From a virus, in IMG/VR virus record IMGVR_UViG_3300017971_000545, positions 1-35,477 of that record: 35,477 nt of DNA; one strand, given 5' to 3'. Below are positions 1-35,477 of the stretch, in pieces. Position 1 is the first letter of the stretch; the number at the start of each line of letters is the position of its first letter. The notes below the pieces were generated by a model. It saw only the letters and a program-made list of their open reading frames with translations, was not told the DNA's origin and made no database searches. Made by a program: the position numbers and the translations under genes.

Positions 1-164
1 AGAAAGATTTAAATTGCACGGAGATAGCAGTTTATAAACACGGCGAAATGACCTTGCAACAGATCGCGGATCGCCACGGGATAAGTATCGTAAGGGCGAA
101 GCAGCTAGTAGATGAGGCTCTGCTTAAATTAAATAAGACATTATCAGAAAAAAGTACTATTTAA
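1..164 (+). CDS. Sigma-70 region 4-like protein, C-terminal end (5' truncated)
   Basis: The frame is open from the window edge to TAA at 162-164 and gives about 53 residues. The stretch MTLQQIADRHGISIVRAKQL, followed by VDEALLKL, aligns without gaps to the helix-turn-helix of sigma-70 region 4.2 (TLEEIGKxFxVTRERxRQIExxALRKL), which contacts the -35 box. This suggests a phage sigma factor or a sigma-like DNA-binding protein. Only the C-terminus is visible, so regions 2 and 3 cannot be checked. A generic HTH regulator is the alternative. It lies upstream of the acidic protein with a 39-nt gap. Confidence 0.6.
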   Translation, partial: KDLNCTEIAVYKHGEMTLQQIADRHGISIVRAKQLVDEALLKLNKTLSEKSTI

Positions 165-203
165 AACAGCATATTCGCGAATAATTGTTAGGAGTTTTGC
201 AGA

Positions 204-878
204 ATGTCCAAGAAAACACTTTTAAACGAGTCACAGATTCGTTCTTTTATGAAGCTAGCTAAGCTAGAGCCTTTGACCCCAGGCTTTGTTCAGGGTCTCA
301 CAGAGAGCGCCGACGATCTTGATGAGGGTCGCGGTAAGAAGAAGAAGATGCGCGCCGAGGATGAACTCGAAGAGCGCATGGGCGGCGATGCTATGATGCG
401 CGACGAAGATGAAATGGATGAGGTTAGAACAGGGTTGGGTCCAGACTACGATCTTACGAGACGAAAGAGAGGTCACGGTCGTGGAACAGGCGATGCAGAC
501 GGTCTAGAGGAACAGGAAGAGATGGAAGTAGACGCAGCTGAAATGGAAGATGCTGCCGGAGACGAGATGGAGATGGATGCAGAGATGGATGCCGAGGCAG
601 AGGCACCAGTAGAAGCCCCAGCCGCAGACGCAGGCAAGATGGTTTCTGTTGATGATTTCCTTTCTGCCCTTGAGCGTGCCCTTGAGGACGTAACGGGTGA
701 GGAAGTTGAGATTGATGATGAAGAGGTTGCTGATGATGAGCCAGCAGATGCTATGGATGATATGGCTGACGAGCCAGAGGATGCTGATGAGATGGGTGAT
801 GAGGAAGCTCTAATGGAGACCATCACAAAGCGAGTCGCAAAGAGAATTCTTATGGAGGCTCTTAGCGCAAAGAAGTAG
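204..878 (+). CDS. Acidic protein with LNES-type N-terminus
   Basis: A 224-residue protein with an AGGAG ribosome site 9 nt before the ATG. The N-terminal motif LLNESQIRSFMKLAKLEPL resembles the start of virion-associated proteins in large marine phages (recollection, not searched). Residues about 45-200 are low-complexity, rich in Asp, Glu, Met and Ala, and very acidic. The C-terminus turns into a basic helix (TKRVAKRILMEALSAKK). An acidic middle with a basic tail just upstream of a ClpP-type protease would fit a scaffold or internal head protein, but that is inference. No enzymatic motif is visible. Confidence 0.75.
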   Translation: MSKKTLLNESQIRSFMKLAKLEPLTPGFVQGLTESADDLDEGRGKKKKMRAEDELEERMGGDAMMRDEDEMDEVRTGLGPDYDLTRRKRGHGRGTGDADGLEEQEEMEVDAAEMEDAAGDEMEMDAEMDAEAEAPVEAPAADAGKMVSVDDFLSALERALEDVTGEEVEIDDEEVADDEPADAMDDMADEPEDADEMGDEEALMETITKRVAKRILMEALSAKK

Positions 879-907
879 TTGACAAACTCCAACTCCTAAC
901 GTATATT
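879..907 (+). promoter_or_regulatory. Sigma70-type promoter overlapping a hairpin
   Basis: TTGACA (879-884), 17-nt spacer, TATATT (902-907). It begins one base after the stop codon of the acidic protein. The expected start site, about 914, lies inside the hairpin at 909-935. Confidence 0.6.
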
Positions 908-908
908 A

Positions 909-939
909 AAGACTGTGAGCAACCCTCACAGTCTTTTTA
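909..939 (+). terminator. Intrinsic terminator
   Basis: GACTGTGAG (911-919), 5-nt loop, CTCACAGTC (925-933), then a T-run. Flanking A's pair with the first T's to extend the stem. It ends the acidic-protein transcript, but it also coincides with the predicted start of transcription from the 879-907 promoter. Confidence 0.8.
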
Positions 940-951
940 TTTGGATAAACA

Positions 952-1350
952 ATGATAGAACTAACAACAGATGATTTAACCGCCATCGCAGCGATGGCCT
1001 TCTTTGCCGGCGTATTCGCGAGTATCTTTTTATCTCGGTTTTTTGAGATTGTGCATACTTGGAGAATAGTACAAGAGTCGGTTGTATCTATCATCTGGAT
1101 GTTAACAAAGATGGTAGAAGATATTTCTTTCCTTCAAGAATTGAAACTAAAGCAGATGCGTGAGTCAGGCTTTACAAAGGAACAGATTCGTGAGTTTCAA
1201 AAAGTTGACGACCAGTTCTTGACAAACTGGAAGGACAATGCTATCATCTCCATAGTGAACAGATCCCCACGACACTTTAAAACGATGCTACCGTTCCACG
1301 ATTGGAACAGTGCTATGAAGTTCTTAAACAATACCCTAAAGGGAGAATAG
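952..1350 (+). CDS. Small membrane-anchored protein
   Basis: 132 residues. One N-terminal hydrophobic helix (about residues 9-30, LTAIAAMAFFAGVFASIFLS) is followed by a helical, probably coiled-coil segment with many Lys, Glu and Gln (KLKQMRESGFTKEQIREFQK). No family is recognised. It lies directly before the ClpP-type protease (8-nt gap), so they are probably co-translated. The sequence fits a type II or N-in membrane anchor with a cytoplasmic helical domain, but no function can be named. Confidence 0.7.
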   Translation: MIELTTDDLTAIAAMAFFAGVFASIFLSRFFEIVHTWRIVQESVVSIIWMLTKMVEDISFLQELKLKQMRESGFTKEQIREFQKVDDQFLTNWKDNAIISIVNRSPRHFKTMLPFHDWNSAMKFLNNTLKGE

Positions 1351-1358
1351 GAAAAACA

Positions 1359-2006
1359 ATGGTTATTTTCAACAACGACACTCAGACCGATGAGGAAGAG
1401 GAGGTCAGCGAGCATCAGGCTGCTATGATTATGGCAGCAGTGGCTGGTGCCCAGGCAGGACCAGAGTCCAACACTATTGGTTTGGTTGGAGACATAAACG
1501 AGGAAGCAGCCCAACAGATTTATCACGGCCTTCTTCAACTAAACGGAGGTTCTATTTTCCCTAATCCCGTAGAGGAAGGAGAAGAGAAGCCAGAGGATCT
1601 TCACTTTCTTATCTCAACTGGTGGAGGTGCTATTTGTGAAATGTTCGGCATTATTGATATGATGAGTATTGTAAAGAGACGCCGAGATATTTCAACATTG
1701 GGAACCGGCAAGATCTTTTCAGCCGGTGTTCCAATATTGGCTTCGGGTACGAGAGGCAAGCGTTTTGTTACTCGCAATGCTCGCATTATGATGCATCGTT
1801 GTTCGACAGCCAACATGGGTACTACCGCTGATATCAAGGCAAGCCACGATGAGATGCGTCTAATGGAAGATCAGATGGTTCAAGTTATCGCTGAGAACTC
1901 AAAGTTATCTGTGGGTGAGATCCACAACATGTTCTCAAAGAACACAGATGAATATTTCTCTGCGCAGGAAGCAATTGAAATGGGTCTTGCCGACGAAATC
2001 ATCTAA
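1359..2006 (+). CDS. ClpP-type (S14) serine protease
   Basis: 215 residues from the ATG at 1359; an upstream in-frame ATG at 1302 would lie inside the previous gene. The ClpP fold is clear: GKIFSAGVPILASGTRGKRF aligns to the ClpP active-site segment with Ser121, RIMMHRCS supplies His146, and NTDEYFSAQEAIEMGLADEI supplies Asp197. The triad is complete and in the right order. The oxyanion-strand motif STGGGAI (about 86-92) is also present. Phages use S14 proteases as prohead maturation enzymes or as ClpP homologues. No Clp ATPase is seen nearby, so head maturation is somewhat more likely (inference). Confidence 0.9.
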   Translation: MVIFNNDTQTDEEEEVSEHQAAMIMAAVAGAQAGPESNTIGLVGDINEEAAQQIYHGLLQLNGGSIFPNPVEEGEEKPEDLHFLISTGGGAICEMFGIIDMMSIVKRRRDISTLGTGKIFSAGVPILASGTRGKRFVTRNARIMMHRCSTANMGTTADIKASHDEMRLMEDQMVQVIAENSKLSVGEIHNMFSKNTDEYFSAQEAIEMGLADEII

Positions 2007-2032
2007 TTACTATTAGTTCCCGAGGATTTACA

Positions 2033-3805
2033 ATGAATATTGATACACTGGTGGAGAGTTTCTACTCCAAAAAAGATGAGACTGAAAGCCTTATTAATGA
2101 GGTTTTGAAGCTTCTGATTGAGCAAGCACCAGGGATGCCACCAAGTGCTACCTTCAATTGGTCCATGATTCCGGACATTCCGATCTCTGAGATTGGTTGG
2201 TCCGATGTCTCCACGACAGAAGAGGGAGTAGAGATCCCGAGCGAACAAAGAGCACTACTACAGCAGTATTTGAAGAACATTGGATCTCCTGGCGCGTCTT
2301 TTGAAGAGCAGATTAAATCTCTCCAAGAGTTCTACGGTCCTCGGGGACCGCTTATGGTGACGAAGAGTGCTGCGAATAACTCTGAGGCTATCTCACAGCT
2401 AATTTCATATTTGGTGTTTTACAAAACACTCACAAAAGTTGTAACCAACTTTAATGCTTCGTCAGCAGGCTTCAGTTTTGAGTCCTTTTTGGCCGTGCTG
2501 TTGAACGGAAAGCAGGTTCCTGCAAATACAGGAACAATCGCAGACTTTATAACAGGCGATGGAATTCCAGTCTCTTTGAAGTTATATACTAAATTGCATG
2601 TCGGCGGTTCATGGCGCGACCTTGTCGGAGACCTTATAAATCCTAAATTTAAACACCCCAAAGGTAGAGCGATGCGATACATCTCGGGCATTAAGGTTTT
2701 GAGCGGTGAGGGCCTTAAGCAGAAGGGTGAAATTAAATTATATCAGTTTGATATTACTCTTGATAATGTTGTAGATATGATGCTCAACTCTATGCATCCG
2801 GATATTGTAACCATGCCGGCTTCTATGGTGGCCGGAGGGGAGGGAATAGCCGATAAAATTCCTAGTGCCGATCGTGTTCCTCCCAATGAAGACTTAGAAA
2901 AAAGACTTACTGATTTGGTACATGCACAGTTGGGGGATATTGAAGTTGATGCCACAATGAAGCAAATTGACCCACAATTTAACTTGTCCAGCTTTGTTAA
3001 CGGTCAAGATGGCGTTTTCCAGACAATGAAATACGCTTCCACTCCCCCCAACGATGCCCTAATGGCTCAGTATAGTAAACCCTGGAAAGGGCTTGCGTAT
3101 ACTAAAATGGATATGAGGACTATTAAGCCATTGTATAACTATCTTCTGAATTATGTATTTCTTCCAAAGTATGGGCAAACCTCTGCGTGGCAGTCAATTA
3201 AGACCAAGACGGGTCAAAACCGCGTGACTTCTTTCTTAGTACATTTAGCTCGTGCTATAAGAGCCGCGCATAACAGCATTGTTGCCAGTTTTGGCTCTTC
3301 TGAGGTCGCAAGAGCGCGCGCCGATGCCCTTAAGAATGTAGATTGGATGCGAGTCCGCGATCCAAAGAAGAAGAAAGGTAAAGAAGATATCGTTGCTCAA
3401 CGAACGGCAAGTCGTAAAGAGATTAGTGATTATTATAACGGACTTGATGAGGCTGGAAAGATAGAGGCGCTTAAAAACACATATGGTATGGTCGTCGGCG
3501 GCGCCGGGGGAATTACGCAGTGGGGGCTTAATGCCCAGCAAGCCATAAATGAAGATTATCCCGTAAACGCAAAGTACCTTGGAGAGTTACAGATTGGCGG
3601 CGCGTATGTAGAACAAATGCTTACACAAGTGTCTGAGATTTTGAATCAAGAGATTTTTGCTGTTTTCTCATCTCTCAAAGAACTATCAGACAATCTTAAT
3701 GGCTTCTTCGCCGGTGGTTTGGCTGATGACAGGAAAGCGGCGACCGCGATTGAAAGTGCTCAGGACATTGAAAAGAAGACAACCGAACTAAAAGGTGAAA
3801 AATAA
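2033..3805 (+). CDS. Large protein with a possible PD-(D/E)XK nuclease-like core
   Basis: 590 residues, GAGGA ribosome site. Not recognised as a named family. Residues 144-190 carry an arrangement typical of restriction-endonuclease folds: Glu150 in a helix (SFESFLAVLLNG), Asp171 after a Thr-x-Ala turn (TGTIADFITGDG), then SLK with Lys183 on the next strand. After it comes a mixed region with a Lys-rich stretch near residue 445 (DPKKKKGKED), a glycine-rich segment (about 484-491, MVVGGAGGITQW) and a helical C-terminus. A DNA-processing or virion role is possible. Position after the protease favours a structural-gene neighbourhood. The nuclease assignment is a motif inference only. Confidence 0.6.
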   Translation: MNIDTLVESFYSKKDETESLINEVLKLLIEQAPGMPPSATFNWSMIPDIPISEIGWSDVSTTEEGVEIPSEQRALLQQYLKNIGSPGASFEEQIKSLQEFYGPRGPLMVTKSAANNSEAISQLISYLVFYKTLTKVVTNFNASSAGFSFESFLAVLLNGKQVPANTGTIADFITGDGIPVSLKLYTKLHVGGSWRDLVGDLINPKFKHPKGRAMRYISGIKVLSGEGLKQKGEIKLYQFDITLDNVVDMMLNSMHPDIVTMPASMVAGGEGIADKIPSADRVPPNEDLEKRLTDLVHAQLGDIEVDATMKQIDPQFNLSSFVNGQDGVFQTMKYASTPPNDALMAQYSKPWKGLAYTKMDMRTIKPLYNYLLNYVFLPKYGQTSAWQSIKTKTGQNRVTSFLVHLARAIRAAHNSIVASFGSSEVARARADALKNVDWMRVRDPKKKKGKEDIVAQRTASRKEISDYYNGLDEAGKIEALKNTYGMVVGGAGGITQWGLNAQQAINEDYPVNAKYLGELQIGGAYVEQMLTQVSEILNQEIFAVFSSLKELSDNLNGFFAGGLADDRKAATAIESAQDIEKKTTELKGEK

Positions 3806-3808
3806 TAC

Positions 3809-3836
3809 TTGACACACGCAATAGGTATGCTATAAT
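3809..3836 (+). promoter_or_regulatory. Consensus promoter of groEL
   Basis: TTGACA (3809-3814), 16-nt spacer ending in TGC (extended -10), TATAAT (3831-3836). Both hexamers match sigma70 consensus exactly, so strong expression with the host polymerase is expected. Confidence 0.85.
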
Positions 3837-3862
3837 ACCAAGATAGAAAGAGAGGTTTCTCA

Positions 3863-5437
3863 ATGCCCAAGTGTGTATTTGAAGACCGACAGAGCCTCAA
3901 CCAAAAGGTTCTGGACGGAGTTAATAAGCTTGCCGATAATGTTGCGGCAACTCTAGGCCCGAAGGGTCGTAATGTCATTCTACAGGAGAAGGGTAAGACA
4001 CCCTTCGTAACAAAAGACGGAGTAACGTGCGCCGCTTTCGTTCATCTGGATGATGAGTTTGAAAACGCTGCCGCACAGATTCTAAAGCAGGCAACCTCCC
4101 AGACCAACACTATGGCTGGTGACGGAACCACAACGGCAACTGTGCTTTCTCGTGCTATTCTTAACAAGGCACAGCGATACATTACTGCTGGTGCTTCTCC
4201 TGTTGAGTTGAAGCGAGGCATTGACTTGGCTGTAGATGCCTTGGTCCGAGAACTACAAAAGAACGCACAACACATCGAAACTCTTGATGATGTAGAGAAC
4301 ATCGCAACTATTTCAGCCAACAACGATAGAACTATTGGCAAGCTAATCGCGACTGCTGTTGACAAGGCAGGCAAGGATGGTTCTATTACAATCGAGGACG
4401 CCAAGTCTGTTGAGACTTCCTTGGATGTTATTGAAGGTTTCCGAGTAGAAGCCGGATATGCTGCGTCTGCTTTTGTAACTGATGAGCGACGTGGTGCTGT
4501 TCATTACGATTCCCCGCTTCTTCTTGTAACTGATAATCGGATTGATTCAGTAGATCAAATCCTTCCAGCGTTGGAGATTATATCTCGCGATGGTCGTCCG
4601 CTTGTTATTGTTGCGGAGGAGATTGAAGGTCAGGCTCTCGCGGCTTTGATTATGAATACAGTTCGCGGCTCTATGAAGATTGCTGCTGTAAAGGCTCCCT
4701 TCTACGGTGAGAGGCGCCGTAACATTCTATCCGACCTAGCACTCTCAACAGGTGCCGAGTTCATCTCTACGGACGGTACAGTGCGTCTAAAGGATATCAA
4801 ACTACAACACTTTGGTCAGTGCCGATCAGTGGATATCACAAAGATCGGAACAACTGTTATTGGCGGCAAGGGCAACTTTGAGGAGATTGATCGTCGTATT
4901 GAGCTTCTCAAGACTGAACTTCTACAAACAGATGATATGCGCGAGTGTGATAAGATCCAAGAGCGCATTACAAAGTTGGCTTCTGGTGTTGCTGTTATCA
5001 AGGTTGGTGCGGCAACAGAAGTAGAGATGATTGAAAAGAAGCATCGCATTGAGGATGCGCTAGAAGCAGTCAAGTCAGCACAGCAAGAAGGTATTGTTCC
5101 TGGCGGTGGTGTTGCCCTAGTTCGTGTATCAAACAATCTTCTAATGCTTGAAGCCGAGAACGAAGATCAGATGTTTGGTATTGAAATCGTCCGTGATGCT
5201 GTAAAGGCTCCGCTACGTCAAATGGCTCAGAACTGTGGGTTGTCCCCTGATTTGGTTCTAGCCAAGGTAGAGGATGCCGAAGGTAACTTTGGTTACAACT
5301 TCCGAACAGACGAAATGGTCGATATGTTAGAGGAAGGCGTTATTGATCCGGTCAAGGTTACGAGAACTGCCCTTCAAAATGCTGCTTCTGCTGCTGGAAC
5401 ATTAATCACAACTTCTCATGCTATTGTGGAGGTATAA
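3863..5437 (+). CDS. groEL: Phage-encoded GroEL chaperonin
   Basis: 524 residues, close to the bacterial 540-548 but lacking the GGM-rich tail. Hallmarks: TLGPKGRNVILQ near residue 30, the ATP-site motif GDGTTTATVLSRAI (about 85-98), the GFRVEAGYAASAF apical segment, and the hydrolysis Asp in IEDALEAVKSAQQEGIVPGGG. GroEL is a double-ring ATPase that folds proteins in the cytoplasm and normally needs a GroES lid. No GroES is visible in the window, so it must use the host GroES, work without one, or have one elsewhere. It has its own consensus promoter and an AGAGAGG ribosome site. Likely substrates are capsid or tail proteins (inference). Confidence 0.97.
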   Translation: MPKCVFEDRQSLNQKVLDGVNKLADNVAATLGPKGRNVILQEKGKTPFVTKDGVTCAAFVHLDDEFENAAAQILKQATSQTNTMAGDGTTTATVLSRAILNKAQRYITAGASPVELKRGIDLAVDALVRELQKNAQHIETLDDVENIATISANNDRTIGKLIATAVDKAGKDGSITIEDAKSVETSLDVIEGFRVEAGYAASAFVTDERRGAVHYDSPLLLVTDNRIDSVDQILPALEIISRDGRPLVIVAEEIEGQALAALIMNTVRGSMKIAAVKAPFYGERRRNILSDLALSTGAEFISTDGTVRLKDIKLQHFGQCRSVDITKIGTTVIGGKGNFEEIDRRIELLKTELLQTDDMRECDKIQERITKLASGVAVIKVGAATEVEMIEKKHRIEDALEAVKSAQQEGIVPGGGVALVRVSNNLLMLEAENEDQMFGIEIVRDAVKAPLRQMAQNCGLSPDLVLAKVEDAEGNFGYNFRTDEMVDMLEEGVIDPVKVTRTALQNAASAAGTLITTSHAIVEV

Positions 5438-5469
5438 CTCTATTTAGTGGAGACCGGAGGTGTGGTATT

Positions 5470-5754
5470 ATGACTGGCGACGAACAGCAGAAACTAACTG
5501 TAATGTTAGTAGAGCTCTCAGGCAAAATTCAAACTGTGCTTGACAAACAGGAAGAATTAGCGGAGAATGTAAGCAAGATCAAGGATGCAGTCTACAACCC
5601 GGACTCTGGTTTATATGCAAGATTGAAAGAGTTGGATATTCGCATTATCCAACTTGAAACTTGGAAAGCAGCCAACTCAAAGGTTATGTGGCTTGTCGTC
5701 GGTTCTGTCGCTGGTTTATTAGTTAAGACAGCTTGGTCAGTATTATTCCCATAA
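5470..5754 (+). CDS. Coiled-coil protein with C-terminal membrane helix
   Basis: 94 residues with GGAGG 9 nt upstream. Residues 1-65 form an amphipathic coiled coil (LSGKIQTVLDKQEELAENVS) and residues about 70-92 form one transmembrane helix (VMWLVVGSVAGLLVKTAWSVLFP). This layout is that of XhlA/holin-associated small phage proteins, but it also matches many tail-anchored proteins. A lysis role is possible, but no holin or endolysin gene is nearby. Confidence 0.7.
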   Translation: MTGDEQQKLTVMLVELSGKIQTVLDKQEELAENVSKIKDAVYNPDSGLYARLKELDIRIIQLETWKAANSKVMWLVVGSVAGLLVKTAWSVLFP

Positions 5755-5763
5755 GGATTATTA

Positions 5764-5997
5764 GTGCTTAAAGCAAAAGTAGGAGATCTAGTTCATATCC
5801 CCCAAGCTAGTCGTTTATTATATTTTAGTCCCAATAGCAAGCAAGCATCTATACCTTGGGATACAATACGTTTAGACGAACCAAAGGTAGCTCTAGTTAG
5901 TGGAGTGGATTGGGCAGAAGGATATGTTCAGATTATATGGAACGGCAAAGAATGGTCCGTTAGAGAAGAAGACGTTTTTACTTTAAAGGAGTTGTAG
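5764..5997 (+). CDS. Small beta-barrel-like GDLV protein
   Basis: 77 residues, GTG start with AAGGA upstream. It begins MLKAKVGDLVHIP and ends with a Trp-rich strand segment (VQIIWNGKEWSVREEDVFTL). This layout (basic start, VGDLV, a central V-x-W strand, C-terminal 'E-E-D/L' strand) is shared by the large family of small proteins further right in the window and resembles a KOW/SH3-like barrel. It is not GroES: there is no mobile-loop motif and no GroES core. Function unknown. Confidence 0.6.
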   Translation: MLKAKVGDLVHIPQASRLLYFSPNSKQASIPWDTIRLDEPKVALVSGVDWAEGYVQIIWNGKEWSVREEDVFTLKEL

Positions 5998-6306
5998 ATG
6001 ATACGTTTTGTAGAGGTCATAAATAAGACTGATAAGAACCCCCGTATGGAGAGAGTAGCGACACCACAGTTTGAGTTGGGCGAAGTTTGGATTAATGAAA
6101 AGTATGTAGTTAATGTCAGAGAGCACGTAGGCTACAATAACCTATTGAGAGAAGGTAGACTAGGTGTTGAACTTGATCAAAACCATAGGTTTACAACAAT
6201 TATATTAAACGAAGGTAGCACTTCCACGGTTCATACTGTGGTAGGAGACCCTGAGTCGGTTGCCAGGAAGCTTTCGCGCGACCGATCACAACTATTGAAA
6301 GGCTAG
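5998..6306 (+). CDS. Hypothetical protein, weak FlbD-like tail
   Basis: 102 residues starting right after the preceding TAG, with AAAGGAG 5 nt upstream of the ATG. Predicted mainly beta-strand. The segment RFTTIILNEGSTSTVHTVVGDPESVARKL loosely follows the FlbD pattern (T-x-I-x-L-x-x-G ... V-x-G-x-x-x-x-V), which occurs as small proteins in many phages. Not strong enough to name. Confidence 0.6.
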   Translation: MIRFVEVINKTDKNPRMERVATPQFELGEVWINEKYVVNVREHVGYNNLLREGRLGVELDQNHRFTTIILNEGSTSTVHTVVGDPESVARKLSRDRSQLLKG

Positions 6307-6309
6307 GAA

Positions 6310-6708
6310 ATGCTAAAGAAAGCAGCTATTATTCATAAGCCCTGGGGTCGTGAAGAGATCTGGGCACAGTCTTCTCGCTATGCAGGAAAGATTTTGGTTA
6401 TTAACAAGGGACATCGACTGTCCCGACAGTATCACAAAGTAAAAGAAGAAACGATTATGGTTCTTGAAGGAACTTTGGTCTGCGAGGAAGGACCCACAGA
6501 AGTAGGTGGCGAGATCAAGCGACACATTATGGGTCCAGGCGAAATCTTCCACGTTCTCCCGGGAACTATCCATCGTTTCTGTGCAGAAGAGACAGATGTT
6601 CGCTTGGTCGAGGTAAGTACATCAGATATTTTTGACGTGGTAAGATTGGAAGACGATTATCGTCGGATTACAGATCTGCCGACAGAGATTAAAGCAAGCG
6701 GAAAGTAG
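6310..6708 (+). CDS. Cupin protein, mannose-6-phosphate isomerase type II-like
   Basis: 132 residues. Starts KPWGREEIWAQSSRYAGKIL, a typical opening of the cupin part of mannose-1-phosphate guanylyltransferase/phosphomannose isomerase. Cupin motif 1 is GHRLSRQYHKVKEETIMVLEG, where Gln replaces the first of the usual two His; motif 2 is GEIFHVLPGTIHRF. The metal site (Gln/His/Glu/His) is therefore nearly complete. It could isomerise a sugar phosphate or modify a surface sugar; a non-enzymatic cupin is possible. Its stop lies 5 nt before the Hsp20 promoter. Confidence 0.85.
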   Translation: MLKKAAIIHKPWGREEIWAQSSRYAGKILVINKGHRLSRQYHKVKEETIMVLEGTLVCEEGPTEVGGEIKRHIMGPGEIFHVLPGTIHRFCAEETDVRLVEVSTSDIFDVVRLEDDYRRITDLPTEIKASGK

Positions 6709-6712
6709 TCTC

Positions 6713-6740
6713 TTGACACCCCCCTAGTGGGTGTTATAAT
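6713..6740 (+). promoter_or_regulatory. Consensus promoter of the hsp20 gene
   Basis: TTGACA (6713-6718), 16-nt spacer with TGT before TATAAT (6735-6740). It has the same 16-nt spacing and consensus hexamers as the groEL promoter, so the two chaperone genes have the two strongest-looking promoters in the left part. A small GTAGG/CCTAC hairpin follows in the leader. Confidence 0.85.
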
Positions 6741-6780
6741 GTGTGAGTAGGTGAGAGCCCTACCACACAAGGAGATTATT

Positions 6781-7185
6781 ATGTACCCCATTCTTAAGAG
6801 AGCGCGAAACCAGCGCACCCTATTCGACACCTTTCTAGGTGACGAGTTTTTCAACCTTGAAAACACCAGCACTATTGACGACTATGCAGTGAGAACTAAT
6901 GTAGCGTCCAACAACGAGGAATACCGCATTGATGTGGTGGCTCCCGGACTAGACAAGGACGATATGGGTGTCAAGGTTGAGAACAACTATATTTATATTT
7001 CTTACGACAGCGAGAACACTGATAAGTCGGAGTTAGTTCGTTATCGTTCATTTACTCGTTATTGGAAGCTTCCTTCCGACGCTGACGCTGCCTCCGTCCG
7101 TGCCGAGTATAAGCAGGGCATCCTTTCTGTCTTCGTTCCCCGCGAGACCCCTGCCAACAACTCCATTCAGATTGACATTAAGTAA
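6781..7185 (+). CDS. Small heat shock protein (Hsp20, alpha-crystallin domain)
   Basis: 134 residues from the ATG at 6781, preceded by AAGGAG at 6769-6774; an upstream in-frame GTG has no ribosome site. The alpha-crystallin domain spans about residues 35-125: YRIDVVAPGLDKDDMGVKVE, then the RYRSFTRYWKLP strand, then the signature YKQGILSVFVPR (G-x-L family motif). Hsp20 proteins hold unfolding proteins without ATP and pass them to chaperonins. Together with the phage GroEL it forms a virus-borne folding set. The family is common in cyanophages and other T4-like marine phages. Confidence 0.95.
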   Translation: MYPILKRARNQRTLFDTFLGDEFFNLENTSTIDDYAVRTNVASNNEEYRIDVVAPGLDKDDMGVKVENNYIYISYDSENTDKSELVRYRSFTRYWKLPSDADAASVRAEYKQGILSVFVPRETPANNSIQIDIK

Positions 7186-7534
7186 TATTTAAAACTATTT
7201 ATAGTTGATGTATTTACGTCAATCTAATAAATGGAAAGAGTATCTGCTTCAAGAGGCAATTGCCTCTTGAAGTAGTTGCTATGATTCGATAGTCTAGGGC
7301 TCCAGCCTTCTGATGACGAGGAGATGCTACAAGAAAGTATCACATTTGATCGTTGGGCAAAAATAATAAAATAATTTTCCTCTAATGGTAACAAGCCTCA
7401 TAATTACTAATGGACATAAACGGGTTAGAAAGGACTCAGGTTGTATGCAAAATTTAGCATCCCGTAAGGAGTTTGCAGGTAAATATACGGTGAGGTGATA
7501 GTGATAAAGTAACCTATTGCACGGAGGGTTTTTC
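7186..7534 (+). other. 349-nt gap without a clear gene
   Basis: Contains an AT-rich start, a perfect 26-nt palindrome (7247-7272), and a 16-codon frame at 7324-7374 (MLQESITFDRWAKIIK) whose GAGGAG abuts the ATG with no spacing, so translation is doubtful. The end holds the GGAGGG ribosome site (7522-7527) of the next gene. No canonical promoter was found. Confidence 0.5.
7247..7272. repeat. Perfect 26-nt palindrome
   Basis: CTTCAAGAGGCAA followed directly by its reverse complement TTGCCTCTTGAAG. It can extend by one G-T and one T-A pair. No T-run follows, so it is not a standard terminator. It could be a protein-binding operator, a cruciform, or an RNA hairpin between hsp20 and the lipoprotein protease. 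Confidence 0.7.
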
Positions 7535-8371
7535 GTGTCTGGGTGGATTAAAAACTTTATAATAATAGCTTCTTTACTTTTGGTAAGTTGTACCGGACCG
7601 GTCTTACCAGAATCTAACTCTAATCTAAGTCCGGATTTCATTCAAACACAACGCACAGTTGAAGTTCGAGACTCTCACGGAGCAGTCTTGGAAGTCATTG
7701 ATGCGATTAATATTGCATTAACAGAGAAAAGAACCAGACAGGCTGCTGTCAAGGTGCGTTCACTTTTATATGGCGGTCACGGCTCTGGCACTTACATGAT
7801 GGCCTATGGCCGTCGAGTTGTCGCAACGGCTGCTCACGTCGTCCGGAACGAGAGCACTATGCTTATAGAAGGTCGCGACGGTGAGGTGGTCATAGGCAAG
7901 GTTGTTTTTGTGGATCACAAAGTTGATCTTGCTTTTTTGGTTGTCCCTGAGATTGAAACCAGAACAGCCATCCGTTACAGACCAGAATCAAAGTATGACG
8001 AGAGACTAGTTGGCAAAAGTCTAACTTATACTGGCTTTCCTTCACACCACGATCTTCTTACAATTCGTGGTTACATCGCGGGCTTAGAAAACAATATGAT
8101 TGTTTCCAATATGTTCGGGTGGTTCGGGTCGTCTGGTTCCGGGGTGTTTGATCAGTCAGGTAGGTATCTTGGCTGTGTATCTGGACTAGATGTTGGCCGA
8201 CTTGGTCAGGGAGTTATAATTCCGCTAGAGAACATTGTTTGGGTCGCGCCAATCAGCCAAATTGATCAGGAGCTTTTAAAAGCAAGAATCACAACATCTG
8301 ATGTGCCAGAGAAGGAAATGAAGTCTATTCCTGGCGCAGCTGCTCCGAGAAGAGGCGGGTTGAGGGACTAA
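7535..8371 (+). CDS. Lipoprotein trypsin-like serine protease
   Basis: 278 residues from the GTG at 7535, chosen because GGAGGG lies 7 nt upstream; an upstream TTG at 7517 would overlap that site. Signal peptide: Lys6, a hydrophobic stretch, then lipobox LVSC with Cys19. The protease domain has TAAHVV (His101), KVDLAFL (Asp131) and GSSGSGVFD (Ser200), the S1-type triad, with RGYIAGLENN between. The Pro/Arg/Gly-rich tail (GAAAPRRGGLRD) looks unstructured. It would be exported and lipid-anchored, so it may act in the host envelope, for instance in superinfection exclusion, lysis or degradation of envelope proteins (inference). Confidence 0.88.
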   Translation: MSGWIKNFIIIASLLLVSCTGPVLPESNSNLSPDFIQTQRTVEVRDSHGAVLEVIDAINIALTEKRTRQAAVKVRSLLYGGHGSGTYMMAYGRRVVATAAHVVRNESTMLIEGRDGEVVIGKVVFVDHKVDLAFLVVPEIETRTAIRYRPESKYDERLVGKSLTYTGFPSHHDLLTIRGYIAGLENNMIVSNMFGWFGSSGSGVFDQSGRYLGCVSGLDVGRLGQGVIIPLENIVWVAPISQIDQELLKARITTSDVPEKEMKSIPGAAAPRRGGLRD

Positions 8372-8401
8372 GAAAATGCGTAATCTCTTTCTCTTGCAGA
8401 G

Positions 8402-8430
8402 TTGATTTATAACCGCAAGTCTGGCATAAT
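8402..8430 (+). promoter_or_regulatory. Probable promoter
   Basis: TTGATT (8402-8407), 17-nt spacer ending TGG, CATAAT (8425-8430). Weaker hexamers than the rest but with an extended -10. An AGGAG ribosome site and the ATG at 8451 follow. Confidence 0.5.
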
Positions 8431-8450
8431 TACTAGACAGGAGTTAATCA

Positions 8451-8717
8451 ATGTTATCTTTAATACAGAAAATACTCCAAGCGGCAACATCATTCGATAC
8501 CGTGCTTAGCCGCTTGGAAAGAATTGAAAGCGCGATAAATAAAATCGAGACAAAGATTAAAAAGCTTGATAAGATTGTCAATGAGAACGACGCTCTTTGG
8601 CAAATGCTTGACGAGCAAAGAGAAATGGAACAGATCTTTGCGAAGAATGCAGAAGATTATAATAAAGAAATCGCAGAGATTCTTTTGAGAAACACCAAAG
8701 TTCAAGGCAATGCTTAA
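8451..8717 (+). CDS. Coiled-coil protein
   Basis: 88 residues, AGGAG upstream. Residues 15-80 are one heptad-rich helix (LSRLERIESAINKIETKIKK). No membrane helix, no cysteines. Function unknown; a virion or regulatory oligomerisation protein is possible. Confidence 0.65.
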   Translation: MLSLIQKILQAATSFDTVLSRLERIESAINKIETKIKKLDKIVNENDALWQMLDEQREMEQIFAKNAEDYNKEIAEILLRNTKVQGNA

Positions 8718-8743
8718 GAAGCAATAGCAAACTATTTATATAG

Positions 8744-10660
8744 ATGAAACGCCAACTACAAATATTTAAAGAGTTTATTGAGGAAGCAAAAGACCCAGCA
8801 TACTTCCAAGATACATTTAACTTCACAGTTCTAATTTCAATGGATAAGAACCGTGGTGGTTCTCGCGATGAAACTAAAAATGATATTCGCGCACTACCAG
8901 AGGTTCTAACCGTTACTCTTATCGAGAAGGAAAAGGGTGGTGTCCAGAAAGATCTAGGCAACACTTATCTTTCTACTCTGAAGATCCACGTTCGTAGACC
9001 TCGCGGTACATCCAAAGAACTAATGATGAAGCGTGTTGTAAAGCAGATCGCGAGACTGAAAGGCGTTTCGGTTCTTCGCTACAAGGAGCGTAAGCCAAAG
9101 CAAAGAAGAAAAGCCTTCTACGGACCAGGGTCATACACCAAGAGAGTTCAGAACGTCAGTGAGAGTGAATACTGGCAGTCCTCAAAGCATATGGCTGACC
9201 TCAAAAAAGACTTCAAGGATCTCACAACCAAGGGACCACAAAAGAAAGGCGGCTACAAAAATGTAAGTGACTCGCCTGACTTCAAGTCCGCACCCCCAGG
9301 AGCCCCTGGTGGTTTAGAAGAGGCACTACTTGACGAAGCAATGAAGACAGCAGCAGACCTTCCAGAAGATATTGTTGTCGTTGTTGATAAACAGAACGCA
9401 CCAAACTATTACAAGATTTACTATGCGCTACAACAAGATCTACGCTCCCCGTTGAAAGCCGGTGATGGCGTCTACGGCGTTTTGTCTATTCAGTTGGGTA
9501 GAGACTTCCCTTACGAGGGAAACTACGTTGTAGAGTCTGTCAAAGCCGCTGACGGCTATGGTCCGCTATTGTATGATGTTGCCCTTGAAACAGTAGGCAA
9601 AGCAGGGCTAAAACCAGATATTAAATCTATCTCTGATGATGCGTCGGCAGTTTGGAAGTTTTACGATACTCAACGTGATGACGTTCAAGGCAAACTGTTG
9701 GTTATGGATATAGATCAGTACCATACTGTAATGCCGAGAGATAGAGCAGCCAAGCCAGGAGAGAACGAGCACCTTGCGCAGGTTTATCGTAAGAAGAACA
9801 GATCAACAACAAAAGAACTACAAGATCTAAACAAGATTGTTGATATTTTTACTCCCCCACCAGCCAAACGCAAGTCGCGATACAAAGAGAAAGACCTTAG
9901 TCGCTTCAATCGTTTGCGTGAGGATATACTTGTTACTATCGGTGATGAGAACGATCTTGCTACATTTGAAATGCAACCTCAGTTCCAGCAAAAGATTTGG
10001 GATGGCGATGAGAAGATCCGCCCAGGAGTCAAAGCGGCTCTAATGGATATTGTTGATGAGTTTATAGAGCGACTTGATTTAGATGCTGAGATCAAAGATA
10101 TTATTATGACTGGATCTTTGGCGAACTACAACTGGTCAAAGTTCTCTGATATTGATTTGCATGTCATTATTGACTTCAAGGAGGTAAATGACAACGAAGA
10201 GTTGGTCAAGCGCTTCTTTGATGCTGTTCGTTCCAACTGGAATAAGACCCACGACATAAAAGTTAAGGGACATGAAGTTGAGCTTTATGTTCAGGATGAA
10301 AATGAGCCCCACGTTTCAACAGGAGTTTATTCTTTAATGAACGACAAGTGGCTTGTGAAACCAAACAAAGTCAAGCCTTTCATTGATAAGAAAACTGCCA
10401 AGAAAAAAGCAGCTGATATTGAAAGAGAGGTTGACAAGGTGGCTTCTGTCCTGTATGATGGTAATCATGAAGCTGCACTCGACAAGGCAGCCTACTTGAA
10501 AGAGAAGATCAAGACAATGCGCCAAGCAGGCTTAGAGAAAGCCGGTGTGTTCTCGCCAGAGAATCTTGCCTTTAAGATGCTCAGAAGGTCGGAAGCACTT
10601 AGTAAGTTACACGACGTATACATCAAAGCATACGATCAGGCTTTAAGTCTTGACCAATGA
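8744..10660 (+). CDS. Three-module protein: N-terminal alpha/beta, acetyltransferase-like middle, C-terminal nucleotidyltransferase
   Basis: 638 residues. Module 1 (about 20-115) is an alpha/beta domain (FNFTVLISMDKNRGGSRDET, then YLSTLKIHVRRP) that looks like a ferredoxin-like fold, followed by a Lys/Gly-rich linker to about 190. Module 2 (205-325) has YVVESVKAADGYGPLLYDVA and an S-x-x-A-x-x-VW-x-F/YY-x-x-R-x-DV pattern, resembling GNAT-like phage proteins. Module 3 (425-540) has the nucleotidyltransferase signature GSLANYNWSKFSDIDLHVII (Gly457-Ser458, Asp469, Asp471) and a later HEVELYV with Glu511/513 as candidate third carboxylate. No ribosome site stands before the ATG. Its stop overlaps the Nudix start (ATGA). 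Substrate unknown; modification of protein or RNA is a guess. Confidence 0.8.
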   Translation: MKRQLQIFKEFIEEAKDPAYFQDTFNFTVLISMDKNRGGSRDETKNDIRALPEVLTVTLIEKEKGGVQKDLGNTYLSTLKIHVRRPRGTSKELMMKRVVKQIARLKGVSVLRYKERKPKQRRKAFYGPGSYTKRVQNVSESEYWQSSKHMADLKKDFKDLTTKGPQKKGGYKNVSDSPDFKSAPPGAPGGLEEALLDEAMKTAADLPEDIVVVVDKQNAPNYYKIYYALQQDLRSPLKAGDGVYGVLSIQLGRDFPYEGNYVVESVKAADGYGPLLYDVALETVGKAGLKPDIKSISDDASAVWKFYDTQRDDVQGKLLVMDIDQYHTVMPRDRAAKPGENEHLAQVYRKKNRSTTKELQDLNKIVDIFTPPPAKRKSRYKEKDLSRFNRLREDILVTIGDENDLATFEMQPQFQQKIWDGDEKIRPGVKAALMDIVDEFIERLDLDAEIKDIIMTGSLANYNWSKFSDIDLHVIIDFKEVNDNEELVKRFFDAVRSNWNKTHDIKVKGHEVELYVQDENEPHVSTGVYSLMNDKWLVKPNKVKPFIDKKTAKKKAADIEREVDKVASVLYDGNHEAALDKAAYLKEKIKTMRQAGLEKAGVFSPENLAFKMLRRSEALSKLHDVYIKAYDQALSLDQ

Positions 10661-11067
10661 TTAAAATAAGGATTGGTAAGAAAATGAAAGGATCGGCTGT
10701 TGTAGTATTGGACGACGATAGCAATATGCTATTGTTGCTGCGTTCAGGGAAGTCTCATTGGATGCCTAAAAAGTGGGGACTCCCAGGTGGCAAGGTTGAG
10801 AGCGGTGAAGAACCGGTAGAAGCAGCCATCCGAGAAACAAAAGAAGAAACAAGTCTGAATATTCGGAACCTAACTTACCTAAAAGATTTTAGTAATAAGT
10901 GGGTTGACTTGTTCTACACAGCCGATTATGATGGGGATGTTCAAATTGATTTTGAACACGACGATTATGAATGGGTGTCTCGCGCTGATGTAGAACAGTA
11001 CGATACAACGCCACGAATCGTTGAGATATTTGATTGGATTTTGAAAAATGAGCGAACAAACGACTAA
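10657..11067 (+). CDS. Nudix hydrolase
   Basis: 136 residues; ATG overlaps the previous stop (ATGA), so it is translationally coupled. The Nudix box GGKVESGEEPVEAAIRETKE continuing ETSL fits G-x5-E-x7-RE-U-x-EE-x-G/T-U. Nudix enzymes cleave nucleoside diphosphates linked to another group, e.g. dNTPs, ADP-ribose, NAD or RNA caps. The substrate cannot be told from sequence. Pairing with a nucleotidyltransferase could mean one makes and the other removes a nucleotide modification (inference). Confidence 0.9.
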   Translation: MIKIRIGKKMKGSAVVVLDDDSNMLLLLRSGKSHWMPKKWGLPGGKVESGEEPVEAAIRETKEETSLNIRNLTYLKDFSNKWVDLFYTADYDGDVQIDFEHDDYEWVSRADVEQYDTTPRIVEIFDWILKNERTND

Positions 11068-11440
11068 CGAAGACGAACTTCAAGTTGAAGAACGATCTAC
11101 GGCAGAGGAACTAATCCCAAAGAAGCCATCTCGTTTGTGCCCTCGCGGCATTCAAACTTTTACGGTTGCGCGACAAGCAGACGAAACAGGCGTCTCTGGC
11201 GAGGGCGTTGTTATTGAAGGTGTTGTGTTGGCGACAGGGCAATGTATCGCACATTGGTTATATCCGCGACCAAAGGGTTCCATTGCTATTTTCGATTCAA
11301 TGAATGATTTCATCACAGTTCATATCAAGCCACACCCCGGCAATCGCACCATTATTACATACGACGATGGTGAGCAAGAGCGATACGGACTACTTACAGA
11401 AGAGGAAAAGTCAAATGAAAATAACGAAGTCCAAGCTTAA
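11048..11440 (+). CDS. Conserved phage protein, GEGVV/DSMDDF type
   Basis: 130 residues, overlapping the Nudix gene by 20 nt and the next gene by 26 nt. Acidic N-terminus, then FTVARQADETGVSGEGVVIE with GVVLATGQCIAHWLYPRPKG and FDSMNDFITVHIKPHPGNRT. The order 'V-S-G-x-G-V-V-x-E-G ... W ... S-I-x-x-F-D-S-x-x-D ... V-H-x-x-x-G-x-T' is a small protein family that I recall from many phages; no function is known to me. Confidence 0.75.
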   Translation: MSEQTTNEDELQVEERSTAEELIPKKPSRLCPRGIQTFTVARQADETGVSGEGVVIEGVVLATGQCIAHWLYPRPKGSIAIFDSMNDFITVHIKPHPGNRTIITYDDGEQERYGLLTEEEKSNENNEVQA

Positions 11441-12899
11441 GCGAATCATCACAGAAGAGTTACAGAACATTCTTGCTGAACAGTCAGTAGACCCGACCGT
11501 TTATGTCGGCGACGTTGAACGCCGACGTGAGCGCGCCAAAGAGCGTGAGGCTCTGAAGAAGTTTTTTGGCACACGAGGGGCACGAGATCTGGAAGAGCCC
11601 GACACCACACAGATGCCTGATGCTCCCAGGGCTGCCTCTGACCCTGACAAAACAGCAAAACTAAGCCCAGCCCGACAAGCCGCTCTGGATAAAGAACGGG
11701 AAGTTATACAGGCCCCTGAGCTCTCACTGCGGGACCCAGAGCGACTTACTATCACAGACTTCTCGAAAGATGTGCAAGATAAGCTTTTGCTAGCCTACTC
11801 CAACAAGGAGGGGATCTCCATTGACCCTAAACCCCTCGGCTCGGGAGAATTTGGAATTGTTTATAAGGGAGAGAATCCCGAGTGGGGCCCTGTTGCGGTA
11901 AAGATGACGTTATCCGGCCGGGAAATAAACGCATATCGGAACATCAAAAAGCTTAAGGATGGTCTAGAAACGCGTGACCCACAGGCCGGCAACGTCCTAC
12001 CTGAGATACTAGACATTAGTGTTTTACCGTCCCCTCCAGTCGGACCCGAAGGAACTATTCGTCGCGGGAAATTCATCGAGAAACAAGGCGGTCAGAAATA
12101 TAAAGTCTTTGTGATTCAGATGGAGTTGCTTGAAAAGCTTGACCCCGCAACAAGGTCAGACGTTTTTGGGGCAGACCCTACAGGCAAACCCGAGCCCGAA
12201 GTGCGTAAGCGGTTTGTCGATAACTATCTGGCTATTGATAATATCTACTCCGCATTAGAAAAAGTGATAGGAGAAGACACATTAGAGAAAATACTTAGCA
12301 CCTTGGAGTCTCCTGAGAGAGCCGCCATGCGTCGAGGAGCGGACCCCGGGCCTGTAACAGAGCAGGCTTTGCCGATTAAGGACGAGAGAGCCTTCCCCAT
12401 ATTTCGAGAGATAGAGAAAAAGTTGCTTCCTCTCAAGAAGGCATACTTACGTTCCGATCCTGAAAATGATTACTTTGCTATCCAAGACATGAAAAGGGAG
12501 ATTTCGAAATATGTAAAAGACGCTTTCGCGAAGTATATAGATGATCCCGAGGCTCTCCGGACACTCAACACTATGCTGCGCTACCCGCAGATACTTGGAA
12601 AGCAGTTAGACTCCAATATGCGCCTATCTCAATATGATCCAAAGACTATCGGGAAATCCTCAGCGCTAGGAGCATCTATGCTCCCTCCTTCCGAGATAAA
12701 ATCACAGGTAGCCAAAAACTTTTACACTCGCCTTAAAAAGCTGGAAAAATACGACGCTCAGTATGGCGATGTTCATTCCCACAATCTGATGCAACGTCCA
12801 AATGGTGATTTGGTCGTTGCGGACGTTGGTCTATTCTTGTTCGGCCCCGAAGGTAGTCGAGGGTATGCAGGCTCTATCGCTGAAAGTGGCGACAAATAG
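11415..12899 (+). CDS. Protein kinase-fold protein with large insert
   Basis: 494 residues from the ATG at 11415 (GAGG upstream). The N-terminus MKITKSKLKRIITEELQNIL is a leader type seen on marine phage virion or packaged proteins. Kinase features: glycine-rich loop LGSGEFGIVYKG (about 141-151), VAVK with Lys163, Glu170 in REINAYRN, then after about 280 unaligned residues YGDVHSHNLM (Asp452, Asn457) and VVADVG (Asp470). Catalytic Lys, Asp, Asn and the DFG-equivalent Asp are all present. The segment after DVG is only 24 residues, so the substrate-binding lobe must come from the insert. An aminoglycoside-phosphotransferase-like kinase is the alternative. Confidence 0.78.
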   Translation: MKITKSKLKRIITEELQNILAEQSVDPTVYVGDVERRRERAKEREALKKFFGTRGARDLEEPDTTQMPDAPRAASDPDKTAKLSPARQAALDKEREVIQAPELSLRDPERLTITDFSKDVQDKLLLAYSNKEGISIDPKPLGSGEFGIVYKGENPEWGPVAVKMTLSGREINAYRNIKKLKDGLETRDPQAGNVLPEILDISVLPSPPVGPEGTIRRGKFIEKQGGQKYKVFVIQMELLEKLDPATRSDVFGADPTGKPEPEVRKRFVDNYLAIDNIYSALEKVIGEDTLEKILSTLESPERAAMRRGADPGPVTEQALPIKDERAFPIFREIEKKLLPLKKAYLRSDPENDYFAIQDMKREISKYVKDAFAKYIDDPEALRTLNTMLRYPQILGKQLDSNMRLSQYDPKTIGKSSALGASMLPPSEIKSQVAKNFYTRLKKLEKYDAQYGDVHSHNLMQRPNGDLVVADVGLFLFGPEGSRGYAGSIAESGDK

Positions 12900-12922
12900 A
12901 TTGCGCATTAGGCAGTTAGAAC

Positions 12923-12951
12923 TTGACGCTAGGGGTTCTTTCTGCTATAGT
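12923..12951 (+). promoter_or_regulatory. Sigma70-type promoter
   Basis: TTGACG (12923-12928), 17-nt spacer ending TGC, TATAGT (12946-12951). Downstream ACAGTGGGAGACAG is the shared initial-transcribed motif. Confidence 0.75.
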
Positions 12952-12973
12952 GTATAGACAGTGGGAGACAGCG

Positions 12974-13225
12974 ATGGTTTTTCACGGAGACTACGAAGAA
13001 GCGTTAGATAATTGGGAGTCAAGAAATCTCCCTTGTCCTAGTAACATAAGAGTTGGTGATCTTGTGAGATCAAAAACCAAATGAATAGGTGGCGTGGGTA
13101 TTGTCACAGATGTTTATAAGGTGAAACACCTAAGTGGTGACTCTTGGTGGTGTTGCAAAGTTTACATTGACGGCAAAGAACGCGCATTGCCAATCGGAGA
13201 TTTTGAATTGGTAGAAAGGGGATAA
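12974..13225 (+). pseudogene. GDLV-family gene interrupted by in-frame TGA
   Basis: From the ATG at 12974 the frame reads 36 codons, then TGA (13082-13084), then 46 more sense codons to TAA. The family pattern continues straight through: RVGDLVRSKTK-stop-IGGVGIVTDVYKV ... WWCCKVYIDGKERALPIGDF. A single substitution (e.g. CGA or TGG to TGA) in a once-complete 83-residue small barrel protein explains it. Readthrough cannot be excluded. Promoter and initial motif lie just upstream. The downstream membrane-protein gene begins one base after the TAA. Confidence 0.7.
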
Positions 13226-13226
13226 G

Positions 13227-13571
13227 ATGAGAGATTTGATTTACGGCTTCCTACTTTTCTTTGTAGGACAAGTACTAATATGGTTCCAAACCAATGCGCA
13301 GTTCTTTAATGAGTGGGCAAAGGAACATCCTTTCTTAATGTCCTGCATATTCAGTATTCCAATATCTTATATGTTCATTAAAGCAACCGGATTTGTTGTG
13401 AATCACTTTGATGGCTTACTGTGGCCCGGTCGCTTTATCGGATTTGCATCAGGCATGATTTCCTTTGCCGCACTTTCATATCTTATAATGGGTGAAGGCG
13501 TCAGTGTGAAGACTGGCGTCAGTCTTCTCCTTGCAGTTCTTTTGGTCTGTATTCAGGTGTTTTGGAAGTGA
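13227..13571 (+). CDS. Small multi-pass membrane protein
   Basis: 114 residues with GAAAGGGG before the ATG. Four hydrophobic segments: LIYGFLLFFVGQVLIWFQ, FLMSCIFSIPISYMFIKATG, FIGFASGMISFAALSYLIMG and TGVSLLLAVLLVCIQVFW. The motif order (WFQTNAQFF, PISYMFI, DGLLWPGRFIGFA, KTGVSLLLA) recalls a family of unknown membrane proteins found in diverse marine phages. Cytoplasmic membrane location is expected. Function unknown. Confidence 0.8.
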   Translation: MRDLIYGFLLFFVGQVLIWFQTNAQFFNEWAKEHPFLMSCIFSIPISYMFIKATGFVVNHFDGLLWPGRFIGFASGMISFAALSYLIMGEGVSVKTGVSLLLAVLLVCIQVFWK

Positions 13572-13597
13572 GAAAGCCAAAAACTAACATTTGAACC

Positions 13598-13626
13598 TTG
13601 ACTTCGGTTTCCTCCTGTGCTACTAT
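13598..13626 (+). promoter_or_regulatory. Sigma70-type promoter
   Basis: TTGACT (13598-13603), 17-nt spacer ending TGC, TACTAT (13621-13626). AGGAGG of the next gene follows at 13635. Confidence 0.75.
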
Positions 13627-13645
13627 ATGAGTGTAGGAGGCTATT

Positions 13646-14116
13646 ATGGATAGTCAAAAGACAAACGAACTTTATGAAAGGTTCCCGCACTTATACAGAG
13701 AGAGATTGGCTCCGCTAGAAAGCTCAAAGATGGGCTGGGGTTTTCAATGTGATGATGGTTGGTATGATATTCTTCACAAAATGTCTAAGAGGATTGCTGC
13801 GTTATCGTCAGACGACGAGTTTGCACCAGCGATTACAGAAGTTTCTCGGAACGAAGACGGGTCACTTTATGTTGAGGCACGCAATCTTACACCGGCAGTC
13901 TTAAATCTCATTGAAGCTGCCAAAGAACAATCAAAACTAACTTGTGAGAGTTGTGGATACGCGCCAGCGTTTAAGCGATCCAAAGACGGTCCCATGAAGA
14001 ACCGTGTGGCTTGTGGACGCTGTGTAAGACAAGCAGAAGGGAGTAAGATGCATAAGGCACCAAAACGCAAGAGAAAGCCGCGTAGGGCACCTGATGTGGT
14101 GGTAGTAAAACGTTAA
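13646..14116 (+). CDS. Zinc-ribbon phage protein
   Basis: 156 residues, strong AGGAGG. The N-terminal half has FPHLYRERLAPLESSKMGWG with FQCDDGWYDIL, a recognisable conserved block of an unnamed phage/bacterial family. The C-terminal half has four cysteines, CESC at 100/103 and CGRC at 123/126, forming a probable zinc ribbon, then a very basic tail (KAPKRKRKPRR) suited to nucleic-acid binding. First gene of a run of four overlapping genes (13646-14978). Confidence 0.75.
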   Translation: MDSQKTNELYERFPHLYRERLAPLESSKMGWGFQCDDGWYDILHKMSKRIAALSSDDEFAPAITEVSRNEDGSLYVEARNLTPAVLNLIEAAKEQSKLTCESCGYAPAFKRSKDGPMKNRVACGRCVRQAEGSKMHKAPKRKRKPRRAPDVVVVKR

Positions 14117-14343
14117 TGAATGAATTTAAAGTAGGCGACTTAGTTCGCGACAAATTAAACCAAACCGACAACAGTTATGGGATTGGAGTTGTAGTTGATG
14201 ATGACCTTCCTCCTACAATGGGAGAAAGGTGGGATCGTTCACAAACAGGACCAGCGCAAAAAAAGTATGATGTTTATTTTAGTAAGTTCGGAAGAACAAT
14301 AACATTTCATGGAGATTATCTTGAGCGAGTATCAAAGGATTGA
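14116..14343 (+). CDS. GDLV-family small protein
   Basis: 75 residues; ATG overlaps the preceding TAA by one base (TAATG). NEFKVGDLVRDK, YGIGVVVDDD and a final ITFHGDYLERV strand match the small beta-barrel-like family of this genome. It is the intact relative nearest to the broken gene at 12974. Confidence 0.7.
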   Translation: MNEFKVGDLVRDKLNQTDNSYGIGVVVDDDLPPTMGERWDRSQTGPAQKKYDVYFSKFGRTITFHGDYLERVSKD

Positions 14344-14548
14344 GAAGTATGCAAGGCGAAGAATGAGGGAGATCAGAGGAGGGGCATCCTCTGTTCATCC
14401 TATGGACCCTGATATCGAAAGATACACAAGGAACCGCATTAGAGAGCTACGTCTTGAGAGAGAAATTAGAGAATCTGAAATAAACGTTGACAACGTGCTG
14501 TTCAGAGGGTATACTATGGCAACGATGGAGGTTTACGGTGGTGATTGA
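14309..14548 (+). CDS. Small Arg/Glu-rich helical protein with internal duplication
   Basis: 79 residues, overlapping the previous gene by 35 nt. Two similar segments occur, IEKYARRRMREIR and IERYTRNRIRELR, separated by GGASSVHPMDPD. Highly charged helices, possibly nucleic-acid binding. A later start is possible. Function unknown. Confidence 0.5.
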   Translation: MEIILSEYQRIEKYARRRMREIRGGASSVHPMDPDIERYTRNRIRELRLEREIRESEINVDNVLFRGYTMATMEVYGGD

Positions 14549-14978
14549 GGATTGGTCAGAGTTTGATTGGTCAGAGTATAAGACTCGCAGCCTACTAAGC
14601 AATTTTACTTGGAGCGAGGATGCACTTAGAGATTGGAACGATATTTGGACTGCTCTTTGGAGATTAGGATTCAAGTGGCAATGGAAGAATGGAGACACAT
14701 ACGCTCGCGTATGTGGAGATTCCTTCAAGTGCTACACGGTCTGGAACGATGCAGATCGTTTGGATGGAGCCTTTCCAATCCCGCAGATTCATGTTCTAGA
14801 CGAGATTAAGGAGCTTTTGATGGGTGATGTCAGTGACGACCCCGCCATTCCTTACACTGTCAAGGCAATCAACGATTGGTTTAACCTACACTATGTGTTT
14901 CGATCGGAGTCTGGATGTGGACAACCGCTCCTATTTGCCGACCAATCCTCAAGAGCCGCCGCCCGAGATGAAGCCTGA
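14538..14978 (+). CDS. Hypothetical Trp-rich protein
   Basis: 146 residues from GTG 14538, chosen because GGAGG (14526-14530) lies 7 nt upstream; the longer reading from 14487 has no ribosome site. Rich in Trp and Asp at the N-terminus (WSEFDWSEYKTRS, WNDIWTALWRLGFKWQW). No family recognised. Overlaps the previous stop by 11 nt. Confidence 0.6.
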   Translation: MVIEDWSEFDWSEYKTRSLLSNFTWSEDALRDWNDIWTALWRLGFKWQWKNGDTYARVCGDSFKCYTVWNDADRLDGAFPIPQIHVLDEIKELLMGDVSDDPAIPYTVKAINDWFNLHYVFRSESGCGQPLLFADQSSRAAARDEA

Positions 14979-15021
14979 TCTCGACCTGCGACGAGATGGC
15001 ACGACTTGAAATGGAGGAAAC

Positions 15022-15648
15022 ATGACCACCGAAAACCTGATGAACTTGACTCTTACCCACGGTTCCCACCAATCCCGCGAAGAGGGGACATGTCTCATGG
15101 AGGCCGTCGCATTCTTGGCGGGTGAGGCGCACTCAGATCGTCCCATGTGCGCTTGCCCCATTCTCGGGGCGTATGCGAGAGCCCTGAACGATCGTATGGG
15201 TGAGGGGGCAGAGGGTGATACCCTTCGGGAGAAGCACCTCCTGCCCCTTACCACGAAGTTGGTGGGGACTCGTTCGACCCCTGGGGTCGAGCGGAAGCGG
15301 GCACTCTACTTCGCTGACCGGGCGGTGCGGCTCTTTGCGCCGAAGGCGTTGGAAGCGGCAGGGTTCACCAAGGAAGCGGCGGCCCTTCGGGCGTTGCCCG
15401 AGATCGTGGATGAGCAGACTGCTGCTCGTGCTGCTGCTTATGCTGCTGCTGCTACTTATGATGATGCTGCTGAAGCTGATGCTGCTGCTAATGCTGCTTA
15501 TACTGCTTATACTGCTACTCATGATGATGATGCTGCAGCTTATGCTGCTTATGCTGCTGCTAATGCTTGGGAGGACGCGGCGGAAGTTCTCGCGGAAGCA
15601 TGTGAGATTGGTTCGTGTCCCACCAGGGGGTTCACCATCTCAAAATAA
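15022..15648 (+). CDS. HGSH/EEGTCLMEA-type protein with alanine-repeat tail
   Basis: 208 residues with GGAGG before the ATG. The N-terminal block LTHGSHQSREEGTCLMEAVA, then FLAGEAHSDRPMCACPILGA, is a conserved family I recall from phages and some bacteria (unknown function; Cys and His could bind metal). Residues 133-185 are almost only Ala, Tyr, Asp and Thr, encoded by GCT/TAT/GAT runs (about 15419-15565). GC content of the 5' part is clearly higher than the neighbours, suggesting transfer. The last 13 residues are encoded by a tRNA-like 3' end plus its flank, so the original C-terminus was lost or extended by recombination. Confidence 0.75.
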   Translation: MTTENLMNLTLTHGSHQSREEGTCLMEAVAFLAGEAHSDRPMCACPILGAYARALNDRMGEGAEGDTLREKHLLPLTTKLVGTRSTPGVERKRALYFADRAVRLFAPKALEAAGFTKEAAALRALPEIVDEQTAARAAAYAAAATYDDAAEADAAANAAYTAYTATHDDDAAAYAAYAAANAWEDAAEVLAEACEIGSCPTRGFTISK

Positions 15649-15712
15649 AGGTGAAAGTTAAGAAAAGGGTTGACAAGACAGGCTGAGTGTGATAGACTGT
15701 AGTCACGATGAG
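15625..15712. repeat. 88-bp direct repeat, copy A
   Basis: Nearly identical to 16482-16569. It holds a tRNA acceptor end (AGGGGGTTCACCA), flank ATCTCAAAATAAAGGT, and a complete promoter. In this copy the sequence also codes the end of the alanine-rich protein. Differences are a few bases in the promoter spacer and GTGAAAG versus GTCAAAG. Confidence 0.9.
15670..15698 (+). promoter_or_regulatory. Promoter of the interrupted tRNA-Lys
   Basis: TTGACA (15670-15675), 17-nt spacer ending TGA, TAGACT (15693-15698). Duplicated at 16527. Confidence 0.8.
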
Positions 15713-15751
15713 AGAACGGACCTCTAGCTCAACAGGTAGAGCATCGGACTT

Positions 15752-16452
15752 CAAGAAAGAAAAATAGGAGTGCTTATATAGAGATATATAAAGTAGAATT
15801 TGGCTGTATGCTGGAACACCCTTAGAGCTTTTGGTACCATTATCTTGGTGACAATTCAAAAGATTGGGCAATCAGCAGGAAACTAACAGGTCACTAATCC
15901 GACGCTTGACTATTTATTATAGAGGAGATAAACTTATAATGCATAGTAAAGCAAAAGGGACGATTGGTGAAGCGAAAGCAATACAACACTTTCTTCAAAA
16001 CGGATTTCGCGTATTTACGGAATTTGGGGATCTTTCAAGAATTGATTTGATTGTTGAAAAAAATAACCAACTTCTAAAAATACAAGTAAAGTCCTATACA
16101 TCGAAAGACAATAAAGTAGTCTTGTATAGTAAAAAAGCAGGACCAAACTATAATTTTCACTATACTGAGGGAGATGTTGATATATTTGCTGTGTATATTC
16201 TGGATAAGGATGAGTTGTTTTACGTATCGGCAAAAGAACTGTGTGCTATGAAATCGGGGCTCACATTTCGTCTTGCAGAGCCGAAAAACGGACAAAAGAA
16301 AATGATAAGATATCCTAAAGATTATACCCTTGAAAGGATCCTCAGAGACTACACGCCAAACACCCTAACAAGTAATGTTGAGGGTGATGATATAGTCCAG
16401 ACCACAACAGGTGACGAATTGTTGCTTGGCTAGTGAAAATTAGTGTGGTAGG
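15752..16452 (+). ncRNA. Group I self-splicing intron in tRNA-Lys
   Basis: 701 nt. All four conserved core elements are seen: P, ATGCTGGAAC (15808-15817); Q, AATCAGCAGG (15870-15879); R, TCAGAGACTACACG (16342-16355); S, GATATAGTCC (16389-16398). P pairs with Q (GCTG/CAGC) and R with S (GACTA/TAGTC). CTTTTG/CAAAAG forms a P5-like helix. P1: exon end ACTT plus intron C pairs with GGAGT near 15767, placing a U-G pair at the splice site. The intron ends in G (16452). R and S lie inside the endonuclease ORF, so the same bases serve ribozyme and protein. Confidence 0.88.
15939..16433 (+). CDS. Intron-encoded PD-(D/E)XK homing endonuclease
   Basis: 164 residues from the ATG at 15939, with AGAGGAG upstream. 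IGEAKAIQHFLQNGFRVF supplies Glu11, SRIDLIVEKNNQLLKIQVKS supplies Asp36, Gln49 and Lys51. This is the E...D...Q-x-K form of the PD-(D/E)XK core, as in the I-Ssp6803I type of homing enzyme, which sits in a cyanobacterial tRNA-fMet intron. It would cut intronless tRNA genes near the anticodon to spread the intron. The C-terminal 35 residues are encoded by ribozyme core and may have little protein function. A Holliday-resolvase-like role is less likely given the location. Confidence 0.82.
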   Translation: MHSKAKGTIGEAKAIQHFLQNGFRVFTEFGDLSRIDLIVEKNNQLLKIQVKSYTSKDNKVVLYSKKAGPNYNFHYTEGDVDIFAVYILDKDELFYVSAKELCAMKSGLTFRLAEPKNGQKKMIRYPKDYTLERILRDYTPNTLTSNVEGDDIVQTTTGDELLLG

Positions 16453-16481
16453 TTAATCCGCAGGTTCTGGGTTCGAGTCCC

Positions 16482-16569
16482 AGGGGGTTCACCATCTCAA
16501 AATAAAGGTCAAAGTTAAGAAAAGGGTTGACAAGACAGTCAGGACGTGATAGACTGTAGTCACGATGAA
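16482..16569. repeat. 88-bp direct repeat, copy B
   Basis: Second copy of 15625-15712. Here it starts in the acceptor stem of the tRNA-Lys exon 2, and its promoter drives tRNA-Leu(CAA). This is probably the original context (tRNA end, flank, promoter, next tRNA). Confidence 0.9.
16527..16555 (+). promoter_or_regulatory. Promoter of tRNA-Leu(CAA)
   Basis: TTGACA (16527-16532), 17-nt spacer ending TGA, TAGACT (16550-16555). Part of the repeated unit. Confidence 0.8.
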
Positions 16570-16574
16570 GATAT

Positions 16575-16661
16575 GGCGCGGTGCCGGAATTGGTCTACGG
16601 AGAGCACTCAAAATGCTCCGCTCTTATGAGCTTGTGGGTTCGAATCCCACCCGCGCTACCA
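16575..16661 (+). tRNA. tRNA-Leu(CAA)
   Basis: 87 nt with encoded CCA. Acceptor GGCGCGG/CCGCGCT, D-stem CCG/CGG, anticodon arm GAGCA-CTCAAAA-TGCTC, long variable arm with GCTC/GAGC, T-arm GTGGG-TTCGAAT-CCCAC. Reads UUG. Variable and T-arms are identical to tRNA-Leu(UAA) at 17692, so the two arose by duplication. Confidence 0.95.
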
Positions 16662-16670
16662 TACAATCAA

Positions 16671-16705
16671 ATGGCGTGCCGGTTCGAACCCGGCTGCTCC
16701 TACCA
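16671..16705 (+). pseudogene. tRNA 3' fragment
   Basis: T-arm GCCGG-TTCGAAC-CCGGC (16678-16694), then acceptor strand TGCTCCT, A and CCA. No matching 5' half (AGGAGCA...) stands upstream. It directly abuts the 3' end of the HNH gene on the other strand, so the rest of the tRNA was probably lost when the region was rearranged. Confidence 0.75.
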
Positions 16706-16707
16706 CT

Positions 16708-17475
16708 TCAAACTTTATGTCTTCGGATTCTCTTTCTGACGGCATTATCACTAACACCAAGTTGTCTGCCAACAGCAGAATAACTCGTTCTTTCAACCAT
16801 TACTATAAGTTCGTCAACAGAAGGCCATTCTGTTTTTGTGGGCTGACTAAACTTGCCTTGGCAACTCTTACAGCGTTGCGCTTTGCGGCTAATAGCCACT
16901 CCACAATCAACACAGAAGTTTTGTTTTTTTACTCTTGGCTTTGGGGTTGATTCCTTTTTTCTCGGCTTCCTTGGCTTTGGGGTTGATTCCTTTTTTCTCG
17001 GCTTCCTTGGCTTGTTCTTACCTGCGTAAGTGCTTGTTTGGCTATGGCAGTTGGGACACAAGAGGCGAAGATTCTCTAATCTATGATCGTTGTTGACTCC
17101 GTTAATGTGATCTAAGTGAAGGGATAGGGGCTGACCCTGCCAATCAGCAATCCCACAGCAACTACACTCATAAGCGAGTAAGCCTTTGGAAAGTAACCTT
17201 TTCTTGATCTGACTACGATTTGTGTAATCTGATTCAGCAACCAAGATTTCTTCGAGAGTCTTCTTTTTGCTCCAATTGTGAGTGCGATTCTTTAAGTGCC
17301 CTTGTCCTGTAAAATGAGAAGTATCAAGACCCAAAGCCTTGACTCGACGCTTGAAAAGAGCATAGTTTCCACCAGTGGCTTTTAGCCCGAGAGCAAGAAG
17401 ACAAGACCTAACTGAATAGTTGTTCTTTACAGCATTTACGAAGTCTTCTTCGGTGTAAGAGGTTCTATCAAACAT
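16708..17475 (-). CDS. HNH homing endonuclease
   Basis: 255 residues from the ATG at 17475 (AGGAG 8 nt upstream on the minus strand); a longer reading from 17547 lacks a ribosome site. N-terminal block SVRSCLLALGLKATGGNYAL, with RRVKALGLDTSHFTG, is typical of a phage HNH family. HNH core: C104/C107, HLDHING (His120, Asp122, His123), N135, CPNCH (C140, C143, His144). Then a 12-residue repeat PRKPRKKESTPK in tandem, a second zinc ribbon (CVDC...CKSC) and a C-terminal HTH (YSAVGRQLGVSDNAVRKRIR). It is the only minus-strand gene and probably a free-standing mobile endonuclease inserted among tRNAs. Confidence 0.92.
   Translation of the reverse strand: MFDRTSYTEEDFVNAVKNNYSVRSCLLALGLKATGGNYALFKRRVKALGLDTSHFTGQGHLKNRTHNWSKKKTLEEILVAESDYTNRSQIKKRLLSKGLLAYECSCCGIADWQGQPLSLHLDHINGVNNDHRLENLRLLCPNCHSQTSTYAGKNKPRKPRKKESTPKPRKPRKKESTPKPRVKKQNFCVDCGVAISRKAQRCKSCQGKFSQPTKTEWPSVDELIVMVERTSYSAVGRQLGVSDNAVRKRIRRHKV
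16935..17013. repeat. 36-bp tandem repeat in the HNH gene
   Basis: Two perfect 36-bp units (16935-16970 and 16971-17006) plus 7 bases of a third. Each encodes 12 residues of a Pro/Arg/Lys linker between the HNH core and the C-terminal zinc ribbon. Copy number change would lengthen the linker in frame. Confidence 0.9.
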
Positions 17476-17547
17476 AATGGTAAACTCCTTTTTATGACGA
17501 ACTATAATAAGTAGTTGCTGGTTCGGAAAGTTCCACAAAAAAACCAC

Positions 17548-17576
17548 TTGACAGACTGCGATCGTCGGGTTACATT
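17548..17576 (+). promoter_or_regulatory. Sigma70-type promoter
   Basis: TTGACA (17548-17553), 17-nt spacer, TACATT (17571-17576). It lies just upstream of the HNH coding strand's start but points away from it, toward tRNA-Leu(UAA). Possibly a remnant of the ancestral tRNA unit. Confidence 0.55.
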
Positions 17577-17621
17577 ACATTACAAGAGTAAGGGAAAAAC
17601 AAATATAAAGATTAATAAGGC

Positions 17622-17650
17622 TTGACGCGCAGTTCGCTCTCTGATATACT
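17622..17650 (+). promoter_or_regulatory. Promoter of tRNA-Leu(UAA)
   Basis: TTGACG (17622-17627), 17-nt spacer ending TGA, TATACT (17645-17650), then the CATAGTGAGAGAAAG initial motif. Confidence 0.8.
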
Positions 17651-17691
17651 GTGTGCATAGTGAGAGAAAGAGACGATTTCACAAGACTTAT

Positions 17692-17778
17692 GGGACAGTG
17701 CCGGAACTGGTCTACGGAAAGCACTTAAAATGCTTCGCTCTTATGAGCTTGTGGGTTCGAATCCCACCTGTCCTACCA
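17692..17778 (+). tRNA. tRNA-Leu(UAA)
   Basis: 87 nt with CCA. Acceptor GGGACAG/CTGTCCT, D-stem CCG/CGG, anticodon arm AAGCA-CTTAAAA-TGCTT, variable arm GCTC/GAGC, T-arm GTGGG-TTCGAAT-CCCAC. Reads UUA. No intron in the anticodon. Confidence 0.95.
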
Positions 17779-17799
17779 AATTAGAATAAGGAGGAGACG

Positions 17800-17997
17800 A
17801 TGAGCAGAGAAAACATTGATACGCTAGAAGATATGATTCGTGATAAGTTGGCTGACGATAAAGTCGTTTGCTATCTGATTGAGGACGACGACGACTTTGA
17901 GCATTTGATGGAGCTGATCTCAGACGCGATTGTGGAGTGCGCCGCCGCGCAGCAGGTCGCGTCTGACCCGCTCCTTCGGCGTTCATTGGAGGAGTGA
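17800..17997 (+). CDS. Small acidic protein
   Basis: 65 residues, strong AAGGAGGAG site. Acidic and helical (LEDMIRDKLADDKVVCYLIE, then DDDDFEHLMELISDAIVECA). No family recognised. Probably on the same transcript as tRNA-Leu(UAA), 21 nt upstream. Confidence 0.65.
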   Translation: MSRENIDTLEDMIRDKLADDKVVCYLIEDDDDFEHLMELISDAIVECAAAQQVASDPLLRRSLEE

Positions 17998-17998
17998 G

Positions 17999-18097
17999 AT
18001 GTGTTATATCTTAGGCTTTATTATTTTTCTTTTGCTTGGGATTCTCGCAGTTGTAGAGATCAACAAAGGACTTGACACTTACGATCAAGACGACTAA
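17999..18097 (+). CDS. 32-residue membrane peptide
   Basis: ATG one base after the previous TGA, with GGAGGAG upstream. Residues 4-19 form one hydrophobic helix (ILGFIIFLLLGILAVV), followed by EINKGLDTYDQDD. Single-pass membrane peptide of unknown role, translationally coupled to the acidic protein. Confidence 0.6.
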   Translation: MCYILGFIIFLLLGILAVVEINKGLDTYDQDD

Positions 18098-18173
18098 TTT
18101 TAGTTTGATATAGTATGAGCATGATGATTGATGATGGTAAGGCCCCGCCAAATCACCAAATATCATTTTGACC

Positions 18174-18202
18174 TTGACAGGAGCCCCTTCGGCTGCTATA
18201 GT
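18174..18202 (+). promoter_or_regulatory. Promoter of tRNA-Ile
   Basis: TTGACA (18174-18179), 17-nt C-rich spacer (GGAGCCCCTTCGGCTGC), TATAGT (18197-18202). The predicted leader to the tRNA is about 65 nt. Confidence 0.8.
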
Positions 18203-18273
18203 AGATACATAAGCTGATAGACTGACTTACGAACCTAAGTTGGGAAATGACAAACATTTACTGTTGAACAAAT

Positions 18274-18349
18274 GCGGCGGTAGCATAACAGTAAATGCCC
18301 TGTTCTTATAAAGCAGTCTATGCGGGTGCAATTCCCGCCCGCCGTACCA
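18274..18349 (+). tRNA. tRNA-Ile(UAU)
   Basis: 76 nt with CCA. Acceptor GCGGCGG/CCGCCGT, D-arm GCAT-AACAGTAA-ATGC, anticodon arm CTGTT-CTTATAA-AGCAG, T-arm GCGGG-TGCAATT-CCCGC. Reads AUA. Odd points: the D-loop lacks the GG pair and the T-loop has G at position 55. An 11-nt leader segment (18255-18265) is an exact reverse complement of the D-arm region (18287-18297). Confidence 0.88.
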
Positions 18350-18443
18350 TTTTAAACTGGCTTTTGAGCCTTTGACGAGTGTTAGCTCCTCGTTGAGTAA
18401 CAGGACAAATAAACAAAACCTGTAAAAGAAAAAAGAGGGACAA

Positions 18444-18752
18444 ATGGCTAGAAAGCATTACTATACAGTTGTATGCGCCGATGGTTTTAAAATGTCTGTA
18501 CAGGCAGGTGTTCACAACTACTGTGACCCGCGAGTGTCAGACGCACCTAAGTATGATCTTGTGGAAGTTGGGTTTCCAACGTCTGAGGAGTCAATGCTAA
18601 TGCCTTACGCTGAAACCCCGGAGGATCCCACAGGAACCGTCTATCCTTTTGTTCCCGTAGAGCTTGTTACAAATGTTATTGTAAAGCACGGTGGTATGGT
18701 TTCAGGTGAAGTGCCTCCGGGTGTTATTCCTATTCGGGCTTCGAAGCTATGA
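18444..18752 (+). CDS. Conserved phage protein (MSVQAG/YCDPR type)
   Basis: 102 residues with AGAGGG upstream. Conserved-looking blocks FKMSVQAGVHNYCDPRVSDA, YDLVEVGFPTSEES, DPTGTVYPFVPVELV and VIVKHGG. I recall similar proteins in large phages, of unknown function. Stop overlaps the deaminase start (ATGA). Confidence 0.7.
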   Translation: MARKHYYTVVCADGFKMSVQAGVHNYCDPRVSDAPKYDLVEVGFPTSEESMLMPYAETPEDPTGTVYPFVPVELVTNVIVKHGGMVSGEVPPGVIPIRASKL

Positions 18753-19120
18753 AGATTGACGACAACATTCTACAACTTGCCGTAACGCAAGCGCATAAGT
18801 CACCGATGAACTATCGGCACGGCGCTGTGATTTGGAAAGGCAAGACCATTCTTGGGACAGGATATAACTATCCAGTGGCCCCGCCAAATGATAATGATAA
18901 GCGCCGCTTTTCTATTCATTCGGAGCGCGATTGCTTGAAGGGTTTGCGTGCGGACTCTATATACAATTCAGAGTTGCTTTGTGTTCGTGTTCAACCGAAC
19001 GGTGGTCTTGCGTCCTCTAAGCCTTGTCGTGGATGTATGAAGCTTCTCCGCCGCAAGGGCGTGAAGAATGTCTACTGGTTTAATAAAGAAGGCAAGCTAA
19101 GGAAAACGAAACTTTCGTGA
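18749..19120 (+). CDS. Cytidine/deoxycytidylate deaminase-fold protein
   Basis: 123 residues. The zinc site is complete: FSIHSERD (His57, Glu59, with Ser in place of the usual Ala) and KPCRGCMKLL (Cys93, Cys96). Preceded by YRHGAVIWKGKTILGTGYNY, the usual first strands. The family deaminates dCMP, cytidine, riboflavin precursors or tRNA bases. In a phage, dCMP deaminase supplying dUMP for dTTP synthesis is the first guess, but the protein is short and lacks a clear dCMP allosteric region. Confidence 0.87.
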   Translation: MKIDDNILQLAVTQAHKSPMNYRHGAVIWKGKTILGTGYNYPVAPPNDNDKRRFSIHSERDCLKGLRADSIYNSELLCVRVQPNGGLASSKPCRGCMKLLRRKGVKNVYWFNKEGKLRKTKLS

Positions 19121-19127
19121 TCTTATC

Positions 19128-19156
19128 TTGACAACCACGCCGTCGCGTGGTAGTAT
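19128..19156 (+). promoter_or_regulatory. Promoter with palindromic spacer
   Basis: TTGACA (19128-19133), 17-nt spacer ending TGG, TAGTAT (19151-19156). The spacer is an inverted repeat, ACCACGC-CGTC-GCGTGG(T), so it could also be an operator. Begins 8 nt after the deaminase stop. Confidence 0.75.
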
Positions 19157-19207
19157 ATAGATGATGGAAGGAACAAGCACTAACGCGGAGGAACATCGTC
19201 AATCTGT

Positions 19208-19237
19208 AAATGATTGTACAATTGTACAATCATTTTT
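19208..19237. terminator. 28-nt perfect palindrome with T-run
   Basis: AAATGATTGTACAA (19208-19221) followed directly by its reverse complement (19222-19235), running into TTTTT. It could be a bidirectional terminator or a pre-tRNA leader hairpin; it sits between the 19128 promoter and the tRNA-like gene, so full termination would silence that gene. A possible operator otherwise. Confidence 0.6.
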
Positions 19238-19261
19238 ATCTCCTATATGATTACAATATAT

Positions 19262-19341
19262 GCGGGCGTATCCCCTCAGCCTTCTAAGCTGGAGAAAGGG
19301 TAACTGGACACATGCAGGTTCGATCCCTGCCGCCCGTACCA
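19262..19341 (+). tRNA. Aberrant tRNA-Arg(UCU)-like gene without a D-arm
   Basis: 80 nt with encoded CCA. Acceptor GCGGGCG/CGCCCGT, anticodon arm TCAGC-CTTCTAA-GCTGG (anticodon UCU, AGA codons), T-arm GCAGG-TTCGATC-CCTGC are all good. Between acceptor and anticodon stem there are only 7 nt (TATCCCC), so no D-arm can form. Instead, 21 nt lie between anticodon stem and T-arm, including AACTGGA, a D-loop-like string. Either a decayed gene or an unusual tRNA. Confidence 0.6.
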
Positions 19342-19366
19342 TAAACCCCTGTAAAGAGGAAGAAGC

Positions 19367-19573
19367 GTGTCTCTGAAAATCGGTGATCTGGTAAGTTATC
19401 AAGATTTTAGCGCTAAGTGGCTTGGTGTTGTTGAGAAGATTATACCCGGCACTGCTAAGCGTGTCGTTGTATGTTGGATTGATCCTTATGAAGGAAAGCT
19501 GGATCATTCGTCTGTAAACTCTGGCGATCCTCGTTTTAGGATAGAGGCAAGGATAGATGTCCAATCCCGGTGA
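19367..19573 (+). CDS. GDLV-array protein, SYQD type (copy 1)
   Basis: 68 residues, GTG start with AGAGGAAG. SLKIGDLVSYQDFSAKWLGV, then VVVCWIDPYEGKLDHSS and C-terminal EARIDVQSR. Paralogue of 21530-21742, which has the same opening, W-I-D-P centre and ADVQPR end. Likely a small SH3/KOW-like barrel. Its last codons overlap the next gene by 17 nt. Confidence 0.7.
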   Translation: MSLKIGDLVSYQDFSAKWLGVVEKIIPGTAKRVVVCWIDPYEGKLDHSSVNSGDPRFRIEARIDVQSR

Positions 19574-19736
19574 TTTGGTAAAACTCAAGACCGGTGACGA
19601 TAGTACCACGTGGTGGGGACGCTTGGGTATTGTGGTGGAACTTCGTGGACCAACCGCTGTAGTTCAGTGGATTGGTATTGAGGGCACAATGGTTTTCCGG
19701 GTAAAGTCGCTGGAGGTTGTAAGTGAAAGTCGGTGA
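19557..19736 (+). CDS. GDLV-array protein, xPGDLV type (copy 1)
   Basis: 59 residues: SNPGDLVKLKTG, LGIVVELRGPTAVVQWIGIE, ending SLEVVSESR. Paralogue of 21726-21905. It overlaps the previous gene by 17 nt and the next by 14 nt. The central V-x-W strand and final E-V/I-x-x-E-S-R are shared across the array. Confidence 0.65.
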   Translation: MSNPGDLVKLKTGDDSTTWWGRLGIVVELRGPTAVVQWIGIEGTMVFRVKSLEVVSESR

Positions 19737-19899
19737 CTTGGTTCGATATCGTTCGGGACCGCTTCCTCGTATGACCGGTACGATTATAGAAACACGCCGC
19801 GACCCCATCCGGGAAAGGCAAGATCGGAAGATTCTGTGGTTTGGGACAGGACGAACTGATTGGGTTTTAGAGAAATGTTTGGAGAAGATAAATGATTGA
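19723..19899 (+). CDS. GDLV-array protein, IREROD type (copy 1)
   Basis: 58 residues from GTG 19723. MKVGDLVRYRSG, TGTIIETRRDPIRERQDRKI, LWFGTGRTDW and LEKIND. Nearly identical over its second half to 22462-22647, at both DNA and protein level, so the duplication is recent. The stop overlaps the next ATG by 8 nt in both copies. Confidence 0.65.
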   Translation: MKVGDLVRYRSGPLPRMTGTIIETRRDPIRERQDRKILWFGTGRTDWVLEKCLEKIND

Positions 19900-20212
19900 T
19901 CTTGATAGAGACTTGGAATACCTTGTTGGTCGCATTGATCTTTGGAAAGAATACAAAAACGATGAGGTTCTTGAAGATGCTCTTGAAGAGATTTATCATA
20001 TTCTCTCAACAATAAACGATGTTATGAAGCAAGACAATGAAGAGATACTTCACGACCGTATTGCCAAAGAGATTGGTAATATGACGGATGAAGAGGTTGA
20101 GAAGAATGTAAAGAAATACTTTCAGAAAGAAGAACATCCACCTGAATGCCCTTGGCATAAAGATTGGCATTCGTGCAACTGTGGTTTATTTGATAAGGAG
20201 AGTAAAGAATGA
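19892..20212 (+). CDS. Helical protein with C-terminal Cys/His cluster
   Basis: 106 residues. Acidic helices at the N-terminus (MIDLDRDLEYLVGRIDLWKE) and a possible zinc cluster at the end (PECPWHKDWHSCNCGLF). Function unknown. Starts within the end of the preceding array gene and overlaps the next gene by 4 nt. Confidence 0.65.
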   Translation: MIDLDRDLEYLVGRIDLWKEYKNDEVLEDALEEIYHILSTINDVMKQDNEEILHDRIAKEIGNMTDEEVEKNVKKYFQKEEHPPECPWHKDWHSCNCGLFDKESKE

Positions 20213-20511
20213 CTGACGAAATCAAAGAACTCAAAAAGCAAGTAGAAGAACTCAAAAAAGAACTGGAAGTTGCTCAGTCTCTTCACAAAGTTGCTGTAAG
20301 GGAAAGGGATTACGAAAGAACTCTTTGCGACAACTATAAGAAAGATTATTATGATCTTCGCTCACTTTACGAAGGTGTTCTTTCTCGCATAAACAAGTTG
20401 GAAGACGACACAAGAGCAGCGATAGAGTTTGCCGACCTCGCAGAAGATGATAAGGGAGCAGAAATGATTTTAAAGTTCTGCGACGACATTACAAAGTTGG
20501 TTGGAGAATAA
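20209..20511 (+). CDS. Coiled-coil protein
   Basis: 100 residues. Starts with a heptad Lys/Glu/Leu coil (IKELKKQVEELKKELEVAQS) and continues helical to the end. No family recognised. Overlaps the previous stop (ATGA). Confidence 0.65.
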   Translation: MTDEIKELKKQVEELKKELEVAQSLHKVAVRERDYERTLCDNYKKDYYDLRSLYEGVLSRINKLEDDTRAAIEFADLAEDDKGAEMILKFCDDITKLVGE

Positions 20512-20514
20512 AGA

Positions 20515-20763
20515 ATGAGTTTGAAAAAGAAGAAGAACCGTACTCACAACATTACATTTATTTTGCTCGGGGAGTTCGGCGGTCAATATGAGATTGCTGA
20601 TGTTCAGTTTAGATGCTCACCGGATGAGTATCAAAACTTTAGAATAAAGGCATTGGAACTCATTGATGATGAATACTCTGATTATCATGTTGTCGGAGAA
20701 AAGACCGAACACGATTATCATTCTTACGAATTGGTAAGTGAACCTCATTTGAGAAAACTATAA
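20515..20763 (+). CDS. Hypothetical protein
   Basis: 82 residues, 3-nt gap from the previous gene. Basic start (SLKKKKNRTHNITFILLGEF), mixed alpha/beta, acidic and Tyr/His-rich end. Not recognised. Last gene of the 19367-20763 run. Confidence 0.6.
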   Translation: MSLKKKKNRTHNITFILLGEFGGQYEIADVQFRCSPDEYQNFRIKALELIDDEYSDYHVVGEKTEHDYHSYELVSEPHLRKL

Positions 20764-20984
20764 TCACCAAAATGAAGATACCCTGTTTGTAACAGGTGGG
20801 CAAAAGAAACCAAAGCCGGATTTTTAGGCACCGTTCTACCAAGCAGTAAAGGGGCGAAAGCCTATGCATATACGACGGGCTGTGGTAATGAGACGCTTGG
20901 GAAGAAGCAGCATCGCAGGTAAAACCCTGTTGGTTTATTTTGCAGATAGGTTGGGTTGCCTATCATCATATTTCTGATTGGCGC
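20764..20984 (+). other. Intergenic stretch with hairpins
   Basis: No gene found. CCTGTT-tgt-AACAGG near 20780 and GATAGG-8 nt loop-CCTATC (20945-20964) are possible stem-loops, without a proper T-run. A 37-codon frame from the ATG at about 20864 has no ribosome site. Confidence 0.4.
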
Positions 20985-21013
20985 TTGACAGCCCGTGCAC
21001 GCTATGGTATGCT
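20985..21013 (+). promoter_or_regulatory. Sigma70-type promoter
   Basis: TTGACA (20985-20990), 17-nt spacer ending TGG, TATGCT (21008-21013), then GTAAGCACGATGAGGGAG. The ATG of this motif opens only a 12-codon frame; the gene uses the later ATG at 21039. Confidence 0.75.
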
Positions 21014-21038
21014 GTAAGCACGATGAGGGAGAAGCCGT

Positions 21039-21251
21039 ATGGTTTTCAAAAAAGGTGATCTTGTCAAGTTTGCTCCTGATGGTGAAGAAGATGATGATAT
21101 GTATGGTTCTTGGCTTGGAGTGATCGTTGGATTTCCATCGTTGGATTTCCAACTGTTTGAACCCTCAGCAAATGTGGTTTGGAACCGTGGTAGCAAGAGA
21201 GTAACGGCAACGGTTCTTAGAAATATGAAGATCATCAGTGAAAGTCGGTGA
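21039..21251 (+). CDS. GDLV-array protein
   Basis: 70 residues: MVFKKGDLVKFAPDGEEDDD, WLGVIVGFPSLDF, NVVWNRGSKRVTATV, ending KIISESR. Promoter-proximal member of the second array. The ISESR end overlaps the start of a truncated cassette by 14 nt. Confidence 0.68.
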   Translation: MVFKKGDLVKFAPDGEEDDDMYGSWLGVIVGFPSLDFQLFEPSANVVWNRGSKRVTATVLRNMKIISESR

Positions 21252-21303
21252 TTTGATCCCCGAAACAGTCGGAGCTTACAGAAGGATTAGGAACGAAGAA
21301 TGA
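21238..21303 (+). pseudogene. Truncated GDLV cassette
   Basis: GTG start in the usual junction, reading MKVGDLIPETVGAYRRIRN, then EE and TGA: only 21 codons. The opening is that of the family but the rest is lost. The TGA overlaps the next ATG, so it could still couple translation. Confidence 0.6.
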
Positions 21304-21533
21304 TTTATCTTGTTGAAATAATACGCTATGGTGATCCTTCGCTTGGAGTTCATCGGTATGGTGTATTTGATGATTTTTCCAAAATAGCTCCAACTATGGC
21401 TGAATACAATTCTTATAGGGCAGGAAAGTATCCTGCTTATTTTGTAACAGAGTTTTCAGAAATGAATCCTTCTGATACAGATTTTCCCGAAAGAAAACGA
21501 TACGAAGTTACTTATGCAGAGAGAGTAGAATGA
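21300..21533 (+). CDS. Hypothetical protein
   Basis: 77 residues: MIYLVEIIRYGDPSLGVHRY, FDDFSKIAPTMAEYNSYRAG, ending RYEVTYAERVE. Not of the GDLV family. Overlaps the truncated cassette and the next gene by 4 nt each. Confidence 0.62.
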   Translation: MIYLVEIIRYGDPSLGVHRYGVFDDFSKIAPTMAEYNSYRAGKYPAYFVTEFSEMNPSDTDFPERKRYEVTYAERVE

Positions 21534-21742
21534 AAGTCGGTGACTTGGTAAGCTATCAAGACCTTGACGAAAAGTGGGTTGGCGTTGTTAAGAAGATTCT
21601 ACCCGGCTTCATTCAGTATGACGTTGAGTATGCCGTCGTGGTTTGGATTGACCCTCGCAACGGCAAGCTAAATCAAACGACAGTACGTACTGACGATTTT
21701 CGCATTAAGATTGAGAGCAAAGCAGATGTTCAGCCCCGGTGA
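21530..21742 (+). CDS. GDLV-array protein, SYQD type (copy 2)
   Basis: 70 residues: MKVGDLVSYQDLDEKWVGVV, KKILPG, AVVVWIDPRNGKLNQTT, ending SKADVQPR. Paralogue of 19367-19573. Its end overlaps the next gene by 17 nt in the same manner as copy 1. Confidence 0.72.
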   Translation: MKVGDLVSYQDLDEKWVGVVKKILPGFIQYDVEYAVVVWIDPRNGKLNQTTVRTDDFRIKIESKADVQPR

Positions 21743-21905
21743 TTTGGTTCGTTGCAAGATGCTGGGTGGCATTTATACACCTTTGGGCATCATTATTCGT
21801 GAGGCAAACCCTACGGTATATGAAGTTCTTGTGATGCACGATCGCGGACCAAACCGTCAGTCTCTTGGTGTTTCTTACTTGGAGGTCATCAATGAAAGTC
21901 GGTGA
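21726..21905 (+). CDS. GDLV-array protein, xPGDLV type (copy 2)
   Basis: 59 residues from the ATG at 21726: MFSPGDLVRCKMLGG, PLGIIIREANPTVYEVLVMH, ending LEVINESR. Paralogue of 19557-19736, in the same position after an SYQD gene. Start chosen by that alignment. Confidence 0.65.
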   Translation: MFSPGDLVRCKMLGGIYTPLGIIIREANPTVYEVLVMHDRGPNRQSLGVSYLEVINESR

Positions 21906-22071
21906 CTTGGTGAGAATAAAAAGCAGATTTCGGAATGCGCCAATCGGCTTGATTGTAAGTATTGATCATCACCCGCGCAATGCGGCACCAGTAAAAGTTC
22001 AATGGCTTGACGGAAACTATGGTCAATATCGTAATATGAATGAGTTGGAGGTCATAAATGAAAGTCGGTGA
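21892..22071 (+). CDS. GDLV-array protein, APIGLIV type (a)
   Basis: 59 residues: MKVGDLVRIKSRFRNAPIGL, IVSIDHHPRNAAPVKVQWLD, NELEVINESR. A close paralogue of the next gene. Overlaps both neighbours by 14 nt through the repeated junction. Confidence 0.65.
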   Translation: MKVGDLVRIKSRFRNAPIGLIVSIDHHPRNAAPVKVQWLDGNYGQYRNMNELEVINESR

Positions 22072-22255
22072 CTTGGTGAGGTTGAAAGATCCCCTATTTC
22101 GCGCGTCAATCGGCTTGATTGTAGATATTGATCAGCAACCCGTCATCCGGCTCCATAATGGGGATCTCATAAAAGTTCAATGGCTCGGTAACCAATGCAA
22201 ATACGATCAATATCGTAGCCCGAATGAGTTGGAGATCATCAGTGAAAGTCGGTGA
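22058..22255 (+). CDS. GDLV-array protein, APIGLIV type (b)
   Basis: 65 residues: MKVGDLVRLKDPLFRASIGL, IVDIDQQP, LIKVQWLGNQCKYDQYRSPN, ELEIISESR. Tandem duplicate of 21892-22071, diverged mainly in the middle loop. Confidence 0.66.
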   Translation: MKVGDLVRLKDPLFRASIGLIVDIDQQPVIRLHNGDLIKVQWLGNQCKYDQYRSPNELEIISESR

Positions 22256-22475
22256 TTTGATTCGTCCCAGTCCTTATCATTGCTATAAAGGAGCACAGTG
22301 GGGAGAGGATGTTTATGTTAGATCCGATGCTCCTCCTTGTGTTGTAACAAAAATGTTTAGGGTCAGAGGTAAATTTGTCTATGTTATGTTTCACTGTTCG
22401 TGGAATAATGAAATGCTAATGATGGAAGATCCGGTCAACTCTAAATGGTGCGAGGTCATAAGTGAAAGTCGGTGA
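22242..22475 (+). CDS. GDLV-array protein, Cys-containing
   Basis: 77 residues from GTG 22242 in the repeated junction. MKVGDLIRPSPYHCYKGAQW, VRSDAPPCVVTKMFRVRGKF, ending CEVISESR. Longer middle than its neighbours. Overlaps the next GTG by 14 nt. Confidence 0.65.
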   Translation: MKVGDLIRPSPYHCYKGAQWGEDVYVRSDAPPCVVTKMFRVRGKFVYVMFHCSWNNEMLMMEDPVNSKWCEVISESR

Positions 22476-22647
22476 TTTGGTGAGGCTGAAAGCCTACCCC
22501 TCTCTCGCGCCAATCGGTTTGATCGGTACGATTATAGAAATTCACCGCGACCCCATCCGGGAAAGGCAAGATCGGAAGGTCCTGTGGTTTGGGACAGGAC
22601 AAACTGATTGGTATTTAGAGGGATCTTTGGAGAAGATAAATGATTAA
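22462..22647 (+). CDS. GDLV-array protein, IRERQD type (copy 2)
   Basis: 61 residues from GTG 22462: MKVGDLVRLKAYPSLAPIGL, IGTIIEIHRDPIRERQDRKV, LWFGTGQTDW, LEKIND. Second half nearly identical to 19723-19899, whereas its first half resembles the APIGLI paralogues next to it; it looks like a recombinant of the two. Overlaps the UvdE gene by 8 nt. Confidence 0.68.
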   Translation: MKVGDLVRLKAYPSLAPIGLIGTIIEIHRDPIRERQDRKVLWFGTGQTDWYLEGSLEKIND

Positions 22648-23569
22648 TTTAGGTTTCGCCTGTATCGTCAAGTCACTATCGGAAGATGTTCCAAAATCCA
22701 AACGCATCACCACCAATCGTTCAATGATCAAGCGCACCTTCCAACAAAAGGGCATCAAGTATGCTTCCGAGTTGGCTTTGGCGAATGTCCGAGATCTAAA
22801 GAAGATTATTCAGTGGAACGAAGATCATAACATCAAGTTTTATCGTTTATCTTCTGAAATGTTTCCGTGGGCATCAGAGTATAACATTGAAGACCTTCCA
22901 GACTTTGAGAATATCGCTCGGATTATGGGAGAAGCAGGAGATTTAGCCAATAAATATGGTCAGAGACTAACAACACATCCGGGTCCATTCAACAAGTTGG
23001 CTTCTCCAAAGGAAAGAGTTGTCCTTGCGACGATTGCTGACTTGGAGATCCACGGCAAGATGTTGGATTTGTTGAAGCAACCAAGAACTCCCCAAGCAAA
23101 AATCAACATTCATGTTGGCGCTGCTTATGGGAACAAGCCAATGGCGCTTGGAAACTTCAATAGAAACTTTGAGAGACTATCGGATGCTGTAAAGACACGT
23201 TTGACAGTTGAGGCAGATGATCGCCCATCTTTGTATTCTACACATGAACTATATGAAGGGGTCTACAAGAAGATTGGCATTCCGATTGTCTTTGACGTGC
23301 ATCATCACAAGTTTAGGAATGACGGTGAGACAGAGGAGGAAGCTATGCGACTTGCAGCTTCAACTTGGGGCGATGTGAGACCCGTAATCCATTATTCCCA
23401 GTCCCGCTGTGTTGAGTACAACGACAACAAAATCAAACCAAACGCACATTCTGATTCCTTTTGGGAGCCCGTAAACACTTACGGTTTGGACGTTGATTGT
23501 ATGTTGGAGTGCAAGGCGAAAGAGCTTGGTCTCTTCAAGATGAGAGAACTTCTTATGGAAGCACAATGA
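22640..23569 (+). CDS. uvdE: UV damage endonuclease (UvdE)
   Basis: 309 residues, close to bacterial UVDE length (about 300). TIM-barrel repair nuclease with MINLGFACIV at the start, LTTHPGPFNKLASP (His113), INIHVGAAYGNK (His158), LTVEADDRPS (Glu191) and VFDVHHHKF (Asp219, His221-223), which are the metal-ligand regions of the family. UVDE nicks DNA 5' of pyrimidine dimers and other lesions, starting an excision repair path. In a phage it would protect virion or replicating DNA from sunlight. It is translated from the end of the GDLV array (8-nt overlap). Confidence 0.9.
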   Translation: MINLGFACIVKSLSEDVPKSKRITTNRSMIKRTFQQKGIKYASELALANVRDLKKIIQWNEDHNIKFYRLSSEMFPWASEYNIEDLPDFENIARIMGEAGDLANKYGQRLTTHPGPFNKLASPKERVVLATIADLEIHGKMLDLLKQPRTPQAKINIHVGAAYGNKPMALGNFNRNFERLSDAVKTRLTVEADDRPSLYSTHELYEGVYKKIGIPIVFDVHHHKFRNDGETEEEAMRLAASTWGDVRPVIHYSQSRCVEYNDNKIKPNAHSDSFWEPVNTYGLDVDCMLECKAKELGLFKMRELLMEAQ

Positions 23570-23733
23570 ATAACAAAAGATCTTATATTGATAGATTTAT
23601 GAGCAAGTGTTCTGACAAATCTTTATTTCTGTTTTCTTTGGCTATTGTTACTACAAGTTTTGTGACGGCAATCTTGGAGAACAAGATGCGCTCGCACTTG
23701 CGCTCTCGACGTGGGAAGAAACAAAGCCAGTAG
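23566..23733 (+). CDS. 55-residue membrane protein
   Basis: ATG overlaps the UvdE stop (ATGA). One hydrophobic helix (SLFLFSLAIVTTSFVTAILE) and a basic tail (RSHLRSRRGKKQSQ), probably facing the cytoplasm. Function unknown. Confidence 0.6.
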   Translation: MNNKRSYIDRFMSKCSDKSLFLFSLAIVTTSFVTAILENKMRSHLRSRRGKKQSQ

Positions 23734-23769
23734 TTCATTACACGCAATCAAAATGCGACAACTTTTGAC

Positions 23770-23798
23770 TTGACAGGCGCCTGCCCCTGTGGTAAGTT
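23770..23798 (+). promoter_or_regulatory. Promoter of MORN-like gene 1, leaderless type
   Basis: TTGACA (23770-23775), 17-nt spacer with GCCCCTGTGG, TAAGTT (23793-23798). The ATG is 9 nt after the -10, so the 5' leader would be about 0-3 nt. Confidence 0.75.
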
Positions 23799-23807
23799 GT
23801 AAGCACG

Positions 23808-24173
23808 ATGAGCGATAGCAAGCCCACTTGCAAAGAATATCCAAACGGCACCAAAGAATGGTTCCTAAACGGCAAACTTCACCGTGAAGATGGACCTGCT
23901 GTTGAATGGGCAAACGGCACCAAAGAATGGCACCTAAACGGCAAATATCACCGTGAAGATGGCCCTGCTGCCGAATGGAGAAACGGCCACAAACAATGGT
24001 GGCTAAACGACAAACTTCACCGTGAAGATGGTCCTGCTGTTGAAAGGGCAAACGGCGAGAAAGAATGGTGGCTAAACGATAATAAAACAACCGCCCTGGA
24101 AGTCTTCAAACAAGCCAATGACGAACAGCGAAAGCATATGCTTTGCTTTTACCCAAATGAGTTTTCTGCTTGA
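23808..24173 (+). CDS. MORN_2-like repeat protein 1
   Basis: 121 residues. Three full copies plus a partial of a 23-residue unit such as ANGEKEWWLNDKLHREDGPA, and a C-terminal cap KTTALEVFKQANDEQRKHML, CFYPNEFSA shared with two relatives at 24209 and 27654. The W-x-L-N-G-K-x-H-R-E-D-G-P-A pattern is the MORN_2/YwqK-like repeat found in bacteria, phages and giant viruses; role unknown (protein or membrane binding is suspected). No ribosome site. The TGA stop lies inside the next -35 box. Confidence 0.8.
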   Translation: MSDSKPTCKEYPNGTKEWFLNGKLHREDGPAVEWANGTKEWHLNGKYHREDGPAAEWRNGHKQWWLNDKLHREDGPAVERANGEKEWWLNDNKTTALEVFKQANDEQRKHMLCFYPNEFSA

Positions 24174-24199
24174 CGGGCACTTGCCCCCTGTGATAAGTT
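24170..24199 (+). promoter_or_regulatory. Promoter of MORN-like gene 2, leaderless type
   Basis: TTGACG (24170-24175), 18-nt spacer with GCCCCC, TAAGTT (24194-24199); ATG 9 nt later. The upstream gene's TGA (24171-24173) is inside TTGACG. Confidence 0.7.
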
Positions 24200-24208
24200 G
24201 TAAGCATT

Positions 24209-24796
24209 ATGAACGATAACAAGCCTACTTATACGATTTATGAAAACGGTGACAAAGAATGGCTCCTAAACGGCAAAAGACATCGCGAAGATGGTCCTGC
24301 TGTTGAAAAGGCAAACGGCGCCAAAGTATGGTTCCTAAACGGCAAACTTCACCGTGAAGATGGTCCTGCTGTTGATGGTCCTGCTGTTGAAAGGGCAAAC
24401 GGCGACAAAGAATGGTGGCTAAACGGTAAACTTCACCGTGAAGATGGCCCTGCTGTTGAATGTGCAAACGGCGACAAAGAATGGGTCTTAAACGGCAAAT
24501 TTCACCGTGAAGATGGTCCTGCTATTGAAAGGGCAAACGGCGACAAAGAATGGTGGCTAAACGGCAAAAGACATCGTGAAGATGGCCCTGCCCTTGAAAA
24601 GGCAAGCGGCGCCAAAGTATGGTACCTAAACGGCAAAAGACATCGTGAAGATGGTCCTGCTGTTGAAAGGGCAAACGGCGACAAAGTATGGTGGCTAAAC
24701 GGCAAAAAAACAACCGCCCTGGAAGTCTTCAAACAAGCCAATGACGAACAGCGAAAGCATATGCTCATCTTTTACCCAAATGAGTTTTCTGCTTGA
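24209..24796 (+). CDS. MORN_2-like repeat protein 2
   Basis: 195 residues: six full 23-residue units plus a partial one, then the shared KTTALEVFKQANDEQRKHML cap. A 15-bp internal duplication gives DGPAVDGPAV in the second unit. Repeat units are very similar at DNA level, so copy number can change by recombination. Stop TGA is in the next promoter. Confidence 0.8.
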   Translation: MNDNKPTYTIYENGDKEWLLNGKRHREDGPAVEKANGAKVWFLNGKLHREDGPAVDGPAVERANGDKEWWLNGKLHREDGPAVECANGDKEWVLNGKFHREDGPAIERANGDKEWWLNGKRHREDGPALEKASGAKVWYLNGKRHREDGPAVERANGDKVWWLNGKKTTALEVFKQANDEQRKHMLIFYPNEFSA

Positions 24797-24821
24797 CAGG
24801 CTCCTGCCCCTGTGGTAGTGT
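24793..24821 (+). promoter_or_regulatory. Sigma70-type promoter
   Basis: TTGACA (24793-24798), 17-nt spacer GGCTCCTGCCCCTGTGG, TAGTGT (24816-24821), then ACAGTGGGAGAAC. The spacer differs in two bases from the 23770 promoter. Confidence 0.72.
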
Positions 24822-24848
24822 AGTTACAGTGGGAGAACAAAGCAGCGA

Positions 24849-25127
24849 ATGAAAGTCTCTGAACTAAAGCCTGGAATGCTTCTGCGGTTCAAAGAACCAA
24901 TGGGTATTAGGCATATGCGTGATCACAACAATCACCTTTGGCTTAACTTTATTCGGACCACGAATACGGTAGATCCTTTGATTATCTATCTCGGGCAAAA
25001 GGAAGTTCCGGGGGGAACTTATTATGGCGGGTATCAGAAAGTTAGACAAATTCTGATTGACGGACAGACGCTTTGGATGTGGCCGGACTCGTGGAAACAT
25101 GTAGAACCGGCAGAAATCGGAAAATAG
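24849..25127 (+). CDS. Conserved phage protein, KPGMLLR type
   Basis: 92 residues. Opens MKVSELKPGMLLRFKEPMGI, an opening I recall from small proteins of large marine phages; mainly beta with several Trp. Possibly another small barrel. Function unknown. Confidence 0.68.
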   Translation: MKVSELKPGMLLRFKEPMGIRHMRDHNNHLWLNFIRTTNTVDPLIIYLGQKEVPGGTYYGGYQKVRQILIDGQTLWMWPDSWKHVEPAEIGK

Positions 25128-25128
25128 A

Positions 25129-25314
25129 ACTCAGCATTTTAACACGGGTTCTGTGGGAACTGTAATTGATTCAGTTTATAGCATGGGGTCTGACTTTCAG
25201 CAAATGTGCGTTCAGTAGGAAGATGACAAAGCACCCGAACGAGATTCGTGGGAAATGTCACACTCGCTGTTCATCATTCCGCACCAGCCATACGATTTAA
25301 GGTTTTCAGATTAG
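25129..25314 (+). pseudogene. Decayed small-barrel gene with in-frame TAG
   Basis: Without a start codon, the frame reads HFNTGSVGTVIDSVYSMGSD, FQQMCVQ, TAG (25216-25218), EDDKAPERDSWEMSHSLFII, PHQPYDLRFSD, TAG. 'VQ-stop-EDD' most simply comes from VQWEDD, a V-x-W strand of the same kind of small protein, with TGG changed to TAG. Both halves look coding, so this is an inactivated gene that also lost its 5' end. Confidence 0.6.
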
Positions 25315-25317
25315 TGC

Positions 25318-25346
25318 TTGACAACCCGTGCTCGGCGTGGTATGCT
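25318..25346 (+). promoter_or_regulatory. Sigma70-type promoter
   Basis: TTGACA (25318-25323), 17-nt spacer ending TGG, TATGCT (25341-25346), then GTAAGCACGATGGGAG. Nearly the same as the 20985 promoter. Confidence 0.75.
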
Positions 25347-25371
25347 GTAAGCACGATGGGAGAACAGGTGT

Positions 25372-25755
25372 ATGGGATATCGCTCGCAAGTTGTGTTGGC
25401 TATCAGCAAGGAACTAATCCCTTTTCTGATGCTCGCCACTTCAAACAACAAGGAAGCGGAAGCATTGGTGTTTCAGCACGCTGATAAGTTTGACCGTGAT
25501 TATGGTGGTGATAAGTCGTGGCTTCTTCATTGGGATAGTATCAAGTGGTATGAAAGTTATCCCGATGTTGGCGCCATTGAGCAGTTTGTGACTGAGGCGG
25601 AATGTGATGAATACAGCATCACGGACGACGATGGAAATAAAGTTTATTCTTCCGACCTTGTTCGCTTTGTAAGGGTCGGGGAAGATAACGACGATATTAC
25701 GGTTCGCGGGAATGGCTTTTGGGATATTGGTCCCGTAACTTCTATTAATTGGTAA
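25372..25755 (+). CDS. MGYRSxV-type phage protein
   Basis: 127 residues with GGGAG upstream. Opens MGYRSQVVLAISKELIPFLM and contains WLLHWDSIKWYESYPDVGAI and FVRVGEDNDDITVRGNG. I recall 'MGYRS' proteins from many unrelated phages; function unknown. Confidence 0.75.
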   Translation: MGYRSQVVLAISKELIPFLMLATSNNKEAEALVFQHADKFDRDYGGDKSWLLHWDSIKWYESYPDVGAIEQFVTEAECDEYSITDDDGNKVYSSDLVRFVRVGEDNDDITVRGNGFWDIGPVTSINW

Positions 25756-25764
25756 GGAGATAGA

Positions 25765-25842
25765 ATGCTTCACTTTCTCATTGGTGTCGCTTGTGCCATT
25801 TACATCTGGAACTTTCTTGGGATTAGTTGGGAGACGAAATGA
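25765..25842 (+). CDS. 25-residue membrane peptide
   Basis: AAGGAG upstream of the ATG. Reads MLHFLIGVACAIYIWNFLGI, then SWETK: one hydrophobic helix. Overlaps the next gene by 4 nt (ATGA). Coding is supported by the ribosome site and coupling only. Confidence 0.5.
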   Translation: MLHFLIGVACAIYIWNFLGISWETK

Positions 25843-26012
25843 CCCGTGGTAAGCCTATGGTTGGTGCGCTCGTGCGCGATGCTTCAAAGGCTGTGAAGAT
25901 CGTTACAGCATATATGGCTGACGCAAGGGGAGAGTATATCCGATTTGCGGGCGATGGTCCTACGATGTGGCGTCCTTTGGATGACTTTGAAATCCTTCAG
26001 ATGGGTGACTGA
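25839..26012 (+). CDS. Small ALVRD-type barrel protein
   Basis: 57 residues from the ATG at 25839 (ATGA coupling). MTRGKPMVGALVRDASKAVK, EYIRFAGDGPTMWRPLDDFE, ILQMGD. GALVRD replaces GDLVR, so it is a variant of the small-barrel family. Confidence 0.6.
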   Translation: MTRGKPMVGALVRDASKAVKIVTAYMADARGEYIRFAGDGPTMWRPLDDFEILQMGD

Positions 26013-26236
26013 TGTATAATCTAACTTATGATCTGAAAGTTGGTTCGTTGGTTCGCTGGTGGGGCGACGAAACCTCTGGAAACTCACAAGATGTTGATGA
26101 TATTGGTCTTGTGACAAAAGAGGAAGATTGGGGAGTTGATATTTGGTGGTCCGTCACAAAGCTGGAAAACGCTTTTGAGTGGCCAGAGATTGAAGAAAGT
26201 CTGTTTCAGCAAAAGTTGGAGATTATCAGCGTATGA
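26012..26236 (+). CDS. GSLVRWW-type small barrel protein
   Basis: 74 residues; ATG overlaps the previous TGA. YDLKVGSLVRWWGDETSGNS, IGLVTKEEDWGVDIWWSVTK, ending LEIISV. Family layout (basic, VGxLV, I-G-L-V, V-x-I-W, E-I-I-S) is kept. Confidence 0.65.
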   Translation: MYNLTYDLKVGSLVRWWGDETSGNSQDVDDIGLVTKEEDWGVDIWWSVTKLENAFEWPEIEESLFQQKLEIISV

Positions 26237-26343
26237 AGAAAGCAAAGACCATTTGGTATTGTAGGTTTTGCGGGCACCATAGGAATGCCCCCGCACATTC
26301 TTGTGTAAAATGCGGAAGTTCCGTGCCTCTCAAAGAATGGTAA
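26233..26343 (+). CDS. 36-residue zinc-ribbon peptide
   Basis: ATGA overlap with the previous gene. MKKAKTIWYCRFCGHHRNAP, then AHSCVKCGSSVPLKEW: two CxxC knuckles (10/13 and 24/27) as in rubredoxin-like zinc ribbons. Too short for an enzyme; likely binds zinc and nucleic acid or protein. Confidence 0.65.
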   Translation: MKKAKTIWYCRFCGHHRNAPAHSCVKCGSSVPLKEW

Positions 26344-26349
26344 TGACTG

Positions 26350-26526
26350 ATGCGACCCGGTGATCTCGTAAGGATTGATGAAAGAGTAAGTCCATACGGC
26401 GAGATAGGCTTGATTATTCTTTGCGATGGGGATGTCGATGGATCACTTTACGCGGCAAAGGTATTGTCTGGCGGCAAAATCTTTTGGGTAAGAGGACACT
26501 ACCTTCGGGCGATTAATAATGTATAA
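26350..26526 (+). CDS. GDLV-array protein (RPGDLV)
   Basis: 58 residues: MRPGDLVRIDERVSPYGEIG, LIILCDGDVDGSLYAAKVLS, WVRGHYLRAINNV. Resembles the xPGDLV type. Overlaps the next ATG by 8 nt. Confidence 0.62.
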   Translation: MRPGDLVRIDERVSPYGEIGLIILCDGDVDGSLYAAKVLSGGKIFWVRGHYLRAINNV

Positions 26527-26731
26527 AGTTGGCGATATGGTAAAAGTCAATAAGGAAACTTTGGGTGCCTATGCAATCAACGGCAAAAACTTGGCCGGCA
26601 AAGTCGGTATTATACTGGAGAAGTGGAAGCGTCTTTATATCCCTTGCTATTGGGTTCATTTTGAACACGGCGACGAATGCTGGATTGACGAAGAGAACTT
26701 GACAATCCTCTCGTCGACGAAGAGAACTTGA
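26519..26731 (+). CDS. VGDMV small barrel protein with altered C-terminus
   Basis: 70 residues: MYKVGDMVKVNKETLGAYAI, LAGKVGIILEKWKRLYIPCY, WVHFEHGDECWIDEENLTIL, SSTKRT. The last residues are read from the second copy of a 29-bp tandem duplication, which shifts the frame; the ancestral end probably lay at or beyond ILSS. Confidence 0.65.
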   Translation: MYKVGDMVKVNKETLGAYAINGKNLAGKVGIILEKWKRLYIPCYWVHFEHGDECWIDEENLTILSSTKRT

Positions 26732-26745
26732 CAATCCTCTCGTCG
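26688..26745. repeat. 29-bp perfect tandem duplication
   Basis: Units 26688-26716 and 26717-26745 are identical, each containing GAACTTGACAATCCTC. The second copy replaces the original end of the upstream gene and lies directly before the ATG at 26747. Recent slippage or recombination. Confidence 0.93.
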
Positions 26746-26746
26746 T

Positions 26747-27013
26747 ATGTATATTCCAAACTTGAGATGGTCCGCAGAAGCAATCTTGGAAGTTGTGGAC
26801 GATACTGAATTAGTAATGGTTCAAAAGGAGCGTTATTTGGGAGTCTGGTATGGCGACTTGTATGCTCGCGTCTATGATTTGAAGGCGCACCCGTCTGAGG
26901 GGTTTGCGATGCTTTTGCTTCCGACAAGCACGGTATTTATTGCCGACCAAACAATCACGCAATATGTGAACTCCCTACAAGACGGCATTCCAGAATATGA
27001 CTTGACACACTGA
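26747..27013 (+). CDS. Hypothetical protein
   Basis: 88 residues: MYIPNLRWSAEAILEVVDDT, VMVQKERYLGVWYGDLYARV, FAMLLLPTSTVFIADQTITQ. Not recognised. Its last codons (LTH, stop) overlap the next -35 box. Confidence 0.6.
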   Translation: MYIPNLRWSAEAILEVVDDTELVMVQKERYLGVWYGDLYARVYDLKAHPSEGFAMLLLPTSTVFIADQTITQYVNSLQDGIPEYDLTH

Positions 27014-27030
27014 CGATTCTGTGCTATAGT
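27002..27030 (+). promoter_or_regulatory. Leaderless-type promoter
   Basis: TTGACA (27002-27007), 17-nt spacer ending TGC, TATAGT (27025-27030). ATG of the next gene is 9 nt after the -10. The -35 lies inside the end of the upstream gene. Confidence 0.78.
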
Positions 27031-27039
27031 ATAGGAACA

Positions 27040-27288
27040 ATGAGCGATTACATGAGCGAGGACGAAATGACTTTGGGCAGTATTATGAATCTCGAACAAA
27101 AGGCTTTGGAGCGACTAACGGAAGATAGGCGTCAGTCCGGTTCGCTAGACGAAGAAGTTGAAGAAATGCTAAATGCTGTGGGTGTGTATTGGGATATGAT
27201 TGAAGAGGAATACTTCAACATTGATACTTTTCAGGCCGAAACCTACAAGCGATTGGCTGCCGAATATGCGCCGCAAACTGACGCCTGA
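27040..27288 (+). CDS. Acidic helical protein
   Basis: 82 residues, acidic and helical (MSDYMSEDEMTLGSIMNLEQ, SLDEEVEEMLNAVGVYWDMI). No ribosome site; predicted leaderless. Overlaps the SWIM gene by 23 nt. Confidence 0.62.
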   Translation: MSDYMSEDEMTLGSIMNLEQKALERLTEDRRQSGSLDEEVEEMLNAVGVYWDMIEEEYFNIDTFQAETYKRLAAEYAPQTDA

Positions 27289-27619
27289 CGGAAGACACAT
27301 TGTCTTCTATCATCCAACAATAATGCAAGGCCAACACGGCAAGTATTATGCTGTTTCTGGTGCCACTTGGATTGAAGTTCCCGACGATACAACTTTGGAA
27401 GATGCCAAAGAATTGTTTTGTTGGGGCGCGGAAGCTCGCAAGTATTGGGATTCCAATTACTCTGATGAACCTGAAAAGGTAATTGAAGTAAAGGGCTCAA
27501 AGGGCAATACCTACAAAGTTACAAAGCAAGGCGACAAGTGGAAGTGTGAATGTTCAGGGTTTCAGTTTCGTGGAAAGTGCAAGCACATCACTAATCTGCA
27601 AACTCTACTTTCTGCTTGA
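27266..27619 (+). CDS. SWIM zinc-finger protein
   Basis: 117 residues from the ATG at 27266. C-terminal SWIM motif WKCECSGFQFRGKCKHI (CxC-x7-CxH), preceded by VKGSKGNTYKVTKQGDK, the usual strand pair before a SWIM finger. N-terminal HIVFYHPTIMQGQHGKYYAV. SWIM fingers bind DNA or proteins (MuDR transposases, SNF2 ATPases, recombination mediators). No other domain. The stop TGA falls inside the next -35 box. Confidence 0.82.
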   Translation: MRRKLTPDGRHIVFYHPTIMQGQHGKYYAVSGATWIEVPDDTTLEDAKELFCWGAEARKYWDSNYSDEPEKVIEVKGSKGNTYKVTKQGDKWKCECSGFQFRGKCKHITNLQTLLSA

Positions 27620-27644
27620 CAGCGGCGCCGGTCTGTGATAAGTT
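27616..27644 (+). promoter_or_regulatory. Promoter of MORN-like gene 3, leaderless type
   Basis: TTGACA (27616-27621), 17-nt spacer GCGGCGCCGGTCTGTGA, TAAGTT (27639-27644). ATG 9 nt later; upstream TGA inside TTGACA. Confidence 0.75.
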
Positions 27645-27653
27645 GTAAGCACA

Positions 27654-28088
27654 ATGAGCGATAACAAACCTACTTGTACGACTTCCCTAAACGGGGATAA
27701 GCGCTGGTTCCTAAACGGCATACTTCACCGCGAAGATGGTCCTGCTGTTGAATGGGCAGACGGCGCCAAAGAATGGTTCCTAAACGGCAAACTTCACCGT
27801 GAAGATGGTCCTGCTGTTGAATGTGCAAACGGCGACAAAGAATGGTGGCTGAACGGTAAAAGACATCGTGAAGATGGTCCTGCCCTTGAATGGTCAAACG
27901 GCGAGAAAGAATGGTTCTTAAACGGCAAACTTCACCGCGAAGATGGTCCTGCTGTTGAATGGGCAAACGGCGACAAAGTATGGTTCCTAAACGATAATAA
28001 AACAACCGCCCTGGAAGTCTTCAAACAAGCCAATGACGAACAGCGAAAGCATATGCTTTGCTTTTACCCAAATGAGTTTTCCACTTGA
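27654..28088 (+). CDS. MORN_2-like repeat protein 3
   Basis: 144 residues: four full 23-residue units (e.g. ANGDKEWWLNGKRHREDGPA) plus a partial and the shared cap TTALEVFKQANDEQRKHMLC. The cap-coding DNA is identical over more than 50 bases to the copies at 24209 and 23808, about 3.5 kb away, which points to gene conversion or recent dispersal together with the promoter. Confidence 0.8.
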   Translation: MSDNKPTCTTSLNGDKRWFLNGILHREDGPAVEWADGAKEWFLNGKLHREDGPAVECANGDKEWWLNGKRHREDGPALEWSNGEKEWFLNGKLHREDGPAVEWANGDKVWFLNDNKTTALEVFKQANDEQRKHMLCFYPNEFST

Positions 28089-28113
28089 CAGGCGCCGCCG
28101 GGTGTGCTAGTAT
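28085..28113 (+). promoter_or_regulatory. Leaderless-type promoter
   Basis: TTGACA (28085-28090), 17-nt spacer GGCGCCGCCGGGTGTGC, TAGTAT (28108-28113); ATG 9 nt later. Upstream TGA is inside TTGACA. Confidence 0.78.
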
Positions 28114-28122
28114 ATATACACG

Positions 28123-28761
28123 ATGAGCGAAGGAACCACGATGCTTAAGCAAGTAAATAACCTTATGGGACGAATCCTCATTGCTGGCGATGAGACTTCT
28201 TGGGATTATGGATTCCTTGAGTCTATTTCAAACCAGTTGAACAAGGGCTATACTCTTTCCCAGAGGCAGGAAGCAACTATTCAGCAGATTCAGGGTCGCT
28301 GGTCCGATGAGGCTATGAAAGCCCGAATGTCGTGGAATCAAGATTGGAATGATGAGAAGGAAGAAAAGTTCCTTATTGCTCTTCGTTACTACCGGCGGAC
28401 TGGATTCTACAGCAATCTTGTGGGCAAGTATCTCGCCATTAACGAGGCAGGCGAGCGTAGCGTTAAGGGCATTCCTTCGATGAAGGAATACAACAAGATT
28501 GTAGAAAACAAGTATGCGTCGGCTGTCATTCGCAACTTGAAAGAGGAGCCGAAGTTTGCTGTTGGTGGTGCTGCTGTTTTCCGCGCAAGCGCGCTGGGTC
28601 GCCGCGCGGGCAAGACTTGTGTTATTCTCAAGTATGGCGATGTAGAAAGGGTTAAGTCCCACGCAAAGGGAGCAAAGCCGGTTCAGGTTCTTGTGATTGG
28701 GCAAGCGCAGCCGGTCTGGACGGAAGAGCGCTTTCTCAAGAAGGTAAAGAAGCGCAAGTGA
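28123..28761 (+). CDS. Conserved hypothetical phage protein
   Basis: 212 residues. Helical N-terminal half (WDYGFLESISNQLNKGYTLS, QRQEATIQQIQGRW) of a type I recall from other phage proteins of unknown function; C-terminal half is basic with beta strands (GKTCVILKYGDVERVKSHAK, RFLKKVKKRK). Nucleic-acid binding is possible. No ribosome site; predicted leaderless. Confidence 0.7.
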   Translation: MSEGTTMLKQVNNLMGRILIAGDETSWDYGFLESISNQLNKGYTLSQRQEATIQQIQGRWSDEAMKARMSWNQDWNDEKEEKFLIALRYYRRTGFYSNLVGKYLAINEAGERSVKGIPSMKEYNKIVENKYASAVIRNLKEEPKFAVGGAAVFRASALGRRAGKTCVILKYGDVERVKSHAKGAKPVQVLVIGQAQPVWTEERFLKKVKKRK

Positions 28762-28790
28762 CATAGAATTGGGGTGAATATTATTATTTA

Positions 28791-28816
28791 GGGATTCAAT
28801 GACAATCCTGAATCCC
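28791..28816 (+). other. Stem-loop in intergenic region
   Basis: GGGATTCA, 10-nt loop, TGAATCCC. Eight perfect pairs, no T-run. A second possible stem (GCAATC/GATTGC) lies about 28884-28903. Together they fill the 166-nt gap after 28761; no gene is seen there. Confidence 0.5.
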
Positions 28817-28927
28817 GGCGCGGTGAGAGTCAGCATACAATGTTAGATGTGCGCGCAAAATAAGTTGAAAGTTGTCTAGGCAGCAATCCCTGAAAAGTGA
28901 TTGCCCCCCTTGTTTGAGAAATAAAGG

Positions 28928-28956
28928 TTGACAGCCACCTCCGAGGCTGGTAGAAT
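28928..28956 (+). promoter_or_regulatory. Sigma70-type promoter
   Basis: TTGACA (28928-28933), 17-nt spacer ending TGG, TAGAAT (28951-28956). Confidence 0.72.
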
Positions 28957-28999
28957 AAAGTCAGAAGTTGAGAGAAAACCCCGAACACGGGAGAAAAAA

Positions 29000-29872
29000 A
29001 TGAGTTATTCTGGAACCGTTCGATGCAGTTTTTGTGGCGGAAAGGGACACAACAGAACTGGTTGTCCTGAACTAAAGAAGAGTTGGGAAGAAGATCCCAA
29101 CTCTTATTACGGTCGTCAGTGGGCGGAAATCCAGGCACGCAAGAAGAAGCCAAAGACTTGCTCTTACTGTAAGACGGAAGGTCACACCCGCGCAGGTTGT
29201 AAGACTATGAAGCAGCACAAGGTGCAGTTTCAGGATGACCTGACTTTGTGGCGAAAGGCTGTTCTAAAGTGGGCAAAGGATATCGGTCTGGGCATCGGTG
29301 CTATGGTTCGCTCAAAGAACATTGTTTACCGAAAGAATAATAGGTGGTTGTATCCTAACGAGGAGGGTTATGCTCCTCCGGCGGGATTGGTAATGAACAA
29401 GATGCCGAATGCTTTTATGATTCATCATGCGGGTATCGGAACATCGTTAGAGTGGTCGTCTTCCAACAACATTGATGTTGGATTTTATCAAGCCCTCGGA
29501 TGCGAGGACGAACGTGGATACCACTCTAATATCGGTGTTGGGTTGCCTTGTATTCCCGGTATTGTTCCTCGCTTTGTAGCGCGGAAGAACTTCTATGGCG
29601 ATATTACAAAGTATGATAGGAACGATTACGCCGGAGAAACTATCAACTGGGAGATCGTTTCGCCTGCTGTAAAGGATTTTGATTCTGCTTGGGCGAGCAA
29701 GGCAACTGTGAAGAACGCTACAAAGGAGCATTTCAAGGGCCCCGACGGTGTTGAGGAATACCAGTTTGTTACTTTCAGTGCCGCCGAGCGCGATCAACTT
29801 CGCAGGTATGTGTCGGGTCAGATTGAACTTTCGGAAATGTCTGATCCAGATCCTTTGGTAGAAGGTAGTTAG
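29000..29872 (+). CDS. Double zinc-knuckle protein
   Basis: 290 residues from the ATG at 29000 (GGGAG upstream). Two CCHC knuckles of CX2CX4HX4C type: C9-C12-H17-C22 (CSFCGGKGHNRTGC) and C54-C57-H62-C67 (CSYCKTEGHTRAGC). The rest (68-290) is a conserved-looking globular part with MVRSKNIVYRKNNRWLYPNE and GLVMNKMPNAFMIHHAG. CCHC knuckles bind single-stranded nucleic acid. Post-transcriptional control or RNA handling is a reasonable guess. Confidence 0.82.
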   Translation: MSYSGTVRCSFCGGKGHNRTGCPELKKSWEEDPNSYYGRQWAEIQARKKKPKTCSYCKTEGHTRAGCKTMKQHKVQFQDDLTLWRKAVLKWAKDIGLGIGAMVRSKNIVYRKNNRWLYPNEEGYAPPAGLVMNKMPNAFMIHHAGIGTSLEWSSSNNIDVGFYQALGCEDERGYHSNIGVGLPCIPGIVPRFVARKNFYGDITKYDRNDYAGETINWEIVSPAVKDFDSAWASKATVKNATKEHFKGPDGVEEYQFVTFSAAERDQLRRYVSGQIELSEMSDPDPLVEGS

Positions 29873-29896
29873 TAAAGAAAGAGATGTTTTTGGGGC

Positions 29897-29925
29897 TTGA
29901 CTCCGAGCCCCTGGTGTGGTACTAT
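29897..29925 (+). promoter_or_regulatory. Promoter of the MoxR gene
   Basis: TTGACT (29897-29902), 17-nt spacer CCGAGCCCCTGGTGTGG, TACTAT (29920-29925), then ACAGTGGACAGAG. Confidence 0.78.
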
Positions 29926-29982
29926 ATAGACAGTGGACAGAGCAATAGTGCTCAACTGACTGGAAAAGGAAAGAAAGAAAAC

Positions 29983-31044
29983 ATGGCAATCGACTTCAAG
30001 AATCTTCTGACCGTCCTTCCCCTCGTTACTGACGCGGGGCATCCTGTTCTTCTCCGTGGTCGCCACGGTATCGGTAAGTCCTCCGTGGTTTATCAGTATG
30101 CCGCGTCCCTCGGAATGCCGGTTGTGGAGCGTCGTGCTTCGCAGATGACCGAAGGCGACCTTCTCGGTTTGCCGACTGTGGACGAGGGTGTAACGTCCTT
30201 TTGTCCTCCCGATTGGTTCGCGACTGCTTGCGATAACGGTGTGGTGCTTTTCCTCGATGAGGTTGACCGTGCAACGCTCGAAGTTCGCCAGGGCATCTTT
30301 GAGCTTTGCGATTCCCGCAAGCTCGCGGGTCACGCGCTTCACCCGGATACGCTGATTTTCGCAGCGGTCAACGGTGGCACCCACGCGGGCGCGGCTTCCT
30401 ATCAGGTTGGCGAGATGGACCCCGCCGAGCTTGACCGTTACACGGTTTTCGATGTTGAGCCGTCCGTGGACGATTGGCTTTCCTGGGCAAAGACGAACTG
30501 CGATCCCCTCGTGACGGACTTCATCCGTAACAACGTCGAGCACCTTGAGCACAATGACGACCCGGAGCCGAACAAGGTTTACCCGTCGCGTCGTTCGTGG
30601 TCGCGTTTCTCCGATACGGTGTCGCGCGGTAATCTTCTGGAAGCTGGACAGTCCAACCCGGCTGTTTTCTCGCTTGCATCGGCTTACCTCGGCTTTGAGG
30701 CGGCTGTCGCTTTCAACGATTTCGTTGCGAACTACAGCAAGGTTGTGACCGTCTCGGACATTCTCGACAAGGGTATGACCCCGGATATCGATCTTAACGC
30801 TCACTGCGCTCTGATTGATAAGCTGGGCGCGTCCGATCGGATGGCTTCGACTCTGAACGATACCGAGATTACCCACCTCGCGACTTACTTCACTTCGCTT
30901 GCCTCCGAGCCTGCGATGAAGCTGTGGACGATTGTCGGTAACGCTTGCCAGGAGAATGCAATCGCCCTTCACTCGGCGGAAGATGCGAACGGTCGCAAGG
31001 TTGGAACTTACCTCGTTGAGATTCTGACCGGCGACACGGTGTAA
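29983..31044 (+). CDS. MoxR-type AAA+ ATPase
   Basis: 353 residues from the ATG at 29983. Walker A GRHGIGKSS (26-34), Walker B VVLFLDEVDR (87-96, Asp92-Glu93), sensor-1 Asn130 in LIFAAVNGGT, and an arginine-finger-like DPAELDRYTVF (Asp151-Arg152). MoxR ATPases work as ring remodelers with a VWA-domain partner, here the next gene (as in RavA-ViaA, NorQ-NorD, CbbQ-CbbO). Codon use is richer in GC than its neighbours, hinting at separate origin or high expression. A long frame on the opposite strand is an artefact of that. Confidence 0.9.
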   Translation: MAIDFKNLLTVLPLVTDAGHPVLLRGRHGIGKSSVVYQYAASLGMPVVERRASQMTEGDLLGLPTVDEGVTSFCPPDWFATACDNGVVLFLDEVDRATLEVRQGIFELCDSRKLAGHALHPDTLIFAAVNGGTHAGAASYQVGEMDPAELDRYTVFDVEPSVDDWLSWAKTNCDPLVTDFIRNNVEHLEHNDDPEPNKVYPSRRSWSRFSDTVSRGNLLEAGQSNPAVFSLASAYLGFEAAVAFNDFVANYSKVVTVSDILDKGMTPDIDLNAHCALIDKLGASDRMASTLNDTEITHLATYFTSLASEPAMKLWTIVGNACQENAIALHSAEDANGRKVGTYLVEILTGDTV

Positions 31045-31048
31045 CAAT

Positions 31049-31118
31049 GGAGTATGCGGGGCTCATCGACATTGCTTTGTCGATGACGCCCCTATTACTT
31101 CACATTCTGTATACTCCA
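31049..31118 (+). other. Nested hairpin between MoxR and VWA genes
   Basis: Outer GGAGTAT/ATACTCC (31049-31055 and 31112-31118); inner GGGGC plus TCATCGA (31058-31069) pairing with TCGATGA (31081-31087) and GCCCC (31089-31093) with one bulge. No long T-run. It may attenuate or protect the moxR mRNA end. Confidence 0.65.
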
Positions 31119-31139
31119 AGAATTGAAGAAGATTCCCCT

Positions 31140-31168
31140 TGACGGGGAGCCCCTGAACTGCTATTATA
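31140..31168 (+). promoter_or_regulatory. Promoter of the VWA gene
   Basis: TTGACG (31140-31145), 17-nt spacer GGGAGCCCCTGAACTGC, TATTAT (31163-31168), then ACAGTGAGGAAAG, which holds the ribosome site. Confidence 0.8.
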
Positions 31169-31191
31169 CAAGGACAGTGAGGAAAGAAGTT

Positions 31192-32451
31192 ATGACTGAG
31201 CCAATGAATTCTGAAACTGTGGAAATCAAGGAATCTGAGGTTCTCGCCTTTGACCTTGGTTTGCATGTCCATCGTCTCCTTATGGACGAGCCTTTCTTTG
31301 CGGCGCTTTCGCGTCGTATGGATAAGAAGGCTTCCAACGCTATCCCGACTGCTGGTGTGATGGTTACGGAAGAAGGCAAGTTGGAGATGGTTTACAATCC
31401 AAAGTTCTTCGCGGGTCTGGAGGATGCCGGAAAGAAGGATGTGCTTAAGCACGAGTTCTATCACATCGTTTATCAGCACGTTACTGGTGGACGGTTCGCG
31501 GCATTCCGAGATATGGACCCACAGGAAAGGAAGTTGCACAACATTGCGATGGACCTTTCCATCAATGGGCACCTTCCTAATCTTCCCGAGATGGCTTGCT
31601 TCCCTGGAAAGGGTCCGTTTGCACATTTGCCCGCTGGCAAGTCCGCTGAATGGTATTTGTCTGAACTGCGTAAGATGCAGAATGATCCGCCCGGTGGAGG
31701 CGGAGGCGGAACTCCCGGCGAAGGTCAGGGAAATCCTCTGGACAACGTTGACTCCTTTGATGACCACGATGGATGGGGCGAAGCCTCTGAGCAGGCAAAG
31801 CAGATTGCCGAGGAGCGTGTAAAGGAGTTTATCAAGGATGCGGTTGAAGAGGCAAACTCTTCTTCCCGTGGATGGGGCTCCGTTCCTGCGGACTGTCGCA
31901 AGGAAATCATGGATGGGATTACCACCAAGGTTGACTGGCGCAAGGTGCTCCGTTACTTTGTGAAGCAAAGTCAGAAGGCAAACAAGCGTTCGACTGTTCG
32001 CAAGATTAACAAGCGGTATCCTTACCAGCATCCGGGTAAGAAGTCCTCGCGAACTGCAAAGATTGCAATTGCGATTGATCAGTCCGGTTCGGTTTCCGAT
32101 CAGATGCTCGCTGCGTTCTTCGCGGAACTCAACTCGCTCGCGAAGATTGCAGAGTTCACGGTCATTCCTTTCGATACTCGTGTGGATGAGAACCAGAACT
32201 ATGTTTGGAAGAAGGGAATGAAGCGTAAGCGCGAACGTGTGATGCACGGTGGAACTTGCTTCAACGCTCCGACGAAGTTCGTGAATGAGAAGGGTGGATT
32301 TGACGGGCTCATCATTTGCACGGATATGGAAGCACCGAAGCCGGTTCGCTGCAATGTCCAGCGGCTCTGGATTACCGATGAGTACAACGGCAAGCGTCCT
32401 TACTTCAACCCGAAGCCCGAACGAATGATTATCGTTCCTACCGAAAGGTAG
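31192..32451 (+). CDS. HExxH/VWA protein, MoxR partner (DUF2201-like)
   Basis: 419 residues from the ATG at 31192. N-terminal metallopeptidase-like domain with KHEFYHIVYQH (His87-Glu88-His91), a Gly-rich linker (about 168-173), a helical part, and a C-terminal VWA domain: IAIDQSGSVSD (MIDAS Asp296, Ser298, Ser300), GGTCFNAP (Thr355) and LIICTDME (Asp378). This order matches the 'putative metallopeptidase + VWA-like' proteins that pair with MoxR ATPases. The MIDAS is complete, so metal-dependent partner binding is likely. Whether the HExxH site cleaves peptides is unknown. The pair might remodel or insert cofactors into a viral or host complex. Confidence 0.88.
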   Translation: MTEPMNSETVEIKESEVLAFDLGLHVHRLLMDEPFFAALSRRMDKKASNAIPTAGVMVTEEGKLEMVYNPKFFAGLEDAGKKDVLKHEFYHIVYQHVTGGRFAAFRDMDPQERKLHNIAMDLSINGHLPNLPEMACFPGKGPFAHLPAGKSAEWYLSELRKMQNDPPGGGGGGTPGEGQGNPLDNVDSFDDHDGWGEASEQAKQIAEERVKEFIKDAVEEANSSSRGWGSVPADCRKEIMDGITTKVDWRKVLRYFVKQSQKANKRSTVRKINKRYPYQHPGKKSSRTAKIAIAIDQSGSVSDQMLAAFFAELNSLAKIAEFTVIPFDTRVDENQNYVWKKGMKRKRERVMHGGTCFNAPTKFVNEKGGFDGLIICTDMEAPKPVRCNVQRLWITDEYNGKRPYFNPKPERMIIVPTER

Positions 32452-32461
32452 TTTTTTCTTC

Positions 32462-32490
32462 TTGACAACGGGTGCCCCTTCCTGTATAAT
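32462..32490 (+). promoter_or_regulatory. Consensus promoter
   Basis: TTGACA (32462-32467), 17-nt spacer ACGGGTGCCCCTTCCTG, TATAAT (32485-32490). Both hexamers consensus. Confidence 0.85.
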
Positions 32491-32516
32491 ATAAAGACAG
32501 TGAAGGGGTGCCCTGA

Positions 32517-32666
32517 ATGTCCGGGAAGAGTAAAACTCGAAATTGGATTGCCGTCGCAGCCTTTCAAAGAGGTGGTGCCGGCAAACATCATAATAGAAGT
32601 CGGGACGTTTCAAAGGGACGTTCCCGCAAAACCAAACACAAAAAGAGAAAGGGAGATTATGATTGA
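32517..32666 (+). CDS. Small basic protein (AFQRGGAG type)
   Basis: 49 residues: MSGKSKTRNWIAVAAFQRGG, AGKHHNRSRDVSKGRSRKTK, HKKRKGDYD. The 'R-N-x-x-A-V-x-A-F-Q-R-G-G-A-G-x-H' core is a tiny conserved family I recall from many phages. Highly basic, so nucleic-acid or ribosome binding is likely. Overlaps the next gene by 8 nt. Confidence 0.75.
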   Translation: MSGKSKTRNWIAVAAFQRGGAGKHHNRSRDVSKGRSRKTKHKKRKGDYD

Positions 32667-32733
32667 ACTTGCTATGCAACTGATTCTGTTTATTGGCTTT
32701 GTTGCCCTTGGCGTCGAATGGAGCCTGCACTAA
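32659..32733 (+). CDS. 24-residue membrane peptide
   Basis: AGGGAG upstream. MIELAMQLILFIGFVALGVE, then WSLH: one hydrophobic helix. One base separates it from the next ATG. Coding by context only. Confidence 0.5.
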   Translation: MIELAMQLILFIGFVALGVEWSLH

Positions 32734-32734
32734 A

Positions 32735-32848
32735 ATGGAAGATGAAAACACCTGGGAGTTTTGCTACTCCCTTCGATACGGATTTGATGAGAAGTATGAC
32801 CCGCCAGTTTTTGAAGATGAAGATGAGGAGGAAGAAAATGAGCGGTAA
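32735..32848 (+). CDS. 37-residue acidic peptide
   Basis: MEDENTWEFCYSLRYGFDEK, YDPPVFEDEDEEEENER. Very acidic tail, no ribosome site besides coupling with the previous stop. Overlaps the next gene by 11 nt; its own acidic codons carry the next gene's GAGGAGG site. Confidence 0.55.
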   Translation: MEDENTWEFCYSLRYGFDEKYDPPVFEDEDEEEENER

Positions 32849-33119
32849 GCGAAACGATGAGGTTGTCGAGGCTTGGGTGCGTGGCGAAAAGGCTTGTTCC
32901 CACAATGGCAATCTTCGCTCCGATGGAGTCAACCTGTTTTCCTACAATCTTCGGATTGGCTATCGTGCGAAGTCAGGTACAACGGTCGCAGCCGATTACA
33001 CTTCCCCTGGTGGCGACTTTCGGTCGATGACGACTTCCTGCCACGTTGGAAAGGTGCGATGGAGGGCTGACCACGTTATGCACCCAACCGTTTTCGAGAA
33101 CTCGGTTTTTCCAGAGTGA
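32838..33119 (+). CDS. Conserved phage protein (KRNDEVVEAW type)
   Basis: 93 residues: MSGKRNDEVVEAWVRGEKAC, LFSYNLRIGYRAKSG, DYTSPGGDFRSMTTSCHVGK. 'N-L-x-I-G-Y ... DYT-x-x-G-G-x-F-R-S-M-T-T-S-x-H-V-G' is a family I recall in phages, unknown role. GAGGAGG ribosome site. Confidence 0.78.
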   Translation: MSGKRNDEVVEAWVRGEKACSHNGNLRSDGVNLFSYNLRIGYRAKSGTTVAADYTSPGGDFRSMTTSCHVGKVRWRADHVMHPTVFENSVFPE

Positions 33120-33379
33120 TTGATCTCAAACTTACTCCCGAACAAGTTGAGATGATTGTGGATGCTCTCAATAGGCTTGAAGACGAGTTGTATGCACAAT
33201 ACAAGTCTGCGTTTGTGGAAAACGAGGCACCAATCCTTGAGAGGATTGATAAAGTAAATAACCTGAGCAAAAGTGTGTGGGAAAAACTGCACCGATTCAA
33301 TACGTCCGTTGCCGATGCGGTGGGCGAAGGCGAACAAATCAAAGTTGATCCCTTCGATTTGAGAGGGTTGGAGTTTTAG
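33116..33379 (+). CDS. Small helical protein
   Basis: 87 residues from a GTG that overlaps the previous TGA. IDLKLTPEQVEMIVDALNRL, EDELYAQYKSAF: an amphipathic helix pair with acidic character. No family named. Confidence 0.62.
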   Translation: MIDLKLTPEQVEMIVDALNRLEDELYAQYKSAFVENEAPILERIDKVNNLSKSVWEKLHRFNTSVADAVGEGEQIKVDPFDLRGLEF

Positions 33380-33382
33380 AAA

Positions 33383-33994
33383 ATGAGTGAATACAAGTCC
33401 CCTTATGCTGCCAACATTGGTAGAATGAACAATTCCGAGATTGTTTCCCTCGCAAAGAATCGTTTTACTGACGAAGAAACGCAAATCGCGATTGCGAAGC
33501 ATCATTATGCTCTCGCAAGGCAATACCTTGCGTCAAACCCTGATGTTTCGCCAAAGGCTGCTGATATTCTTTGGGACCGAAAGGGTTACGTCCTCAAGTG
33601 CTGTCTTTTGGAGAACGGAAAGAAGGAGATTTCAGAGGAGGAACTGACCCAATTCTACCGAACCACTTTCAAGGGTCGCCACTTTCGAAAGTGGCGAATG
33701 TATCAGGCTTTCCTTGGTGGATACAGTTGGTGGAGGGGAAATATCAAAAATCGCACCCACGGTGCTTTGCTTGAAGAGATGTATGCAGATGTAACAAAGG
33801 GCGGCGCAGAGTATCACCTCATTCGTCGCTTTGTAGATCATCCAAATTGCACGCTTAACCTTGCGCTCCGAATCTCCACGATGAAGATTCCCGAGGATAA
33901 GCTCCGGTGGAGTCGGCAATGGGGTCGAGTCAAGCAATCGGCATTGATGAAGGTCGCGGAGCTCACAAAGCGCGAAGGCGCAACTTCGCGGTAA
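33383..33994 (+). CDS. Hypothetical helical protein
   Basis: 203 residues. All-helical with several Trp and Arg (GRHFRKWRMYQAFLGGYSWW, DHPNCTLNLALRISTMKIPE). The C-terminal 'H-P-N-C-T-x-x-L-A-L-x-I' resembles HEAT-like 'leucine-rich variant' repeats (N-x-x-T-P-x-x-x-L), but only one or two units are seen. A 22-nt perfect palindrome lies in the coding sequence at 33676-33697. Confidence 0.65.
   Translation: MSEYKSPYAANIGRMNNSEIVSLAKNRFTDEETQIAIAKHHYALARQYLASNPDVSPKAADILWDRKGYVLKCCLLENGKKEISEEELTQFYRTTFKGRHFRKWRMYQAFLGGYSWWRGNIKNRTHGALLEEMYADVTKGGAEYHLIRRFVDHPNCTLNLALRISTMKIPEDKLRWSRQWGRVKQSALMKVAELTKREGATSR
33676..33697. repeat. 22-nt perfect palindrome inside a gene
   Basis: TCGCCACTTTC followed by its reverse complement GAAAGTGGCGA, in the 33383-33994 gene. 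It encodes ordinary residues there (GRHFRKWRM). Could be an operator, a hairpin in mRNA, or chance. Confidence 0.7.
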
Positions 33995-34002
33995 TTTTTG
34001 CC

Positions 34003-34031
34003 TTGACAAGCGCCCCTCCGTCTGCTATTAT
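34003..34031 (+). promoter_or_regulatory. Sigma70-type promoter
   Basis: TTGACA (34003-34008), 17-nt spacer AGCGCCCCTCCGTCTGC, TATTAT (34026-34031), then CACAGTGAGGGAAGG. Confidence 0.82.
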
Positions 34032-34084
34032 ATAAGCACAGTGAGGGAAGGTTTGAAGCCTTCCGCTAAAGGAGCAATCAAAGA

Positions 34085-34534
34085 ATGGGTAAGCGCAACA
34101 ACGTCCGAAATGCTTTCATCATCGCAAACAATGCTCGCACGGCGTCTAATCACACTCACGGCGTTTCTTGCTCCCATGTTGGTGGTTGTCGCGAATTTGA
34201 TCCAAATGTTCGCGTCGGCAAGATTTGGTATTGCGAGCGTCACGGTGGAGCAAACAACATTGCTCGCGCAAACGCAAAAGATGATGCTTTCGCTAACGGT
34301 ATTCCAGGGGCTGCTCGGCGTTCTCGTATTGCTCGATTTCGCGCTCGAAATAAGGCGCCTATGCATCCCGGCAACGCAATTCTTTTCGCGCAATGGGAAG
34401 AAGAAAAGACCGCTTCCAAGCCTGTTCAGCCGAAGCCAAAGAAGGTTGTGAAGAAGGCAAAGAAGTCGGATCGTCAGAAGATGCTCGAAACGCTTGGGTT
34501 GACCGAAGCCGATTTGGTTTCTCTCCGAGGTTAG
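34085..34534 (+). CDS. Basic protein with a Cys/His cluster
   Basis: 149 residues with AAAGGAG upstream. N-terminal possible zinc site (HTHGVSCSHVGGC ... WYCERHGG), Ala/Arg/Asn-rich middle, then a Lys/Pro stretch (KPVQPKPKKVVKKAKK) like a histone-tail and a short C-terminal helix. Suggests nucleic-acid binding. A hydrophobic frame in +1 over the same DNA is judged a shadow. Confidence 0.7.
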   Translation: MGKRNNVRNAFIIANNARTASNHTHGVSCSHVGGCREFDPNVRVGKIWYCERHGGANNIARANAKDDAFANGIPGAARRSRIARFRARNKAPMHPGNAILFAQWEEEKTASKPVQPKPKKVVKKAKKSDRQKMLETLGLTEADLVSLRG

Positions 34535-34539
34535 AAGAA

Positions 34540-34806
34540 ATGAAGATGGTTGTGGTGTACGATACTGACAACTATGAGGATTTGCAGAACTCAATCGCGA
34601 TTATGCGAAGGTTGGTCAATGAATACGACAAAAAGTATGGGCTCGGAGGATACAAACGAAAGTTCGCGAAGATTCAGTTTATCAAGATTCTTCGTGAGTG
34701 GGAAAGGGCCGCGCCGTCGAAGCCGCGTTCTGTTAATAAGGATGATGTTGCTTCGTTGAGGTCTGTTAAAGAGTTCGTCGACGAGCTTTGGAAGAATCAC
34801 GAATAA
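34540..34806 (+). CDS. Hypothetical protein
   Basis: 88 residues from the ATG at 34540, 5 nt after the previous stop. MKMVVVYDTDNYEDLQNSIA, IMRRLVNEYDKKYGLGGYKR: alpha/beta with a basic middle. Longer upstream readings lie within the previous gene and lack a ribosome site. Confidence 0.6.
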   Translation: MKMVVVYDTDNYEDLQNSIAIMRRLVNEYDKKYGLGGYKRKFAKIQFIKILREWERAAPSKPRSVNKDDVASLRSVKEFVDELWKNHE

Positions 34807-34808
34807 CT

Positions 34809-35054
34809 ATGATGAAAACCTTTCGCATTGGTGATTTGGTTTGTTACGAAGATGATTTCGTCAACGAATTTGAATTCGTCGACGACTCATATCTTGAGGA
34901 TAATGGACGATTCGTCGGAACCATTATTGGATGGTCAAAGTCTTTCGATGGACGAACCTGTGCGAAGATTCATTGGTTTGATTGGTTCAAGGCCGGGCCA
35001 AAAGAAACGGTAGAATACTTTAGCGAGATTCAGTTAATCCCGGGAGAACAATAA
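34809..35054 (+). CDS. GDLV-family small protein
   Basis: 81 residues (ATG 34809; the next codon is also ATG). MMKTFRIGDLVCYEDDFVNE, RFVGTIIGWSKSFD, AKIHWFDWFKAGPKETVEYF. Family layout is kept, with an acidic insertion after GDLV. Overlaps the next ATG by one base (TAATG). Confidence 0.68.
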   Translation: MMKTFRIGDLVCYEDDFVNEFEFVDDSYLEDNGRFVGTIIGWSKSFDGRTCAKIHWFDWFKAGPKETVEYFSEIQLIPGEQ

Positions 35055-35477
35055 TGAGCGTTACTCTTATCAAGGCAACCCTAAAGGCACAGAACTTTCG
35101 GCAACACAAGAAGAACCCGATCGGAAACACGCTAATCTTCTCGCGGAAGCATCCAACGGAAAAGTTCGTTCGGATTGTCGTTGATTCCGGGATTGATAAG
35201 AACACGCAAAAGATTGTTTCGCAACCTTCCGTTTCGTCCGTTTACATCAATATCAATAAGCATTGGCGTCAGATTGTTTCGCCACATAAGGGAACAAACC
35301 TTTCGGGACTAATCGCGGCGGTGGAAACTCGTGCTTCCTCCGCTCCAAAGTGCAAGCATTGTGGAGCAAAGAAGTTTAAGGCAAAGTCTGGGAAGGTTGT
35401 TTGCGCTAACGCTTGTTGGTCCAAATGGTCGGGCAACAAAACTAAATCTACTCAGAAAACGAGTCAGAAATCTTCTC
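35054..35477 (+). CDS. Zinc-ribbon protein (3' truncated by window)
   Basis: At least 141 residues, open at the window end. Mixed N-terminal part (MSVTLIKATLKAQNFRQHKK) and a C-terminal Cys cluster CKHCGAKKFKAKSGKVVC, NAC, which would hold one zinc. Ser/Lys/Thr-rich after it. Not recognised. Confidence 0.6.
   Translation, partial: MSVTLIKATLKAQNFRQHKKNPIGNTLIFSRKHPTEKFVRIVVDSGIDKNTQKIVSQPSVSSVYININKHWRQIVSPHKGTNLSGLIAAVETRASSAPKCKHCGAKKFKAKSGKVVCANACWSKWSGNKTKSTQKTSQKSS

Follow-up and report, generated by a model that had tools for sequence, protein, structure and literature searches.

A mobile group I intron, encoding a nuclease of the I-Ssp6803I family, very probably interrupts a phage tRNA-Lys(UUU) gene between U34 and U35 of its anticodon. 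The window analysed here is the whole 35,477-nt stretch of the IMG/VR virus record IMGVR_UViG_3300017971_000545 (positions 1 to 35,477); among its phage genes are one for a GroEL and several for endonucleases. All features described below lie on the plus strand unless stated otherwise. The split gene occupies 15718-16494, where the first-pass annotation had placed a tRNA-Lys(UUU) whose halves join to 76 nt, and this description is confirmed. The 5′ exon runs from 15718 to 15751, through U34, and the 3′ exon from 16453 to 16494, beginning with U35 and with the CCA encoded. When joined, the 76 nt are scored by ARAGORN as tRNA-Lys(ttt) with all stems formed, giving a cloverleaf with the anticodon UUU and A73, the lysine discriminator. 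A plain tRNA scan, run without an intron mode, made no call for the unspliced gene.

The exact boundary was set by comparison with 22 viral contigs, found by a pattern in which the intron 3′ end is joined to TTAATC. In most of these homologous phage introns the 3′ boundary reads TAAG^TTAA, and on the 5′ side the intron starts after CTT. Run in intron mode, ARAGORN moves the boundary in the window by one base and reports tRNA-Asn(gtt), a reading in which the split gene is tRNA-Asn(GUU) and the intron lies between U33 and G34. The window intron by itself accommodates this shift, as it ends in TAGG and has a final G with either boundary. Applied to the homologous introns, which mostly end in TAAG, the shifted boundary would instead give a terminal A. 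The ribozyme guide GAG also sets U34, not U33, opposite its G, A73 fits a lysine tRNA, and intron-less relatives read CUUUUAA, all of which make a tRNA-Asn very unlikely. Since only the lysine boundary gives an intron-terminal G in the TAAG relatives, the splice sites are placed at CUU^...G^UUAA, with UUU as the anticodon of the product.

The intron between these exons is 701 nt long (15752-16452), ends in G, and has a G+C content of 36.5%, compared to 45.6% for the window. Its assignment to group I draws on covariance models of homologs and on compensatory changes, along with a sub-threshold Rfam match. In P1, the exon bases C32-U33-U34 pair with the internal guide GAG (15768-15770), which is invariant in the five introns we aligned, and the helix is extended by A31-U15771. 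P1 is short, at 3-4 bp, and places a U34·G pair at the splice site; this pair and the final G had both been proposed earlier and agree with the sequence and with the boundaries of the homologs. P2 is a hairpin at 15774-15791 (TTATATA-GAGA-TATATAA) with two-sided changes in 5 of its 7 pairs. The 5′ strand of P3 (15799-15804) pairs with 16355-16360, with two-sided changes in 4 of 6 pairs, and the 5′ strand of P4, the P element (15809-15814), pairs with the Q element at 15872-15877. The 5′ strand of P7 lies in the R element (16347-16351) and its partner in the S element (16393-16397), where an A-U to U-A change is seen. The P8 stem-loop occupies 16361-16386, and the P9.0/P9 region (16401-16449) contains ACCAC/GTGGT and a GAAA hairpin at 16430-16443. 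P4, P8 and P9.0/P9 were assigned by counting pairs on the alignment, and P4 is also covered by model R2, and P7 and P9.0/P9 by model R1, both described below.

Two covariance models, R1 and R2, were built from four homologous phage tRNA-Lys introns with the window left out. R2 matches the window at 15763-15882 (105 bits, E = 1.1e-21) and R1 at 16336-16452 (75.9 bits, E = 1.6e-15), the latter match ending on the last G of the intron. The general group I model of Rfam, RF00028, reaches a best score of only 24.7 bits in the window against a gathering threshold of 50, because an ORF of 495 bases, starting in the P6 loop, splits the ribozyme and interrupts the model. The search with group I intron models proposed by the first-pass annotation was positive with the models built from homologs and below threshold with RF00028. 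We aligned the cores of five introns (the window, L160, L143, L151, and L178), with most of the ORF removed from the window and L160, and RNAalifold recovered helices P2, P3, P4, P5, P8, and P9. In editing this structure by hand, we added the pairing of P7 together with a P6 of 2 bp and dropped one implausible local helix. In the edited structure, 97.6% of cells are paired, and two-sided changes occur in 28 of the 58 pairs, among them pairs of P3, P4 and P7; shuffled controls average 13.4 such pairs, and controls with slid partners reach no more than 6. Five sequences are a small sample, yet the slid controls fall far lower. The pair counts and both models indicate a P3-P9 core with the long-range pairings of P7 and P3. 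Together with the boundary comparison, these results uphold the proposal that a group I intron separates U34 from U35.

The ORF within the intron (15939-16433) encodes a protein of 164 amino acids, identified as a PDDEXK_5 homing endonuclease by family profile, fold, and a homolog in a related intron. A ribosome-site-like GAGGAG lies upstream, at 15922-15927, and none of 2000 base-shuffled versions of the intron contained a stop-free run of at least 164 codons. The protein matches PF11645 (PDDEXK_5) with 88.2 bits (cut-off 26.1, E = 6.6e-25), and its only significant sequence relative of solved structure in the PDB is I-Ssp6803I (2ost, E = 2.5e-6). An AlphaFold2 model, predicted from 13 sequences, has a mean pLDDT of 82.6, with residues 142-164 below 50. 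Foldseek with this model also returns 2ost first (E = 1.3e-9), and VIA-align superimposes 139 residues on 2ost at 2.6 Å with a Z score of 17.1, the next best match reaching 10.8. Other fold-search matches, to Hjc resolvases, SPARDA effector domains and EcoRV, have no more in common with the protein than the general PD-(D/E)XK fold. The earlier call of an I-Ssp6803I-type PD-(D/E)XK nuclease, for which a structure prediction had been suggested, is thus supported by both family profile and predicted fold. The active site proposed with it, E11-D36-Q49-K51, holds in part: D36, Q49, and K51 do not vary among the 13 sequences, nor does D81, so that the residues of a D-(x)n-Q-x-K active site are present, while E11 is not conserved among the 13 relatives and is F in L160.

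A closer look at the end of the ORF shows how far it overlaps the ribozyme. From the P6 loop, the reading frame continues through P7, P3′, P8, and P7′, and the codons from residue 133 on are ribozyme core, with the P6 3′ strand starting at 16336, P7 at 16347, and P7′ extending to 16397. The structured part of the protein extends to about residue 140 and stops close to where this core begins, and the predicted disordered tail of ~23 residues is encoded by P3′, P8, and P7′ sequence. Since the codons from residue 133 on coincide with the core, the tail of low confidence in the model is core sequence translated into protein. The ORF of the tRNA-Leu intron L062 ends alike, with EGEDIVQTTT compared to EGDDIVQTTT in the window. 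This overlap implies that a translating ribosome would disturb folding of the ribozyme, so that translation and splicing would compete.

About 20 further viral contigs carry a tRNA-Lys intron at this position. Exact peptide patterns found no relatives of the window protein in viral contigs; the homologous introns were found through DNA patterns of the intron. The 12 kb around the locus have no near DNA match in phage records. Intron-aware ARAGORN gave many false split tRNAs on the relatives, and for this reason all split tRNAs used here were checked by exon joining or by homologous introns. Two of the siblings, L143 and L151, are ORF-less tRNA-Lys introns of 233 nt with almost the same core, scoring 79.8 and 71.3 bits with RF00028, and another tRNA-Lys intron lacking an ORF, L178, scores 70.9 bits; all three exceed the RF00028 gathering threshold. 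A close counterpart to the window intron is L160 (IMGVR_UViG_3300034105_003759), a 666-nt intron with the same tRNA, intron position, ORF place, and ORF family, whose protein is 41% identical to that of the window (E = 4e-38). It differs in pairs of P3, P4, P7, and P8 by compensatory changes, and lies in a different contig with different exons. Intron-less tRNA-Lys alleles, reading CTTTTAA, are found in nine viral contigs, the best of them identical to the joined exons at 68 of 76 positions; they belong to other phages, with no close sister of the window phage among them, and so provide no before-and-after pair for this locus.

The surroundings of the locus bear marks of rearrangement. A direct repeat of 89 nt flanks the split gene, its first copy at 15623-15711 and its second at 16480-16568, with 93% identity between them. 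The repeat holds the last 15 bases of the tRNA, a spacer, and a promoter, and it resembles a scar left by tandem duplication or by recombination. The promoter, read from the sequence, is a sigma70-like TTGACA-17-TAGACT at 15670-15698, upstream of the tRNA, and its motif recurs in the second copy of the repeat. A CDS at 15022-15648 is fused at its end to the first copy. Near 16672-16702 there is a tRNA 3′ half without a 5′ half, between a tRNA-Leu(CAA) and an HNH gene. This HNH endonuclease (phrog_10822; 16708-17547, minus strand) stands free in the tRNA cluster and resembles, by eye, the HNH ORFs inside phage tRNA-Leu introns. The repeat and the tRNA remnant would fit a tRNA gene that is no longer functional and an intron in decay, with structure inherited and splicing lost; since the core helices are all intact, the stems of the joined tRNA all form, and the ORF is open with D36, Q49, and K51 kept, we regard decay as improbable.

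For the preferred reading, an intact and mobile intron, a cycle can be proposed. A precursor would be transcribed from the promoter just upstream of the tRNA, and the ribozyme guide GAG would pair with the exon CUU so that the intron excises itself and functional tRNA-Lys is restored. In co-infecting phages, the nuclease would cleave the anticodon loop of tRNA-Lys genes that lack the intron, and repair of the break would copy the intron into the cut gene. Splicing, homing, and transcription from the promoter are steps we infer from the families involved.

PDDEXK_5 genes lie among or near tRNA genes in eight phage records that we inspected. In Enterococcus phage EFP01 (KY549443; about 1467-1929 of L003), the anticodon of tRNA-Asn(GUU) is interrupted by a 463-nt insert that is nearly all PDDEXK_5 ORF, from the M at 1498 of L003 to the stop at 1918-1920, and an Rfam search found no group I intron in this insert. 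The tRNA-Asn(GUU) is intact in the sister phages vB_Edu_21C1 and phiSHEF16, which share 99% identity with EFP01 over 268 bases on the 5′ side. The EFP01 case establishes that a free-standing tRNA-targeting nuclease gene can be inserted without a ribozyme, and the window ORF could in principle be read in the same manner. The insert in the window, however, contains a complete, covarying core, and the same intron has ORF-less siblings, so that we assign this explanation almost no weight and retain that of an intron-borne nuclease. A possible further insertion of PDDEXK_5 in a tRNA anticodon loop, of ~490 nt, lies near 542-1106 on the minus strand of L015 (MAG contig G001:C89); it leaves no room for a ribozyme, and the anticodon is uncertain. 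In L011 (2615-2918), a Clostridia tRNA-Tyr(GUA) contains an intron of ~218 nt, group I by eye, with a free-standing PDDEXK_5 gene ~70 bases downstream. There is about an even chance that PDDEXK_5 is a general phage family of tRNA anticodon-loop invaders, intron-borne in tRNA-Lys and tRNA-Trp(UCA) and bare in EFP01.

Phage tRNA introns as a class turn out to be widespread. A pattern of the S element and 3′ end finds at least 120 viral loci, and among the matches listed (L020-L139) 104 of 120 introns end inside a tRNA anticodon loop; as the pattern was chosen from these introns, the count tells that the class is common and is not a frequency. The tRNA-Lys site had been described as an unusual one, a view that finds no support in these 104 introns or in the tRNA-Lys introns, about 20 in number, that share its position. 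Among the matches listed, tRNA-Leu(taa) accounts for about two thirds of the introns, and the other hosts are Met, Arg, Tyr-like, Asn, Thr, Lys, and a UCA tRNA, with some of these identities depending on a guessed boundary. The 5′ exon ends in CTT in 74 of the 104 introns among the matches listed, mostly in tRNA-Leu(UAA), and this shared CUU may explain why one position is occupied in tRNA-Leu(UAA), tRNA-Lys(UUU), and tRNA-Trp(UCA). ORFs of at least 90 codons are present in 23 of the introns among the matches listed, and all carry HNH-type motifs, an assignment made by eye. The rarity claimed for the window's nuclease type is in keeping with this result. Among tRNA-Lys introns, those of the window and L160 were found to contain PDDEXK_5 ORFs, and so were four introns of tRNA-Trp(UCA) (L140, L141, L019, and L010). 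In the latter four, the ORF precedes most or all of the core, in contrast to its place in P6 in tRNA-Lys, which suggests separate acquisitions. The tRNA-Trp(UCA) of these four is split between U34 and C35, and the phages are apparently UGA-recoded. In L019 and L010 the intron ORF contains an in-frame UGA, so that its translation may need the spliced tRNA.

According to a review from 2014, all phage introns then known were in protein genes, despite the many phage tRNA genes (PMC3984707). Our literature search, which took in few subscription journals and no preprints, found no later report of phage tRNA introns. Introns of this class, long thought absent, are common in IMG/VR, and they repeatedly contain a nuclease class that had been represented mainly by I-Ssp6803I. 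Phage tRNA introns thus become directly testable, and alleles that have or lack the intron are available in nature. Split genes escape tRNA finders that have no intron mode, and phage tRNA counts are accordingly too low. The introns also bear on how phage tRNAs are made; in recoded phages, for instance, the tRNA that reads UGA would first have to be spliced.

Position 34/35, where the window intron lies, is also occupied by the classical bacterial tRNA-Leu(UAA) group I intron of the Anabaena type. Both follow an exon ending in CUU, and the tRNA-Leu(UAA) intron is the commonest phage tRNA intron among the matches listed in our survey; the window intron differs in its tRNA and in the nuclease ORF in P6. 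Phage tRNA-Leu introns (L021, L034, L077, and others) likewise are group I, sit in the anticodon loop, and carry homing-nuclease-like ORFs, but these ORFs are HNH-type whereas that of the window is PD-(D/E)XK. Introns in tRNA genes with nucleases of this second type are a kind known from cyanobacteria. I-Ssp6803I and its intron were described in the tRNA-fMet of Synechocystis (Bonocora and Shub, 2001, as cited in PMC3984707). As in the window, that system combines a PDDEXK_5 nuclease of the PD-(D/E)XK fold with a group I intron in the anticodon region of a tRNA, and the two folds correspond closely, as the superposition on 2ost shows, with about 20-24% identity in structural alignments. The host is a cyanobacterial tRNA-fMet in one case and a phage tRNA-Lys(UUU) in the other. 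The window intron belongs to the I-Ssp6803I kind, and what is new is its carriage by a phage and its tRNA-Lys host.
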